Shown here one piece after another: positions 1 through 64,000 of a DNA stretch of 64,000 nucleotides. The translations under genes were made by a program, and so were the position numbers. Position 1 is the first letter of the stretch; each line of letters opens with the position of its first letter. This DNA is from Magnetococcales bacterium (lineage in GTDB: Bacteria > Pseudomonadota > Magnetococcia > Magnetococcales > JADFXB01), in NCBI GenBank assembly GCA_015233935.1, contig JADFXB010000007.1:1-64000 (forward strand), written 5' to 3'. The notes beneath the pieces were generated by a model that was given only the letters and a program-made list of their open reading frames with translations, was not told where the DNA came from and did no database searches.

Positions 1-576
1 TAAATCTTCAATGGATTCCCGTTGCAAAATTTGATCAAACTGGGAACGATAGTTGGCCACCAGACCGATACCCTCAATGATCACGTCATAAACCAACCAT
101 TGGCCATTTTCCAACACCATGCGATAGGAAACCCCAAAACTCTGCCCCTTGAACACCACCACCGAATCCACCTGGGCAAACCGATCCTGGGTCAAGGTTT
201 CCTTGGTAAAGCTGAAGGGTTCACCCTGGTAACCTTCAATCTTGTCGGCATAGGCATCCTCCAAAATTTTGCGAAACAGGGTGACAAAACGACGGCGTTG
301 ATCCGGGTTAAAGTTGAGCCATTTCCGCCCCAAAGCCGACTGGGACATTTTTTCAAAATCAAAACGTTGCATCAAAACAGTGCGCAACTTTTCCCGCCGG
401 GCATTGTGCTTTTCCGGTCCCCCCATCTGGGGATCTTCCAAAATGGCAATCGCCTGCTTCACCGTCTCTTCCACCTGACGGGTGGCCTCACCACTCCAAG
501 CCTGCACCGGAATCCAGATACAAGCCGCCACCAACAGAGAAAAGAGGGTTTTAAAGGTAAAAGATGGAAACTTCAT
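1..576 (-). CDS. mlaC: MlaC-like phospholipid-binding periplasmic protein (Ttg2D family), 3' end outside window
   Basis: Reverse-strand reading gives MKFPSFTFKTLFSLLVAACIWIPVQAWS... (signal peptide), then LGRKWLNFNPDQRRRFVTLFRKILEDAYADKIEGYQGE, typical of MlaC/Ttg2; adjacent to mlaD/F/E. Confidence 0.85.
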   Translation of the reverse strand, partial: MKFPSFTFKTLFSLLVAACIWIPVQAWSGEATRQVEETVKQAIAILEDPQMGGPEKHNARREKLRTVLMQRFDFEKMSQSALGRKWLNFNPDQRRRFVTLFRKILEDAYADKIEGYQGEPFSFTKETLTQDRFAQVDSVVVFKGQSFGVSYRMVLENGQWLVYDVIIEGIGLVANYRSQFDQILQRESIEDL

Positions 577-603
577 GGGAAACCTCCAGGGCACTTGGCC
601 CGA

Positions 604-1053
604 TTATTTAACGCTGCCATGAATAAACTGGCTGATCAACTCTTCAATGTTTATCGCGGGTTCGGTCTGGATAATCCGTTCGCCTGCCTTCATCAATCGC
701 TCAGAGGCCCCCGGAGAAATTTTGATATAACGGTCGCCAATCAACCCCTTGGTGCGAATCGAAGCGATGGCATCCTCCTGAACCGGGATGGAACTGTTAA
801 TCTTCATGGTCACCTTGGCCTCAAAATCCTTGGTATCCAAGATGATATCATCCACCCGCCCCACCTCCACACCCGCAATCTCCACGTTGGCACCCTTCTT
901 CAACCCGGAGATGGAGGAAAAGTTGGCCACCAGGGGATAATAACCATCCCCCACCAGCTCCATCCGCGCCATGCGCACCGAAAGCCAGGCCAGGGAGAGG
1001 ACTCCCAATAAGACAAAGGTTCCCACCGCCAGTTCCAGTTTAAAGCTTCTCAT
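604..1053 (-). CDS. mlaD: MlaD, MCE-domain lipid transport protein
   Basis: N-terminal TM helix then MCE domain VANFSSISGLKKGANVEIAGVEVGRVDDIIL...IRTKGLIGDRYIKISPG. Confidence 0.93.
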   Translation of the reverse strand: MRSFKLELAVGTFVLLGVLSLAWLSVRMARMELVGDGYYPLVANFSSISGLKKGANVEIAGVEVGRVDDIILDTKDFEAKVTMKINSSIPVQEDAIASIRTKGLIGDRYIKISPGASERLMKAGERIIQTEPAINIEELISQFIHGSVK

Positions 1054-1084
1054 GGAAAAACATCCCTCTTACGACCAACAGGTT

Positions 1085-2122
1085 TCAGATCACCTTGATG
1101 GGGCCGGTCAACTCGCCATTGATAAATTGTTTCAAAACCGGATCGTTGGAACGGCGAATTTCCAACGCAGGTCCCGAAGCCAACACCTTGCCCTGGTGCA
1201 ACGCCACCACATGATGACACCAGTTGAATATTTCCGGTACCGCATGGCTGATAAAGACCATGGTATAGCGGGTGCGCATATAGGTGTCACAAATTAAATG
1301 GTGAATGGCATTTTCAATAATCGGGTCCAAACCGGCGGTGGGTTCATCCAACAGGATAAATTCAGGCCGCACCACCAAGGCACGGGCCAACGCCGCCCGC
1401 TTCAACATGCCACCGCTCAACTCATCGGGAAATTTATGTCCCATGGTGGCCAGATTGACCTCCCGCAAGCTGGTATGCACCCTCCGTGCCACCTCATCCT
1501 CCGGCAGCCGGGCATTCTCCCGCAAGGGAAAGGCCACATTGTCAAACACATTCATGGAATCAAAAAGGGCACCCCCCTGAAAAAGCATGCCAAAACGACG
1601 GCGAATCAGGTTAAGACGCTTGGCATCCATTCCGGTGATATTCTGGTCACCAATGAGAATATCCCCCTTATCCGGGGCCATCAGTCCAATAATATGTTTC
1701 AAGGTAACGCTTTTTCCCCCACCACTGACACCAATAATGGCGGTAATGCGTTTGGCAGGAATCGCCAAATCCACCCCATCCAACACCTTGCGCCCATCCA
1801 AATGTTTTTCCACCCCACGAAACTGGATGGCCGGGGCTGGCGGGGGGTTGTCCCGATAAGCCTGCTGCTCTTCCAATAATTTTTGATGGAGAAAGGTGAG
1901 CAGTTCACCCGCGCCAATGACTCCCTGTTCAATCAGGAGAGTGCCCGTTAAATCTTCTGGATCCTCCGGATTTTGTCCCTCCAGGACCGTTTGCAACTGG
2001 CTTGGGCTGATCAGGTTGGCCTGCAACAGCATGGTTCCGATGCGGGGAAAACCGTCGGGGCGAGGGGCAAGCCAGCGGGGATCCAGTTGTGAGGACACCG
2101 TCTTCTCCAAAAAAACCTGCAT
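1085..2122 (-). CDS. mlaF: MlaF ABC transporter ATPase with an extra N-terminal MshEN-like domain
   Basis: Walker A GVSGGGKS, signature LSGGMLKRAALARAL, Walker B FILLDEPTAGLDP; ~110 aa N-terminal extension with RIGTMLLQANLISPSQLQTVLEGQ. Start set at MQVFLEKTV (2122) because the longer ORF overlaps mlaE. Confidence 0.9.
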   Translation of the reverse strand: MQVFLEKTVSSQLDPRWLAPRPDGFPRIGTMLLQANLISPSQLQTVLEGQNPEDPEDLTGTLLIEQGVIGAGELLTFLHQKLLEEQQAYRDNPPPAPAIQFRGVEKHLDGRKVLDGVDLAIPAKRITAIIGVSGGGKSVTLKHIIGLMAPDKGDILIGDQNITGMDAKRLNLIRRRFGMLFQGGALFDSMNVFDNVAFPLRENARLPEDEVARRVHTSLREVNLATMGHKFPDELSGGMLKRAALARALVVRPEFILLDEPTAGLDPIIENAIHHLICDTYMRTRYTMVFISHAVPEIFNWCHHVVALHQGKVLASGPALEIRRSNDPVLKQFINGELTGPIKVI

Positions 2123-2127
2123 CACGC

Positions 2128-2991
2128 TTACAGCATGACCGAGGTGACAAAATAGTCCCAAACCAAAATCAGCACCGACGAAAGGACCACCGCACTGGTG
2201 GTGGAACGGGAAACCCCTTCCGCACCCCGTGAGGTGGTATAACCCTTGTAAGTGCAAACCCAGGTGATGATCAGCCCAAAGCTGAACGCTTTTAACAGAC
2301 CCACCCATAAATCTTTGGGCAGCAGCGCGGTTTCAATGCCGCCAAAATAGGTTCCACTGCTCATGCCCAACAGTTGCACCGCCACCAGATAGCCCCCATA
2401 AATACCCACCAAGTCAAAAATGGCGGTCAACAAGGGCAAAACCAACAAACCGGCCTCCATGCGGGGTGCCACCAAATATTTAATCGGGTTGATCCCCATG
2501 GCATGCAAGGCATCCACCTGCTCACGAATGCGCATGATACCCAATTCCGCCGTCAAGGCACTACCCGCCCGCCCGGTCACCATCAAGCCGGTCAACACCG
2601 GTCCCAACTCCCGAATGATGGAGAGTGCCACCGCTGGCCCTAAAAGTGCTTCTGAACCAAAGCGGGATAGAGTATAATAGCCCTGCAAGCCCAAAACCAT
2701 GCCCGTAAACACGGCGGTCAGGACAATCACAAACAGAGAATGGATGCCAATAAAGCTGATTTGCTTCAACAAAAGCTGGAAACGAAACGGTGGCGTCACC
2801 ATGGCCAACGCGCCCTGGAATAGGAACAAGGCCATGCGTCCCATCTCTTGAACCAAGTCGAGGGTGGTCTGTCCAATAGATGCAACAGCGTTCAAGTGGG
2901 AGGAACTTTTGACCGATACGTCCATAGTGTAGGCTGACGGTTGCATGGTTGATGAATAAATGGTCGGCTGGGTTGCAAACCTGAACATCAT
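2128..2991 (-). CDS. mlaE: MlaE permease (start uncertain; internal ATGs at 2946 and 2925)
   Basis: GMVLGLQGYYTLSRFGSEALLGPAVALSIIRELGPVLTGLMVTGRAGSALTAELGIMRIREQVDALHAMGINPIKYLVAPR, classic MlaE/YrbE. Confidence 0.93.
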   Translation of the reverse strand: MMFRFATQPTIYSSTMQPSAYTMDVSVKSSSHLNAVASIGQTTLDLVQEMGRMALFLFQGALAMVTPPFRFQLLLKQISFIGIHSLFVIVLTAVFTGMVLGLQGYYTLSRFGSEALLGPAVALSIIRELGPVLTGLMVTGRAGSALTAELGIMRIREQVDALHAMGINPIKYLVAPRMEAGLLVLPLLTAIFDLVGIYGGYLVAVQLLGMSSGTYFGGIETALLPKDLWVGLLKAFSFGLIITWVCTYKGYTTSRGAEGVSRSTTSAVVLSSVLILVWDYFVTSVML

Positions 2992-3154
2992 CGCCCATTA
3001 TGACAGGAATTGGCAAGGTTCCCCCATTGATTAGGAAGACATTCCTGATACTTTTTTGCATAATGGGCAACCAGTAGTAAAATCAAGGACACCAGACAGG
3101 TGGGGCATCTGCAAAAACTGGTGCGATTTTCTTGTTTTTCCAAGGAATTATACC

Positions 3155-3901
3155 ATGAAAAAGTCGGGCAAGACCAAGTTAAGTCTCTTCGCATCCTTGT
3201 TGTGTGTTGGCATGTGGTTATCCAATGCCCAAGCCGCTACCAAACAGGAGGATGGGGGTTTCTTTCCCCCAGATATGGATGATCGTCTGGAAGTAAACAT
3301 CAGCGACCCCCTGGAACCCTGGAACCGCTTCTGGTTCCAAGTCAACGATACCGTCTATGAATATATCCTGCGCCCGGTGGCACGGGGCTATGCCGAAGTC
3401 GTTCCCACCGGTGGTCGGGTGGCGGTGGCCGACTTTTTCCACAATCTGCTGATGCCCGTCCGCTTTACCAACTCCCTCTTGCAGGGCAAAGCTGAACAGG
3501 CGGTGGTGGAAGTGGAACGCTTTGGCATCAATACCGTCATGGGCGGTCTGGGTTTCATCGACGTGGCAGAAATCCACTTTCAATTACACCGCAACGATGA
3601 AGACCTTGGCCAAACCCTGGGCGTCTACGGGGTGGGGGATCAAGTCTATCTGGTCTGGCCCATCCTTGGCCCCTCTAACCTGCGGGACAGCGTTGGCAAA
3701 ATTGGAGATTCCTTCCTCTCACCCTTAACCTACGTACCCGAGGATGATTGGGCACGGGTGGGCATCGAAGCCTTCAGTCGCGTTAATAAAACCTCCCTGA
3801 TGATGGGGGATTACGACAATATGAGAACCAGCTCACTGGATCCCTATGTGGCCGTTCGTCATGCCTATACGGCCAACCGTGCAGAAAAAATTTCCAAGTA
3901 A
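3155..3901 (+). CDS. mlaA: MlaA/VacJ family lipoprotein
   Basis: DPLEPWNRFWFQVNDTVYEYILRPVARGY...RFGINTVMGGLGFIDVA...DLGQTLGVYGVG.YLVWPILGPSNLRDSVG; divergent from mlaE-D-C. Confidence 0.9.
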   Translation: MKKSGKTKLSLFASLLCVGMWLSNAQAATKQEDGGFFPPDMDDRLEVNISDPLEPWNRFWFQVNDTVYEYILRPVARGYAEVVPTGGRVAVADFFHNLLMPVRFTNSLLQGKAEQAVVEVERFGINTVMGGLGFIDVAEIHFQLHRNDEDLGQTLGVYGVGDQVYLVWPILGPSNLRDSVGKIGDSFLSPLTYVPEDDWARVGIEAFSRVNKTSLMMGDYDNMRTSSLDPYVAVRHAYTANRAEKISK

Positions 3902-3970
3902 GATGCATCCTGGCTGTGGGGGCCGTCGGTGGAAAATTTAATATTTCCCCGACGGATAGGGAGAATCTGA

Positions 3971-5311
3971 GTGGAATTGGCCAATGGATCGCGGGTCGCC
4001 ATTCTGGGGGGAGGACCGGCAGGCTCTTTTACAGCCTGTTTTATGCTGGACCTGGCACGGCGTCTTTCCCTGCAACTGGAAGTGGACATCTACGAACCAC
4101 GGGGCTTCTATCAATGCGGCCCGGTGGGCTGTAACATGTGCGGCGGTATCATCTCCGAATCCCTGGTGCAAAATCTGGCCACCGAAGGGTTGCACCTCTC
4201 CCCCAATATGGTGTTGGAAACCATCAACACCTATACCCTGCACACCGATTACGGCAGCGTGGATATCGGCACCCCCCTGGAGGAAATGCGCATTGCCGCC
4301 ATCTTCCGTGGTGGCGGTCCCCGTGGCGCGGAAAACCAAAAACCCCTGCCATGGGACGGCTTCGACTGGTTCATGCTGCAAAAGGCGGTGCAACAAGGCG
4401 CGCGCCATCTGCCCCACCGGGTGGCGGAAATCCACCGGGATGGGGATGGCAAACCCCGCCTGCTGATGAAAAATGAAGGGGTGCGGGTTTATGATCTCCT
4501 GGTGGGGGCACCCGGTATCAACAATCCCGCCAGCCTGCGCCTGTTTGAAAATATGGATTTCGGCTACCAGCCCCCCAAAATGATGAAAGCCTTTATCGCC
4601 GAATGGTACATGGGGGCAGAAGATGTGCAGGAGCGACTGGGCCATGTGATGCATATTTTTTTGCTGCATCTGCCCGGCCTCATGTTTGCCGCCCTCACCC
4701 CCAAAGGACCCTATGCCACCCTGGTCATTCTGGGGGAAGGAGCAGACGAAGAGTTGGCCAACCGCCTGTGCCGCACCCCACAAATGCAGGCGTTGCTGCC
4801 ACCCAACTGGCAAATTCCCGTGCAACCCTGCCAGTGCCAACCCCATATCTATATCGGTGCGGCCAAAAATCCCTTCGGCGACCGGGTGGTGATGGTGGGA
4901 GATGCGGGGGTCTCCCGCTTGTACAAGGATGGTATCGGAGCCGCCTTTCGCACCGCCAAAGCCTGCGCCAATACCGCCTTGACTAGAGGGGTCGCCAAAG
5001 AGCACTTTCAACGCCACTACTGGCCTGCCTGCCAGGAGATGGAGCGGGATAACCTGCTGGGACACGGCCTCTTCAAGGTGGATGGCCTGTTGGGATGGTG
5101 GCCCCTCTTTCGCCATGCCCTGCTGGGGGTGGTCCGCTGGGAACAAAATCATCCTTTTTCCCAACGTCATCTCAGCCGCGCCTTATGGAATACCTTTACC
5201 GGCAGTGCCGCTTATACGGATATTCTGCTGGATCTGCTTCACCCCACCACCATGGGGCGTTTTTGTTGGGAGGTGGTCAAACAGGCCATTCCCGGCAGTC
5301 GGTCTTCTTAA
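3971..5311 (+). CDS. FAD-dependent oxidoreductase (geranylgeranyl reductase-like fold)
   Basis: Dinucleotide motif VAILGGGPAGSFTA; VVMVGDAGVSRLYKDGIGAAFRTAKACA FAD motif; Cys-rich QCGPVGCNMCGGI. Confidence 0.75.
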   Translation: MELANGSRVAILGGGPAGSFTACFMLDLARRLSLQLEVDIYEPRGFYQCGPVGCNMCGGIISESLVQNLATEGLHLSPNMVLETINTYTLHTDYGSVDIGTPLEEMRIAAIFRGGGPRGAENQKPLPWDGFDWFMLQKAVQQGARHLPHRVAEIHRDGDGKPRLLMKNEGVRVYDLLVGAPGINNPASLRLFENMDFGYQPPKMMKAFIAEWYMGAEDVQERLGHVMHIFLLHLPGLMFAALTPKGPYATLVILGEGADEELANRLCRTPQMQALLPPNWQIPVQPCQCQPHIYIGAAKNPFGDRVVMVGDAGVSRLYKDGIGAAFRTAKACANTALTRGVAKEHFQRHYWPACQEMERDNLLGHGLFKVDGLLGWWPLFRHALLGVVRWEQNHPFSQRHLSRALWNTFTGSAAYTDILLDLLHPTTMGRFCWEVVKQAIPGSRSS

Positions 5312-5327
5312 CCTGGAATGATTTGGG

Positions 5328-5807
5328 ATGCTGTTTAAACGACGTGATAATGAGCTGGGCAAAGGCTATCAGGATGGGGAGTTCATCTTCCGACAAGGAG
5401 AGATGGCCACCTGCCTTTACATTATTCTGGAAGGACAGGTGGAGTTGATCACTGGCGGTGACGCGCCACTGCTTCTGGATGTCTTGGGGAAAGATGACAT
5501 GTTTGGAGCCATCTCCCTGTTCGACGGCCTGCCCCGCCCCGTCAGTGCCCGCGCCCGTGGTTCCGCCAGGGTGTTGACCATGGATAAAAAAATTTTCATG
5601 CAACGCCTGGATGACGATCCCAGCCTCACCTATCGAATTCTGGAAAACATGGCCCTGCGCACCCGTCGCTACATAGACGAACTGGTCAGCTTAAAACGAT
5701 CCCTGGCCTGCGATGCCCTGGCTGAACAAATGGTGGGGCGTCCCGCCGACAATGGGGAAACCCCGTGCGACCAGCATATTCCTTTTTTATCAAATGAAAT
5801 TCCTTAA
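5328..5807 (+). CDS. Cyclic nucleotide-binding domain protein without an obvious DNA-binding domain
   Basis: GEFIFRQGEMATCLYIILEGQVELI...LGKDDMFGAISLFDGLPRPVSARARGSARVLTMDK. Confidence 0.8.
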   Translation: MLFKRRDNELGKGYQDGEFIFRQGEMATCLYIILEGQVELITGGDAPLLLDVLGKDDMFGAISLFDGLPRPVSARARGSARVLTMDKKIFMQRLDDDPSLTYRILENMALRTRRYIDELVSLKRSLACDALAEQMVGRPADNGETPCDQHIPFLSNEIP

Positions 5808-6224
5808 TTGTTCTCTTTTAACCCTTTCTCATGGAATTTAGTGCGCATAGGGAAAAATAGCTTGTTGTAAGGATAAAAAATTAATAAAATTTACCAGCCT
5901 AAGTTAAATATGTATGATTTCAGATAGTTCTTGATTCAGAGAGGCTTTATCCAAACTGACCTTTTATTTGGAACTCATATCTGCTATTGCGTCAGCGTGT
6001 CATACACTACACAATAGGATCCTGATGGGAAAATGGATTTCAACCTGTCGCAAAGTAAGCTAACTATACTGAATTAGTCATATCTATATTTTTGAAAATG
6101 CAAGAATGTCCACTATGATTAATCTGGGTAAGTTTATATTTTCAGTACTCATTATATTGATATCACGAGTTACATGCTAGTCTCTTAATGGTGGATTTTT
6201 GACTTTTTGCAGGGGACTTAAAGA

Positions 6225-7127
6225 ATGACCAATATCGGTGCAATCCCACCCGGCCAACCGCTTGCAGAGGTTTTTGGATTCCCAGTAAATAATCACTCAT
6301 CAGAGGCAGCCAGACACCGCTATGCCCGGCTTTGTCCGTTCAACAATAAGGTTCCTAATTGTACTAAAGACAAAGCTATTGACCCTTTGGGCGTTTGTTC
6401 CATTTTTGATTCTCCAGGGGAGGCCACAATCATATGTCCGGTGCGATTTCGTGAAAAATGGATTATTGCCGAGGATGCTGCAGCATTCTTTTTTCCAAAC
6501 AACACTTCGTGGACGTCATTAACAGAGATTCGACTTAAAGATGGTAATGGCTTATCAGCGGGCAATATCGATTTAGTTCTTGTTTCTTATGATGATCGCG
6601 GAAGGCTTATTGATTTTGGCTCTTTGGAAGTGCAGGCTGTGTACATTTCCGGCAATGTTCGCAATCCATTTAATCATTATATGAGCAATGTTAAAGTAAA
6701 CGCTTTACAGCCTTGGAAAGGTATTAATTACCCAAGATCTGATTATCTTTCCTCATCTAGAAAAAGACTTGCACCACAACTCCTTTACAAAGGGGGTATT
6801 TTTCATAACTGGAGGAAGAAGCAAGCGGTAGCATTACACAAGTCTTTCTATGCTACCTTGCCTACACTGCCCGAAGTAAGCCCTTCCGAAGCTGATATAG
6901 CGTGGTTCCTCTATAGTTTGGAACATGATACGACTACTAATCATATCAATTTAAAACGGTATAAGACTATTTACACAGCATTTGAACCTGCCTTACTCAA
7001 AATCACCACAGCCCCTGCCGGACCTATTGAGGAATTTATCACCCATCTTCAAGACCGACTGAATGATCGTCTCACGCCGCCTGATGCTCCGACTTTGCAA
7101 GATATTCTTGGCGGGAAAAATCTCTAA
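6225..7127 (+). CDS. NotI-like type II restriction endonuclease
   Basis: AEVFGFPVNNHSSEAARHRYARLCPFNNKVPNCTKDKAIDPLGVCSIFD...ICPVRF resembles, from memory, the N-terminal Cys4 metal-site region of NotI; later IDFGSLEVQAVYISG resembles the PD-(D/E)XK catalytic strand (E-X-Q); next to a DNA methylase. Confidence 0.78.
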   Translation: MTNIGAIPPGQPLAEVFGFPVNNHSSEAARHRYARLCPFNNKVPNCTKDKAIDPLGVCSIFDSPGEATIICPVRFREKWIIAEDAAAFFFPNNTSWTSLTEIRLKDGNGLSAGNIDLVLVSYDDRGRLIDFGSLEVQAVYISGNVRNPFNHYMSNVKVNALQPWKGINYPRSDYLSSSRKRLAPQLLYKGGIFHNWRKKQAVALHKSFYATLPTLPEVSPSEADIAWFLYSLEHDTTTNHINLKRYKTIYTAFEPALLKITTAPAGPIEEFITHLQDRLNDRLTPPDAPTLQDILGGKNL

Positions 7128-7995
7128 AGATCAGTAACTCTAACATTTCCTTGTGATGAGTGTTTTTCATGGGAACGCTATCAACAAGGAATCCGTGCTG
7201 CGTTGCCATGTGGCGTACAGATTCAGAGTCATCATAAGTCATCATAAAATCGCCTGTCGCCCTCCGACATAATGAAAACAGATTATCATGATCAATTTCT
7301 GAATACCGGTACAATCTCCTTCCAGCGCGTTTCCCAGGTGCTGTATACGGGGGATCAATAAAGTATGCAACGTCCCTACAGCAAAGTGTTTTTTCCAAAT
7401 ATATAACCCCATCTCCTTCAATGAAGGTGATACGGTCCCGCAATGAAAACAATTCACGAATACGCTTTGCTAAAGTATTGGGATACCATCTAGAGGAAAT
7501 ACCTTTGCCGTTTTCACCATGCTTTAAGACACCACTGCCAGGAGCGAGTATACCCCCGTGATTTGTCCGATTCCTCAAAATGGTTTGGAAAGCATGCTCC
7601 TGAACAGATTTCGTTTTAAGTGCCAGCGTGGCTTGCACGTTTTCAACTGTCAATTTAAAGCCTAATATCGTTTCAGCCAACCACTCGGAATTATCGCTAA
7701 AAATTGTGTGCCATACGGCGGCAACGTCTGGATCAAGCTCTATCATGGTGACATGATCGGCCAACCGTTCATTTGCAACAGTTAGGCTAATTATCCCTCC
7801 CCCTGCAAAAGGCTCAATAAGTTCGGATGGCCTAGTTTTTTTGCCGGAAAGCCATTTACGGATTTCTGGAACAAGCCATGTTTTTCCCCCTGGATAACGG
7901 AAAGGGCTTAATTGCGGTATCGAGGCAACATTGACTATGCACCTGTTATGATGTAGTTGTGTGGCTTCAAATTTTGATATTTGTTTCCTATTCAT
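7072..7995 (-). CDS. D12-class (Dam-like) N6-adenine DNA methyltransferase
   Basis: FRYPGGKTWLVPEIRKWL, EPFAGGGIISL, DPPYTAPGKRAGRRLYRY (DPPY motif). Confidence 0.9.
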   Translation of the reverse strand: MNRKQISKFEATQLHHNRCIVNVASIPQLSPFRYPGGKTWLVPEIRKWLSGKKTRPSELIEPFAGGGIISLTVANERLADHVTMIELDPDVAAVWHTIFSDNSEWLAETILGFKLTVENVQATLALKTKSVQEHAFQTILRNRTNHGGILAPGSGVLKHGENGKGISSRWYPNTLAKRIRELFSLRDRITFIEGDGVIYLEKTLCCRDVAYFIDPPYTAPGKRAGRRLYRYSEIDHDNLFSLCRRATGDFMMTYDDSESVRHMATQHGFLVDSVPMKNTHHKEMLELLIFRDFSRQEYLAKSEHQAA

Positions 7996-8287
7996 GGGAA
8001 AATGTCCCCTTTATTATGACAACTTTTTGATAGTAAAAAGCTTTAAAAATGATGATTACCGGACGTTAGCAATGCCCCCTCCCATCAACTAGAATAAAAA
8101 CTTAGTACAATCTGCCCCCCCTATTGCTTTTAGTTTTCAGCTACCAGGAAATGGAACAATGGATGACTAGCTTCAACCATGTTAACAGTCGGACAGTGCG
8201 CGATGGGGCGTTGTTTTATGAAGGATCTTGAAAATATATTGGTTAGCCTATTACCTCGCTTGTTTGATTCCCTATTTCTCCCTGCCT

Positions 8288-8752
8288 TCACAACTGCACA
8301 TCATTCAACTCTTGCTGAATACGCTCACTCATGGTGAGCTGCGGATTGGGTTGGGCTGGGGCTTGTACCACCGGCGGATTGCGCCAACGTTGCAGGGCAC
8401 GCCACAAGGCATACCCACCAATCAACAACCCTACAAAAGGTGCCAGCCATAACAGCCAGTTGCCCCCATGGCGGGTAGGTTCCAGATAGATATAATCCCC
8501 ATAACGCTGATGAAAATATTGGCGAATGGCCGCCTCCTCCTCACCCGCGTTTACCTTCTCCCGAATAATGTTCAGCATATCCTTGGCCAGGTCTGAATTG
8601 GAATCATAAATGCTCTGATTCTGACAGACGGCACAACGCAAATCTTTGGCAATCTTGCGGGTGAGAGATTCAGACGGATCCTCCTTCAACTCACCAGCCC
8701 AGGATACCGTCAACATGCATGCCAACAACAGGGGAAGAAGGCGCGCAATCAT
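8288..8752 (-). CDS. ccmH: Cytochrome c maturation protein CcmH
   Basis: Signal peptide plus LRCAVCQNQSIYDSNSDLAKDMLNIIREKV; ATGA overlap with upstream ccmG. Confidence 0.93.
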   Translation of the reverse strand: MIARLLPLLLACMLTVSWAGELKEDPSESLTRKIAKDLRCAVCQNQSIYDSNSDLAKDMLNIIREKVNAGEEEAAIRQYFHQRYGDYIYLEPTRHGGNWLLWLAPFVGLLIGGYALWRALQRWRNPPVVQAPAQPNPQLTMSERIQQELNDVQL

Positions 8753-9294
8753 TGTTTCACCTGCCATTGATTCATGAGGGGAACCACCACCTTTTCAAAC
8801 CAACCTTCATAAATCGGCCCCGTCTGCTTGTACCGGACTATTCCCTGTGGATCCACCAGGAACGATTCCGGCGCACCATACACACCCCAGTCGATGGCCA
8901 CCTTCTGACCAGGATCAAAGGCCTGCGGATAACCCGGATCCCCATGCCGCGCCAAAAAGGCCCGTGCTCCCGCCACCGTATCCTTGAAGTCCACCCCAAT
9001 GATGGCAAAATCCTTGCGATTGCGTACCTTGGCATAAAGCTGGATCAAATGGGGGTGCTCGGAAATGCAGGAAACACACCAGGAACCCCAAAAATTCACC
9101 ATCACCCACCGTCCCCGATAGGAGGACAACACCACCGGGTCCCCACCGCCCAAATTATCACCACGAATTTCCGGTGCCGGTTGTCCCACCAACGGGGAAG
9201 GAATGTGGCGGGGATCGTTGCCCAATCCCAGTCCAAACAACACCAGGATACCCACCACCGCCACCAATAAAATCAGTTTCCAGGTTTGACTCAT
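8749..9294 (-). CDS. ccmG: CcmG/DsbE thiol:disulfide interchange protein
   Basis: MSQTWKLILLVAVVG... TM; VMVNFWGSWCVSCISEHPHL; ATGA overlap with ccmF. Confidence 0.9.
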   Translation of the reverse strand: MSQTWKLILLVAVVGILVLFGLGLGNDPRHIPSPLVGQPAPEIRGDNLGGGDPVVLSSYRGRWVMVNFWGSWCVSCISEHPHLIQLYAKVRNRKDFAIIGVDFKDTVAGARAFLARHGDPGYPQAFDPGQKVAIDWGVYGAPESFLVDPQGIVRYKQTGPIYEGWFEKVVVPLMNQWQVKQ

Positions 9295-11270
9295 GCTGCT
9301 GCTCCTTGGGCAACCACCCGTTGGCGACGGGAGAGGCGACGACCTTGCAACAAGGCGATAAAGGCTCCCACCGCCATCACCCCCGATCCCCACCAAACCC
9401 AACCCACCAAGGGATTGCGATAAACCCGAAAGCTGAAGCCATCCCCCACCGGATCCCCCAACACCACATAGAGATCTTCCCAAAAGGTGGAGTGGATGGC
9501 CGCCTCACTGGTGGGTTGTTGAAATTCGCTATAAACCCGCTTTTGGGTTTTCAGGATCGCTTCTTCCCCCCCATCCTTTTTGGCTACAAAGGTGGCCTCC
9601 GTGGCGGTCCAGTTGCGTTTGGCGGTGGGGGCAATGGATTGCAGGGTGAGATGCCAGGAACCATTCCGGACCCCGTCCCCCACCTTCATCACCAAGGTAC
9701 GCTCCTCCTGGAAGAGTCCCGAGCCGATAAATCCCGCCGCCATGATCAACACCCCCAAATGGACGATCAAGCCGCCATACCGCCGCTTGTTGCGATTGAT
9801 CAAGGCCATCAGGGCCACCAGGGGATTGGTCCCCTCTTTTTGCATACGTAAGCGGGTCCCTGAAAATACATCTTGCAGGTGGGTGGTGAGGACAAAAAAG
9901 ATTAAAGCCACCGTAATCACACCATAGGTGTGGTTGACGTTGAGCACTATGGCGACCACCACGCCTACCACTGCCAAGACGGCGGGTAGGGTAAAACGCT
10001 TCAGGGTGGTGGCCCACTGACTGCTGCGCCAGGGAATCAAGGGACCAATCCCCATGAGAATCAACAGACCCAGCATAATGGGGATGAACACCTTGTTGTA
10101 ATAGGGAGCACCCACCGACACTTTGGCCGTGGAGAAGGTTTCCACCGCCAGGGGATAGAGGGTTCCCAATAGTACAGTGGTGGTTCCCACCACCAAAAAC
10201 AAATTATTGAACAAAAAGGTGGATTCCCGTGACAACATGGATTCCATTTGCACCTTGGTTTGCACCAGATCGGAACGGACGATCAACAAGCCGAAAGAAA
10301 AAAGCAAAACCACCGACATGAAGACCAAAATATAAACCCCCTTGCCCGGATCGCTGGCAAAGGCATGCACCGAAGAAAGAACCCCGGAACGCACCAGGAA
10401 GGTTCCCAACAAAGAGAGGGCAAAGGTGGTGGTAATCAGGAACAGGTTCCAGGTTTTGAACATTTGTCGCCGCTCCTGCACCATGATGGAGTGCAAAAAG
10501 GCGGTTCCCGTCAACCAGGGCATAAAGGAGGCATTTTCCACCGGATCCCAGGCCCAGTAGCCGCCCCAGCCCAATTCATAGTAGGCCCAGTAGGCCCCGA
10601 AGACGATGCCGGTGGTGAGCATGGCCCAGGAAAACAGGGTCCAGCGGCGGGTGGCCAGGATCCACTCTTCACCAGTACGTCCAGTAATCAGGGCAGCCAT
10701 GGCAAAGGCAAAGGGAATGGCAAAACCCACATAGCCCATATAAAGAAAGGGTGGATGGAAGACCATACCAGGATCTTGCAACAAAGGATTCAAATCCCGT
10801 CCATCGGGTGGTGCGGGAAACATGCGATCAAAAGGGGAGGACAAAAAGAGAATCAACAGCAAAAAGCCGGTCAACAACGCGGCGGTGATGGCCAAAATCC
10901 AGGGCATGGACAAAGGATGTGTCGCCCAATGCCGCCAAGCTGCCACGGCGATATAAAGGGAGAGCAACCAGGCCCACAACAGCAAAGATCCCTCATGTCC
11001 GCCCCACATGGCTGTCGCCAGATAAAAGACCGGCAGCTTGAGGGAGGCGTGATTGGTCACATACTTGACGGTAAAGTCATGGATCATGAAAGAGGTGATG
11101 AGACAACCGCTGGCAATGGTCAGCAAGATAAAAGTGGCAAAGGCAGCCTGTCGCCCCACCCGGATCCAGACCGGGCGTCCGCTGGCCACCCCCACCAATG
11201 GGGAGACCCATTGCACCAGGGTGAGGATCAGGGCAAGGATGGTTGAAAAGTGACCTAATTCAATCCACAT
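9291..11270 (-). CDS. ccmF: Cytochrome c heme lyase subunit CcmF
   Basis: Polytopic; WGGYWAWDPVENASFMPWLTGTAFLHS WWD-type domain; NPLLQDPGMVFHPPFLYMGYVG. Confidence 0.97.
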   Translation of the reverse strand: MWIELGHFSTILALILTLVQWVSPLVGVASGRPVWIRVGRQAAFATFILLTIASGCLITSFMIHDFTVKYVTNHASLKLPVFYLATAMWGGHEGSLLLWAWLLSLYIAVAAWRHWATHPLSMPWILAITAALLTGFLLLILFLSSPFDRMFPAPPDGRDLNPLLQDPGMVFHPPFLYMGYVGFAIPFAFAMAALITGRTGEEWILATRRWTLFSWAMLTTGIVFGAYWAYYELGWGGYWAWDPVENASFMPWLTGTAFLHSIMVQERRQMFKTWNLFLITTTFALSLLGTFLVRSGVLSSVHAFASDPGKGVYILVFMSVVLLFSFGLLIVRSDLVQTKVQMESMLSRESTFLFNNLFLVVGTTTVLLGTLYPLAVETFSTAKVSVGAPYYNKVFIPIMLGLLILMGIGPLIPWRSSQWATTLKRFTLPAVLAVVGVVVAIVLNVNHTYGVITVALIFFVLTTHLQDVFSGTRLRMQKEGTNPLVALMALINRNKRRYGGLIVHLGVLIMAAGFIGSGLFQEERTLVMKVGDGVRNGSWHLTLQSIAPTAKRNWTATEATFVAKKDGGEEAILKTQKRVYSEFQQPTSEAAIHSTFWEDLYVVLGDPVGDGFSFRVYRNPLVGWVWWGSGVMAVGAFIALLQGRRLSRRQRVVAQGAAA

Positions 11271-11298
11271 GGCGAGTGTAACCCGTTGTGAGGTATGG

Positions 11299-11748
11299 TT
11301 ATTTCATGGATTTCATGATGGATTCCCGGGATTTTTCCATGCCTTGCTGGCTCATTTCCACCGGGACGTAGTCTTCTGAATGTTTGGCCAGGATGGTGTG
11401 GGCCTGGAACTCTCCCTGCGCTTGCCAAACCCCTTCCACCACCGCCCCCTGACCTTCACGGAAGAGGTCGGGGACCATGCCTTCATATTGCACTTTGACA
11501 TGATTGTTGCCATCGGTGACCAGAAAGTGCATTTTCATGGTTCCCGGTTCTTTAAAGAGGGAACCTTCCTGCACCATTCCACCGATTCTTACCTTGCGTC
11601 CGGCCATCTCCTGGGATTTGGCCATGATTTCGCTTGGAGTATGGAAATAGACCAGGGATCCGGTAAAGGAGGTAAACACCAAAGTCAACAAGGCCCCTGC
11701 CACCAATACCAGAGAGCCGATCATAAGCAGACGTTTACGCGGGGCCAT
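11299..11748 (-). CDS. ccmE: Heme chaperone CcmE
   Basis: MAPRKRLLMIGSLVLVAG..., KVRIGGMVQEGSL, heme-ligand motif LAKHSEDYVP. Confidence 0.95.
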   Translation of the reverse strand: MAPRKRLLMIGSLVLVAGALLTLVFTSFTGSLVYFHTPSEIMAKSQEMAGRKVRIGGMVQEGSLFKEPGTMKMHFLVTDGNNHVKVQYEGMVPDLFREGQGAVVEGVWQAQGEFQAHTILAKHSEDYVPVEMSQQGMEKSRESIMKSMK

Positions 11749-11878
11749 GGTTTTCTCCCGATTCTGCCAATTGGGCCTGGAGAGCTTGCAAACGGCGTTG
11801 CCAATAGAGGGTGCTGCCGCCGTAGACCAACAGGGCGATGCCATAAACGGCCATCACGTAGGGGGTATAATCAATCAT
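11735..11878 (-). CDS. ccmD: Small membrane protein CcmD (47 aa, below ORF-track cutoff)
   Basis: Hand translation MIDYTPYVMAVYGIALLVYGGSTLYWQRRLQALQAQLAESGENHGPA; sits between ccmC and ccmE and overlaps both. Confidence 0.85.
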   Translation of the reverse strand: MIDYTPYVMAVYGIALLVYGGSTLYWQRRLQALQAQLAESGENHGPA

Positions 11879-12560
11879 GGTGAGAACTCCCCATATCCAA
11901 AGCTTCCAGTTGACGACGGGCTGCCACTTCCCGACTTTTGACCACCAGCAGATAGGCCCCCATAAGGAGAAAAGCCGCTGACATCACCAGCAAGGGAGGC
12001 AGCAGGGGACCGACGATGGCAATCTTGCCCGGTCCACTCATGGAGGCGGGTTGATGCAGGGTGCGCCACCACACCACCGAAAAGTGGATAATGGGCAAAT
12101 CCACAAAGCCCACCAGGGCCAGCACGGCGGACGCCTGGCTGGATTTGCGGGGATCTTCGATGGAATGGCGCAGGGCAATGATGCCCACATAGATGATCAA
12201 CAAAACCAGCACTGAGGTAAGACGGGCATCCCACGCCCACCAGGCACCCCACATGGGCTTGCCCCAGATGGAGCCGGAGGCCAGGGTGACCAATGCAAAC
12301 AAAGCACCCACCGGAGCGGCGGCTTCGGCGATGATATCCAGGGTTTCGGTGCGTTTCCACAGGTAGAGGGCACTGGCAATGGTCAATACCAGATACATAC
12401 CCAAAGCCAGTTTGGCCGAAGGTACGTGGGCATAGAGGATGCGCACCGAATTGCCCTGCTGAAAGTCCACCGGTGCGGTAAAGACCATGTAGAGTCCCGC
12501 CGCCAGGGTAACCAGGGTTAGCAGGCCCAGGGGACGCTGAATTTTGGCCAGTTTGTCCAT
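11871..12560 (-). CDS. ccmC: Heme exporter CcmC
   Basis: WGKPMWGAWWAWDARLTSVLVLLIIYVG WWD domain; six TM-like segments. Confidence 0.95.
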   Translation of the reverse strand: MDKLAKIQRPLGLLTLVTLAAGLYMVFTAPVDFQQGNSVRILYAHVPSAKLALGMYLVLTIASALYLWKRTETLDIIAEAAAPVGALFALVTLASGSIWGKPMWGAWWAWDARLTSVLVLLIIYVGIIALRHSIEDPRKSSQASAVLALVGFVDLPIIHFSVVWWRTLHQPASMSGPGKIAIVGPLLPPLLVMSAAFLLMGAYLLVVKSREVAARRQLEALDMGSSHHD

Positions 12561-12568
12561 GTTTGCGA

Positions 12569-13234
12569 TTATTCCTCCACCAGCCAGCCAAAGGCCCAGG
12601 GGGCCAGGGTCAGATAGACCACATCAAAGATAAGGAGAATTTGCACCCATTGCCAGACATCCTTGCCTTGTTGCAAGGTCAATGCCGTGGCTTGCACCCC
12701 GCCAATCAGCATGGGCATCACCAACGGCAGCAACAACAATGCCAGCAAAGTTTCCCTGGCCTTGGCCCCCTGGGTCAGGGCGGCCAACAAGACACCCAGA
12801 CCAGTCAACCCCAGGGAACCCACCAGTAAAATACCCAAAATGGCCGGGATATGGTGCCAAGCATCCACATTGAATAATATCAGAATAGTGGGCAGTAAAA
12901 CAGTGACCACCGCCAGGGTGAGGAGCAGATTGCCCCACCATTTGCCCAAAAAAATCACCCCACGGGGGACCGGGGCCAGCAGCAAGCCCTCCATGGCCCC
13001 ATCTTCCTCTTCCGCCTGGAAAACCCGTCCCAGCCCCATGAGACTGGTGAACAGGACCGTCACCCACAAAATACCGGGCAACAGGCGCAAAGCCTCCTGC
13101 CGGTCGGGTTCAAAGGCGGCCTGGAAAACCAACAGCACCGAAATGGCAAAAAAAAGCATGGCCGAGAGGGTGGAGCGGCGGCGCATATCCCCAAGGACAT
13201 CTTTCCAGGCAATGCGAAGAATGGCTTTCAACAC
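12569..13234 (-). CDS. ccmB: Heme exporter permease CcmB
   Basis: WKDVLGDMRRRSTLSAMLFFAISVLLVFQ, RVFQAEEEDGAMEGLLLAPVPRGVIFLGK. Confidence 0.93.
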   Translation of the reverse strand: MLKAILRIAWKDVLGDMRRRSTLSAMLFFAISVLLVFQAAFEPDRQEALRLLPGILWVTVLFTSLMGLGRVFQAEEEDGAMEGLLLAPVPRGVIFLGKWWGNLLLTLAVVTVLLPTILILFNVDAWHHIPAILGILLVGSLGLTGLGVLLAALTQGAKARETLLALLLLPLVMPMLIGGVQATALTLQQGKDVWQWVQILLIFDVVYLTLAPWAFGWLVEE

Positions 13235-13896
13235 GTGGCAGCTCCCCCCTCTTCCTGAACAAAGCGTCCATCCACCAACAGCAATGGACGAGGGGAGAGG
13301 GCAGCTACCCGATCAGGATCGTGGGTGGCCATGATCAACAAACCACCCCCAGCAATATAGGTTTGCAACACCCCATTGAGCCAGGCCACTCCTTGCACAT
13401 CCAGGGCGGAATAGGGTTCATCCAGGAGCAACAAAGCAGGAGGAGCCAGCAGCATGCGGGCCAGGGCCAGACGTTTGCGCATGCCTGCCGAAAAACCGTT
13501 CACCGGACGATTGACAAAACGACTCAATCCCACCGCTTCAATGGCTTGGACCAATTGTTGGTGATTATGGTTCAATCCCCGCAAATCGGCAAAAAAGGTC
13601 ATATTTTCCAACGGGGTGAGGTGACCATAAAGATGGGTGTGGTGGCCGATGAACAACATCAGGCCCCGTATTTCTTCCCCATGGGTGGTCACGGAAAGAT
13701 CGTTCAGGTGGTAACTGCCTTTTTGCAGGCGCAAACGGGTGGACAACAGGGAGAGCAGAGTGGATTTACCAGCTCCGTTGGAGCCAAACAAGACCACGCA
13801 TTCGCCGCCTTGGGCGGCAAAATCCACCCCACGCAGCACGGTCTGCCTGCCAAAGCGATGATGGACTCCCTGGACCGCCAGCCGCGCTGCTGCCAC
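13228..13896 (-). CDS. ccmA: Heme exporter ATPase CcmA (probable GTG start; ORF track extends to 14001)
   Basis: FGSNGAGKSTLL Walker A, FSAGMRKRLALARMLLAPPALLLLDEPYSALD. Confidence 0.88.
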   Translation of the reverse strand: MAAARLAVQGVHHRFGRQTVLRGVDFAAQGGECVVLFGSNGAGKSTLLSLLSTRLRLQKGSYHLNDLSVTTHGEEIRGLMLFIGHHTHLYGHLTPLENMTFFADLRGLNHNHQQLVQAIEAVGLSRFVNRPVNGFSAGMRKRLALARMLLAPPALLLLDEPYSALDVQGVAWLNGVLQTYIAGGGLLIMATHDPDRVAALSPRPLLLVDGRFVQEEGGAATC

Positions 13897-13912
13897 CCTC
13901 TGTTCCCCTTTC

Positions 13913-14710
13913 TTACTGACCGCTGGCGATGACGGTTCCGGTGATCCCTGCCTTGTCTTTGGCCATGCGGGAGGCGGTTTCTGCGTCGGTGCGGGTGGCA
14001 AAAGGTCCTAGTCTAACCCGAAAGAGGGTAGCCCCGGTTTTATCGGTGGTGGGTTGCAGATAGACGGGAAGCCCCAAGCCAGACAGCTTGGTTTTATTGG
14101 CATTGGCCCGTGCTTCATCCTTGTAGGCACCCATATTGACGGCAAAGCGACCTTCCGGTGCACTGTTCTTGCTGGCAGTGGCTGGTGCAGGTTTGCTGGC
14201 CTCTGCCGGAGGCGTTTTGGCCACCGAGGCGGTTTGCTTGACAGGCTCCGGTTTGGCGGGAGCGGGGGCCTTGGCCGGTTCCGGTTTACTGACCGGCTCT
14301 GGCTTGGCGGATGCCTTGGCAACCGGAGCGGTTGGGGTGTCGGTCTTGACCGGGGTTTTGATCAGGCTCTTCATGGGTTCCGGCTTGCTCTCCCCCTTCT
14401 TCTCGCTGGAGGGAGGAACCACCGCATGGGCTTGACCAGGTTCAGGAACCACTTTGGCAGGCACATCTTCCGGCAAGGGGGGCAAACCCTGATTGGCAAA
14501 AACCTGGGCGGGGGCGTTGCTTTCCACCGTAGACCCTTTTTGTGGTGGCAGACTCACCACCGGGCGCACATTGGCCTCTTCTTCCATCTGCTTGCCGGTA
14601 TTGCTGCCCCACATATTGAAAACCACCACCACCAGGATCAATCCCAAAATGATCCCGCCTGCTCCCAAAAATAAAAATTGCTCCCGATTGGGTGATGTTT
14701 TCATAGTCAT
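13913..14710 (-). CDS. SPOR-domain membrane protein with Pro/Ala/Lys-rich linker
   Basis: Single TM, long low-complexity linker, C-terminal RFAVNMGAYKDEARANANKTKLSGLGLPVYLQPTTDKTGATLFRVRLGPFATRTDAETA. Confidence 0.88.
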   Translation of the reverse strand: MTMKTSPNREQFLFLGAGGIILGLILVVVVFNMWGSNTGKQMEEEANVRPVVSLPPQKGSTVESNAPAQVFANQGLPPLPEDVPAKVVPEPGQAHAVVPPSSEKKGESKPEPMKSLIKTPVKTDTPTAPVAKASAKPEPVSKPEPAKAPAPAKPEPVKQTASVAKTPPAEASKPAPATASKNSAPEGRFAVNMGAYKDEARANANKTKLSGLGLPVYLQPTTDKTGATLFRVRLGPFATRTDAETASRMAKDKAGITGTVIASGQ

Positions 14711-14918
14711 TATCCCGCTTGAATTGCTTTGGTATGGGGAAATCCTCCCCCACTACCTAGGGCAGTACTGGTATGCGACAATCATTCAGCGATTGCGTAA
14801 AGCGATAGGGTGAACGTTTGTGACAATTTTTGCAACTTTTACTGTTCGACGCCTACCTTTTACGGTAAAGTTATAACGTTATCTCCTTGAAAAAGCCAGC
14901 CCAGCCGGGAAGAAAACC

Positions 14919-15464
14919 ATGGAACGTTTTGCCCTTCTTACCCTCTTCGGTCGTGACCGCCCCGGAATTGTGGCACGAATCTCCCGTGTCCTCTACGAAA
15001 TAGGCTGTAATATCGAAGATTCCAGCATGACCCGTCTGCGGGGAGAGTTTACCATCATGCTGATTTTGCGCTTTCCCGTTGGTTGCCAGTGTGATCGCTT
15101 ACAGGCTGAACTGGAAGAAACCGTTCAGGAAATGGATCTCTTCTGCCATTTGCGGGAGTTGAGCAGTGAAGACTGCCGGATGACCAGCAATGAAGAGAAT
15201 GAAGAAGGGTGTGTCATCCATGTCATGGGGGCGGACAAGCCGGGTATCGTCTACCGGGTGACCCGTCTGCTCCAGGAGGAAGGGGGTAATGTGACGGATC
15301 TGCGTACCCAGGTGGTGGGCAGTCCCCAACGTCCCCTGTATGCCATGCTCATCGAGGCAGGCTTGCAAGGTTCCCTTACCTCTTTGCAAGAGCACATGTC
15401 TGTACTGGCCAAGGAATTGGGGGTAGAAATCTCCGTTCGCTCCATGGATCTTTTCACCCTGTAA
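14919..15464 (+). CDS. Tandem ACT-domain protein, GcvR-like
   Basis: LLTLFGRDRPGIVARISRVLYEIGCNIEDSSMTRLRGEFTIMLIL...VIHVMGADKPGIVYRVTRLLQEEGGNVTDL. Confidence 0.8.
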   Translation: MERFALLTLFGRDRPGIVARISRVLYEIGCNIEDSSMTRLRGEFTIMLILRFPVGCQCDRLQAELEETVQEMDLFCHLRELSSEDCRMTSNEENEEGCVIHVMGADKPGIVYRVTRLLQEEGGNVTDLRTQVVGSPQRPLYAMLIEAGLQGSLTSLQEHMSVLAKELGVEISVRSMDLFTL

Positions 15465-15484
15465 TTCAACTGGCAGGTGTCTTC

Positions 15485-16042
15485 ATGACCGTTTTGTCCA
15501 TTGTTCTCTATCCCAATGAAGGGTTACGGGAGATTTGCAGAGAGGTGGAGGATTTCACCTCCCCGGAGTTCCAATCCCTGGTGGATGACATGTTGGAAAC
15601 CATGCACCATTCCCCTGGCTGTGTGGGTGTGGCGGCCCCCCAGGTGGGTCATGCCTTGCAACTTTTGGTGATGGATTGCTCCCTCTCTCGCAAACCTCCT
15701 GAAGGTCATCATGGTCAGCTTGTGGTGTGCAATCCCACCATTACCCAATGGACGGGTATGGAGGTAGGACGGGAAGGGTGTCTCTCCATCCCCGACTATA
15801 CCGGTAATGTGGTGCGGGCGGTGTCGGTAACGGTCACCTTCCAGGATCGGCACGGGGTATCCACCACCCTTACCCTGGATAACTTCGAGGCCCGCCTGTT
15901 GCAACACGAGATGGACCATTTGGAAGGTAAACTGTTCATCGACCGGGTGGTCAGTCGCAAGGCGGACCTTTTTCCCCGCAAGAATTATCAGAGTGGTGGT
16001 CAGACGAAGGGACGGGGGAGTGGGGCAAAAGAAAATAGCTGA
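15485..16042 (+). CDS. def: Peptide deformylase
   Basis: GCVGVAAPQVG, EGCLSIPDY, QHEMDHLEGKLFID. Confidence 0.95.
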   Translation: MTVLSIVLYPNEGLREICREVEDFTSPEFQSLVDDMLETMHHSPGCVGVAAPQVGHALQLLVMDCSLSRKPPEGHHGQLVVCNPTITQWTGMEVGREGCLSIPDYTGNVVRAVSVTVTFQDRHGVSTTLTLDNFEARLLQHEMDHLEGKLFIDRVVSRKADLFPRKNYQSGGQTKGRGSGAKENS

Positions 16043-16541
16043 GCCACACCCCCAGACCGCCGCCCACCGCATCCACCCCTACATCTTTGATGTCCCAGTA
16101 GCGGTGGGGCAAAAGTCCCTGGATGGCTTCATCGGTGAGTCCGGTAAAGGCGGTGGCAAGGGCCAGGAAAAACAGGTGCTTTTTGCTCTGGGGTTTGTCG
16201 CTGGCCAGATACAGTAACCCTCCCAGCACCAGGTAACCAATCACATGCAACCGTTCGGTGGGATTACGAATGCTCACGGCCAGTCCCAAGGTGGCAAGCA
16301 TGGGCAGGGTAGCCAATACCATTTTTTGCCAGGGCAGGCGTAAGAGCAGAACAATAGCAATCAGACATCCCAAAGCAAGGCCAATGTTGACAGCTATTCC
16401 AAATCGTTTACCGCCCATGTAATCTACGAAGCGATCTACAAAGAGGGGCAGATAGGGTAGCGAGAGAAAGATAAAAGAAAGATACAACAGAACGGTCATC
16501 CAAAGAATGGGATGCTGGCGAAAGAGGGCAGGAACTTTCAT
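15951..16541 (-). CDS. VanZ-like membrane protein
   Basis: Several TM segments then LTDEAIQGLLPHRYWDIKDVGVDAVGGGLGVWL. Confidence 0.75.
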   Translation of the reverse strand: MKVPALFRQHPILWMTVLLYLSFIFLSLPYLPLFVDRFVDYMGGKRFGIAVNIGLALGCLIAIVLLLRLPWQKMVLATLPMLATLGLAVSIRNPTERLHVIGYLVLGGLLYLASDKPQSKKHLFFLALATAFTGLTDEAIQGLLPHRYWDIKDVGVDAVGGGLGVWLSYFLLPHSPVPSSDHHSDNSCGEKGPPCD

Positions 16542-16639
16542 GGTGGTACTCTCCTGGTGACCGAATGGATTACTGTGCCAGATAACTGACACTTTTTGGT
16601 CTTCAGAAGGACCGTGCATGTTTTATGCCATAGGATGAA

Positions 16640-16921
16640 GTGGATAAATCAATGAAAGTGGACAAGTCGGTTTTGACCCTGGAAGGGGAGTTGACCATCG
16701 ATCACGCCCCCCAATTGCGCCAGTTGCTGTTGGAAATGGTCCAACAACATCCCGCCGGGGTGATGGTGGAAGCCAGCCGGGTAACTGGTATGGATGTTGC
16801 TATTTTGCAGCTATTGGTCTCTGCACGCCTTACCTGGGAAGCCCTTGGGGGTAAACTGACCTGGCGGGCACGACCGGCGGTGATTGAAAAACTTTTGGAA
16901 GAAACCGGGCTTTCTCTCTAA
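16640..16921 (+). CDS. STAS-domain protein
   Basis: LEGELTIDHAPQLRQLLLEMVQQHPAGVMVEASRVTGMDVAILQLLVSA. Confidence 0.75.
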   Translation: MDKSMKVDKSVLTLEGELTIDHAPQLRQLLLEMVQQHPAGVMVEASRVTGMDVAILQLLVSARLTWEALGGKLTWRARPAVIEKLLEETGLSL

Positions 16922-16948
16922 ATCTTCAGCCCCTGTTAAGGATAGACT

Positions 16949-17845
16949 ATGGCTTCTCGCACTTCCTGGTTGGTATGGGTGATCCTGCTGGTCATGTTAC
17001 CAGGGTGTGTCATCAATACTGCCAAATTGAACATTGGACGCGCCTTCCATCTGCCTTGGGAGACGGCCCAGGAGGATGCGGAACAATGGCGTCAGGACGC
17101 TTTATCCTCGGTGAAACTGGAAAATGCCTCCAGTCTGCCCCTGCTCCGACAAGGCAAAGGAAACGATCCGGTGGGAGAACTGCTCAAAGAAAAAAGTTGG
17201 GAACAGCCCAAGGTGCGTTGGGCCATCGAACGGTATGACTACGAAGTGCAACAACGGATCAAGCAGGATTTTGAACGGGCTTCCATCACCTATCCCCCCT
17301 CCCGGTTGGCCTTTCTTGCCTTCAAAAAAGAACGAAGATTGGAATTATGGGCTGCCAATGCGGCAGGACCGTTGCGCCTGGTCAAGGAGTATCCCCTCAC
17401 CGCCTTTAGTGGCGAGTTGGGGCCCAAGCGTAGGGCTGGGGATGGGCAAATTCCGGAAGGGATCTATCGCATCACCTATCTGAACCCGGACAGTGCTTAT
17501 CACCTTTCCATGAAACTCAATTATCCCAATGAGTTTGACCGGGAGATGGCCCAACAGGATCATCGCAGCAATCTGGGAGGAGATATTTTTATTCATGGAG
17601 ACAGCCGTTCCATTGGCTGTCTGGCCGTGGGGAACAAGGGTATCGAAGAGTTGTTTGTCATTACCGCTCTTGCCGGAGCGGAAAACGCCCAGGTGATCAT
17701 CGCACCCCATGATTTTCGCCAGGATGGGACCATCCGTCCGGTGAGTGGGTTGCCTTGGACCAAAGAGTTGTACAGCGAAATTCGTAATTCGGTACTGGTC
17801 TTTCCACGGGATCGGGCAGGGGAAGAAACGGTGGCGCGTCAATAA
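16949..17845 (+). CDS. L,D-transpeptidase (YkuD-type), putative lipoprotein
   Basis: Lipobox-like VMLPGCVINT; IFIHGDSRSIGCLAVGNKGIEELF catalytic HGxxxSxGC motif. Confidence 0.85.
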   Translation: MASRTSWLVWVILLVMLPGCVINTAKLNIGRAFHLPWETAQEDAEQWRQDALSSVKLENASSLPLLRQGKGNDPVGELLKEKSWEQPKVRWAIERYDYEVQQRIKQDFERASITYPPSRLAFLAFKKERRLELWAANAAGPLRLVKEYPLTAFSGELGPKRRAGDGQIPEGIYRITYLNPDSAYHLSMKLNYPNEFDREMAQQDHRSNLGGDIFIHGDSRSIGCLAVGNKGIEELFVITALAGAENAQVIIAPHDFRQDGTIRPVSGLPWTKELYSEIRNSVLVFPRDRAGEETVARQ

Positions 17846-17888
17846 GGGGAACCTTGCCCATGGCGCGCTGGTCTGAATCCACAGGAGA

Positions 17889-18629
17889 TTGTTGAAGATG
17901 TTTCGTCTACTGGTTGTGCTGATGTCCCTTTTACCCTTCTGGCTATGGGGTGAGGAACCGGATTGGACCCCGTATGCCAAACTATTGGAGCGGCATTTAT
18001 CTTCCCAGAGCAAAAACAACGTCTCCCTGAACATGGTGGCCTATGGCAAGGTGAAAGAGGATCCGTTGTTTGCCAAGGTGTTGGAGATGGTAGCCAACCA
18101 TCCGGCGGATAAACTCACCACCCCGGCGGAAAAGATGGCCTTTTATATTAATGCCTACAACATTATGGCCATCAAGGTGGTGGTGGATAATTGGCCGTTG
18201 CAGAGCATTCGGGATGCGGGTGGTTTTATCACCCCGGTATGGAAGGTCAAAGTTGGGGTGGTTGCCGGGCAGGAGGTCCATCTGGACCTGATTGAACACA
18301 AAATTTTGCGGCCCATGGGGGATCCCCGTATTCATATGGCTTTGGTTTGTGCTTCTGTCAGTTGTCCTGATTTGCGTGCGGAACCTTATACTGCGGCCCG
18401 TCTTTCCCAGCAGTTGGATAACCAGACCACGGTTTTTCTCAACAATACGGGCAAGGGGTTGCGGTTGGAGGGCAAGGAGGCCCAGGTCTCTGTTATTTTT
18501 GAATGGTTCGGCCAGGATTTTGAATCCCAGGGAGGGGTGGATGCCTTTATCCAGCGTTATCACCCCCTGCCGGAAAAGGTTGAGATTCATGCCGGGATGC
18601 CTTACGACTGGTCGGTAAACGGCCAATAA
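17889..18629 (+). CDS. DUF547 family protein
   Basis: KMAFYINAYNIMAIKVVVDNWP...GQEVHLDLIEHKILRPMGDPRIHMALVCASVSCPDLRAEPY. Confidence 0.85.
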   Translation: MLKMFRLLVVLMSLLPFWLWGEEPDWTPYAKLLERHLSSQSKNNVSLNMVAYGKVKEDPLFAKVLEMVANHPADKLTTPAEKMAFYINAYNIMAIKVVVDNWPLQSIRDAGGFITPVWKVKVGVVAGQEVHLDLIEHKILRPMGDPRIHMALVCASVSCPDLRAEPYTAARLSQQLDNQTTVFLNNTGKGLRLEGKEAQVSVIFEWFGQDFESQGGVDAFIQRYHPLPEKVEIHAGMPYDWSVNGQ

Positions 18630-18644
18630 TTCACTTTTACAGGA

Positions 18645-20204
18645 ATGCCTGTGACCATCTCTTCGTCTTCCAAGAGTGTTGATGTCATCCTGGTCTATCC
18701 CCGTACCGGGACCGACCTAGGCCCCACCGTGGCTCCTCCCCATTCGGTATTGGCCATTGCGGCTCCTTTGCAGAAGGCGGGTTATGGGGTTTTGGTCATC
18801 GATCAACGCACCAATCCCCGTTGGCGGGAGGTGTTGAAGGAGGCGGTGCAGAAGGGGCCGTTGTGTGTGGGTATTTCCACCATGACGGGCACTCAGATCA
18901 AGTTTGCTTTGGATGCTGCCCGTATTGTGCGGGAGAATGACCGGCAGGGCATCCAGATTATCTGGGGTGGACCGCATCCCACCATCATGCCCGATCAAAC
19001 CCTGATGCATCCTCTGGTGGATGTGGTGTGTGCCGGTGAGGGTGAGGATACCATGTTGGCGTTTGTGAATGCCTTGGCCAACAAGGAGCCTCTTTCCCAG
19101 GTGGCGGGTATTCGTTTCAAGGATGGGGGAAAGATTGTCCACACCCCGGAGCGGCCTTTGTTGGAAGTGGAATCTTTGTTGCCGGTTCCCTGGGATTTGG
19201 TCAATCCAGAAGATTACATTCATTCCGATCTTTATTTAAAGAACAGTCCCCGCACTTTGGATATTGGTCAGACCAGTCGGGGATGTCCCTTCAATTGTGG
19301 TTTTTGTGTGAGTGCTTCCATTCGGCAGCGGCGGTGGCGGGCTTTTTCGGTGGAGCGTTCTCTGGACCACATTATTTCGTCGGTGCGTCGGTTTAATTTA
19401 TCGGGTTTTTGGTTGCGGGATGATGAATTTTATATCAAGCGTTCCCGCACCGATGAAATTTGTCGGGGGATGATTCAGGAAAAGTTGAATGTCATTTGGT
19501 ACACCTCGGGTACGCGCATTGACATTTTCAATAAATCTTCTGATGAATCTTTGCGTCTATTGGAGGAGAGTGGGGCGACAGTTTTGAAGATGGGGGCGGA
19601 GTCGGGCAGTGACCGAATCTTGCAGCTCATGGGTAAGGGGATTCGGCGTGAGGATACCATTCGGGCCAATCAGCGGATTCGACACACCAATTTGATCCCG
19701 GCTTATGCTTTGATGGTGGGATTTCCCACCGAGACTTGGGATGAGATACATCAAACCCTGGATTTGGCGCGTCAGTTGAAGGAAGATAATCCCAAAGCCC
19801 AGTTTGAATCGCTTGCCATTTACACACCCATGCCGGGGACGCCGTTGTGGAGTATGGCCCAGGAGCATGGATTGGTTCCGCCTCAGAGTCTGGAGGAGTG
19901 GATCCAGTGGAATGTGGAGGATCGGGATGTGGATGGCAAGAAGAGTCCCTGGTATAACTATCGAGATCGTATGGCTTTGTGTAATGTTTCCACCATGTTT
20001 ACCACTTTGAATGCGGTGCGTAATGTGGTGGCTGGGGTGGATAATATCTTCTTGCGTCCGTTGATGCAGGCGGCGGCATTTCTGGTTTTCACCGATTTCA
20101 ACTATCGGTTGCGTAAGCGGTATTATCATCGGGTCCCAGAGGCGATGATTCTGGAAAAAGTTCGCGATTTACTCTTCCGCAGCGACATTTCCGTCATCCG
20201 CTAA
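18645..20204 (+). CDS. B12-binding-domain radical SAM protein
   Basis: TSRGCPFNCGFC radical SAM motif; N-terminal B12-type Rossmann domain VLVIDQRTNP...VCAGEGEDT. Confidence 0.9.
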   Translation: MPVTISSSSKSVDVILVYPRTGTDLGPTVAPPHSVLAIAAPLQKAGYGVLVIDQRTNPRWREVLKEAVQKGPLCVGISTMTGTQIKFALDAARIVRENDRQGIQIIWGGPHPTIMPDQTLMHPLVDVVCAGEGEDTMLAFVNALANKEPLSQVAGIRFKDGGKIVHTPERPLLEVESLLPVPWDLVNPEDYIHSDLYLKNSPRTLDIGQTSRGCPFNCGFCVSASIRQRRWRAFSVERSLDHIISSVRRFNLSGFWLRDDEFYIKRSRTDEICRGMIQEKLNVIWYTSGTRIDIFNKSSDESLRLLEESGATVLKMGAESGSDRILQLMGKGIRREDTIRANQRIRHTNLIPAYALMVGFPTETWDEIHQTLDLARQLKEDNPKAQFESLAIYTPMPGTPLWSMAQEHGLVPPQSLEEWIQWNVEDRDVDGKKSPWYNYRDRMALCNVSTMFTTLNAVRNVVAGVDNIFLRPLMQAAAFLVFTDFNYRLRKRYYHRVPEAMILEKVRDLLFRSDISVIR

Positions 20205-20218
20205 AACTTATGCAGGGG

Positions 20219-20341
20219 TCCAGGGGACCATCATGGTCCCCTGGTAGGAGTTTGAGGACGAAGTCCTCAAATATTTTCTCCTAAACAGGCCGCCCCGCTA
20301 ACCAGCTTTTTTCGGCTGCCTTTGCCGAAAAAAGCCAGCGG
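20219..20341. repeat. Series of perfect intergenic hairpins (stems 11, 9 and 11 bp)
   Basis: 20220-20230/20234-20244 ccaggggacca-tca-tggtcccctgg; 20251-20259/20263-20271 tttgaggac-gaa-gtcctcaaa, enclosed by taggag/ctccta (20245-20250/20278-20283); 20306-20316/20324-20334 cttttttcggc/gccgaaaaaag. Confidence 0.9.
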
Positions 20342-20352
20342 CCAGCCTTTCA

Positions 20353-20401
20353 ATTCCACGATAGGAGATTCGCGTTTTGTGCGAATCTCCTATCGTGGAA
20401 T
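20353..20401. repeat. Perfect 21-bp inverted repeat with 7-nt loop
   Basis: attccacgataggagattcgc-gttttgt-gcgaatctcctatcgtggaat. Confidence 0.95.
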
Positions 20402-20442
20402 GTCCCATGCCAAAAAATCAAAAAAAAGGAGGGAGTTGTTGC

Positions 20443-21144
20443 ATGAAATTTTCGCTTCTGGTGCCTACGTTGAATGAAATCATAGGCATGCAAGCCATTA
20501 TGCCCAAAATTGATCGCTCCCTCTTTGAACAAATACTCATTCTGGATGGTGGCTCCACCGATGGAACCGCCGAATATGCCCGTGAGCATGGCTATGAGGT
20601 GGTGGTGCAGACCACCCGTGGTTTGCGACAAGGGTATATGGAAGCCTGGCCCCATTTGCGGGGAGATGTGGTGATTACGTTCAGCCCGGACGGCAACTGT
20701 ATCATTGACCTGTTTCCAAAGCTGATTGCACAGATGCAGCAGGGTTATGATATGGTGATTGTCAGTCGCTACAAGGATGAAGCCAAGAGCGCGGATGATG
20801 ATATTGTCACCGGATTTGGTAACTGGTTGTTCACCACTTCGGTCAACACCCTGCATGGGGGTTCTTACACCGATTGCATGGGCATTTATCGGGCCTACCG
20901 CACCAATTTGATCTATGAGCTGGGTCTGGACCAAGACAGTGCTTATTCCACGCCGGAACGTCTCTTCAATACCACATTGAGTTGGGAGCCGTTATTGTCG
21001 GTGCGGGCGGCGCGGCGCAAGTTGCGTATTGGGGAAATTCCCGGTGATGAGCCGGAGCGTATTGGTGGGGAGCGTAAGTTGCAAATTTTCCGTTGGGGGG
21101 CGGGGTATATGTTTCAAATTATTCGTGAGGCCATTACAGGGTGA
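20443..21144 (+). CDS. Family 2 glycosyltransferase (dolichyl-phosphate mannose synthase-like)
   Basis: MKFSLLVPTLNEIIGMQAIMPKID..QILILDGGSTDGTAEYAREHGYEVVVQTTRGLRQGYMEAWPHLRGDVVITFSPDGN. Confidence 0.88.
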   Translation: MKFSLLVPTLNEIIGMQAIMPKIDRSLFEQILILDGGSTDGTAEYAREHGYEVVVQTTRGLRQGYMEAWPHLRGDVVITFSPDGNCIIDLFPKLIAQMQQGYDMVIVSRYKDEAKSADDDIVTGFGNWLFTTSVNTLHGGSYTDCMGIYRAYRTNLIYELGLDQDSAYSTPERLFNTTLSWEPLLSVRAARRKLRIGEIPGDEPERIGGERKLQIFRWGAGYMFQIIREAITG

Positions 21145-21259
21145 GGATTGTTTCCATCTTGTAAACAATGAAGTTCCAATTTGCAGGATTGTCAAATCTT
21201 CATTGGTAAGGCAAACTGGAACAGAAGTTTGCAACAATTTTTTTCTTACAGAACAGGAG

Positions 21260-21481
21260 ATGGAAATGGCAAAACCTTTGGTGGTCAACCTGCCTGCTGG
21301 TACCCACTATGTCTGCATGTGTGGCAAGAGTGGCAACAAGCCTTACTGTGATGGTTCCCACAAGGGCGGCGATATCACCCCCCAGAAAGTGGAAATGGCG
21401 GCGGCTGGTGAAGTGGCCGTTTGCACCTGCAACCATTCGGACAACAAGCCCTGGTGTGATGGCAAGCACAAAGCTTTATAA
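21260..21481 (+). CDS. CDGSH-type iron-sulfur protein with two CDGSH motifs
   Basis: CMCGKSGNKPYCDGSHK and CTCNHSDNKPWCDGKHK. Confidence 0.92.
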   Translation: MEMAKPLVVNLPAGTHYVCMCGKSGNKPYCDGSHKGGDITPQKVEMAAAGEVAVCTCNHSDNKPWCDGKHKAL

Positions 21482-21490
21482 AAAATCAAA

Positions 21491-21524
21491 TTCCCCTGTT
21501 CCAGTCTTGACTGGAACAGGGGAA
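21491..21524. terminator. Probable bidirectional Rho-independent terminator
   Basis: Perfect 15-bp stem ttcccctgttccagt-cttg-actggaacaggggaa between convergent genes. Confidence 0.8.
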
Positions 21525-21528
21525 ATGA

Positions 21529-21837
21529 TCAGGCAATACGGGTTTGAATAGCGGCGTTCAGTGCCGAATTGGCATCTTCCAGGGATTGGGAAATTTCTTC
21601 CAGCAAGCGTGGGGTAGCCTGGAACTGGCGTTGTCCCAGGGTTTCCATGCTGTTGGCCAGGCGGCCCAAGGCATCCAGCATGCCGGGGGCGGCAAAGATT
21701 AAGCGGGCCATGCGGGCACTGGGGGTCATGGCCATCACCTGCCCATTACTATCTTCTACCACATAAATTTCTGGCGAACCGTGATGACGCACAATACGTT
21801 CTGGCCAGGAAAATTTACTGGATACAATGCTGTCCAT
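21529..21837 (-). CDS. Conserved-looking hypothetical protein (102 aa)
   Basis: Complete ORF MDSIVSSKFSWPERIVRHHGSPEIYVVEDSNGQVMAMTPSARMARLIFAAPGMLDALGRLA; convergent with CDGSH gene across a terminator. Confidence 0.65.
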   Translation of the reverse strand: MDSIVSSKFSWPERIVRHHGSPEIYVVEDSNGQVMAMTPSARMARLIFAAPGMLDALGRLANSMETLGQRQFQATPRLLEEISQSLEDANSALNAAIQTRIA

Positions 21838-22174
21838 GGATTCTACTCCCTATAAGGGTTTCATCTTCTCGACGATTTATGAAGTGTCAACAGGTATCAG
21901 CTTCTGGAATGAAGTGAGGTCATTCAGTAAGACCTGATTTTTGCCTGCTTGTTCCCCAACTGTACAGATTTCCTTGAAAAAAGGCCTGCTTTATCAAAGT
22001 AGTTTTCAAGATTCATGCCATAGCTGGGATTTATTTTTTCTCTTTAATAACAGCCGATTAACCATGAAGGCTTCACGAGTTGCCGACAGGACAAAGGAAC
22101 ATTACAGGGGAATTCTGCAATATTCCCTACTAAAACAGTATCTTAGAGAATGATACAGCTTGTGACACACTGTG

Positions 22175-24799
22175 TCAGTTTGTAACAGTTGGATGATGAT
22201 CGGGGTGGGATCGTTTCAAGTTTTGCAAAGAAATGATGACTTCCAACAGGTCGGAACGGCGCACGGGTTTGCGTAAATAATGGTTACAGCCCGCCGCCAT
22301 GGCATTGTCCAAATCCTGGTGAACTGCCGTGGCCGTTAAGGCGACAATCGGGGTGGGTGGGAGGTTTTTGTGTTTTTCGATGGAACGTATGAGGCGAATG
22401 GCCTCCAAGCCATCCATCTCCGGCATCATTAAATCCATAAAAATAAGATCAAAACTGAACTTGAGGAACAATTCCACCGCTTCTCTGCCATTGTTGGCCT
22501 GCTCAATTTTGTGGGGTGTGCCCTCCAGAAAGGCGCGTACCACCATATGATTGTCTTCCCGGTCGTCCACCAACAAAATAGCGAGGGGATTTATGGTTTG
22601 GGGAAGAGGTTGGGTGGTTGAGAAAGAAGCGTTCAGGGAAATCTCTTCTTCCAACCAGGGCCATTGGACGGAAAAGCGAAAAATGGTCCCATGGTCAACG
22701 ATGCTTTCCAGCCACATTTTCCCTCCCATGAGATTTACCAGTTGACGGCAGACAAACAGTCCCATGCCCGAACTGCTGAATCTGGAAGCCCCCTGACCAA
22801 AGGGTTGAAAAATGGCCACCTGTCTTTCGGGAGAGATACCGCAACCTGAGTCGGCCACGGTAAAGAGCAGTCTTTGATTTTCCTCGGGCTTGACCGTCAA
22901 GGTAACGCTACCCTGCTTGGTATATTTGATGGCATTGTTGAGCAGATGCAGGAGAATATGACGCAAACGTTGGGGATCGCCCAAGACGCGGGGCGGCAGT
23001 CCGTCCATCAGTCGGCAGGTAAGAACCAACCCCTTACGCTTGGCATCCTCTTGTAGCATATGGACGGCATTACGGGATTCAGCGGTCAGATCAAAGGGTT
23101 GGGAGTCCAGTTGCAATTGACCGGCTTCCAGTTTGGCCAGGTCAAGGATGGTCTGCATCATGGCCAAGAGGGTTTCCCCTGCCTTGCGTGCCACGTCCAG
23201 GTAGGATTTTTCTTTGTCGCTCAACTTGGGAGAGTTGGCCAATACCTCACCCATACCCAGAATGGAGTTCATGGGGGTACTGATTTGATGGCTGATGGCC
23301 GCCAAAAACGCGCTGTTGGCCAGAGAGGAGGACTGGGCGGTTTTGCTGGCCTGTTGTAAGGCCTCCTGCAAGCGTTTGACCTCACTCAGATCCAGGGCAA
23401 AACCACTGGTCCCCATGAGTTTACCCTGATCATCCAACAAAGAAGTGACAGTCACCCGAAATGAAGAGGGGGTGCCATGGTGCAACAGGGTGGTTTCAAA
23501 GGAGTGATGCCCCTTTTCCTGGCTGGCCTTTTGATGGGCGGTTTGCATAAGCAAGGCCTCTTCCAGGGGCCAGACTTCCAGATCGCTTTTGCCAATAATC
23601 AAAGATGAGGAGGCCAGTCCCATGGCATGGGCCAAGTCGGCATTGGCTGCCAGCAGTCGCCCTTCTTTGTTTTTGATCCAGGCGGGGAAGGGGAAGGTAT
23701 CCAGCATGGATTGGAGATGGCAGCGACTTTGGGCGGCCTCTTCCACCAGGGTATTGGCCAGTTTTTGTGCTTTTTGCTCCCTGCCCGCCAAAGAGTAGAC
23801 CAACAGGAAGAGGAGCAAATCCACCAACAGGCCACCTGCCAGGATGACTGCGGATTGCAAACTTTCACCCTGGGCCATGAAACCGGGGCGGCTGAATAAA
23901 TACAGGGTCCAGGTTTTGCCCCCGAAGGTAAGGGGGGCTTGGCGTTCGAATAGGGGGCGGGTCTCCAGGAGGGTGTGCAGAATGCCATCCGTGTGGGAGT
24001 CGTACATTAAATTGTGGCGGAAGGGTTGAGGACCGTCGAAAATTTCAAAGGTGATCCCTATGGAAATGCCGTTGCGCAAAATGCCTTTCATCAGATCATG
24101 CATGCGAAATGGGCTGTAAATAAAGCCATCCAGTGCAGCGCGTCTTTGCTCAACCGTTTCCAGAGGCTTATTTTTTTTATAATGGGGTAGATAGATTAAA
24201 AATCCGGGCTGAACGTCCACCTGGGTTTCCTGCACCAGGGTGACCATACCGGAGGTGGTCAGTTGTCCCGTATCCCTGGCCCGTTCCATGGCCTCGCGAC
24301 GAACGGGTTCGGAGAACATGTCGTAACCAATGGCCCGCAGATTGCGACCAGCAAAGGGTTCCAGATAGATGATGCTGGTATAGAGTTCCCGTTCACCCAA
24401 TGGCCACAAACGATAGGCTGGAAAACCTTCGCTACGGACTTCCTGGACATGAAGGGCTTTCTCTTGTGGGATCACCACCTTGCTGTAGCCGATGCCTTGA
24501 ATGCCTGGAAAATATTGGGAGATGCGCAAGTTTTGGATATAGGTTGAAAATTCTTGGCGGGAAACATGGTCAGAGGCTTGGAAAATCCCTGAACAACCAT
24601 ACAAGAGGGCTTGGTATTCCACCATGCGACGTTGGATGGTGGAGATGATTTCTTCGGTTTGAAAATGAAAGCGATCCCGCCCCCGATTGGTCACGTAGTG
24701 GTCGGTCATCCACCAGGCCAAGAGGGTCAATAGTAAGGAGGCGACGAGGATAATCCAGGCGGTGAAAGGTTGGAAAAGCCAAGGCCGGGAGTGTTTCAT
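22175..24799 (-). CDS. CHASE-PAS hybrid histidine kinase with C-terminal receiver
   Basis: N-terminal TM + CHASE (LYGCSGIFQASDHVSRQEFSTYIQ...PGIQGIGYSKVV), PAS, HisKA (AAISHQISTPMNSILGMGEVL), HATPase (VADSGCGISPERQVAIFQPFGQG), REC (ILLVDDREDNHMVV...LIFMDLMMPEMDG). Confidence 0.93.
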   Translation of the reverse strand: MKHSRPWLFQPFTAWIILVASLLLTLLAWWMTDHYVTNRGRDRFHFQTEEIISTIQRRMVEYQALLYGCSGIFQASDHVSRQEFSTYIQNLRISQYFPGIQGIGYSKVVIPQEKALHVQEVRSEGFPAYRLWPLGERELYTSIIYLEPFAGRNLRAIGYDMFSEPVRREAMERARDTGQLTTSGMVTLVQETQVDVQPGFLIYLPHYKKNKPLETVEQRRAALDGFIYSPFRMHDLMKGILRNGISIGITFEIFDGPQPFRHNLMYDSHTDGILHTLLETRPLFERQAPLTFGGKTWTLYLFSRPGFMAQGESLQSAVILAGGLLVDLLLFLLVYSLAGREQKAQKLANTLVEEAAQSRCHLQSMLDTFPFPAWIKNKEGRLLAANADLAHAMGLASSSLIIGKSDLEVWPLEEALLMQTAHQKASQEKGHHSFETTLLHHGTPSSFRVTVTSLLDDQGKLMGTSGFALDLSEVKRLQEALQQASKTAQSSSLANSAFLAAISHQISTPMNSILGMGEVLANSPKLSDKEKSYLDVARKAGETLLAMMQTILDLAKLEAGQLQLDSQPFDLTAESRNAVHMLQEDAKRKGLVLTCRLMDGLPPRVLGDPQRLRHILLHLLNNAIKYTKQGSVTLTVKPEENQRLLFTVADSGCGISPERQVAIFQPFGQGASRFSSSGMGLFVCRQLVNLMGGKMWLESIVDHGTIFRFSVQWPWLEEEISLNASFSTTQPLPQTINPLAILLVDDREDNHMVVRAFLEGTPHKIEQANNGREAVELFLKFSFDLIFMDLMMPEMDGLEAIRLIRSIEKHKNLPPTPIVALTATAVHQDLDNAMAAGCNHYLRKPVRRSDLLEVIISLQNLKRSHPDHHPTVTN

Positions 24800-25051
24800 A
24801 ACAAGGCCGCCTTCCCCCCAATATGGTGTTGATTTGGTTTAAGAAATTTAACCATTTCGCAATGGGTTGCTAAAACAGGCACAAACTTTTTTAGAAGTCT
24901 TTCATAAATAACGCTGCAAAAGCAAGTATTTTGCGCACATTTTAATTTCCAAGGTAAGATAGTCCAGTTTTAACTATCACTTCCATGACGATGACTTTAA
25001 CCAGGGCCGGATGTTTGCTATGCTTGAGAATAATTTTGTCAAATCAAAAAC

Positions 25052-27052
25052 TTGAAAAATACCATGTCTCTCAACCACCTGTTTACTGTTCGTCAGAGCA
25101 AGCCGATTTATGGGCTTGGTTTGTTTACTATGCTGGCTGGCGTGTTTATCCTGCTGGCTTGGCAGGGTATGTTTTCTGTTTGGCAGCCCTTGTCTGTCAC
25201 CTTTCCCTCCCTTTCTTTCAATAGCGGATTGTCCTTTGTTCTCTTGGGTGGCGGGTTGCTGATGACCCTCAGGCAGCAAAAGAAAGGTGCCGTGGTTCTG
25301 GCAGGTATGGTTTTTCTGTTGGCGGGATCAACCTTTCTTGAAGGCTGGCTGGATCTGAACTGGCAAATAGATCATCTGCTTTTTCAACATCCTGATGTGA
25401 AAATTCCCCATGCTTCCTACCATATGGCCAATCATACGGCCCTAACCTTTACCGCCTTGGCACTGGCCCTGATGGTGTTGAACCGTGGACAAGGATTCCC
25501 CCATGGATACGCCATCGTCGGCTTGTTGAGTGGACTGGTCCTGGGCATCTCCCTGGCCGATCTTCTTGACGCAGGGAACATTCGTAAAGATTGGGTATTC
25601 GAGACACGAATGCCCTTGCTGACAGCAATTATTCTCACCCTGTTTTCCAGCATTCTGCTTATCCTCTCCTGGCAACAAGAAAAACGACGACTGGGATCGT
25701 TCCCTTACTGGGTTCCTTTTCATCTGTTTCTACTGATTATGGTTTTCACCTTCACCATCTGGTATGCGGTTCCCCATGCCAAAGAGTTTCAACATCATTT
25801 TCATGAAACCTTGCATGCCTTTGGTCCCATCTTTGTGGGGGTGGTCGCCCTCATGCTGGCTTTGGTGATGTATTTTTTTCAATCGGCCAGGGAGCGGGCC
25901 TTTATCGCGGAACAGCGCAATCAGGAGTTGCAGGCCAGCGAGACCATGCGCGGACTACTGGTTGCCCTGGTGGAATCCTCCGAAGATGCCATCATCAGCA
26001 CCTCCCGCACCGGCAAGATTACTTCCTGGAATCGGGGGGCGAAAAATATTTTTGACTATGAAACCACCCAAATTATGGGACAGGATATGGCCATGATTTT
26101 ACCCCAGGAGCATCTTTCACCTGCCCAGAGTGGGATTTCCAATCCAGGGGCCTATTCCATCAGCCATTTTAACGGGGTTGGCAGAAACCGGGATGGCAGG
26201 AATATCCCCCTGTTTATCACCCTCTCCCCCATTCGCAACGACCAGGGTAACGTTATTGGTCTCTCCCGTATCATGCGGGATCAGAGCCAGCACCTGGAAT
26301 TGGAAGCCCGCATCCATCAACAGCAGGAGCAATTGACCCGCCTGGCCCAACTGGGCACCCTTGGGGAAATGACGGGTATGCTGGCCCACGAATTGGGACA
26401 ACCCCTGGCCGCCATCTCCATCTTTGCCCAAGGGTGTCTGGAACTGGTAGCGGGGGATCATAGACACTCGGAGGCCCTGCGAGAAGGCTTGACCGCCTTA
26501 CAACAAGAGTCTAAAAGATTGAACGAATTGTTCGCCAACATACGCAATTTGATCCGCCGCCGCCCCATGGAAGAGGAGGCTATCTTAGTAGATATAAAGG
26601 AAGTCATTGAAGACATGTATAATTTGATCTCTTTGGAATGCTCTCGCAAACACATTCCCTTGCAGCTCAACCTTTGCAATCACCCCCTGTGGGTGCGGGT
26701 TTTCCCTGTTCAATTGCAACAGGTAATCCTTAATTTAATCAAAAATAGTGTTGACGCCCTGACCAGCACCCCAACATCTTCTCCCTTTATCAGGTTGTCC
26801 ACTGATTTTATTAAAGATCAAGCTTTGCTGACCGTCACCAACAATGGTCCCACCATCCATCCTGAAGTGGTTGCCCATATGTTTGATCCCTTCTTCACCA
26901 CCAAACCAGGGGGAACCGGTCTCGGCCTTTCCATCTGCCGTACCCTGGTGGAAGGATTTGGTGGTGCCATCTGGGTGGAAACCCAGATTCAAGGTGAAAC
27001 AAGCTTTCATATTACCTTTCCTTTGTGGAAGGAGGAAGATCATGCCCCTTAG
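25052..27052 (+). CDS. Membrane PAS sensor histidine kinase, FixL-type kinase core
   Basis: Multiple TM segments, PAS (LVESSEDAIISTSRTGKITSWNRGAKNIFDYE), HisKA LGEMTGMLAHELGQPLAAIS, HATPase GTGLGLSICRTLVE. Confidence 0.9.
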   Translation: MKNTMSLNHLFTVRQSKPIYGLGLFTMLAGVFILLAWQGMFSVWQPLSVTFPSLSFNSGLSFVLLGGGLLMTLRQQKKGAVVLAGMVFLLAGSTFLEGWLDLNWQIDHLLFQHPDVKIPHASYHMANHTALTFTALALALMVLNRGQGFPHGYAIVGLLSGLVLGISLADLLDAGNIRKDWVFETRMPLLTAIILTLFSSILLILSWQQEKRRLGSFPYWVPFHLFLLIMVFTFTIWYAVPHAKEFQHHFHETLHAFGPIFVGVVALMLALVMYFFQSARERAFIAEQRNQELQASETMRGLLVALVESSEDAIISTSRTGKITSWNRGAKNIFDYETTQIMGQDMAMILPQEHLSPAQSGISNPGAYSISHFNGVGRNRDGRNIPLFITLSPIRNDQGNVIGLSRIMRDQSQHLELEARIHQQQEQLTRLAQLGTLGEMTGMLAHELGQPLAAISIFAQGCLELVAGDHRHSEALREGLTALQQESKRLNELFANIRNLIRRRPMEEEAILVDIKEVIEDMYNLISLECSRKHIPLQLNLCNHPLWVRVFPVQLQQVILNLIKNSVDALTSTPTSSPFIRLSTDFIKDQALLTVTNNGPTIHPEVVAHMFDPFFTTKPGGTGLGLSICRTLVEGFGGAIWVETQIQGETSFHITFPLWKEEDHAP

Positions 27053-27641
27053 CCATGCCAAAGTTTACATCGTGGATGACGACCTTGCCTTGTGCCAAGC
27101 CCTGGTCTGGCTCTTCAAGACCGTCAACCTGCAAACTTAAGCCTTTCAGGATGGTCTGGAATTTTTGCAGTCCATGAATTCTTTACCTTTAAATCCTGCC
27201 TGCCTGCTTCTGGACCTGCGCATGCCTGGAATGGGTGGTCTGGCCATTCAGGAAAATTTGGTTTCTCGTGGCATCCGCTTACCCACAATTTTTTTAACCA
27301 GTTATGGAGATGTAAAAACCGCTGTGCGCGCCATGCGTATGGGTGCGGTGGATTTTCTGGAAAAACCCTTCAACAATCAGGAGTTACTGGACAAGGTGCA
27401 AAAGGTATTGGCCCAATATGCACTTACCGAACAAAAAAGCTTCCCTGTCAACCAAGAGATTTTGGAGCAACTCACCCCCAGGGAGATGGAGGTGATGGTT
27501 CAACTGGTATTAGGTAAAAGTAACAAGGTGGTGGCTACAGAAATGAATATCAGTATCAAGACCGTTGAATATCATCGGGCCAACCTAATGCGCAAACTCA
27601 ACGCCAAAAGCCTGGCCGACCTGATTGCTTTGGTTCGTTAG
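27042..27641 (+). pseudogene. FixJ/LuxR-type response regulator interrupted by in-frame TAA at 27138-27140
   Basis: MPLSHAKVYIVDDDLALCQALVWLFKTVNLQT*AFQDGLEFLQSMNSLPLNPACLLLDLRMPGMGGLAI...LTSYGDVKTAVRAMRMGAVDFLEKPF...LTPREMEVMVQLVLGKSNKVVATEMNISIKTVEYHRANLM; same frame either side of the stop. Confidence 0.85.
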
Positions 27642-28118
27642 GATTGGAAAATAAAGTTCCACCCTAGGGTTTTTTACTAGGATTAAGGCCTCACTGCTTG
27701 ATTGACCTAAATAAAACATCAGATCCAGTCTAGATTTATTTTTTTCTTACACCAACAAAGGTTATTGTTACAATTGTTGCAAAGATTTTAAACAATTTAA
27801 ATTATTCTCAACCAACTTTTGTTTAATATTACTTGCTTTTAGATTATTTGGTAGGCAAATATATTCATATTAATTAATTTTAATGATTATTTAATCTTAC
27901 AGAAAAATTACGGTTACGTTACTTGTCAACATTATAATTTAGGAGAATTCCCGGCTTTACAGAAGCTTAATTATCCCGTACCTTGCAATCACCCGTAAAC
28001 AAACGGATATTTTTTTTAGTGATGTAGCGCGCCACACCTATGATTTTATTGAATTAGCACGTTAACTCGTCGCCCAGCAGTCTTCAATCGACAAGGATAT
28101 ATCCACAAGGAGGATGGG

Positions 28119-30446
28119 ATGAAACTGTCTGATGTTAATATGCGTCCTAAGCTAGTAAGTTTGTTTTTAATTGTAGGACTCGTTCCCATGATCTTCGTCG
28201 GTTGGTATTCTGAAAAATCTGCTGACGCTGCACTGATGAAAACTGCCTTCGGCCAACTGGAAGCCGTTCGCTCCATCAAAAAAACCCAAATTGAAAAATT
28301 CTTTGCCGAACGCCATGGCGATATCGCCGTCCTGGCCAAAAATGCCGATGCCATCACCAGCCTGGAAGAAATGGAAAACGCCTACGAAACAGAAGGCGGT
28401 AAAGTGAACGGCCCCGTATGGAATAAGTGGGCCAAAGAATCCACCGTCTGGCTCAACCATTTTGTCAAAGAATACGGCTACTATGATCTTTTTCTCATCG
28501 CCGAAGACGGTGATGTGGTCTATAGCTACGCCAAAGAACCCGACCTGGGGCAAAACCTGATCAACGGCGAACTGAAAAACAGCAGCCTGGGGAAAGCCTA
28601 CCACAAGGCCAAAAGCAGCAATTCCATCGCCATGGCTGACTTTGAACCCTATGCCCCTTCCAAAGGGGAACCCGCCGCCTTCCTCGCCGCACCCGTTATG
28701 AAAAATGATAAACGGTTGGGCGTCATCGCCCTGCAAATTTCTCTGGAAGCCATCAATGCCATCATGCAAGAACGTAGCGGCATGGGACAAACCGGCGAAA
28801 CCTACCTGGTAGGAAGCGACCGGCGCATGCGCTCCGACTCCTACCTGGATAAAGTCGGCCACACCGTGAAAGCCTCCTTCGCCGGCAGCGTGGAAAAAAA
28901 TGGCGTGGATACCCAAGGCTCGCGGGAAGCCCTGGCAGGAAAAACCGACAGCCGTATTATCATCGACTACAACGGTAACCCGGTTCTCTCCTCCTATGCC
29001 CCCTTGAAAATGGGCGATACCACCTGGGCCATTCTGGCAGAGATCGACCTGGCGGAAGTGGATGATCCCGTCGAAGCCCTGATACGCTCCATCGCCATCA
29101 CCGCCGCCGTGATTGCCCTGCTGGTAGCCATCATGGCTTACCTGATTGCCATCAGTATCTCCAAACCCCTCTCCTATTGCGTCCAGGTCCTGGGCCGTAT
29201 GGCCATGGGGGATGTGCAACAAGAAGTTGTGGTCAATCGCAAGGATGAAATCGGCCAGCTTCTTGACAGTGTAAAGTCCCTCATGACGGTAGAAAAAGAA
29301 GTGGCCACCCACATGGGCAGCCTGGCCACCGGCAATCTGCAAATTCATGTCCAGGAACGCTCCAAAGACGATACCCTGCTTTTGGCTATGAAATCCCTGA
29401 TGACCGCTGAAATCCAGGTGGCGGAAAATATGAAAAAATTGGCCGAAGGCGACCTGTGCATCCAGGTGCAACCCCGGTCAGAGGGAGACATCCTCCTCCA
29501 CGCCATGAAAAATATGGTGGAAAAATTGAACAAAGTGGTGGCGGATATCCAGGAGAGCACCGATAACGTGGCCGCCGGTAGTACCGAAATCAGCACCGCC
29601 GCCGAAACCCTCTCCCACGGAGCCTCCGAACAGGCCGCTTCGGTGGAAGAATCCTCGGCCTCCATGGAAGAAATGTCCTCCAGCATTTCCCAAAATTCCG
29701 ATAACTCCCTGCAAACCGAAAAAATTGCCCTGCGCGCCGCTGCCGACGCCAAGGAATCAGGACAAGCCGTGGTGGAAACCGTGGATGCCATGAAGCTCAT
29801 CGCAGAGAAAATCAGCATCATTGGTGAAATCGCCCGCCAAACCGACCTGTTGGCCCTGAATGCTGCCATCGAAGCCGCCCGCGCTGGCGAACAAGGCCAA
29901 GGCTTTGCCGTGGTCGCCTCGGAAGTGCGCAAACTGGCAGAACGCAGCGCAGCCGCCGCCACCGAAATCAACACCATGTCCAATAAAAGCAAGGCGGTGG
30001 CCGAACGTGCCGGTGAACTGTTGAAAAAATTGGTGCCGGATATCCAAAAAACCGCCGAACTGGTACAGGAAATTTCCGCCTCCAGCAAAGAGCAAAACAG
30101 TGGAGCCAACCAGGTCAACCTGGCTCTGCAACAATTGGATCAAGTGATTCAACAAAACGCCAGTGCCGCCGAAGAACTGGCCGCCAATTCCGAAGAACTC
30201 TCCGCCCAATCCCGCAACCTGCAATCTGCCATCGGCTTTTTTAAAATTGACGGTGGCGATAACCGCCAAAATCGCCGTGCCAGCAACCTGCGAACTTCCA
30301 ATAAACCATCGTCCGGTAAACGTCCCACCCCCAAGGTCGCTACCCCGGTTACCAAACCTACCAGAAAAGATCAGCAGCACCTGTTGATGGACATGAGCGA
30401 CTTTGCAAAGCCAACCACCTCCGACGATGGGTTTGAACAGTTCTGA
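28119..30446 (+). CDS. Methyl-accepting chemotaxis protein with Cache-type sensor and tandem HAMP-like repeats
   Basis: MCP hairpin core [41 protein letters not shown]; repeated GD/GN-x-x HAMP AS2-like segments. Confidence 0.95.
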   Translation: MKLSDVNMRPKLVSLFLIVGLVPMIFVGWYSEKSADAALMKTAFGQLEAVRSIKKTQIEKFFAERHGDIAVLAKNADAITSLEEMENAYETEGGKVNGPVWNKWAKESTVWLNHFVKEYGYYDLFLIAEDGDVVYSYAKEPDLGQNLINGELKNSSLGKAYHKAKSSNSIAMADFEPYAPSKGEPAAFLAAPVMKNDKRLGVIALQISLEAINAIMQERSGMGQTGETYLVGSDRRMRSDSYLDKVGHTVKASFAGSVEKNGVDTQGSREALAGKTDSRIIIDYNGNPVLSSYAPLKMGDTTWAILAEIDLAEVDDPVEALIRSIAITAAVIALLVAIMAYLIAISISKPLSYCVQVLGRMAMGDVQQEVVVNRKDEIGQLLDSVKSLMTVEKEVATHMGSLATGNLQIHVQERSKDDTLLLAMKSLMTAEIQVAENMKKLAEGDLCIQVQPRSEGDILLHAMKNMVEKLNKVVADIQESTDNVAAGSTEISTAAETLSHGASEQAASVEESSASMEEMSSSISQNSDNSLQTEKIALRAAADAKESGQAVVETVDAMKLIAEKISIIGEIARQTDLLALNAAIEAARAGEQGQGFAVVASEVRKLAERSAAAATEINTMSNKSKAVAERAGELLKKLVPDIQKTAELVQEISASSKEQNSGANQVNLALQQLDQVIQQNASAAEELAANSEELSAQSRNLQSAIGFFKIDGGDNRQNRRASNLRTSNKPSSGKRPTPKVATPVTKPTRKDQQHLLMDMSDFAKPTTSDDGFEQF

Positions 30447-30489
30447 TAAAACTTGATAGCAAAGCGCGACAGAGGTTGAAATACGGTTT

Positions 30490-32763
30490 ATGAACAACAT
30501 GAAACTTGGTAGTAAGTTGGCACTGGGTTTTGGCGTGGTGCTGCTGCTCACGATCCTGGTGGCCTGGGCAGGTTGGAACGGTGTGAATAGTATGTCCAAC
30601 AGAGCAGACAATTTTGTTGCCATGGTAGCCATCGAAGACCAAATAAACACTGCAAAAATTCAGCGGCGCAATTTCGCTGTCAGCGGTGAAGAGTCAGCCG
30701 CAAAAAGTGTCCACCTTGCCCTTAACAAGGCTATGGAACTGGCGGCAGAAGCACGGGATCACCGGTTTCGCGCCCAGTTAAATAAAACTCAAATGAATGA
30801 ATTGATCCAGGCGGTCAAAGATTATGCCAGCGGATTCCAAACCATCGTCGAACTGGGCCATAACCGGCAACAATTGCTGACGGTCATGCGCAGTGCCGCC
30901 TACGAAGCCATTGCCACCGGCGAAACCCTGGCAATCAACCAGGAAGAGTTGATCAACCAGGCATTGGACAGTCAAAGCGACAAAGCGGACAGTGGAGATT
31001 CCATTGCTGGCAACACCCTGCAAACCCGCATCAAGGATGCCCTACTCAAAAAAGATGTGGCAGAAACCTTGATCCTTAAATTTGCTGAAATCCGCAAAAA
31101 TGAAAAAGAGGTCATGTTAACTTATGGCAAAGAAGAAAAATATGTAAAGCTGGTGGAAGAAAGTCTGGCCCTGATCCAGAAAAAAGGCGGAGAATTGCAA
31201 TCATCCCTGAAGATTGAGAAAAACAAAAAGGCTCTCAAAAATTTCCTGGATGATGTAACCCGGTATGAAAAGCAGTTCCAACTCTATGTCAAAGCCTTGC
31301 GCGGGGAAAATGCCGCCGCCCAGCAACTGGTGGCCGTTGGCGAAAAAATGGACGCCATCATCGACGGGGTGTTGGCGGATCAACAGCAAAAAATGGCCAA
31401 TGAAATGCTCGCCGCCGAGAAAGAAATGGCAGGAGGATTAATCCTGGCCCTTTTGCTGGGAATCATCATTGCCACCCTCATCACCCGCGCCATCGTCGGC
31501 GCACTCAACCAGGGGGTGACGGTTGCGAAAAAACTTGCGGTTGGCGACATCAACCAGGAGATCACCATCAAAGGGCAGGATGAAATTGCCCAACTGATGA
31601 CTGCCCTGCGGGACCTGGTCTCTGCCGAATTACAGGTCACCTCCACCGTGGAAAAACTCGCCCTCGGCAATATCAATATGGAGTTAAAACCCCGTTCGGA
31701 TAAAGATGTCTTGATCCGTTCCCTGGCTGCCCTGGCAGAAGCGGAAAAGAAGGTGGTCCACAACATGACCCAGCTGGCCGCCGGCGACCTGCGTTTGACG
31801 ATCCAAGAACGTTCACCAGAGGATACCCTGCTGTTGGCCATGAAAGAGATGGTGAATAAATTGACCCAGGTGGTGGAAGAGATTCAGGAAAGTGCCGGAC
31901 ATGTGGCCACCGGTAGCGTGGAAATCAGCTCCGCCGCCGAAGCCCTCTCCCAAGGCTCCTCCGAACAGGCCGCTTCGGTGGAAGAATCCTCCGCATCCAT
32001 GGAAGAGATGGCCTCCTCCATCTCCCAAAATACCGATAACGCCCGCCAAACAGAAAAAATCGCCCAACGGGCCGCTGCCGACGCCAAAGAGTCTGGCCAG
32101 GCCGTGATGGAAACCGTGGCAGCCATGAAACTCATTGCCGAGAAAATCAGCATCATTGGGGAAATCGCCCGGCAAACCGATCTTCTTGCCCTCAATGCCG
32201 CCATTGAAGCCGCCAGAGCAGGCGAACAAGGACAAGGATTTGCCGTGGTGGCCTCCGAAGTACGCAAATTGGCGGAACGCAGTGCTGCCGCTGCCACCGA
32301 AATCAATAGTGTCTCCACCAAAAGCACCATGGTGGCGGAAAAAGCAGGCGAACTTCTGGCCAAGCTGGTGCCCGATATCCAAAAAACCGCCGAACTGGTG
32401 CAAGAAATTGCCGCCTCCAGCAAGGAGCAGGATGTGGGGGCCAACCAGGTCAACGTTGCCCTGCAACAACTGGATCAAGTCATTCAACAAAATGCCAGTG
32501 CCGCTGAAGAGATGGCCGCCAACTCGGAAGAACTTTCCGCCCAGTCACAAAATTTGCAAGGTGCCATCGCTTATTTCAAGGTGGAAGAAAGTAAGAGTTT
32601 TCAGTCGATTCGACCGTCTCGCCCCACCGCCTCCCGCAACAAACCTGGCAAACCTGCTCCCCCCCAGAAGATGGCGGTCAAGGAAAAACCAACGGCACTC
32701 ATTCTCTCCCACAAAGAAAAGGATCATCGCCATGCCGATGATGGTGAGTTTGAGCATTTTTAA
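30490..32763 (+). CDS. Methyl-accepting chemotaxis protein (second copy, different sensor domain)
   Basis: Same signalling core as previous MCP; N-terminal TM and helical sensor domain; HAMP repeats. Confidence 0.95.
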
Positions 32764-32787
32764 CCAGAGGCGAACAACCACACAGCA

Positions 32788-33318
32788 GTGAGGATGGCCA
32801 TGGCTATTGATAAACGTAAAGCCGAACGAATATTGACCTTCACCCTGGATCGGGAACTCTATGCCGTAAACATTGCGGCAGTCCGGGAAATTTTGGATAT
32901 GACCGATATCACCCGCATTCCTCAAGCCATGGAATTCATGCGGGGGGTGGTCAACCTGCGGGGTAACGCTGTTCCAGTGATGGATCTGCGGCAACGCTTC
33001 GCCCTGCCCGCCACCGAAGCGACCGTCAATACCCGCATCATCATCATGGAACATCGGGATGACAAAGAAATCACCCTGATGGGTGCCCTGGCCGATTCGG
33101 TCAAAGAGGTGTTGGAGCTGGATCCCAGCCAGATCGATCCCCCTCCCCGCATGGGATCACGGGTCAACTCCGAATATATCCGTGGCATCGGCAAACATGA
33201 AAACCAATTCATCATACTCCTGGATGCCCATAAGGTGTTTTCCTTCGAGGAAGTGGCTGCCGCCAATGCCCTGGTCAACACAGCGGGAGAAATGAAACAT
33301 GCACAAGGAGCCGTGTGA
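32788..33318 (+). CDS. cheW: CheW chemotaxis coupling protein
   Basis: ILTFTLDRELYAVNIAAVREILDMTDITRIPQAMEFMRGVVNLRGNAVPVMDLRQRF. Confidence 0.95.
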   Translation: MRMAMAIDKRKAERILTFTLDRELYAVNIAAVREILDMTDITRIPQAMEFMRGVVNLRGNAVPVMDLRQRFALPATEATVNTRIIIMEHRDDKEITLMGALADSVKEVLELDPSQIDPPPRMGSRVNSEYIRGIGKHENQFIILLDAHKVFSFEEVAAANALVNTAGEMKHAQGAV

Positions 33319-33620
33319 TGGAAATTCTTTTGCCAGCCGAAAGCACTCTTGAAACCATTGCCGAAATTCAAAACCTCCTGTTGCAAGGATTGCAGCGTAA
33401 AGAAGAGGTAACCATCAGTTTTCGCCAGGTGGAACGGGCGGATCTCTCCCTCTTTCAACTCTTGCTGGTGGCGGAAAAATCCTATAAATCGGCAGGAGCA
33501 AGATTCAATCTGCTGCCCGATCTCCCTGCCTCTCTGGCTTTCAAGGCATCGGTCACTCAATGGTCTTGCCTGATTCCCGGTGGAACCACCGGAAAACAAA
33601 CCGCCCCGCAAGGTAGCTGA
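33318..33620 (+). CDS. STAS-domain protein within che cluster
   Basis: TGATG overlap with cheW; MEILLPAESTLETIAEIQNLLLQGLQRKEEVTISFRQVERADLSLFQLLLVAEKSYKSAGARFNLL. Confidence 0.75.
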   Translation: MEILLPAESTLETIAEIQNLLLQGLQRKEEVTISFRQVERADLSLFQLLLVAEKSYKSAGARFNLLPDLPASLAFKASVTQWSCLIPGGTTGKQTAPQGS

Positions 33621-33635
33621 TTAGGAGTCGATCCC

Positions 33636-35666
33636 ATGGAAATGGATATGGTGGCCCTCTTCCGGCCCGAAGCCGCCGAACTGCTGGAAAATCTGGAAGC
33701 CGCCTTGCTCAAGCTGGAAGAGGATCCCACCAACAACGATGGCATCGGACGGGTTTTTCGGGTTATTCATACCCTGAAGGGTTCCGCCGGCATGGCCGGT
33801 TTTCTGGAAATGGTCCGCTTTACCCACGATGTGGAAACCATTTTCGATCGGGTACGCAAGGGAACCCTCGCCCTCTCCCAGGAATTACTCACCCTCTCCC
33901 TGCAAACCAAGGATCACCTGCAAACCCTGCTAAACAGTGATCCTGCTGGTACACCCCAAACCATGGAGCAATCGGACCAACTTTTGGAAAAGTTGCGTCA
34001 GGTGGCCGGAGGCAACGTTCCAAACGATGCACCTAAGCCCAAAGCCCCCAGGGAAGGAGCCGCCATGGTCACCTGGTGGATCCGCTACCACCCCGCCACC
34101 ACCTCCATGATGAACAATCCCTTGGGGTTGCTGGGTGAATTGAACGATATGGGTAAGCTGGTCTACATCTACCGGCACGGACCTCTCCCCGCCCTGGAAG
34201 AGCACCAACCCGATACGGTCTTTAGCTGGTGGGACCTGCTGCTCAATACCGATACCGCCTTGGAAGAGATTCAACAGGTGTTCATCTTCAACGATCCCGA
34301 AGATCACCTGCTCATCCATCCCATTGGCAAAGGGGCCATCCGTGCCTCGGATATGCAAGAGTTTTTCACCTGCCTGAAAAATCAGGGGGCTAGCGAAGCA
34401 GAATCCGCCATACTGGAAGCCCTGCACGCCATCAATCGCCACCACGAACAACAACGGGCCAAAAGAAAACCTTCCGCCAGCAGCCAACCTGCAACCCCAC
34501 CACCAGGAGAAGGAGACTCTTCCAGCGTTCGCGTGGACGCCGCCCGCCTGGATACCCTGGTGGACATGATGGGAGAATTGGTGATCCTGCAATCCCGCAT
34601 GACCATGGCCGCCAATCAGATCGGTCACAGCATGCTCTCCCAAATTGCGGAAGATTTTGAACGCATGACCGCCGTCATGCGCGGCAACGCCCTTGCCCTG
34701 CGCATGACCCCCATTGGCACCTCCTTCGGAACCCTGCGCCGTCTGGTGCGGGATCTCACCTTGAGCCTGGGCAAGGAGGTCACCCTGGAGACCGAAGGGG
34801 AAGAGACCAAACTGGACAAAACCGTCCTGGATCGTCTCAAAGATCCCCTCATGCATATTTTACGTAACGCCATGGACCATGGTATCGAATCCCCCAGCGA
34901 CCGGGTGGCCGCAGGTAAACCCGCCCATGGTACCATCAAACTGTCCGCCGCCACCGCCAGCGGCGAGGTTTTCGTCAGCATTCGGGATGACGGACGGGGC
35001 ATCCATCCCGCCCGCATTCGCCAGAAAGCCCTGGAAAAAGGGTTGATCGCTACCGATACCGAACTGGATGACAAAGCCCTCTTCAACCTGCTCTTTGAAC
35101 CAGGCTTTTCCACCGCCGAGAAGGTTACCGATGTCTCAGGCCGTGGCGTGGGGATGGATGTGGTGAAAAAACGCATCGATGATTTGCGGGGATCCGTGGA
35201 AATTCAAAGCCAGGTGGGACAGGGAACCACCATGACCATCCGCCTGCCTCTCACCCTGGCCATTATCGATGGCATGATGGTGCGCATTGGTGAGGAAACC
35301 TTTATCATACCCCTCAATACCGTCAAAGCCTGCCAGGAGCGGCAAATTACTGGCCATGAACTGGATATCGACAGCATGGAACGCATGGGTCACCTGATAC
35401 CTTGCATCAGTCTACGTAAAATGTTGCATGTTCCTGGTGAAATGCCCGACTATGAGCGGGTGATCGTCGTGGAGCTGGATGGCATGACCGTGGGACTCGC
35501 CGTGGACAGTGTTATCGGACGCCAACAGGCCGTCATCAAACGTCTGGGCAAAGCCTATAAAAACAGCACCTGGATCTCTGGAACTTCCATCAACGGCGAT
35601 GGCAGTATCTCTTTGATCCTGGATGTCCTGCAACTTGTACGACATGCCGCCAACCGGCATAGCTAG
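33636..35666 (+). CDS. cheA: Chemotaxis histidine kinase CheA
   Basis: Hpt RVIHTLKGSAGMAG; HATPase LMHILRNAMDHGIES, DDGRGIHPARI, DVSGRGVGMDVVKK; CheW-like C-terminus. Confidence 0.97.
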   Translation: MEMDMVALFRPEAAELLENLEAALLKLEEDPTNNDGIGRVFRVIHTLKGSAGMAGFLEMVRFTHDVETIFDRVRKGTLALSQELLTLSLQTKDHLQTLLNSDPAGTPQTMEQSDQLLEKLRQVAGGNVPNDAPKPKAPREGAAMVTWWIRYHPATTSMMNNPLGLLGELNDMGKLVYIYRHGPLPALEEHQPDTVFSWWDLLLNTDTALEEIQQVFIFNDPEDHLLIHPIGKGAIRASDMQEFFTCLKNQGASEAESAILEALHAINRHHEQQRAKRKPSASSQPATPPPGEGDSSSVRVDAARLDTLVDMMGELVILQSRMTMAANQIGHSMLSQIAEDFERMTAVMRGNALALRMTPIGTSFGTLRRLVRDLTLSLGKEVTLETEGEETKLDKTVLDRLKDPLMHILRNAMDHGIESPSDRVAAGKPAHGTIKLSAATASGEVFVSIRDDGRGIHPARIRQKALEKGLIATDTELDDKALFNLLFEPGFSTAEKVTDVSGRGVGMDVVKKRIDDLRGSVEIQSQVGQGTTMTIRLPLTLAIIDGMMVRIGEETFIIPLNTVKACQERQITGHELDIDSMERMGHLIPCISLRKMLHVPGEMPDYERVIVVELDGMTVGLAVDSVIGRQQAVIKRLGKAYKNSTWISGTSINGDGSISLILDVLQLVRHAANRHS

Positions 35667-35699
35667 CCTTTTCTTATTTTATGTTACGGAGCCGTAATC

Positions 35700-36065
35700 A
35701 TGGATGTTAAAATTCTTGCTGTGGATGACTCCCTCACCATACGTCAATCGGTCAAGTTTACCTTGGAAAAACAGGGCTACCAGGTGGAAATCGCCAGTAG
35801 CGGCGAAGAAGCCCTGCAATGCCTGAGTCGTGGCAAATTCAATTTGATCATTACCGATCTTCATATGGACGGCATGGATGGGCTTGAACTGGTAACAAAA
35901 GTTCGGGCACTCCCAGCCTATAAATTCACCCCTATTCTCATGCTTACCACCGAATCCAGTCAGGAAATCATTGCCCAGGGCAAAAAGGCGGGTGCCAACG
36001 GTTGGCTGGTCAAACCGTTCAAACCAGAACAAATGGCCGCCGTGGTGGAAAAAGTTCTGCGTTAA
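35700..36065 (+). CDS. cheY: CheY-like response regulator
   Basis: MDVKILAVDDSLTIRQSVKFTLEKQGYQ...LIITDLHMDGMDGLELV...LTTESSQE...GWLVKPF. Confidence 0.93.
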   Translation: MDVKILAVDDSLTIRQSVKFTLEKQGYQVEIASSGEEALQCLSRGKFNLIITDLHMDGMDGLELVTKVRALPAYKFTPILMLTTESSQEIIAQGKKAGANGWLVKPFKPEQMAAVVEKVLR

Positions 36066-36320
36066 CAAGAGTAAAAAAAACGATCCATCCTTCCATCCTC
36101 CCTTAAGATGGAACCAGTATTTTGTTGAGGGCGCGGGAAAGTGTACATTTCTATCCCGTGAGGAAAAATTACCACCCCCCCAATACTTGACACTGGAGCA
36201 ATCTGGCTCTAACTTATGGGGTCACAAATGGACACAGCAGGCGACAAGGATGAACTTTCTTGACCGCCAATTTCCACCTTCGATTCATCATCAACGGCTG
36301 GTCAGGGGGCCAAAACGCGC

Positions 36321-36650
36321 ATGAGCGAGAATACCATTGAAGTCAGTGATGACACCTTTGAAGCAAAAGTTCTCCAAGCCACCACGCCGGTATTGGTGGA
36401 TTTCTGGGCCGAATGGTGCGCCCCCTGTCGGCAGGTGGCTCCTTTTCTGGACCAACTGGCCGTGGAATACAAAGGCAAGCTGGTGGTGGCCAAAATCAAT
36501 ATTGACAACAACCCCAGCACCCCTGGTCGCTTCGGCATCCGTGGCATTCCCACCATGATCATTTTCAAAAATGGCAAAGTGGGAGCCACCAAAATCGGTG
36601 CCCTGCCCAAGACCAAACTCTACGACTGGGTGAACGAAAACCTGGCCTGA
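36321..36650 (+). CDS. trxA: Thioredoxin with WCAPCR active site
   Basis: VLVDFWAEWCAPCRQVAPFLDQLA...FGIRGIPTMIIFKNGK. Confidence 0.93.
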   Translation: MSENTIEVSDDTFEAKVLQATTPVLVDFWAEWCAPCRQVAPFLDQLAVEYKGKLVVAKINIDNNPSTPGRFGIRGIPTMIIFKNGKVGATKIGALPKTKLYDWVNENLA

Positions 36651-36661
36651 TTCTTTCCACT

Positions 36662-36699
36662 CCAGACCGGCTCATGATTTTTTTGCATGGCCGGTCTGG
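36662..36699. terminator. Probable terminator/long-loop hairpin after trxA
   Basis: 10-bp perfect stem ccagaccggc ... gccggtctgg with a T7-containing loop. Confidence 0.5.
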
Positions 36700-36929
36700 T
36701 GGATCTCCCCCTTCTTTCCCTCGTTACTTCCCTTTTGCCCCTTGTTTTCTTCTTGAAATTGTTGATGGATTAATTTACGCTTCTTGAAGCTTGCTGCAGG
36801 ATAGCGTATGTACTTGTGAGCAATGGTGGGGTCTTTTTAGGTTTGGGTTGTGTGCGGCAACCAGAAACATTTACCCACTTTCAACAGTCCAAGCAGTCAA
36901 CAACCTTGTCAGCACTCTGGAAAAAGATC

Positions 36930-37196
36930 ATGGGTAGCTCTGCAAAACATTTTCTGGCTGGTATGCGCAGTGCCTTCCCCCTCTTTCCCAAAGAGGATGA
37001 TTTCCCCGTGTTCCAATTGCCGGAACGCGTGAGAAATTCACCCGCTCTCGCCCTGAAAGAAAAAATGCTGGCCAACATTCTTAGCCGCCGCACCGTGGAA
37101 GACGCATTTCTTGAAGACAAAAAGGCCATGTTGAATGACCGCCTGCGCATGGCCCAAGACCACCAGCGCGCCCTGGGCCAAATGAAAATCAAATAA
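36930..37196 (+). CDS. Small hypothetical protein preceding the formate dehydrogenase-like gene
   Basis: MGSSAKHFLAGMRSAFPLFPKEDDFPVFQLPERVRNSPALALKEKMLANILSRRTVEDAFLEDKKAMLNDRLRMAQDHQRALGQMKIK; ends 18 bp before the next ORF (track ORF begins 36816). Confidence 0.5.
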   Translation: MGSSAKHFLAGMRSAFPLFPKEDDFPVFQLPERVRNSPALALKEKMLANILSRRTVEDAFLEDKKAMLNDRLRMAQDHQRALGQMKIK

Positions 37197-37213
37197 GAGT
37201 CTCCCCATGACCA

Positions 37214-39952
37214 ATGGCGACTCCTCCCCACCTTCTTCCCATGATTGACGCCCAGATTTCCATCCACATCGATGGTCGCATGGTAGAGTGCTCCCCCTCC
37301 ACCACCCTGTTGGAAGCCATTCGGCAAGCAGGCGGTGAGGTTCCCACCCTGTGCTCCACTCCCTGGTTTGCCCGGCATGGCACCTGCCGTCTGTGTCTGG
37401 TGCAGGTGGAAGGAGGCGGGATGGTGGCCGCCTGTCACCATGCCGTGGTTGCAGGAGACCGCTATATCAGCCAATCCGAAGAATTGGAACACTATCGAAG
37501 GCAGACCGTCGCCTTCCTGCTGGAAGGACACCCCTCCTGTTCCCTCTGTCCCAGCCATGGTCTGTGTCGATTGGAAGTCTATGCCCGTCGCTATGATCTG
37601 GTGCAGGATTCCACCACCATTGCTGAATCCCCACTGGCCCATCCCCTGATAGCCTTTTACCCCAACCTGTGCATCCAGTGCGGCCTCTGCCGTCGCGCCT
37701 GTAGCGATGTACAAGGGGAAGATGTATTGGGGTTGCTGCAACGGGGTGAGGAGTTATCCGTCTCCTGCCAGCAAAGCCACGATCTGGAAGCCTCCGGCTG
37801 CGTCTCCTGCGGGGCCTGCCTGCAAGTCTGCCCCACCCGCGCCCTGGCCCCCCGGCTGGAAGAAAACCGCGCCGCCCACCGCCAAGTCACCACCACCTGC
37901 GTCTATTGCGCCGTGGGGTGTCAGTTGACCATGGAGGTGGCGGATGAAACCCTGCTGCGAGTCACACCAGACTTTCATGGCTCTCCCAATCGGGGCCACA
38001 GTTGTGTTAAAGGCCGCTTTGGCCAAGCCTTTGCCATGGCCGCAGACCGGCTCACCCGTCCCCTGTTGCGCACCCCCCAAGGGGATTGGCAGGAAATTGC
38101 CCTGCCCGACGCCCTGGAACTCATCGCCCGAAAATATGATGAACTGCGGCAAAAAAAGGATCCCTACGCCTTCGCCGCCATCAGCTCCGCCCGGTGTACC
38201 AACGAAGAAAATTATTTACTGCAAAAGTTTACTCGTGTGGTCATGGGTTCCAACTCGGTGGACAACTGCGCACGGGTCTGTCACAGCCCCTCCGCCTACG
38301 CCCTGGGGGCCGCCCTGGGGACCGGAGCAGGGGCCTACCGGCTGGAAGATATCGAACAGGCAGGTTTGATCCTCCTATTCGGGGCCAATCCCTCGGAAGC
38401 CCACCCGGTGATCGGTGCCCGCATACGCCAGGCAGTCAAAAAAGGTTGCCAACTGCTGGTGGTGGACCCACGACGCACCTCCCTTGCCCGTTTGGCTCAT
38501 CTGCATGTGGCCATTCGTCCCGGTGGCAATCTGCCCTTCCTCAATGCCATGCAACAGGTCATTTTGACCGAAGGGTGGTGCGATCAAACGTTTCTCGCCC
38601 ACCACGCCAGCAACCAGACCGCCTGGCAAGAATCCCTGCAAGGCTGCACCCCGGAATGGGCCGCCCCCCTGTGCGGGGTGGACGCCTCCCTCATCCGCCA
38701 GGCCGCCCACCTCTACGCCCACAGTAAGAAGGCACTCATCTTGTGGGGATTGGGGGTGACCGAATCCTGCCAGGGATCCCTCACCGCCTTTGCCCTGGTC
38801 AACCTGGCCATCATCACCGGCAATCTGGGCAAACCAGGAGCCGGGGCCGGTCCCATTCGCGGCCAAAACAATGTGCAAGGGGCCTGCGACATGGGTGCCC
38901 TGCCCAATGTCTTTTCCGACTATCGCCCACTGGCCAACCCCCTTGCCCGTCAAGAGCACCTGTCCCTGTGGGGTGTCTTGCCCCCGGAGGCCGCCGGATA
39001 TCGCATCGGCGACATGTGGGATGCCGCTCTGGCGGGACGACTCCATATGATGCATGTGATGGCCCAGGATGTGGTGCAATCGGACCCGGATGTGGTGCGG
39101 GTGGTGCAGGCCCTGCAATCCCTGGATTTTCTGGTTGTGCAGGATTTGTTTTTATCGGAAACCGCCCGCCTGGCCTCCGTGGTTTTGCCCGCCGCTTCCT
39201 ATCTGGAAAAAGAGGGAACCTTTGTCAACAGCGACCGGCGTATTCAACGGGTGCGTCAGGTAATCGCCCCTCCTGAAGGGGTGTGGAGCGATGGAGCCTT
39301 GATCCTGGATATCGCCCGCCGCATGGGGGTTAAACTGATGGCCGATGACTGGGCACCCGGAGTTGTGGATGCCGCCGCCATCATGGATGAAATCGCCTGT
39401 CTCTCTCCCAACTGGTCCGCCGTGAGTTACCCCAAACTGGAAGAGCAGGGATTTCTGCAATGGCCATGCACCTATGACCGCCCCCAGGGCACCAGTCTGC
39501 TGCATGAGGGAGGGGTGTTCATGGGCAAACCCGCCCGTCTTACCCCCACCCCCTGGCAACCATCCGCCAGTGCCACGCCAGAGGATCATTATCCCTTACT
39601 GCTCACCACCGGGCGCATGCTGGCCCATTACAATGTGAGCACCATGACCCGCCGCACCCCCATTCAACGGCTGAAAATGGCCCAGGAGGAGCGTTTGCGC
39701 ATCCATCCCACCGATGCCCAACGCTATGGGGTCGGTCAAGGGGATCGGGTGCGGGTGATCTCTCCTTATGGTCAGGTGGAGGTCAAGGCGGAAATCAGCG
39801 AAGAATCCCCAGTTGGCGTGGTCTTTATGACCTTTCATTTTGCGGAAACCCGAACCAACCTGCTCATCGGCCCGGAAGCCGATGCCATCACCCGCTGTCC
39901 CCAATACAAGGTTACCGGGGTACGGCTGGAGGTGGTGTCGTCTGCTCCGTAG
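37214..39952 (+). CDS. Formate dehydrogenase-like alpha subunit (2Fe-2S, 4Fe-4S, molybdopterin domains)
   Basis: N-terminal 2Fe-2S CSTPWFARHGTCRLC; CIQCGLCRRACSDVQG, CVSCGACLQVCPTRA; CVYCAVGCQLTM; MopB core SARCTNEENYLLQKFTRVVMGSNSVDNCARVCHSPS. Confidence 0.9.
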   Translation: MATPPHLLPMIDAQISIHIDGRMVECSPSTTLLEAIRQAGGEVPTLCSTPWFARHGTCRLCLVQVEGGGMVAACHHAVVAGDRYISQSEELEHYRRQTVAFLLEGHPSCSLCPSHGLCRLEVYARRYDLVQDSTTIAESPLAHPLIAFYPNLCIQCGLCRRACSDVQGEDVLGLLQRGEELSVSCQQSHDLEASGCVSCGACLQVCPTRALAPRLEENRAAHRQVTTTCVYCAVGCQLTMEVADETLLRVTPDFHGSPNRGHSCVKGRFGQAFAMAADRLTRPLLRTPQGDWQEIALPDALELIARKYDELRQKKDPYAFAAISSARCTNEENYLLQKFTRVVMGSNSVDNCARVCHSPSAYALGAALGTGAGAYRLEDIEQAGLILLFGANPSEAHPVIGARIRQAVKKGCQLLVVDPRRTSLARLAHLHVAIRPGGNLPFLNAMQQVILTEGWCDQTFLAHHASNQTAWQESLQGCTPEWAAPLCGVDASLIRQAAHLYAHSKKALILWGLGVTESCQGSLTAFALVNLAIITGNLGKPGAGAGPIRGQNNVQGACDMGALPNVFSDYRPLANPLARQEHLSLWGVLPPEAAGYRIGDMWDAALAGRLHMMHVMAQDVVQSDPDVVRVVQALQSLDFLVVQDLFLSETARLASVVLPAASYLEKEGTFVNSDRRIQRVRQVIAPPEGVWSDGALILDIARRMGVKLMADDWAPGVVDAAAIMDEIACLSPNWSAVSYPKLEEQGFLQWPCTYDRPQGTSLLHEGGVFMGKPARLTPTPWQPSASATPEDHYPLLLTTGRMLAHYNVSTMTRRTPIQRLKMAQEERLRIHPTDAQRYGVGQGDRVRVISPYGQVEVKAEISEESPVGVVFMTFHFAETRTNLLIGPEADAITRCPQYKVTGVRLEVVSSAP

Positions 39953-40409
39953 CAGGAGAAGGAAGTTGCAGCTCCACCTGGGTGGTAAATTCCTGGCGAT
40001 GGCTCACCTCCCCCTCCAGAATCACCTCCCCAGCCGGGGTGTAAGCGGTGCGGGTTTGCATCTTTTTTCCCCAATAATGGACCACCAGCATGGCTGCCAA
40101 CTGGCGAACGAAGGGAATGAGCAACAGTAACGCCAGAATGTCGGAGAGAAAGCCGGGAAAGGCAAACAACAGCCCTGCCAGTAACAACAATCCCCCTTCC
40201 ACCAAATCCAACCCCACCCCCTGATTTTGGTGCAACTTGCCCACCAGACCGGTCAGCGTTGCAATCCCTTCTGCCTTGGTCCACTGAATGCCGATCAAGG
40301 CAATCAAGATCAAGGCCACCAGGGTTTCCAATACCCCCATGGCATCCATCACTTGACCAATACCATAAAACTCGGCAAAGATGAAAAGAAGAATACCCAG
40401 CAGGATCAT
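39912..40409 (-). CDS. fxsA: FxsA family membrane protein
   Basis: TM segments and LLLLAGLLFAFPGFLSDILALLLLIPFVR. Confidence 0.85.
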   Translation of the reverse strand: MILLGILLFIFAEFYGIGQVMDAMGVLETLVALILIALIGIQWTKAEGIATLTGLVGKLHQNQGVGLDLVEGGLLLLAGLLFAFPGFLSDILALLLLIPFVRQLAAMLVVHYWGKKMQTRTAYTPAGEVILEGEVSHRQEFTTQVELQLPSPATEQTTPPPAVPR

Positions 40410-41368
40410 GGGGTTTGCTCCGGGTTGCGCTTGCGGTCGATTATTTTCAAGAGTGCATACAAGGTGGCCATGTGGGGGGTTGCCAGTTGGTGTTTCCTGG
40501 CCAATGCCAGGGGGGTTCCCAAAATGGCTTCCACTTCCAGGGCACGTCCCTCTTCATAGTCCAACAACATGCTGGTGCGATAGGGGGTCATTTTCAGGGT
40601 ATCCGTCAAATTGCGCTCCACCACCTCTTCCGACAAGGGGTAGCCTTCAGCAGCGGCAATTTGCAACACCTCTTCCATCACCTGACGCGCCAGCAAAGCG
40701 GCGGCGGGTTCTTCCATAATTTGCCGGGTGGTGGCCTGGGCCAAGACCGATATGGGATTATACGGTGCATTCCATACCAGCTTGCGCCAACGCTCCCCAG
40801 CCACCTGCTGGGAGACCCGACAGGGAATGCCCGCCTTTTCAAACAAAACGGCCAAGCGATCCGCCATTTCCGATTCACCTGCCGGATAGGGACCAATAAC
40901 CAGGCGTCCATAGTCCAAATGGGTGATTTCCCCCGGTGCGGTGCGATTGAGGCAGGTAAACGCCAACCCACTGATTAATTCATGATGGGGAAAAGCTGCC
41001 TGTAACGGTTTTTCCACATCGATACCATTCTGCAATAAAAACAATACGGTATGCGGAGAAAGCAAGGGAGCAATCAAGGTTTGCAGGTGAATTTCCGGCA
41101 GAGCTTTGAGGGCGATAAAGACCACATCGGCCTCCCCCTGATATTCATGGGCTTGCCCGATAACCTGGCGGGGTTTAAAGTGAAATGTGCCACTCGCCTG
41201 GTGGATGAGGAGTCCGCGTTGACGCACCACCGCCAGGTCGGATCGACACATAAGGGCGACATCGGCCCCGGCGCGATGAAGTTGGGCGGCATAAAATCCC
41301 CCCACCGCTCCCACACCAACGGTTACCACCCGCAAAGGTTGTTGAGGGTTGGTTTGGTAATCCTTCAT
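40406..41368 (-). CDS. 2-dehydropantoate 2-reductase (ApbA/PanE family)
   Basis: VVTVGVGAVGGFYAAQLHRAGADVALMCR; WRKLVWNAPYNPISVLAQATTRQIMEEP; ATGA overlap with fxsA. Confidence 0.9.
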   Translation of the reverse strand: MKDYQTNPQQPLRVVTVGVGAVGGFYAAQLHRAGADVALMCRSDLAVVRQRGLLIHQASGTFHFKPRQVIGQAHEYQGEADVVFIALKALPEIHLQTLIAPLLSPHTVLFLLQNGIDVEKPLQAAFPHHELISGLAFTCLNRTAPGEITHLDYGRLVIGPYPAGESEMADRLAVLFEKAGIPCRVSQQVAGERWRKLVWNAPYNPISVLAQATTRQIMEEPAAALLARQVMEEVLQIAAAEGYPLSEEVVERNLTDTLKMTPYRTSMLLDYEEGRALEVEAILGTPLALARKHQLATPHMATLYALLKIIDRKRNPEQTP

Positions 41369-41400
41369 AGCATCATTCCACAAGAGGAGTTGAACACACC

Positions 41401-41712
41401 ATGAAACATGCCTTGCTGGTGATCGGCCTGATAATGGCCTTGGCGTCGTTTTCCCATTCCGCTCATGCGGCGGCCAATTTGGAAAATGGCAAAAAGCTTC
41501 ATGAGGAAAAATGTAAAGGATGCCATGCCGGACGCTTCGGAAACAATGGCGATGATATCTATACCCGTTTTGACCACCGGGTGGATAGTATGAAAAAATT
41601 ATCCAGCCAAGTGGCCTTTTGCAGTCAACAGACGGGTGCCCAATGGTTTGACGAGGAAGTGGCCGATGTCACGGCCTATTTAAACGAAACCTTTTACAAG
41701 TTTGGCAAATAG
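41401..41712 (+). CDS. Small periplasmic monoheme cytochrome c
   Basis: Signal peptide ...SHAAHA-AAN; NGKKLHEEKCKGCHAGRFG (CxxCH). Confidence 0.85.
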   Translation: MKHALLVIGLIMALASFSHSAHAAANLENGKKLHEEKCKGCHAGRFGNNGDDIYTRFDHRVDSMKKLSSQVAFCSQQTGAQWFDEEVADVTAYLNETFYKFGK

Positions 41713-41715
41713 CCC

Positions 41716-42732
41716 TCAAAAGGCGATACGCTTCCAGTCGGGATTAAAGGGCAGGACCCGGTTCCTGCCCGAATTTTTGGCATGATAAAGGGCCTGATCG
41801 GCACATTCGATCAAGGCGGATGGGGTCATGCGTTGGGGAATGGGATCGTTGATGTTTAATTCCGCCACCCCCAGACTAACCGTTAATGGGGTGCCATCCG
41901 GGCGTTGAAGGCTTTTTTCCACCTGTCCCCGCAATCTTTCCGCAATGCGCATACCATTTTCTTGGTCGGTTTCCGGCAAGACGATGACAAACTCCTCCCC
42001 CCCAATCCTGGCCACCAAATCGCTGGGACGATGATTTTCTTTGAGCAGGCCCGCCAGCTCCTGCAAAATACGGTCGCCCTCCAAATGACCGAACTCATCG
42101 TTGATGGACTTGAAATGGTCAATGTCCATGATGATCAACGAAAGAGGGTGGGATAACCGGTAGGTGTTGCGAATTTCGTGTTCCAAAAATTCCATGAGAA
42201 TACGCCGGGTGAAAAGACCGGTGAGGGGATCATGGAAGGCGATATCGGTCAAACGTTGCTGCATCTCCCCCACCGCATTGGCAATGCGGTTGATCAAGGT
42301 CCACACCATGTTATAAGCACAGGTACGCTCTGACTGGGAGCACTGTTGCACCTGTTGGTGAAAGCCGGTGAGAAACCGCCATACCACCTCGGCAGCGGCT
42401 CCGTCCAGGATATGAATGGGTTTGGTCACCTCCCGGGTGAGCATGTGACGCTGGGTGAGAGAGCTGTGGGTGACGTTGATCAGCCAGTCCATCTCCTGAT
42501 TGGCGATCATGTCGGAGACGTTGGTGAAAATGGGCACGTGCAGGGTTTTGGCCTTGGAAAGACCGGGGGCCTTGGGATCCAGGTCGCAAATACCCACCAC
42601 CTGCACCTTGGGCAGGTCCATTAATACTTGCAGCAAGGACCAACCGCCACGCCCAGCCCCCACAATGCCAATGCGTAATTTGACATCGGTATGGGCCGAG
42701 TAGGGACGATTTAAGGAAGAATCCTGAGTCAT
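41716..42732 (-). CDS. Rossmann-fold domain fused to GGDEF diguanylate cyclase
   Basis: KLRIGIVGAGRGGWSLLQVLMDLPKVQVVGICDLD (GxGxxG) followed by DPLTGLFTRRILMEFLEHE...DHFKSINDEFGHLEGDRIL...ARIGGEEFVIVLPETD (GGEEF). Confidence 0.9.
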   Translation of the reverse strand: MTQDSSLNRPYSAHTDVKLRIGIVGAGRGGWSLLQVLMDLPKVQVVGICDLDPKAPGLSKAKTLHVPIFTNVSDMIANQEMDWLINVTHSSLTQRHMLTREVTKPIHILDGAAAEVVWRFLTGFHQQVQQCSQSERTCAYNMVWTLINRIANAVGEMQQRLTDIAFHDPLTGLFTRRILMEFLEHEIRNTYRLSHPLSLIIMDIDHFKSINDEFGHLEGDRILQELAGLLKENHRPSDLVARIGGEEFVIVLPETDQENGMRIAERLRGQVEKSLQRPDGTPLTVSLGVAELNINDPIPQRMTPSALIECADQALYHAKNSGRNRVLPFNPDWKRIAF

Positions 42733-43274
42733 GGAAATGTTCCCTGCCGGGAGACAAGGGCTTGTTGCAGGATGGTGGCATCATCAGGGGAGAAGGCCAC
42801 CAGCAGTACCCGTTCCATGGCACTTGGAAATTCCTGTAAAAACCCTTGAATGGTATCCACGGCAATGCTGGCGGCCTCTTCCTTGGGGTAGCCATAAATG
42901 CCGGTACTAATGCCTGGGAAGGCAATGGAGGTAACACCGTTTTGCCGCGCTACCTGCAAACAATTCCGGTAACAGGCGGCAAGATTTGCCGCTGGATTGG
43001 GATCCCGATCATAAATAGGCCCCACCGTATGGATCACATAACGGGCCGCCAGTTGACCACCGGTGGTCATCACCGCCTGACCCGTGGGTAGCCCCTGGGG
43101 ATATTTTTCTTTTCGCAAGCGTTGGCAGGCATCCAGAATAGCGGGACCGCCTGCACGATGGATGGCCCCATCCACACCGCCCCCACCCAACAGGGAGCTG
43201 TTGGCTGCATTGACGATGGCATCCACCGTGAGTCGGGTAATATCTCCTGTGATCACCTGGATTGATGTGCTCAT
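42729..43274 (-). CDS. Macrodomain protein (O-acetyl-ADP-ribose deacetylase-like)
   Basis: IQVITGDITRLTVDAIVNAANSSLLGGGGVDGAIHRAGG...SIAFPGISTGIYGYPKEEAASIA; ATGA overlap with downstream GGDEF gene. Confidence 0.93.
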   Translation of the reverse strand: MSTSIQVITGDITRLTVDAIVNAANSSLLGGGGVDGAIHRAGGPAILDACQRLRKEKYPQGLPTGQAVMTTGGQLAARYVIHTVGPIYDRDPNPAANLAACYRNCLQVARQNGVTSIAFPGISTGIYGYPKEEAASIAVDTIQGFLQEFPSAMERVLLVAFSPDDATILQQALVSRQGTFP

Positions 43275-43451
43275 ACCCTCTCGCCCCTCCAACCAACCTG
43301 TCATCTTTGAATGATTGACCATACTAATGGAAATGACAAGCAAGGCTTATGCAAAATTCGCCAGAATGTAAAAAATTTTTTCCATTCTGGCATCGGAGTT
43401 GCTGGTCTGTTCCCCAGGAGTAAAATCTATCTGGTAGGAAAGGACAGGGCC

Positions 43452-44183
43452 ATGATTCAAGGTTTGATCTCTCCCATGGCGGGGTTGCCTTTAGCACCGG
43501 GTAGCACCATGGGGGCTACCGGCGGTGGAATGCCCTTTGTGGAAATGCTGAATTCGGCCATGCAACGCTCATCGCAAGTACCGGATGGTCAACCGTTGCC
43601 CAGTCAGACTGTCAATATGTTGGCACAAGCCATGATGGCGGCCTTGTTGCAGACCGGCAGTTTTGGGGGTGGTGGTCTTTCCATGCCGTCCATGGGTTAT
43701 CGCTTACAAAGTCTGCCGGGATTTCAACCGCAAGGTGTGGGAAGCCAGCCCACCAATCCTCCACCTCCCGACATTTCTCCGCTGCCCACCAACGGGGAGC
43801 AACGTTATGAGGCCATCATCCGGCAAGCTGCCCGTCGCTATGGGGTGGATGAATCCTTGATCAAGGCGGTGATTCAGACTGAGAGCAGTTTCAACCCGCA
43901 GGCGGTTTCCCATGCCGGGGCAGAGGGACTTATGCAATTGATGCCTGCCACAGCGGCAGAGCTGGGGGTGCAGGATTCTTTTAATCCCGAGCAGAATATC
44001 ATGGGGGGAACCCAATATTTGAGTCGTCTGCTCAGCCGTTACCAGGGCAATACCCGGTTGGCTCTATCGGCCTATAATTGGGGCATGGGCAATGTGGAGC
44101 GCAATCCGGAAAAAATGCCAACAGAAACCCGCAACTATGTATCCCGCATCATGGGCATGCTGGAGGGTGGTTCCGCCGCCTGA
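43452..44183 (+). CDS. SLT-domain lytic transglycosylase
   Basis: AARRYGVDESLIKAVIQTESSFNPQAVSHAGAEGLMQLMPATAAELGV...NIMGGTQYLSRLLSRYQGNTRLALSAYNWG. Confidence 0.92.
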   Translation: MIQGLISPMAGLPLAPGSTMGATGGGMPFVEMLNSAMQRSSQVPDGQPLPSQTVNMLAQAMMAALLQTGSFGGGGLSMPSMGYRLQSLPGFQPQGVGSQPTNPPPPDISPLPTNGEQRYEAIIRQAARRYGVDESLIKAVIQTESSFNPQAVSHAGAEGLMQLMPATAAELGVQDSFNPEQNIMGGTQYLSRLLSRYQGNTRLALSAYNWGMGNVERNPEKMPTETRNYVSRIMGMLEGGSAA

Positions 44184-45169
44184 AGCCAGCCTGCCAACTC
44201 CTCTTTGATCAGGGTGGTCAGAGCGGCCACCCAAGCGGCCTCGCTGTTGAGACAGGGAACGGTGGCATAGAATTCACCACCGGCTGCCAGGAAGCTCTCC
44301 TTGCCAGTGTGACCAATCTCTTCCAAGGTTTCCAGACAATCGGCAGCAAAGCCAGGGGTGACCACAACCACCTGTTTGATGCCCTGTTCCGGTAAAATCC
44401 GTAAAAGTTCATCGGTGGCGGGTAACAGCCAGGGTTCCTTGCCGAAGCGGGATTGATAGCTCAAACGCCATTGATGGGGAACCAGGTCCAATTGACTGGC
44501 CAGCAAACGGGCGGTTGCTTCGCAATGGATTGCATAGGGGTCGCCCTGGTCCACATAACGTTGGGGCAATCCGTGAAAGGAGATCAACAGGTGGGCCTCT
44601 GGGGAGGCGTTTAAATAGGGTCGCACACTGGTGGCAAGGGCGGCGATGTAGGCCGGGTGGTCGTAATAGGGTAGCGCGGTGCGACTGGCCGGCGTGAGAG
44701 GCAAATCCGCCAGCAGGGCATGAAATCGGGCATGACAAGAGGCGGTGGTGGTCCCGGAATATTGGGGAAACAGGGGAAACAATAAAATGCCTGCCACCTT
44801 TTGTTCATAAAGTTCTGCCACCACCTGGTCAAGGGAGGGTTGACCATAGCGCATGGCATGGCGCACCAGAAGCTGGGGATGGTGCAGGGATTGGGCAACG
44901 GCAGCGGTCAACTGGCGGGTATGGTAAAACAAAGGCATCCCCTGACCAGGAATTTGAATTTTTTCATAGAGGGGACGCAAACGGCGGGGACGGCGGCGGG
45001 AGATGATGCCAAACAGCAAGGGCAACCACCACCAGCGCGGGGCGTCCACCACCCGTTGATCTTGCAAAAATTCTCTTAAAAATGCCCCAATATCGGCCTC
45101 ACGGGTGCTGGCGGGGGCACCCAATTGCATTAAAACAACGCCAAAGGTGGGAGAATGGTCGCTTGTCAT
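44135..45169 (-). CDS. hemH: Ferrochelatase
   Basis: GVVLMQLGAPASTREADIGAFLREFLQDQRVV; LLFPLFPQYSGTTTASC; LISFHGLPQRYVDQGDPY; VVVVTPGFAADCLETLEEIG. Confidence 0.96.
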   Translation of the reverse strand: MTSDHSPTFGVVLMQLGAPASTREADIGAFLREFLQDQRVVDAPRWWWLPLLFGIISRRRPRRLRPLYEKIQIPGQGMPLFYHTRQLTAAVAQSLHHPQLLVRHAMRYGQPSLDQVVAELYEQKVAGILLFPLFPQYSGTTTASCHARFHALLADLPLTPASRTALPYYDHPAYIAALATSVRPYLNASPEAHLLISFHGLPQRYVDQGDPYAIHCEATARLLASQLDLVPHQWRLSYQSRFGKEPWLLPATDELLRILPEQGIKQVVVVTPGFAADCLETLEEIGHTGKESFLAAGGEFYATVPCLNSEAAWVAALTTLIKEELAGWLQAAEPPSSMPMMRDT

Positions 45170-45438
45170 GTGTGTTTGAGTTCGTTGGCAATGCGTTCCA
45201 CGATTTGGGCAAACTCTGCAGCCCTTGCTCCTTGATCAAAGGAAGGATCAAGATGGGCGGCATCGTATTGCAAAAGGGCCAGAAAGGTGGCCCTGTCTCC
45301 CTGATAAGTGATCAAACGGGGTTGCCCTCCTCCCACCGGATTCAATCGATTATCCTGGCCGGAGATGGTCTTGATGCCATTTTTCACACAGCGACGGATC
45401 AAACGTTCCATGGGAGTGGATTCATCACGACGGCTCAT
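45166..45438 (-). CDS. Small hypothetical protein translationally coupled to hemH
   Basis: 90 aa ORF with ATGA overlap into hemH start. Confidence 0.6.
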   Translation of the reverse strand: MSRRDESTPMERLIRRCVKNGIKTISGQDNRLNPVGGGQPRLITYQGDRATFLALLQYDAAHLDPSFDQGARAAEFAQIVERIANELKHT

Positions 45439-45568
45439 GAGTTGCTCCTGATTCGGTACCGGTTTGTTTCTGCTTCTTTAAGGGTACTAACATTACTTGA
45501 AACTTTCTTGGACAGAAATGAAAATATTTTGCTAATATCAAGTAGGAGCAAGGAGGGAAAAAAAGGTT

Positions 45569-45596
45569 CAACCTCCTGTCTTTTGCAGCCGATAAG
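45569..45596 (+). promoter_or_regulatory. Candidate sigma28 (FliA) promoter upstream of flagellin
   Basis: Exact -10-type gccgataa at 45589-45596 with a weak -35-like tcaa 16 bp upstream; flagellin ATG at 45752. Confidence 0.35.
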
Positions 45597-45751
45597 AAGG
45601 ATAATCCCGGTATGGACGGGGTGCTGACATGGGCTGTATTATTTTTTCTATGCAAAGGGTAGAGTTGGCCCCACCAAAAGTACAACTCCTTGATGCCATG
45701 GATGGCCGCAAGAGCTTGATATAGTAGAATTTAACATGGAGGACTCCGATT

Positions 45752-46579
45752 ATGGCCATGTACATCAACACCAACGTGGCATCTCTGAATGCGCGGCGGA
45801 ATCTGGAAAAATCGACCAACGTTTTAGGTAAAACCTTCAATCGGTTGGCATCGGGACTGCGGATTAATTCTGCGGCGGATGATGCGGCTGGTTTGGCCAT
45901 TACCATGCGCATGACCTCTCAGGTCCGCGGCCTCAATCAAGCCCAACGCAACGCCAATGATGGGGTATCCCTGGTGCAGGTTGCGGAAGGTGCCCTGGAA
46001 GAAACCACCGCAGCCTTGCAACGGATGCGTGAACTGGCGGTACAGGCTGGCAACGACATCTACTCCTCTGCAGATCGTTCCAATCTGCAAAAGGAGATCG
46101 GCCAGCTGTTGAGCGAAGTACAACGCATTGCCACCCAGACCCAGTTCAATGGCATGTCCCTGTTGACCGGCTCCTTTGACAATAAAATGTTTCAGGTGGG
46201 TGCCTTTTCTGGTCAGGTGATCTCTTTCTCTATCCTGGCGGCCTCCAATGCAGCGTTGGGTATCAGCGGAACCACCCAAATCGACGTTTCCACTTATGGA
46301 GCAGCCTCCACCGCCATTGCACAGATTGACAAGGCGTTGAGCAGTATCAGCGATCTGCGGGCCAATTTGGGTGCGGTGCAAAACCGTTTTGAATCCACCA
46401 TCGCCAACCTGGCCAATGTGGTGGAAAATATTTCCGCAGCACGCTCTCGTATTGAGGATGCGGACCTGGCGGATGAAACTTCCCGACTGACCAAGAACTC
46501 TATTCTACAGCAGGCTGGAACAGCCATTCTGGCCCAGGCCAACCAGCAACCCCAGTTAGCCTTGCAATTACTCGGTTAA
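45752..46579 (+). CDS. Flagellin
   Basis: MAMYINTNVASLNARRNLEKSTNVLGKTFNRLASGLRINSAADDAAGLAI...ARSRIEDADLADETSRLTKNSILQQAGTAILAQANQQPQLALQLLG. Confidence 0.97.
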   Translation: MAMYINTNVASLNARRNLEKSTNVLGKTFNRLASGLRINSAADDAAGLAITMRMTSQVRGLNQAQRNANDGVSLVQVAEGALEETTAALQRMRELAVQAGNDIYSSADRSNLQKEIGQLLSEVQRIATQTQFNGMSLLTGSFDNKMFQVGAFSGQVISFSILAASNAALGISGTTQIDVSTYGAASTAIAQIDKALSSISDLRANLGAVQNRFESTIANLANVVENISAARSRIEDADLADETSRLTKNSILQQAGTAILAQANQQPQLALQLLG

Positions 46580-46638
46580 ACCCAAGGCTTGACGGACCAA
46601 CTGCACAGGGAAGGCTGAACCAATAGAGGAGAAATAAG

Positions 46639-47049
46639 ATGACCGGGATTGCTGGCGTGCCAGCCAGCATCCTACCACCCGTTGGGGGGGATGCTGGTGC
46701 TTCATCAGAAGTCAAGCGTAGTCAGGATGCTGGGACTTCATCAGAACTCAAACGTAGTCAGATGGAACGAGCTTATCAGCAGGAGAGCAACAGCTCTGGC
46801 AAGGCTGAACCAGTTTCGGCGGGCAACCTGGAAAAAATGGTAAAGGATGCCAATCAATCCTTGTCGGCCATAACCTCGTTGCACATCAGTCTGGACAGGG
46901 AAAACAATCAAATGGTTGTGCAGGTGATCGATAAAGCCAACGACAACAAGATCATCCGCCAGTTTCCCTCAGAGCATGTCATGGAGCTGTCCAAACGTAT
47001 CGATGCTTTGCGAGAGTTGAAGGGTTTCTTGTTCAACACCAAAGCGTGA
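46639..47049 (+). CDS. flaG: FlaG family protein
   Basis: Downstream of flagellin; SLHISLDRENNQMVVQVIDKANDNKIIRQFPSEHVMELSKRI. Confidence 0.88.
   Translation: MTGIAGVPASILPPVGGDAGASSEVKRSQDAGTSSELKRSQMERAYQQESNSSGKAEPVSAGNLEKMVKDANQSLSAITSLHISLDRENNQMVVQVIDKANDNKIIRQFPSEHVMELSKRIDALRELKGFLFNTKA
46690..46761 (+). repeat. 36-bp imperfect tandem duplication within flaG
   Basis: gatgctggtgcttcatcagaagtcaagcgtagtcag / gatgctgggacttcatcagaactcaaacgtagtcag (DAGASSEVKRSQ / DAGTSSELKRSQ). Confidence 0.95.
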
Positions 47050-47054
47050 ATGTT

Positions 47055-47084
47055 AAAAGCCGCCGTAAAAACGGCGGCTTTTTT
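47055..47084 (+). terminator. Rho-independent terminator after flaG
   Basis: aaaagccgccgt-aaaa-acggcggctttt followed by further T. Confidence 0.9.
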
Positions 47085-47224
47085 CCTCCCTCCCTGCTTA
47101 AGGGGCCATAAAGCATTGCATCAACGTGGAAACACCTCTACAATAAGATTGGGTAAATTCTATCTTATTGGCCACGTCGTGTCTTGGATGGATGCATGGC
47201 AGGCTGTTACAGCGGTGGGAGCAA

Positions 47225-47596
47225 ATGATGACCAGCACCGGTTCCATTTCCGAAACAGACCTGCAAGGGTTGAGTCAGCTTGAAATATTGATCAAGTTGT
47301 ATGAGGGGGCCATCGGCTTTTTGCAAACGGCTGTTGAGGCCATGCAAAAGGAGCAGGAGTCGGTAGCCAAGCCTCTCATCGAGCGCACCCGACGCATCAT
47401 TCAGGAGTTCAAGCGCACCCTGGATCATGAAAGCGGCGGTGACCTGGCCCGACAGTTGGATGATCTGTATGATTTTATGCTGGATAATTTGGACAAAGGG
47501 GAGTTAACGGGTGATACCGCCCCTCTGAGCCATGTGGTGCAACTGCTGAACACCTTACTGGATGGATGGCGCAACGCTATTCCCAAGGAAGGTTGA
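47225..47596 (+). CDS. FliS-like flagellin chaperone paralogue 1
   Basis: LIKLYEGAIGFLQTAVEAMQKEQ...RTRRIIQEFKRTLDHESGGDLARQLDDLYDFMLDNL...LLNTLLDGWRNAI. Confidence 0.82.
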   Translation: MMTSTGSISETDLQGLSQLEILIKLYEGAIGFLQTAVEAMQKEQESVAKPLIERTRRIIQEFKRTLDHESGGDLARQLDDLYDFMLDNLDKGELTGDTAPLSHVVQLLNTLLDGWRNAIPKEG

Positions 47597-47640
47597 TCGT
47601 TTTTTACCCAAACTGACCCTTGTATGGAGGATTGGAAACC

Positions 47641-48063
47641 ATGTCTTACGGGCTGCAAAGATATCAGAAAGCCCGAGCGGATACCACATCACGGGAGGAT
47701 ATTCTTCTCATGTTGTATGAGGGGGCTATTCGCTTTCTCAATCAGTCCATTGTGGAATTTGAAGACAAGGGCAATTTGGCCGAGCATAAACGCTTGCTGG
47801 GACGGGGACGCTCCATTATTGAAGAGTTCCAAAACACCCTGGATTTTGAAAAGGGGATGGAAATTGCCACCAATTTGTTTGAGCTTTATGAATACATGCT
47901 TTATGCCTTGACGCAAGCCAACGTCACCCGGGATATGGAACATGTACGTAGCGTTGTCCGGGTTTTGGAAATATTACTGGATGGCTGGCGGGGAGCGGCC
48001 AAACAGGTGAAGAGCGGTGTTGTCAATCCCAATCCGTTGGGTATGCGGTTGGAAGGGGTTTGA
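47641..48063 (+). CDS. fliS: FliS flagellin chaperone paralogue 2
   Basis: MSYGLQRYQKARADTTSREDILLMLYEGAIRFLNQSIVEFE...LFELYEYMLYALTQANVTRDMEHVRSVVRVLEILLDGWRGA. Confidence 0.92.
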   Translation: MSYGLQRYQKARADTTSREDILLMLYEGAIRFLNQSIVEFEDKGNLAEHKRLLGRGRSIIEEFQNTLDFEKGMEIATNLFELYEYMLYALTQANVTRDMEHVRSVVRVLEILLDGWRGAAKQVKSGVVNPNPLGMRLEGV

Positions 48064-48117
48064 CCTTTGCGGCATACATGAGAACGGCTTTGTTCCAATG
48101 ACCACAAGGGAACACAA

Positions 48118-48462
48118 ATGAGCCAGTTGGAAGAAATTCTGGATCGGTTGGAATCCCTGATGGCCACCCTTTTACAAAAAGAGTGGGATGAGTCGTTTCT
48201 TGATCAATTTCAAATAGGCTGGCAAGTCAGTATGGGACAGCTTGAACAGGCCAGCAGCGATCCTTCCTTAACCCCCGCCGTCCGCGCTCAGTGCAAACAA
48301 CGTTTGCAGAGTTTATTGGCCGACCTCCCGCAAGCACAACAGCGGTTGAATCTGGATTTATCGGAAACCTCCCGCTTGCTCTATCAAGAAAATCAACGCG
48401 CCAACACCCTGGGCAAAAGCCAGATGCAAAAATCTGGTCGCTTTATGTATCGTAAGGCGTAA
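48118..48462 (+). CDS. Hypothetical flagellar-cluster protein (FliT-like in size and position)
   Basis: 114 aa helical ORF directly after fliS. Confidence 0.55.
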   Translation: MSQLEEILDRLESLMATLLQKEWDESFLDQFQIGWQVSMGQLEQASSDPSLTPAVRAQCKQRLQSLLADLPQAQQRLNLDLSETSRLLYQENQRANTLGKSQMQKSGRFMYRKA

Positions 48463-48484
48463 CGGGTCTTTAGTAAGTATCCTC

Positions 48485-48952
48485 ATGATGATTCAAAAAA
48501 TTATCTCCGGCGGACAAACAGGGGTGGATCGGGCAGCCTTGGATTTTGCCATCCTGCACGGCATTGACCATGGGGGATGGTGTCCCAAAGGTCGCTTGGC
48601 CGAAGATGGCATCCTTCCCCCTCATTACAAACTGGTGGAAACCCCCTTAAGCCGCTACAACCAACGCACCCATTGGAACATTCTGGATTCCCATGGCACA
48701 TTGATCATTCGACGCGAAACCTTGTCTGGCGGGACCGCATTGACCTGGCAATTGGCCAAAACCGCCAACCGTCCCCGTTTTGCCGTCATCTTGCCAGATA
48801 AGGTAGACCTCCAAGGGGTACGCCACTGGATCTCGGAACATTCCATCCAAGTATTGAACATTGCTGGCCCCCGTGAATCCGAGAATTTGGGGATCTATCA
48901 GGAGAGTTTATTGTTTTTGAAGGAGTTATTCGCTGGTGGAATTCCTGCTTAA
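48485..48952 (+). CDS. Putative molybdenum carrier / SLOG-family protein
   Basis: IQKIISGGQTGVDRAALDFAILHGIDHGGWCPKGRLAEDGILPPHYKLVETP...TRRETLSGGTALT-type region. Confidence 0.85.
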   Translation: MMIQKIISGGQTGVDRAALDFAILHGIDHGGWCPKGRLAEDGILPPHYKLVETPLSRYNQRTHWNILDSHGTLIIRRETLSGGTALTWQLAKTANRPRFAVILPDKVDLQGVRHWISEHSIQVLNIAGPRESENLGIYQESLLFLKELFAGGIPA

Positions 48953-49290
48953 GGGAGAGAATTCCAGAACCTTGGATGGATAGAGGGATGCGAGTTGTTA
49001 AATAATCAATGTAAGAAATTGTTACAAAAACTTACACTTCATCAGCTACACCCGATCATTTCCAAATGTATTTTGTGCCGAAATAGATATCAGCTCCTCC
49101 ACAGATCATCATATTCAATAATGGACTCCATCACACTTGCAGATGATAATGCATCCCAAAATATAATTTTCAAATAGCCAGCATAATTATATATCCCCTT
49201 GCAATATCTTCACTGCTGTAACTAAACCAGGAACTATGCTAGATTCAATAGAATGATAGAATATATACCGATGTATGAGAGGAAAATTGC

Positions 49291-51666
49291 ATGAAAATTC
49301 CACACCTAGCAACCATGAGCGTTAAAACCCGCATCTGGTTGGTTATCTGGCTGGCCATTGTTTTTATGATCGGACGAGAATTAATGGTTCTCAATACGCT
49401 GGATAAAGAAATTATGGCCAGCCGAAAAGCTAAAATCCAACAACTGGTGGACGTGGCACACAGCACACTCAACCATTATTACGAATTGGAAAAAAAAGGC
49501 ACCCTCAGTCGTGAAGATGCCCAAAAAGCCGCCATGGCTACCGTTAAAATATTGCGCTATCAGGAAAAAGATTATTTTTGGATCAATGACATGCATCCAA
49601 AGATGATCATGCACCCCTTCAAACCCGAACTGGACGGTAAAGATATCTCCGGCTTCAAAGATCCCGATGGCAAACACCTGTTCGTCGCCATGGTGGAAGA
49701 GGTGCGCCGCCAAGGACAAGGATTCGTGGACTACCGCTGGCCCAAACCCGGCCTGGATCACCCCGTTCCCAAACTCTCCTTCGTCAAAGGCTTTGAACCC
49801 TGGGGCTGGATCATCGGCACCGGCCTCTACATGGACGACCTGAAAACCCTCTTCTGGGCAGAAGCCAAACGTATCCTGGCCATCTTTATAGCCAGTATTA
49901 TCTTACTGATCGCCCTTGCCTATCTCCTGGCCCGCTCCATCATCCAACCCCTCAACCAGGTGTCGGAACATATCCGGGAAGTGGCCGCCGGAAATCTCAC
50001 CAAACGGGTCGATTTTGACGGCGGCAAAGACGAAATCAGCCAAATTGGTGAACAAGTCAACCTGTTGGCCGCCAGCTTGAGTCGGACCGTGCGCACCATC
50101 GTTCTGCAATCCCAAACCGTCAATGCCTGCGTCGGTCACATGCAGGATGTCCGGCAATCCCTTGAAGAGGATGCAGAAAAATCCTACCTCATCAACCGGG
50201 ATCTGGCGGCTGAAAATGCCAAATTAGGGCAAGGGCTTGCCGAACTGAAAGACTCGGTGGCCAAAGCCTCCGATAATATGGATACCATCACCCTGGATGG
50301 TAAAAAACTCTCCTCCGAAATCCACGCCATGGCCAATTCCGCACGCCAGGCCAGCCAGAATGTCACCACCATGGCCCGCTCCGCCGAAGAGATGAGCAGC
50401 CATGTGGCAGAGGTCAACAACAATCTGGAACATGTGCTGGATTCGGTCAATACCGTCGCCGCCGCCATCGAAGAGATGAACGTCAACTTAGGCGGCATCC
50501 GTCATCAGTGCGATACCGCTGAAAAAGAATCCAAAACCGCCAACCATCATTTGCACGAAAGCCAACAGGTGATGGAACGGTTGATCAAATCCGCCCAGGA
50601 GATCAACATGGTGGTGGGTGCCATCAACGGTATCGCCGCCCAAATTAAAATGCTGGCCTTGAACGCCGCCATCGAAGCTGCCGGTGCGGGTGAGGCCGGT
50701 AAAGGATTTTCGGTGGTGGCCAACGAAGTCAAAGACCTGGCCCTCAAAGCCGCCGAAGCCACCAGCATGATCTCCGCCAATATTGAAAAAATTCAAACCA
50801 ACACCAAAGATGCCGCCAACGCCATGGACGAAGTGGTCACGGTGATGAAACGTATCGACAAGGTCAACGAAGAGATCACCCTGGCGGTACAAGAACAAAA
50901 TCAAACCACCACCGAAATTTCCCGCTCCACCAGCGGGGTTGCCACGGCAGCCCAGTCGGTGAGCGAAACCGCCAAATCTCTGCAAATGGCGGTACAAGAG
51001 GTGGCCCATGCCGCAAGCCTTGCCGCCAAAGCCACCGATGGCATCGCTTCAGCCTCCTCCAGTGCTGCTCATGCTGCATCAGATGTGGCAGATAAATCCA
51101 GCCAGGCCAAAGAGTTCATCGTCTCCCTGCTGGCTTTTGCTGAAAAAACCGAAGAAACCACCGGTTCCAACAAAATGCTGGACGCCTTCGAGTTGGGCAA
51201 ATTCCTGCGCAACTCCGTCAACTATTACAGCTTGTTGACCCAGGCCGTTTCCGATGCCAGCAGCTACCTCTCCCAAGCCCAACAAGGACTCCACATTGGC
51301 AATGAGCCTTACGATGTGCGCACCCTGAAACATGAATTTCTCAACTGGATCAGCAAAACCGGGCAAATTGCCAACGACCGGCTTTGCCAACAGGGGGATG
51401 ATCGTGAACATAACATTGCCATGGAACAGTGGCTGGCCTCTACCGGCAGACGACTGTTCGGCAACCATCAACTTTTGTCGGAAATTGTCAGCCTGAACCA
51501 AAAAGCCTCTCGCATGGCCCACGAAATATTCCAAAAGGCCGACCAAGGACATGTGGAGGAGGTCAATCACTTATTGAACGAATTCGGCCCGTTACGCAGC
51601 ACCCTGTTTGCCAAACTGGACCAACTTTACCTTATGGACGAAACCAGCCTGGTTATGCAAAAATAA
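49291..51666 (+). CDS. Cache-domain methyl-accepting chemotaxis protein with a CZB-like C-terminal domain
   Basis: Single Cache KDYFWINDMHPKMIMHPFKPELDGKDISGFKDPDGKHLF; HAMP; core [37 protein letters not shown]. Confidence 0.92.
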   Translation: MKIPHLATMSVKTRIWLVIWLAIVFMIGRELMVLNTLDKEIMASRKAKIQQLVDVAHSTLNHYYELEKKGTLSREDAQKAAMATVKILRYQEKDYFWINDMHPKMIMHPFKPELDGKDISGFKDPDGKHLFVAMVEEVRRQGQGFVDYRWPKPGLDHPVPKLSFVKGFEPWGWIIGTGLYMDDLKTLFWAEAKRILAIFIASIILLIALAYLLARSIIQPLNQVSEHIREVAAGNLTKRVDFDGGKDEISQIGEQVNLLAASLSRTVRTIVLQSQTVNACVGHMQDVRQSLEEDAEKSYLINRDLAAENAKLGQGLAELKDSVAKASDNMDTITLDGKKLSSEIHAMANSARQASQNVTTMARSAEEMSSHVAEVNNNLEHVLDSVNTVAAAIEEMNVNLGGIRHQCDTAEKESKTANHHLHESQQVMERLIKSAQEINMVVGAINGIAAQIKMLALNAAIEAAGAGEAGKGFSVVANEVKDLALKAAEATSMISANIEKIQTNTKDAANAMDEVVTVMKRIDKVNEEITLAVQEQNQTTTEISRSTSGVATAAQSVSETAKSLQMAVQEVAHAASLAAKATDGIASASSSAAHAASDVADKSSQAKEFIVSLLAFAEKTEETTGSNKMLDAFELGKFLRNSVNYYSLLTQAVSDASSYLSQAQQGLHIGNEPYDVRTLKHEFLNWISKTGQIANDRLCQQGDDREHNIAMEQWLASTGRRLFGNHQLLSEIVSLNQKASRMAHEIFQKADQGHVEEVNHLLNEFGPLRSTLFAKLDQLYLMDETSLVMQK

Positions 51667-51727
51667 TGGGTCGTTCTGGAACCCGGATAACCGACACCTT
51701 CGGTTCTACCAGGAGAGATGCCAGCCC

Positions 51728-53242
51728 ATGGAACCTATTTTGTTTGCCTTATGGGCGGTCATCACCCTGATAGCCGTCATCACCGGTGGACGCAGTCTGG
51801 CGTCCACCGGTTTTCGACCCTATCCATCCCCCTCCGAATTGCAACAGAAACTGGGATTGGCAGCCCCCACTTCTGAATTGCTTCGTCCCCAGGGCAAAGT
51901 GACGGTCACCCTGCGGCAGGAAGAAAAATCTGCCAGTCAATTAATCCTTTCCCTCACCAAGGCCGATCTGCCCCTCTTTCAACTGCAACGCCGCCATGCC
52001 TGGAATGCCCCCCTGGCTGTGGTGAAACTTTTCGATTCTCCTGGCAGTGGCGACAAACTGTTTGATGAAAATTATCTGGCCTTGCGCCATGCCTCCACCC
52101 CACCCCATCTTTGGCATCATCCCGCTGCCTGCCGGGCTGCCCGAGAATTGTTGGACCTGGGGTTTCATGAAATCGCCCACCCCGGCCTCGCCCTGTCCGC
52201 CATTTGCACCGATACCCGCCATCTGCACCATCTGGACCAACATGGGTTGAACCAGGCAGCAGACGCACTCTGGCAAGTGGGAAATAATCTGCCAACACTG
52301 AAAGAGGCCGCCCCGGCAGGCAAACCCCGTGGCAGTCGCTGGCGGGTGGGGTTATCCCTTACTGGCTGGTTTGTGGTTTTTTTGATCGGGATGATGATTC
52401 TGGCCGTCTTTGGCGGCGAAACACCCCTCAAGAGTCATAGCGGGGCTACCCTCCCCTGGGTGCTGGTTTCTCTACTGGTGGCAACCCCCCTGGCCACCCT
52501 GAATACCCGGCGATTGCATCCCCATTTTGTCCGCTGCTCCCCATCCACCGCCTGTGGCATGGCCATCCACTGGGTGGGTTTCTTCATTATGACTACACTG
52601 TTATGCTATTTCACCTTGGATGTTTGCAACTGGCGGCTGGATGATGCTCCTGCCAGGGAAGAATCCTGGCAAGTAGTGGAAATCCATGCCCCCGGTAAAA
52701 AATCATCCCCCCGTCTGACTTTGCACCAGAAGGAAAGCGATCGCTACCATACCCTGGAGATTCGTCGCAACCTCTACGAACATATGCGCCCTGGAGCTAC
52801 CATTCTTCTCCTGCATCGTCCAGGATTTCTGGGAGAAGCATGGGTGGACTCACTGGTGGACCGAACAGCGGTCTCCTCGGCGGTTGCGCAAAAAGAGGAT
52901 CCTGCGGTGGTGGAGCAGGCAAAAGAGCTGGTGGCAGCAGGACAAACCGGCTCTGCTATTTCCTTATTGCAAGAGCATTTAATCAAACAGCCTGGCCACT
53001 TTCATGCCTGCCTGCTTTTGGATGAACTGCTGTTTCCCTTGGGACGATTTGAAGAAATCCGTCATGCCTGGGATGGTTACCTGGCCCTGTTTCCCAACGA
53101 CCAACGAGCCTACAAGGAACGCGCCGGGACAAAACAGTATCTCAACGATCCCCAAGGGGTCTTTGCCGATATGAACCAGGCCTGCCAATGGGGCAACCGG
53201 CAAGCCTGCGAATGGTTAAAAACACGACAAAAACATCGATAA
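51728..53242 (+). CDS. Membrane protein of unknown function with C-terminal TPR-like region
   Basis: N-terminal and central TM segments; C-terminal VEQAKELVAAGQTGSAISLLQEHLIKQPGHFHACLLLDELLFPLGRFEEIRHAWDGYLALFP. Confidence 0.65.
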   Translation: MEPILFALWAVITLIAVITGGRSLASTGFRPYPSPSELQQKLGLAAPTSELLRPQGKVTVTLRQEEKSASQLILSLTKADLPLFQLQRRHAWNAPLAVVKLFDSPGSGDKLFDENYLALRHASTPPHLWHHPAACRAARELLDLGFHEIAHPGLALSAICTDTRHLHHLDQHGLNQAADALWQVGNNLPTLKEAAPAGKPRGSRWRVGLSLTGWFVVFLIGMMILAVFGGETPLKSHSGATLPWVLVSLLVATPLATLNTRRLHPHFVRCSPSTACGMAIHWVGFFIMTTLLCYFTLDVCNWRLDDAPAREESWQVVEIHAPGKKSSPRLTLHQKESDRYHTLEIRRNLYEHMRPGATILLLHRPGFLGEAWVDSLVDRTAVSSAVAQKEDPAVVEQAKELVAAGQTGSAISLLQEHLIKQPGHFHACLLLDELLFPLGRFEEIRHAWDGYLALFPNDQRAYKERAGTKQYLNDPQGVFADMNQACQWGNRQACEWLKTRQKHR

Positions 53243-53268
53243 CCCCCTATCAGCCAGGAGTTTGCATC

Positions 53269-54540
53269 ATGAAATTGGATACCATTGCCGTTCACGGTGG
53301 CTACCAGCCGGACCCCACCACCAAATCCGTGGCGGTTCCCATCTACCAAACCACCTCCTATGCCTTCGACAGCAGCCAGCATGCGGCAGATTTGTTCGAT
53401 CTCAAGGTGGCAGGCAATATTTACACCCGTATCATGAACCCCACCACCGCCGTGCTGGAGCAGCGGGTGGCCCAACTGGAAGGGGGGATTGGTGGTTTGG
53501 CCCTCGCCTCCGGGCAGGCGGCCATCACCTATGCCATTTTCACCATCAGTGAAAGTGGCGATAATATTGTGGCCTCCAGCACCCTCTATGGTGGTACTTA
53601 TAACCTTCTGGCCCACACCCTGCCCCAGTTGGGAATTGAAACCCGCTTTGCCGATTATCGGGATCCCGCCTCCTTCGCCCGCTTGATCGATGATCGCACC
53701 AAGGCAGTCTATGTGGAGTCCATCGGCAACCCGCTGGGCAATGTGGTGGACCTGGCCGCCTTGGCACAAGTGGCCCATGAGCACGGCGTTCCCTTGATCG
53801 TTGACAACACCGTCCCCACCCCCGCCCTCTGCCGTCCCATTGAACATGGCGCGGATATTGTGGTCCACTCCCTTACCAAATATATGGGTGGTCACGGCAA
53901 CTCCATTGGGGGCGTCCTGGTGGATTCGGGTAAATTTCCCTGGGCAGAACACAAGGCCCGCTTCCGCCGTCTGAACGAACCGGACGTTTCCTATCATGGG
54001 GTGGTCTATACCGAAGCCCTGGGAGCCGCCGCCTTCATCGGACGGGCACGGGTGGTGCCCTTGCGCAACATGGGTTCCGCCATCTCTCCCATGAACAGCT
54101 TCCTCATCCTGCAAGGGATCGAAACCCTGCACCTGCGCATGGATCGCCATTGCGATAACGCCATGAAGACGGCCCAACATCTGCAAAGCCATCCCAAAGT
54201 GGCCTGGGTCAACTATGCCGGTCTGCCAGACCATGCCGACCGTGGGCTGGTGGATCGTTATTTCGGTGGCCGCGCCTCCGGCATTCTGACCTTTGGTGTC
54301 AAAGGCGGACGGGCAGCAGGTACCCGCTTTATCGACTCCCTCAAATTGATCACCCACCTGGTGAATATTGGTGATGCCAAATCCCTGGCCTGCCATCCCG
54401 CCAGTACCACCCATCGCCAGCTCTCCCCTGCAGAAATGGTCAAAGCTGGGGTTTCCGAGGATATGGTGCGCCTTTCCCTGGGAATCGAACACATCGACGA
54501 TATCCTGGCCGATATCGACCAAGCCCTGGCAGCCGCTTGA
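53269..54540 (+). CDS. metY: O-acetylhomoserine sulfhydrylase (Cys/Met metabolism PLP enzyme)
   Basis: MKLDTIAVHGGYQPDPTTKSVAVPIYQTTSYAFDSSQHAADLFDLKVAGNIYTRIMNPTTAVLEQRVAQLEGG; VDNTVPTP; VHSLTKYMGGHG. Confidence 0.92.
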   Translation: MKLDTIAVHGGYQPDPTTKSVAVPIYQTTSYAFDSSQHAADLFDLKVAGNIYTRIMNPTTAVLEQRVAQLEGGIGGLALASGQAAITYAIFTISESGDNIVASSTLYGGTYNLLAHTLPQLGIETRFADYRDPASFARLIDDRTKAVYVESIGNPLGNVVDLAALAQVAHEHGVPLIVDNTVPTPALCRPIEHGADIVVHSLTKYMGGHGNSIGGVLVDSGKFPWAEHKARFRRLNEPDVSYHGVVYTEALGAAAFIGRARVVPLRNMGSAISPMNSFLILQGIETLHLRMDRHCDNAMKTAQHLQSHPKVAWVNYAGLPDHADRGLVDRYFGGRASGILTFGVKGGRAAGTRFIDSLKLITHLVNIGDAKSLACHPASTTHRQLSPAEMVKAGVSEDMVRLSLGIEHIDDILADIDQALAAA

Positions 54541-54548
54541 TGTTTTTT

Positions 54549-54577
54549 CCCCCTCCCTTGCCGGGAGGGGGATTTTA
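54549..54577 (+). terminator. Rho-independent terminator after metY
   Basis: ccccctccc-ttgcc-gggaggggg followed by attttat. Confidence 0.8.
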
Positions 54578-54709
54578 TAGATTTTCCTTAGTCCAAAGGC
54601 AGGCCGATGCCTGCAAAGTTCTGAAATCTTTTCCGGGAAATTCACACCATCTTGTGGCAAGATCAAGCACAACGTTACGTGGTAATAATCCGTCCTCATT
54701 TCTTCTCAA

Positions 54710-55789
54710 GTGGATCGCATGAACACAGAACCCACCCTTCCTTTTTTACGCGCCTGTTTGCGGCTACCCGTGAGTCAAACCCCCATGTGGATCATGCGGC
54801 AGGCAGGGCGGTATTTGCCTGAATATCGGGCCACCCGTGCCCAGGCAGGCAGCTTTCTTCAATTATGCCGCAACCCGGAGCTGGCCACCGAGGTGACCAT
54901 GCAACCTTTGCGTCGCTACGGACTGGATGCGGCCATCCTCTTTTCCGACATTCTGGTGGTGGCGGAGGCCATGGGAATCAAACTCTCCTTTAATGAGGGA
55001 GAAGGCCCCCAACTGGAACCCCGCATCAACAGCCATAACGATGTGCTGGCTCTCCATCCTGCGGAACCGGAAGATGAACTTGGCTATGTGCTGGCCACCG
55101 TGCGAACGATCCGCAAAGAGTTGGACGGTCGCATCCCCTTGATCGGCTTTGCCGGCAGCCCCTGGACCGTGGCCACCTATATGGTGGAAGGAGGCTCCAG
55201 CAAAACTTTCAGCCGTATCAAGGGCATGATGTTTGATGCCCCCCTGGTTTTGCAGGAGTTGCTGGATCGTTTGGCGGATGTCACCGCTGCCTATCTCAAT
55301 GCCCAGATTCGCCATGGTGCCCAGGCAGTGCAAATTTTCGATACCTGGGGCGGGGTTCTCTCACCACGGGATTTTCGTGCCTTTTCCCTGCGTGCCATGA
55401 TCCGCATCATGGAACAACTTGACAAAACCACCCCCCAGGGGGAACAGGTCCCAGTGATTCTCTTTGCCAAGGGTTGCGGTCCCCTTCTGGAAGAAGTAGC
55501 TGCCACCGGTTGTCAGGTGGTGGGACTGGATTGGACCACCGATCTGGCCAGGGCGCGTGAGCGGGTAGCCGGGCGCGTGGCCTTGCAGGGCAATATGGAT
55601 CCAGCCATCCTCTACGCCAGCGAAGCACGCATTCGCCAGGAAGTGGAAGAGGTGTTGACCGCCTATGGTCCCCACGCAGGACATATCTTCAATCTGGGCC
55701 ATGGTATTGCCCAGGATGTGGATCCGGCACGGGTGTCCATTCTGGTGGATGCGGTACGCCAGGTCAGTCGTCGTATTTTATCCCAGTAA
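54710..55789 (+). CDS. hemE: Uroporphyrinogen decarboxylase
   Basis: [59 protein letters not shown]. Confidence 0.97.
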
Positions 55790-55809
55790 GCTCATAAGGG
55801 ACCATTGCC

Positions 55810-57213
55810 ATGTCCAACCTCTCCCAGGAGGTCACTTTCGACCGTCAATTGCTGGACCGCTACAATCGGGCGGGACCACGTTATACCTCCTATCCCACCG
55901 CCCCCCATTTTCATGAAGGGTTTGGGGTCAAGGAGTTTGAAGAGGCCCTGGTACAATCCCGTCTGGCCCAGCCACCCCGTCCCTTGTCCCTTTATGTGCA
56001 TATTCCCTTCTGCCGCATGGCCTGCTCCTACTGTGGCTGCAATCGGACGGTCACCCAGGATCGCTCCCGTGCCGTGCCTTATCTGGCGCGGCTCTATCAG
56101 GAAATCGCCATGGTGGCCCAGCGGGTGGGGGGGGATCGCCAGGTGGAACAACTCCACTTTGGTGGGGGTACACCCACCTTTCTTGCCGCCGACCAGTTGA
56201 GCGATTTATGGGCCACGTTGGACCGCCATTTTTCCTTGAAAAAGGACGGCAGCGGTGAATATGGCATCGAGGTGGATCCCAGAGAGGTTACCCCGGAGGT
56301 GATTCAACTCTTGGGCACATTGGGATTCAACCGGGTTTCTTTTGGGGTGCAGGATCTCAACCCCAAGGTGCAGGAGGCGGTCAATCGGGTGCAACCGGCG
56401 GAAATGACGGAACGCATGGTCCATGCAGCCCGTGGGGCGGGTTTTCAATCGGTCAATATTGACTTGATCTATGGCCTGCCCCATCAAAGCTGGTCCTCCT
56501 TCCGGACCACCCTGGAAGAGTCGGTGGAACGTTTTGACCCGGATCGGCTGGCTGTCTTCAACTTTGCCCATCTGCCCCAATATTTTCCCAATCAACGGCA
56601 TATCAAGGCGGAAGATTTGCCCTCGGCTGAAGAAAAGATGGACATTCTGGAAGGAACCATCCAGACTTTGCTTGAGCGCGGTTATATCTTCATCGGCATG
56701 GACCATTTTGCCAAACCCAACGATGAATTGGCCATCGCCCAACGCCAGGGTATCCTGCATCGCAACTTCCAGGGTTACACCACCCATGGGGATTGTGACT
56801 TGGTGGCCATGGGGGCAACGGCCATCAGTCAGGTGGGAACCGTTTATGCACAAAGTTTGCGGGAGTTGGAAGGCTATTATGATCGTATTGATAGCGGCCA
56901 GTTTGCCACCTTCCGGGGCTATCAGCTCTCCCAAGATGATGTCATTCGCCAGGAAGTGATCATGACCATGATTTGCAACTTTCGGTTGGACAGAAAGGCA
57001 ATCGGTGAACGGTTCAACCTGGACTTTGCCCATTATTTTGCTGCGGAAGAGCCGGAGTTGGCGCAAATGGTGGCGGATGGTCTGTTGACCGATGATGGCA
57101 ATGAGTTGCGGGTGACGCCCGCAGGCCGCTTGCTGATTCGCAATATTTGCATGCCCTTTGACTGGTATCTGCGTCATGCAGACCAGATCAAAACCTTTTC
57201 CAAGACCATCTGA
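55810..57213 (+). CDS. hemN: Oxygen-independent coproporphyrinogen III oxidase
   Basis: YTSYPTAPHF; LYVHIPFCRMACSYCGCN; HFGGGTPTFL; GVQDLNPKVQEAVNRVQ. Confidence 0.96.
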   Translation: MSNLSQEVTFDRQLLDRYNRAGPRYTSYPTAPHFHEGFGVKEFEEALVQSRLAQPPRPLSLYVHIPFCRMACSYCGCNRTVTQDRSRAVPYLARLYQEIAMVAQRVGGDRQVEQLHFGGGTPTFLAADQLSDLWATLDRHFSLKKDGSGEYGIEVDPREVTPEVIQLLGTLGFNRVSFGVQDLNPKVQEAVNRVQPAEMTERMVHAARGAGFQSVNIDLIYGLPHQSWSSFRTTLEESVERFDPDRLAVFNFAHLPQYFPNQRHIKAEDLPSAEEKMDILEGTIQTLLERGYIFIGMDHFAKPNDELAIAQRQGILHRNFQGYTTHGDCDLVAMGATAISQVGTVYAQSLRELEGYYDRIDSGQFATFRGYQLSQDDVIRQEVIMTMICNFRLDRKAIGERFNLDFAHYFAAEEPELAQMVADGLLTDDGNELRVTPAGRLLIRNICMPFDWYLRHADQIKTFSKTI

Positions 57214-57215
57214 CC

Positions 57216-58577
57216 ATGAGCGAGCAAGCGGTTGTCATCGGTGGGGGGATTTCCGGTTTGTCGGCGGCTTGGGCGTTGCATCGCCAGGGTTATGCCTGCC
57301 AGATATTGGAATCCCGCGATCGGGTGGGGGGTAATCTGCGTACCGGTCACAGCCATGGCTATCTCTATGAACATGGCCCCAACTCCACCTTGCAAAAGGC
57401 CAACTCGCCGGTAGATGCCCTGGGTCGTCTGGTCAGTCAACTGGGGTTGGATGATCAATTGGTGGAAGCCAATCCAGCGGCTGCCAAGCGGTTTATCCTC
57501 AAGAATGGACAACTGGTGGCCCTGCCCACCTCCCCACCTGCGTTTATTACTTCGCCGCTGTTTTCTTTGGCCGCCAAGGTGCGTTTGCTGGCAGAGCCGT
57601 TTATAGCACGGGGTGAAACGGAAGAGAGCATTGCCCAATTTGTCCGCCGCCGTTTGGGACAGGAATTTTTGGATTATGCCATTGAACCGTTTATTTCCGG
57701 GGTCTATGCGGGCAATCCGGCCACCCTCTCCATTCAGGCTGCGGTACCCAAAATTTATGCCTTGGAAAAAGAGCATGGTTCCCTGATTCGGGGTGCCCTG
57801 GCCATGGGCAAGGCCATGAAGGGGGCTGGGATGCCCAAGGGACGCTTGGTGAGTTTCCGGGCGGGTATGGATACCTTGCCCAAGGCGATTGCCCAGCAAT
57901 TGCCTTCTGGTGCGGTGCATACCAAGGTGAAGGTGACCGCCCTGCTTCCCCTATCCGGTGGCGAGTGGAAGGTGGTCTGGCAGGCTCAAGGGGGCCAGGA
58001 GCACACCACCACCTGTCAAAAGTTGGTTCTCTCATTGCCAGCCCCAGCCGCCGCACCCTTGTTGGAACCCCTCTCGCCCAATGCTGCCCGCTTAGTGGGT
58101 GGGATTGCCTATGCCCCCATTGCTTCGGTGGCCTTGGGATTTGTTCAAAACAAGGTGAAACATCCCTTGGATGGCTTTGGTTTTCTCATTCCCCGCCGGG
58201 AGGGAGTGACCACCTTGGGTGCCCTTTTTTCCAGTACCCTGTTTGCGGGTCGTGCCCCGGCAGGTCATGTGTTGATCACCGCCTTTATTGGTGGGGCCAT
58301 CCATCCTGAGGTGATGGAAAAAACCGATGCGGGTTTGGTGGAGCAGGTGGTGAAGGATTTAACACCTTGTTTGGGCATTCAGGGGGAGCCTGTCTTTGTC
58401 TCCCTCACCCGCTATCAGCAGGCCATCCCCCAGTACACCATGGGCCATTTGACCCGTTTGACGCAAGTGAAGGAGGAGCTGGCCCCCTTTGCCAACCTTA
58501 TTTTGCGGGCCAACTGGAAGGATGGCATTTCGGTCTCCGATTGCACCCTGCATGGTGAACAGGTGATCCATGGTTGA
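57216..58577 (+). CDS. hemY: Protoporphyrinogen oxidase (HemY/PPOX-type FAD enzyme)
   Basis: VVIGGGISGLSAAWALHRQGYACQILESRDRVGGNLRT; LGALFSSTLFAGRAP. Confidence 0.92.
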   Translation: MSEQAVVIGGGISGLSAAWALHRQGYACQILESRDRVGGNLRTGHSHGYLYEHGPNSTLQKANSPVDALGRLVSQLGLDDQLVEANPAAAKRFILKNGQLVALPTSPPAFITSPLFSLAAKVRLLAEPFIARGETEESIAQFVRRRLGQEFLDYAIEPFISGVYAGNPATLSIQAAVPKIYALEKEHGSLIRGALAMGKAMKGAGMPKGRLVSFRAGMDTLPKAIAQQLPSGAVHTKVKVTALLPLSGGEWKVVWQAQGGQEHTTTCQKLVLSLPAPAAAPLLEPLSPNAARLVGGIAYAPIASVALGFVQNKVKHPLDGFGFLIPRREGVTTLGALFSSTLFAGRAPAGHVLITAFIGGAIHPEVMEKTDAGLVEQVVKDLTPCLGIQGEPVFVSLTRYQQAIPQYTMGHLTRLTQVKEELAPFANLILRANWKDGISVSDCTLHGEQVIHG

Positions 58578-59382
58578 TACCCTGGGCCACTATCTACTGG
58601 ACTATTACCGCACTTGCGGGGTGGATGTGGTTTGTGGGGAAGAGGCCGGTGGATGGTTGGTGGCCAGGAGTCGTCCTGCCGAACCTGCCGTGGAAACACC
58701 GGCTCCTGTAAAACGGGTAGTGGCTCCGCCGCCCCCTCCAGCTCCTGCTCCCGCCCCCGTGGTTCGCCCGGTGTCTCGTTCGCCGCAAGCTCCCATACCT
58801 CCCAGCACCTTGACTTTGGAAGAGAAGCTGGCGCGTTTGCAGCCCATGGCGCAACAGGTAGCCCAGTGTCGCTCTTGTGTGCTGGCCAAGACCCGCACCC
58901 AGACGGTGTTTGGTGTGGGTTCTCCCATGGCCCCAGTGGTGTTTATCGGTGAGGCCCCTGGCCAGGATGAAGATTTGCAGGGAGAGCCGTTTGTAGGTCC
59001 GGCGGGTAAGTTATTGAACAATATATTGGCGGGGTCGGGTTATCGGCGGGAGGATATTTATATTGCCAATGCGTTGAAATGTCGTCCGCCTGGCAATCGG
59101 GAGCCACAACCGGATGAAATTCATCTATGCCAGGGCTTTCTTTTTCGCCAATTGGAAATTATCGCCCCCAAGGCCATTTTTACCTTGGGAAGGTATGCCA
59201 TTTTAAGTTTGTTGGGCATGAGTGGTGCCATGGGCCATATTCGGGGTAAACGTTATACTTGGCGTGGCATTCCGGTGGTGGCCAGCTATCACCCCTCTTA
59301 CTATCTGCGCACCCCTTCCCGCAAGAAGGCGGCCTGGGAGGATATTCTTCTGTTGCAGGATGTGTTGGACGGGTTGTCTTGA
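58570..59382 (+). CDS. Family 4-type uracil-DNA glycosylase with Pro-rich N-terminal linker
   Basis: CRSCVLAKTRTQTVFGVGSPMAPVVFIGEAPGQDEDLQGEPFVGPAGKLL; ALKCRPPGNREPQPDEI; VVASYHPSYYLR. Confidence 0.93.
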   Translation: MVDTLGHYLLDYYRTCGVDVVCGEEAGGWLVARSRPAEPAVETPAPVKRVVAPPPPPAPAPAPVVRPVSRSPQAPIPPSTLTLEEKLARLQPMAQQVAQCRSCVLAKTRTQTVFGVGSPMAPVVFIGEAPGQDEDLQGEPFVGPAGKLLNNILAGSGYRREDIYIANALKCRPPGNREPQPDEIHLCQGFLFRQLEIIAPKAIFTLGRYAILSLLGMSGAMGHIRGKRYTWRGIPVVASYHPSYYLRTPSRKKAAWEDILLLQDVLDGLS

Positions 59383-59602
59383 GAGGAAAGGCGTAGGAAC
59401 ACCCTGATAGGCGGGTGTTGGTTTTTCAGATCCCCTCCCGAATGTCCAATCAATCGTTACAGGAGAGGTTTGGTCTTCATGCAACCAATGTAGCAACGGT
59501 CTCTTTGGTGATTGGCGCGGCCAAGGAAGCCCCTTTGATTAAATCGGATGAAGCAGAGTCCAGTTCGACCCGTTATGCCCGATATTTGCCCTTCTGGGCC
59601 TG

Positions 59603-59790
59603 AAAGTGTTTTAACGCAAATTCAAAATCGGGGATTTTGTTGGAATTTTTACAATAATATCAATGTATTGAGTATTTTAAAGCAAAAATGGGTAGCGAGT
59701 GGGCGCAGAAGCGTTTTCCTGATTCCCCTGAGTAACGACGGTGGGAGGATCCCAGATTGTGGGGTTTTGGAATTCATGGATAAATTTTGA
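59603..59790 (+). repeat. Diverged direct repeat, copy A
   Basis: aaagtgttttaacgcaaa...atgtattgagtattttaaagcaaaa...cggtgggaggatcc...ggttttggaattcatg; shares order and blocks with copy B at 62262. Confidence 0.85.
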
Positions 59791-60270
59791 TGAATAATTT
59801 TGTATCGTGCCAACCAAATTCAAGTGCGTAGGCATGGTCGGGAAAGAGATCAAGAATGGATTTTTAGGCGGGGCCAGGTAGAAAAAATAGCCGGGTGCAA
59901 ATTTTTCTTTTGCTCACCAAGCGATGTCCACATGAGTCCTCAGAGTTTTTGAGAAAAGGTGGGGCGTCACTGAAATTCTGCCCTGTTCTTGGTGCTGCAA
60001 GTGGCTGTGGAGCATTTGGAAAAGATTGGGGAGGTGATGGCGGAAGTAGGACAAGAATAAACCTTTGGATACTCGTTACTTAAGATAGCGACGATAAGCC
60101 CCCTATTTGCAATAAGCAAACGCGCTCCCTCCCCCTGATTCCCAGTTGTCCGCAGAGAATATTCTGTCTGTGAAGAATCTTGCAAAAAAAAGAACCTCCC
60201 TCTCCTCCCTCCTGAAGTCGATTGAATGTGGGGGCCTGCCTGACAAGGAAAGGGTCTTGATAAAACACAC

Positions 60271-60292
60271 ACCATATGGTAAATGTACCATA
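60271..60292. promoter_or_regulatory. Candidate operator: overlapping inverted repeats just before the toxin-like ORF
   Basis: accatatggt palindrome (60271-60280) overlapping tatggta-aatg-taccata (60275-60292). Confidence 0.5.
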
Positions 60293-60293
60293 C

Positions 60294-60587
60294 ATGAAAG
60301 CCCGTTTACTCTTCCGCGAAAAACACATTCTCCCAAAGGGAATTATGGAGATGGTTATCTGGCAATTGCCAGAACCAACCCTCGAACGTCCACATGGTAT
60401 AAAATATCGGCTACATTATGGGACGTTGGATGGCCGTTGCCCGGTGCGCTACGATAATGAACAGGGCAAGGGGTGTCATTGTCACTATCAGGACCAGGAA
60501 GTACCCTATCTTTTTACCAATGCTCAGCAACTCATCACCGATTTCCTGGGAGATGTGGCCCGAGTGCAACAGGAGCAAGACCCATGA
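60294..60587 (+). CDS. TumE-like (DUF6516) putative toxin
   Basis: MKARLLFREKHILPKGIMEMVIWQLPEPTLERPHGIKYRLHYGTLDGRCPVRYDNEQGKGCHCHYQDQEVPYLF; coupled to HTH ORF by ATGA overlap. Confidence 0.75.
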   Translation: MKARLLFREKHILPKGIMEMVIWQLPEPTLERPHGIKYRLHYGTLDGRCPVRYDNEQGKGCHCHYQDQEVPYLFTNAQQLITDFLGDVARVQQEQDP

Positions 60588-60949
60588 GCAAAACTCTTAA
60601 AATTGAAGTGGGAACCGTTGAGGAGGCAGGCCATCGCTTCCTGTCAGCATGGCAAGCGGCTGAACAAGGAAAGACGACCATGGGTGAAGAAGTGCTTTCC
60701 TTCGGCAGTTTCGACTTGCTGTTGCAGGGTCTCACCACCCGCCGTTGGCAAATCCTGCGTTCCTTGAAACAACACGGACCGTCCAGTATCCGCGCATTGT
60801 CCCACCGGCTCGGTCGGGACTATAAAAATGTACACACAGACGTGACAGCCCTACTGGCATTTGGATTGTTGGATCGGGATGCATCTGGCGCACTGGTTGT
60901 GCCTTGGGATACCATCACCGCCTCCATTCATCTGGTTGAAGCTGCCTGA
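60584..60949 (+). CDS. TumA/HVO_A0114-like winged-helix putative antitoxin
   Basis: MSKTLKIEVGTVEEAGHRFLSAWQ...FGSFDLLLQGLTTRRWQILRSLKQHGPSSIRALSHRLGRDYKNVHTDVTALLAFGLLDRD. Confidence 0.78.
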   Translation: MSKTLKIEVGTVEEAGHRFLSAWQAAEQGKTTMGEEVLSFGSFDLLLQGLTTRRWQILRSLKQHGPSSIRALSHRLGRDYKNVHTDVTALLAFGLLDRDASGALVVPWDTITASIHLVEAA

Positions 60950-61125
60950 ATCTGGGGACATCCCCATGCCGATTAAAATTATAGCCATGAGGGCAATAGG
61001 GATGGTGTCCCGTGCGCCACAATATAAACCTGATACTACTTTTATTGCCAAGTAACGCGCCTTCCTGTCGCGCTCTTTTTTCTTAAAATACGAATCCTTT
61101 GCCCAAGTAAGCCCGCCACTAACGA

Positions 61126-62052
61126 TTGCAGCTACGAGAGCTGAAACAGCGGCAATCAAGCAAAGCTATGCCTTTTTCCTTACGGCAAAAAATAGGTGGA
61201 ATCCCTACCAATTTCCTTCATAGCCATAAGAAAAAAAGCGTATATTGTCTCCATAGTCCCCGGATTTCCTTAAACGCCGCTGGAAAGCCAATGTTGCTTC
61301 GACCTTCTACTGGTTTTATAAAAATAATATTCATATTAATGATTTGCATGTTTGTTTTGTTCTTGCTGTCGTTTTCTCCTGGGGTGCGGCAGGTGGTGCG
61401 GAAATGGGGGGAGATGGGCATGCTGATAGTGCGTGAAATGCAGTACAGCGAGGCGGCTACCAGGAGGCTGTTGCCCTATTTTCAGCAAAAAAATCTGGCG
61501 TTTCCTCCACACGCTATCACCATGGCATTTTTCAAGCATGAAAAACGCATGGAACTCTATGCCGCAGGGGCGGACCAGGTGATGATGCCCATACGCAGCT
61601 ACCCCCTGTTGGGCATTTCAGGACATTTGGGTCCCAAACTTCGGGAAGGAGATGGTCAGGTTCCCGAAGGTGGCTATCGGATTGTCCATCTAAACCCCAT
61701 GAGTGCCTTCCACCTTTCGCTTAAACTGGACTATCCCAACAGCTTTGACAGAGAACAAGCCTTGGTGGAAAAACGGGATTCCCTCGGTGATAATATTATG
61801 ATCCATGGTGGAAACCAATCCGTGGGTTGCCTGGCCATTGGAAATGAAGCCATTGAGGAAATATTTATTCTGACCCAATTCGTGGGAATGGAGCGGGTAA
61901 ATGTTTTGGTGGCACCCATAGATTTTCGTGCCGGTCATCCATGGCCGGTCGGCCAACCTGTGGTAAAAAGTTCCTTCTCAGACCAACTTTACCGCAATCT
62001 GGCAGCACAATTGGCCCTTCTGCCACCACCCGCTCCTCCGTCGCCTGGATAA
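61126..62052 (+). CDS. L,D-transpeptidase (YkuD-type), paralogue of 16949-17845; start uncertain
   Basis: TM segment; NIMIHGGNQSVGCLAIGNEAIEEIFILTQFVGMERVNVLVAPIDFR; parallel motifs in the 16949 gene. Confidence 0.85.
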   Translation: MQLRELKQRQSSKAMPFSLRQKIGGIPTNFLHSHKKKSVYCLHSPRISLNAAGKPMLLRPSTGFIKIIFILMICMFVLFLLSFSPGVRQVVRKWGEMGMLIVREMQYSEAATRRLLPYFQQKNLAFPPHAITMAFFKHEKRMELYAAGADQVMMPIRSYPLLGISGHLGPKLREGDGQVPEGGYRIVHLNPMSAFHLSLKLDYPNSFDREQALVEKRDSLGDNIMIHGGNQSVGCLAIGNEAIEEIFILTQFVGMERVNVLVAPIDFRAGHPWPVGQPVVKSSFSDQLYRNLAAQLALLPPPAPPSPG

Positions 62053-62261
62053 AGGACTATCCCAGAAAAGAGGACATCGCCGCCTCCAGTTGACCAGGGC
62101 GAACCAGCTTGGCCAGGCGGGGCCATCCATACCCGTAAACTATTGAACCAGCACCGCCACATCAAAGGGGTCACCCTGACGCAACACTCCTTCGGCGAGA
62201 GCTTCCATACATATTTTCTATATTCGCACAAAAAAAGGTGTGCTGGCCGCAGATTTTGCAA

Positions 62262-62446
62262 AAAGTGTTTTAACGCAAAACCGAAACTGCAAGGATTTTT
62301 GAATTTATTATTTTAAAATCAACATATTGAGTGTTTTAAAGCAAAATCATGGTGGGAGAGGGAAGAGAAGCGTCTTTCTTCTGCCCATGGGCCAAAACGG
62401 TGGGAGGATCCAAATATCAAGGTTTTGGAATTCATGCAAAAATCTT
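62262..62446 (+). repeat. Diverged direct repeat, copy B
   Basis: aaagtgttttaacgcaaaa...catattgagtgttttaaagcaaaa...cggtgggaggatcc...ggttttggaattcatg. Confidence 0.85.
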
Positions 62447-62463
62447 GTCAACATGTGGCACCA

Positions 62464-64000
62464 TCAGTCAGTGGCCAGCAGTCGGAAATTATTCTTACCG
62501 GTTTTTTTCACCTGATACATAGCATCATCTGCCCGTTTGAGCAACTCTTCCGAATCAAAGGCATGGGCAGGATACAAAGCCCCGCCAATACTGACCCCAA
62601 TCCCCAGGGTGTGCTCACCAATCAGGAAAGGTTGGTTCAGGGTCTGAATAATCTTGTCCGCCACCACAGAGGCATCCTCCCCATGGGCTAACCAGGTGAG
62701 AATCACCACAAATTCGTCCCCACCCAATCGGGCCACAATATCAGATGCCCGGATCTGCTGACGCAAACGCCGGGCCGCCATCATCAGCAATTGATCCCCT
62801 ACTTCATGACCATGGTGATCGTTCACCGCCTTGAAGCCATCCAAATCCAAAAACAACACCCCCAGAATGGTATTCTCCCGGCGAGAGCGGGCCAAATGGT
62901 GTTTCATATGCTCAAACAAACCTTTGCGATTGGGCAGGCTGGTCAAAGGATCGGTCCAGGCCAGGCGTAACAACTCCTCTTCCATTTGTTTGCGTTGGAT
63001 CAATCCGGCCAAGGTATTGGCAACAGCCTGCAAAAAGGCCACCTCCTCCTCATCCTTGGGGTGTCCATGGTCTAAATAGGTGTTGATCACCCCCAGGAGC
63101 TTATCCTGAAACAGAATAGGGATGCAGTAATGACCGTGGGGGGTGATGGTAGAATAGGTGACATGGTGATCCTGATCCAACCCTGCCCGATATTGCAACG
63201 TGCGACTCGCCGCTGCCAAACCACACAGACAATGTCCCATGGCCAGTTTGGCACAAGCGGTTTGCAGGGTGGGAGATAACCCCTTCTGGGCCACCATGAC
63301 CAATTGGTCATTCTCTTCGTCATAAAGAAAAATCGCCCCCTTGGCCAGAATAGTCAACCAGGGGGTGGCCAGGATAATCTCAAGAGCCTCTTGCAATTGT
63401 TGGTAAAGAGGAACAGCCTCCAGAGAAAGTTTCAAAACACTGCTGATGGCCAGTCGGGATTGATGAAGACGCTCCTTTTCCGCCTCCCGCTCTTTGCGCA
63501 AGGTCACATCCCGCAATACCCCCACATAATGACGTACCCCCTTGCTGGTCCAGGAGGAGACCGACGCGTCCAGCAAAATTCGCTTCTTCTCCCGATTGAA
63601 GGTGGCCACTTCCAGGGTGCGACCAAACAGGGTGCTCTCTCCACTGGTGTTCACCCGTTGAATCCAGGAACGAACCAATTCATGTTGTTCATGGGGCAAA
63701 ATGGTCAACAATGAGCGATCCGCAACCTCCTCCCGCTCCCAACCAAATATGCGCTCCGCCCCATAATTCCAAAACTGAATACGCAATTGATCATCCACAG
63801 AAATCACCGCCTCCTGTACCGCATACTGAATGGTACGGGACAGGTTTCCTTGCCGTTCAAACTCCTGATTGTTTAAAGCCAGTTGGGTCAAAGAGGTGAT
63901 GAGTTGCCCGTTAAAGCGTTCAATATCGCTTAAACTGGTCACCGAAGGTAAAAACAGGAAAAATCCCACCATGATCAACAACAGCCCACCCGTGGCCAGC
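62464..64000 (-). CDS. PAS-GAF-GGDEF diguanylate cyclase, 5' end likely outside window
   Basis: PAS (VQEAVISVDDQLRIQFWNYGAERIFGWEREE), GAF-like region, DPLTSLPNRKGLFEHMKHHLARS...DLDGFKAVNDHHGHEVGDQLL...ARLGGDEFVVILTW. Confidence 0.92.
   Translation of the reverse strand, partial: LATGGLLLIMVGFFLFLPSVTSLSDIERFNGQLITSLTQLALNNQEFERQGNLSRTIQYAVQEAVISVDDQLRIQFWNYGAERIFGWEREEVADRSLLTILPHEQHELVRSWIQRVNTSGESTLFGRTLEVATFNREKKRILLDASVSSWTSKGVRHYVGVLRDVTLRKEREAEKERLHQSRLAISSVLKLSLEAVPLYQQLQEALEIILATPWLTILAKGAIFLYDEENDQLVMVAQKGLSPTLQTACAKLAMGHCLCGLAAASRTLQYRAGLDQDHHVTYSTITPHGHYCIPILFQDKLLGVINTYLDHGHPKDEEEVAFLQAVANTLAGLIQRKQMEEELLRLAWTDPLTSLPNRKGLFEHMKHHLARSRRENTILGVLFLDLDGFKAVNDHHGHEVGDQLLMMAARRLRQQIRASDIVARLGGDEFVVILTWLAHGEDASVVADKIIQTLNQPFLIGEHTLGIGVSIGGALYPAHAFDSEELLKRADDAMYQVKKTGKNNFRLLATD

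Follow-up and report, generated by a model that had tools for sequence, protein, structure and literature searches.

The window analysed here, a stretch of 64,000 nucleotides from a Magnetococcales bacterium (contig JADFXB010000007.1, positions 1 to 64,000), carries two convergent genes that overlap at their tails. A NotI-family restriction endonuclease gene, recognised from its open reading frame, its PF12183 match and a Foldseek match to NotI, occupies positions 6225-7127 of the plus strand (300 aa, ATG start, a Shine-Dalgarno-like AGGGGA about 9 nt upstream of the ATG). On the minus strand, a gene for a D12-class adenine-N6 DNA methyltransferase (MTase) spans 7072-7995 (307 aa, ATG at 7995, preceded by AGGGGAC). 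The tail-to-tail overlap covers 56 bp (7072-7127). An initial annotation, made by a model from the sequence alone, had reported these reading frames, strands and overlap, and all were confirmed. The neighbours, as read from the open reading frames, are a cyclic-nucleotide-binding-type gene and a cytochrome c maturation cluster.

NotI, a rare cutter in everyday use, has an unusual iron site, and the resemblance of the plus-strand product to its N-terminal region had been proposed. The motifs quoted in that proposal (AEVFG..V....SEAAR, LCPF, NCTKDKA, GVCSIF and ICPVRF) are present in the translation, and the HMM check gave a PF12183 NotI match with an E-value of 2.6e-54 and 184.5 bits against a curated cut-off of 22 (Pfam), aligning nuclease residues 27-241 with profile positions 6-236 of 238. 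An unrelated fold had been named as the finding that would speak against the proposal; the predicted structure (mean pLDDT 85.5) matched NotI (3c25/3bvq) in a Foldseek search of the PDB with E-values of 6.7e-11 to 5.6e-9 and TM-scores of 0.64-0.66 by query. The NotI entries were the sole matches with E <0.001, the next one having E 0.037. Searches of the PDB with the single nuclease sequence (direct phmmer) and with a subfamily profile of 39 close relatives retrieved no NotI match at E up to 1, so that the link to NotI required either the fold or a wider profile. The latter, built from 17 family members with plasmid branches included, matched NotI chain 3bvq with E 9.8e-6, in an alignment covering AE-FG, EAAR, CPF, GVC, CP-R and the D...E-x-Q active site. 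NotI (PDB 3bvq/3c25, PF12183; site GCGGCCGC) and the window nuclease have Pfam family, fold and N-terminal motifs in common, whereas NotI is longer (383 versus 300 residues), shows only about 16% identity when the structures are aligned, and differs in that the partner in the window is a D12 adenine MTase.

The candidate active site, a variant of the PD-(D/E)xK type, lies at 6570-6635 on the plus strand and consists of D116 (6570-6572), E135 (6627-6629) and Q137 (6633-6635). All three residues were invariant across 39 relatives and aligned with the D...E-x-Q of NotI; a plasmid relative shows the same arrangement. In NotI itself, Q replaces the usual K of the active site, and a Cys4 iron site is also present (PMC4081073). 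The four-cysteine region of the window nuclease, a candidate metal site at 6333-6437 (+), comprises C37 (6333-6335), C46 (6360-6362), C58 (6396-6398) and C71 (6435-6437). These cysteines were invariant in the 39 close relatives and, together with the D and E, also among 17 proteins reaching down to 26% identity. The region aligns with CPF...C...GVC...CP of NotI, the second cysteine being shifted by about two columns from its NotI counterpart in the wider-profile alignment; within the core of the structural model, confidence is lowest at residues 41-51, in the loop between C37 and C58. By analogy with NotI, the metal held there would be iron.

As a family, D12 enzymes act on adenine. The minus-strand product, METHYLTRANSFERASE (ORF 7072-7995), had been called a Dam-like D12 MTase with a DPPY motif. 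Its class and motif were borne out (PF02086, E 4e-10, 40.3 bits versus a cut-off of 22; Pfam), but it falls far short of the TIGR00571 cut-off for the Dam subfamily, with 33.4 bits versus 114.85 (NCBIfam). By comparison with Dam-type enzymes, FRYPGGK (residues 32-38; 7882-7902, minus strand) corresponds to the AdoMet-binding motif X and was invariant in 36 relatives. AdoMet-binding motif I is EPFAGGG (residues 61-67; 7795-7815, minus strand), of which E61, F63, G65 and G66 were invariant and the remainder was kept in most of the 36 relatives; the catalytic motif IV, DPPY (residues 214-217; 7345-7356, minus strand), was again invariant in them. By sequence, the only solved relative was 7m6b (profile E 5.6e-12), and the top PADLOC model was PD-Lambda-5_B (E 1.1e-40), above the Type II MTase models. 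MTases 50% (L089, 3977-4861) and 42% (L090, 3974-4915) identical to that of the window sit on Bdellovibrio and Deinococcus plasmids beside no NotI-family gene; on the Bdellovibrio plasmid a PHP/PolIII-alpha-like gene precedes that of the MTase.

A scan of one genome per species yielded 175 relatives, of which the best 80 (nuclease 56-91% identical) were kept. Three of them, with contig ends beside the nuclease, were left out of the pairing count, and in all 77 testable ones a homologous D12 MTase (48-80% identical) adjoined the nuclease, indicating that the pairing is no accident. Furthermore, pairwise distances of nuclease and MTase were correlated (r 0.937; mirror-tree, 75 pairs), showing that the two proteins co-evolve, and this linkage and co-evolution mark the D12 MTase as the partner of the nuclease. 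The convergent pairing singled out at the outset holds for the window, though the tail-to-tail layout proved to be a minority one: 73 of the 77 relatives are co-directional, with the nuclease first and the genes mostly no more than a few bases apart, and only four (L002-L005) share with the window an inverted MTase overlapping the nuclease tail by 21-56 bp (the same 56 bp in L002, 21-30 bp in L003-L005). The convergent group formed a single clade in both protein trees of the 75 pairs, with support of 99/91 and 100/99, indicating that this gene order arose once. Antisense control has been described for some other R-M systems (PMC3874152), and the overlap of the convergent tails in the window may provide such control. 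The pair is spread over at least 15 phylum-level bacterial lineages, including Pseudomonadota, Thermodesulfobacteriota, Nitrospirota, Acidobacteriota, Planctomycetota, Deinococcota, Chloroflexota, Verrucomicrobiota, Bacteroidota, Chlorobiota and several candidate phyla, with a full-strength match in about 1-8% of the genomes per sampled phylum. Besides Thermus brockianus and Variovorax, Pyrinomonas methylaliphatogenes, Roseivirga ehrenbergii and Algoriphagus faecimaris are among the carriers.

The cassette is foreign to its surroundings in composition, with about 43% GC (GC3 0.37-0.40) compared with 55% GC (GC3 0.57-0.68) in the flanking genes. Signs of mobility were found among its relatives. 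In the closest one, L002, direct repeats of 69 bp (5744-5812 and 7786-7854, 91% identical) flank the R-M cassette and are probably a long target duplication; flanking repeats were also sought at the window's own cassette and none were found. Other copies reside on plasmids, beside an integrase (L127) or near an Abi-type gene (L128). In a 16-kb virus-like contig (L129, 1-15146) the R-M pair lies between the primase and major capsid genes. The gene set of this contig, with portal and terminase genes besides those for primase and the major head protein, and its size are suggestive of a phage satellite that forms capsids. The window also contains an imperfect inverted repeat (5984-6017), some 210 bp upstream of the nuclease, with a counterpart that likewise precedes the nuclease in L002 (5883-5912, ATTGTGTC...GACACAAT). 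Common to two Magnetococcales-type cassettes, it is possibly an operator or an old cassette edge.

That NotI-type enzymes are not usually described with a D12 MTase, as the initial annotation had stated, is true of other branches, in which the family members on Sedimenticola, Pseudomonas and Xanthomonas plasmids adjoin cytosine methyltransferases, but not of the window's own branch, where a D12 partner is the rule, as it is for some members of one other branch. X. oryzae PXO99A has a NotI/EagI homologue that adjoins a cytosine-5 MTase, and its disruption has been proposed to explain why transformation became easier (PMC4853030). Such cytosine-5 systems (Pseudomonas and Xanthomonas plasmids, PXO99A) also place the nuclease beside an MTase and keep the same invariant Cys and D/E residues as the window, but their MTase gene is upstream and their nuclease is only about 26% identical. 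A member of the window's branch is found on the Thermus brockianus plasmid pTbrSNM4-1c (nuclease 55%, MTase 53% identical), where the genes are co-directional with a 14 bp overlap; NCBI labels them, each separately, NotI family restriction endonuclease and DNA adenine methylase. In the pairs of pEST4011 and of Variovorax and Aeromonas plasmids, the MTase is about 52% identical to that of the window and has a NotI-family nuclease immediately upstream, but this nuclease is only about 27% identical. The nuclease of Paraburkholderia pBN5 is 82-85% identical to the pEST4011 and Aeromonas plasmid nucleases, and its partner is a cytosine-5 MTase with a Vsr gene (loci compared: L086, 2416-5227, versus L087, 2980-5128, and L084, 1817-3956). 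Should such similar nucleases have one site in common, their protection by a cytosine MTase in one case and an adenine MTase in others would place both A and C in it. The proposal that the recognition sequence of the window system contains an adenine was a reasonable one, and it is strengthened by this natural exchange of partners.

Taken together, the cassette is most likely a mobile restriction-modification system of Type II whose site contains an A. We put at roughly 0.87 the probability that it is a complete, horizontally acquired system of the NotI-fold branch which methylates an adenine-containing site and cuts that site when unmethylated. The MTase would place an N6-methyl group on the adenine of a short, probably palindromic, site in the host DNA, which would block cutting there, and the NotI-like nuclease would cleave the same site through its D...E-x-Q active site in unmethylated incoming DNA, presumably that of phages and plasmids. 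As in NotI, the N-terminal Cys4 element of the nuclease would hold a DNA-binding fold that a metal stabilises. The identification as an R-M system made in the initial annotation is well supported by homology, active-site conservation, fold and linkage; the observation itself was confirmed and its interpretation, overall, was partly supported. The combination of a NotI relative with an adenine methylase constitutes a new branch within a known R-M type. We found no description of a NotI-family nuclease with an adenine MTase in the open literature that was searched, and the family members that we found described go with cytosine methylation. There is about an even chance, in our judgement, that this NotI-fold branch has shifted to an A-containing, m6A-protected site and that the wider family swaps adenine for cytosine methylases (with Vsr) while keeping the target. 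If true, a new restriction specificity would be gained, and partner exchange could be studied in a natural experiment. With adenine methylation as its protection, a widespread NotI branch would offer new specificities built on one scaffold, and with nucleases 82-85% identical beside a cytosine or an adenine methylase, the question of how an R-M system switches protection without host death becomes directly testable.

A relative of XorII was considered as a lead to the recognition site of the window system; the literature searched showed only that X. oryzae harbours XorII and, separately, the NotI/EagI homologue (PMC4853030). We also looked for palindrome avoidance, initially in 0.85 Mb of flanks from 80 relatives and then in 1.55 Mb from 84 genomes with the system versus 0.98 Mb in 60 stretches of genomes that lack it, using 4-mers, 6-mers and 1,072 further palindromes of 4 to 8 bases, mostly gapped. 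The controls were only roughly phylum-matched, and close relatives were compared as well. In these comparisons numerous palindromes were mildly avoided and none stood out clearly, and we propose no recognition site from them. GATC, CTCGAG, GTCGAC, GGCGCC and GCGGCCGC were avoided more in genomes with the system, the last with the strongest relative depletion among 8-mers (O/E 0.43 versus 1.16 in controls, z -4.0). In the window, CGGCCG does not occur at all (about 21 expected), and CTCGAG, GTCGAC, GGCGCC, AGCGCT and GAGCTC are likewise at zero; most of these missing palindromes, AGCGCT excepted, are avoided as well by related genomes that lack the system. The host lineage avoids palindromes generally.

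The depletion of the NotI site and the missing CGGCCG would favour a nuclease that cuts a G+C-only, NotI/EagI-like site, with a D12 enzyme that either protects it by N4-cytosine methylation or is no true partner. However, the 8-mer signal is unconvincing with about 1,000 motifs tested, and relatives that lack the system are likewise poor in CGGCCG. Furthermore, DPPY and the D12 classification point to adenine, linkage and co-evolution tie the MTase to the nuclease, and an adenine MTase as partner makes a G+C-only site unlikely, so we regard this reading as very improbable. A decayed or domesticated system, in which one gene is inactive or the nuclease has turned into a DNA-binding protein, does have precedents: in genomes G393 and G439, NotI-like paralogues without a methylase have E-x-H or D-x-H in place of E-x-Q. 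In the window, however, both reading frames are full length and neither protein has lost an invariant residue, which makes decay very improbable here.

It is extremely unlikely that the pair belongs to the PD-Lambda-5 defence system rather than to classical R-M. PD-Lambda-5 includes a related D12-type MTase component (PMC9519451), and its B model is the best PADLOC match of the window MTase; however, the neighbouring protein is a NotI-type nuclease with no match to the PD-Lambda-5_A model. Membership was rejected with component A absent and only the B-like MTase present.

NotI-like paralogues of this kind lie at L107 4990-6063 (+) and 6825-8162 (-), L108 4948-6423 (+) and 6931-8220 (-), and L110 5738-7141 (-). 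They are about 48-52% identical over the shared part and carry an N-terminal extension with a weak DUF2383/ferritin-like match. There is no cognate D12 MTase anywhere in G393 and G439, and the D12 genes of G507 are all unrelated. The active site is altered in four of the five, that of L110 being intact, and the SSSRKRL motif is degraded. In two genomes the paralogues form a convergent pair whose synteny is conserved, with aminopeptidase-P-like and holB-like genes on either side, and they look like a domesticated restriction enzyme.
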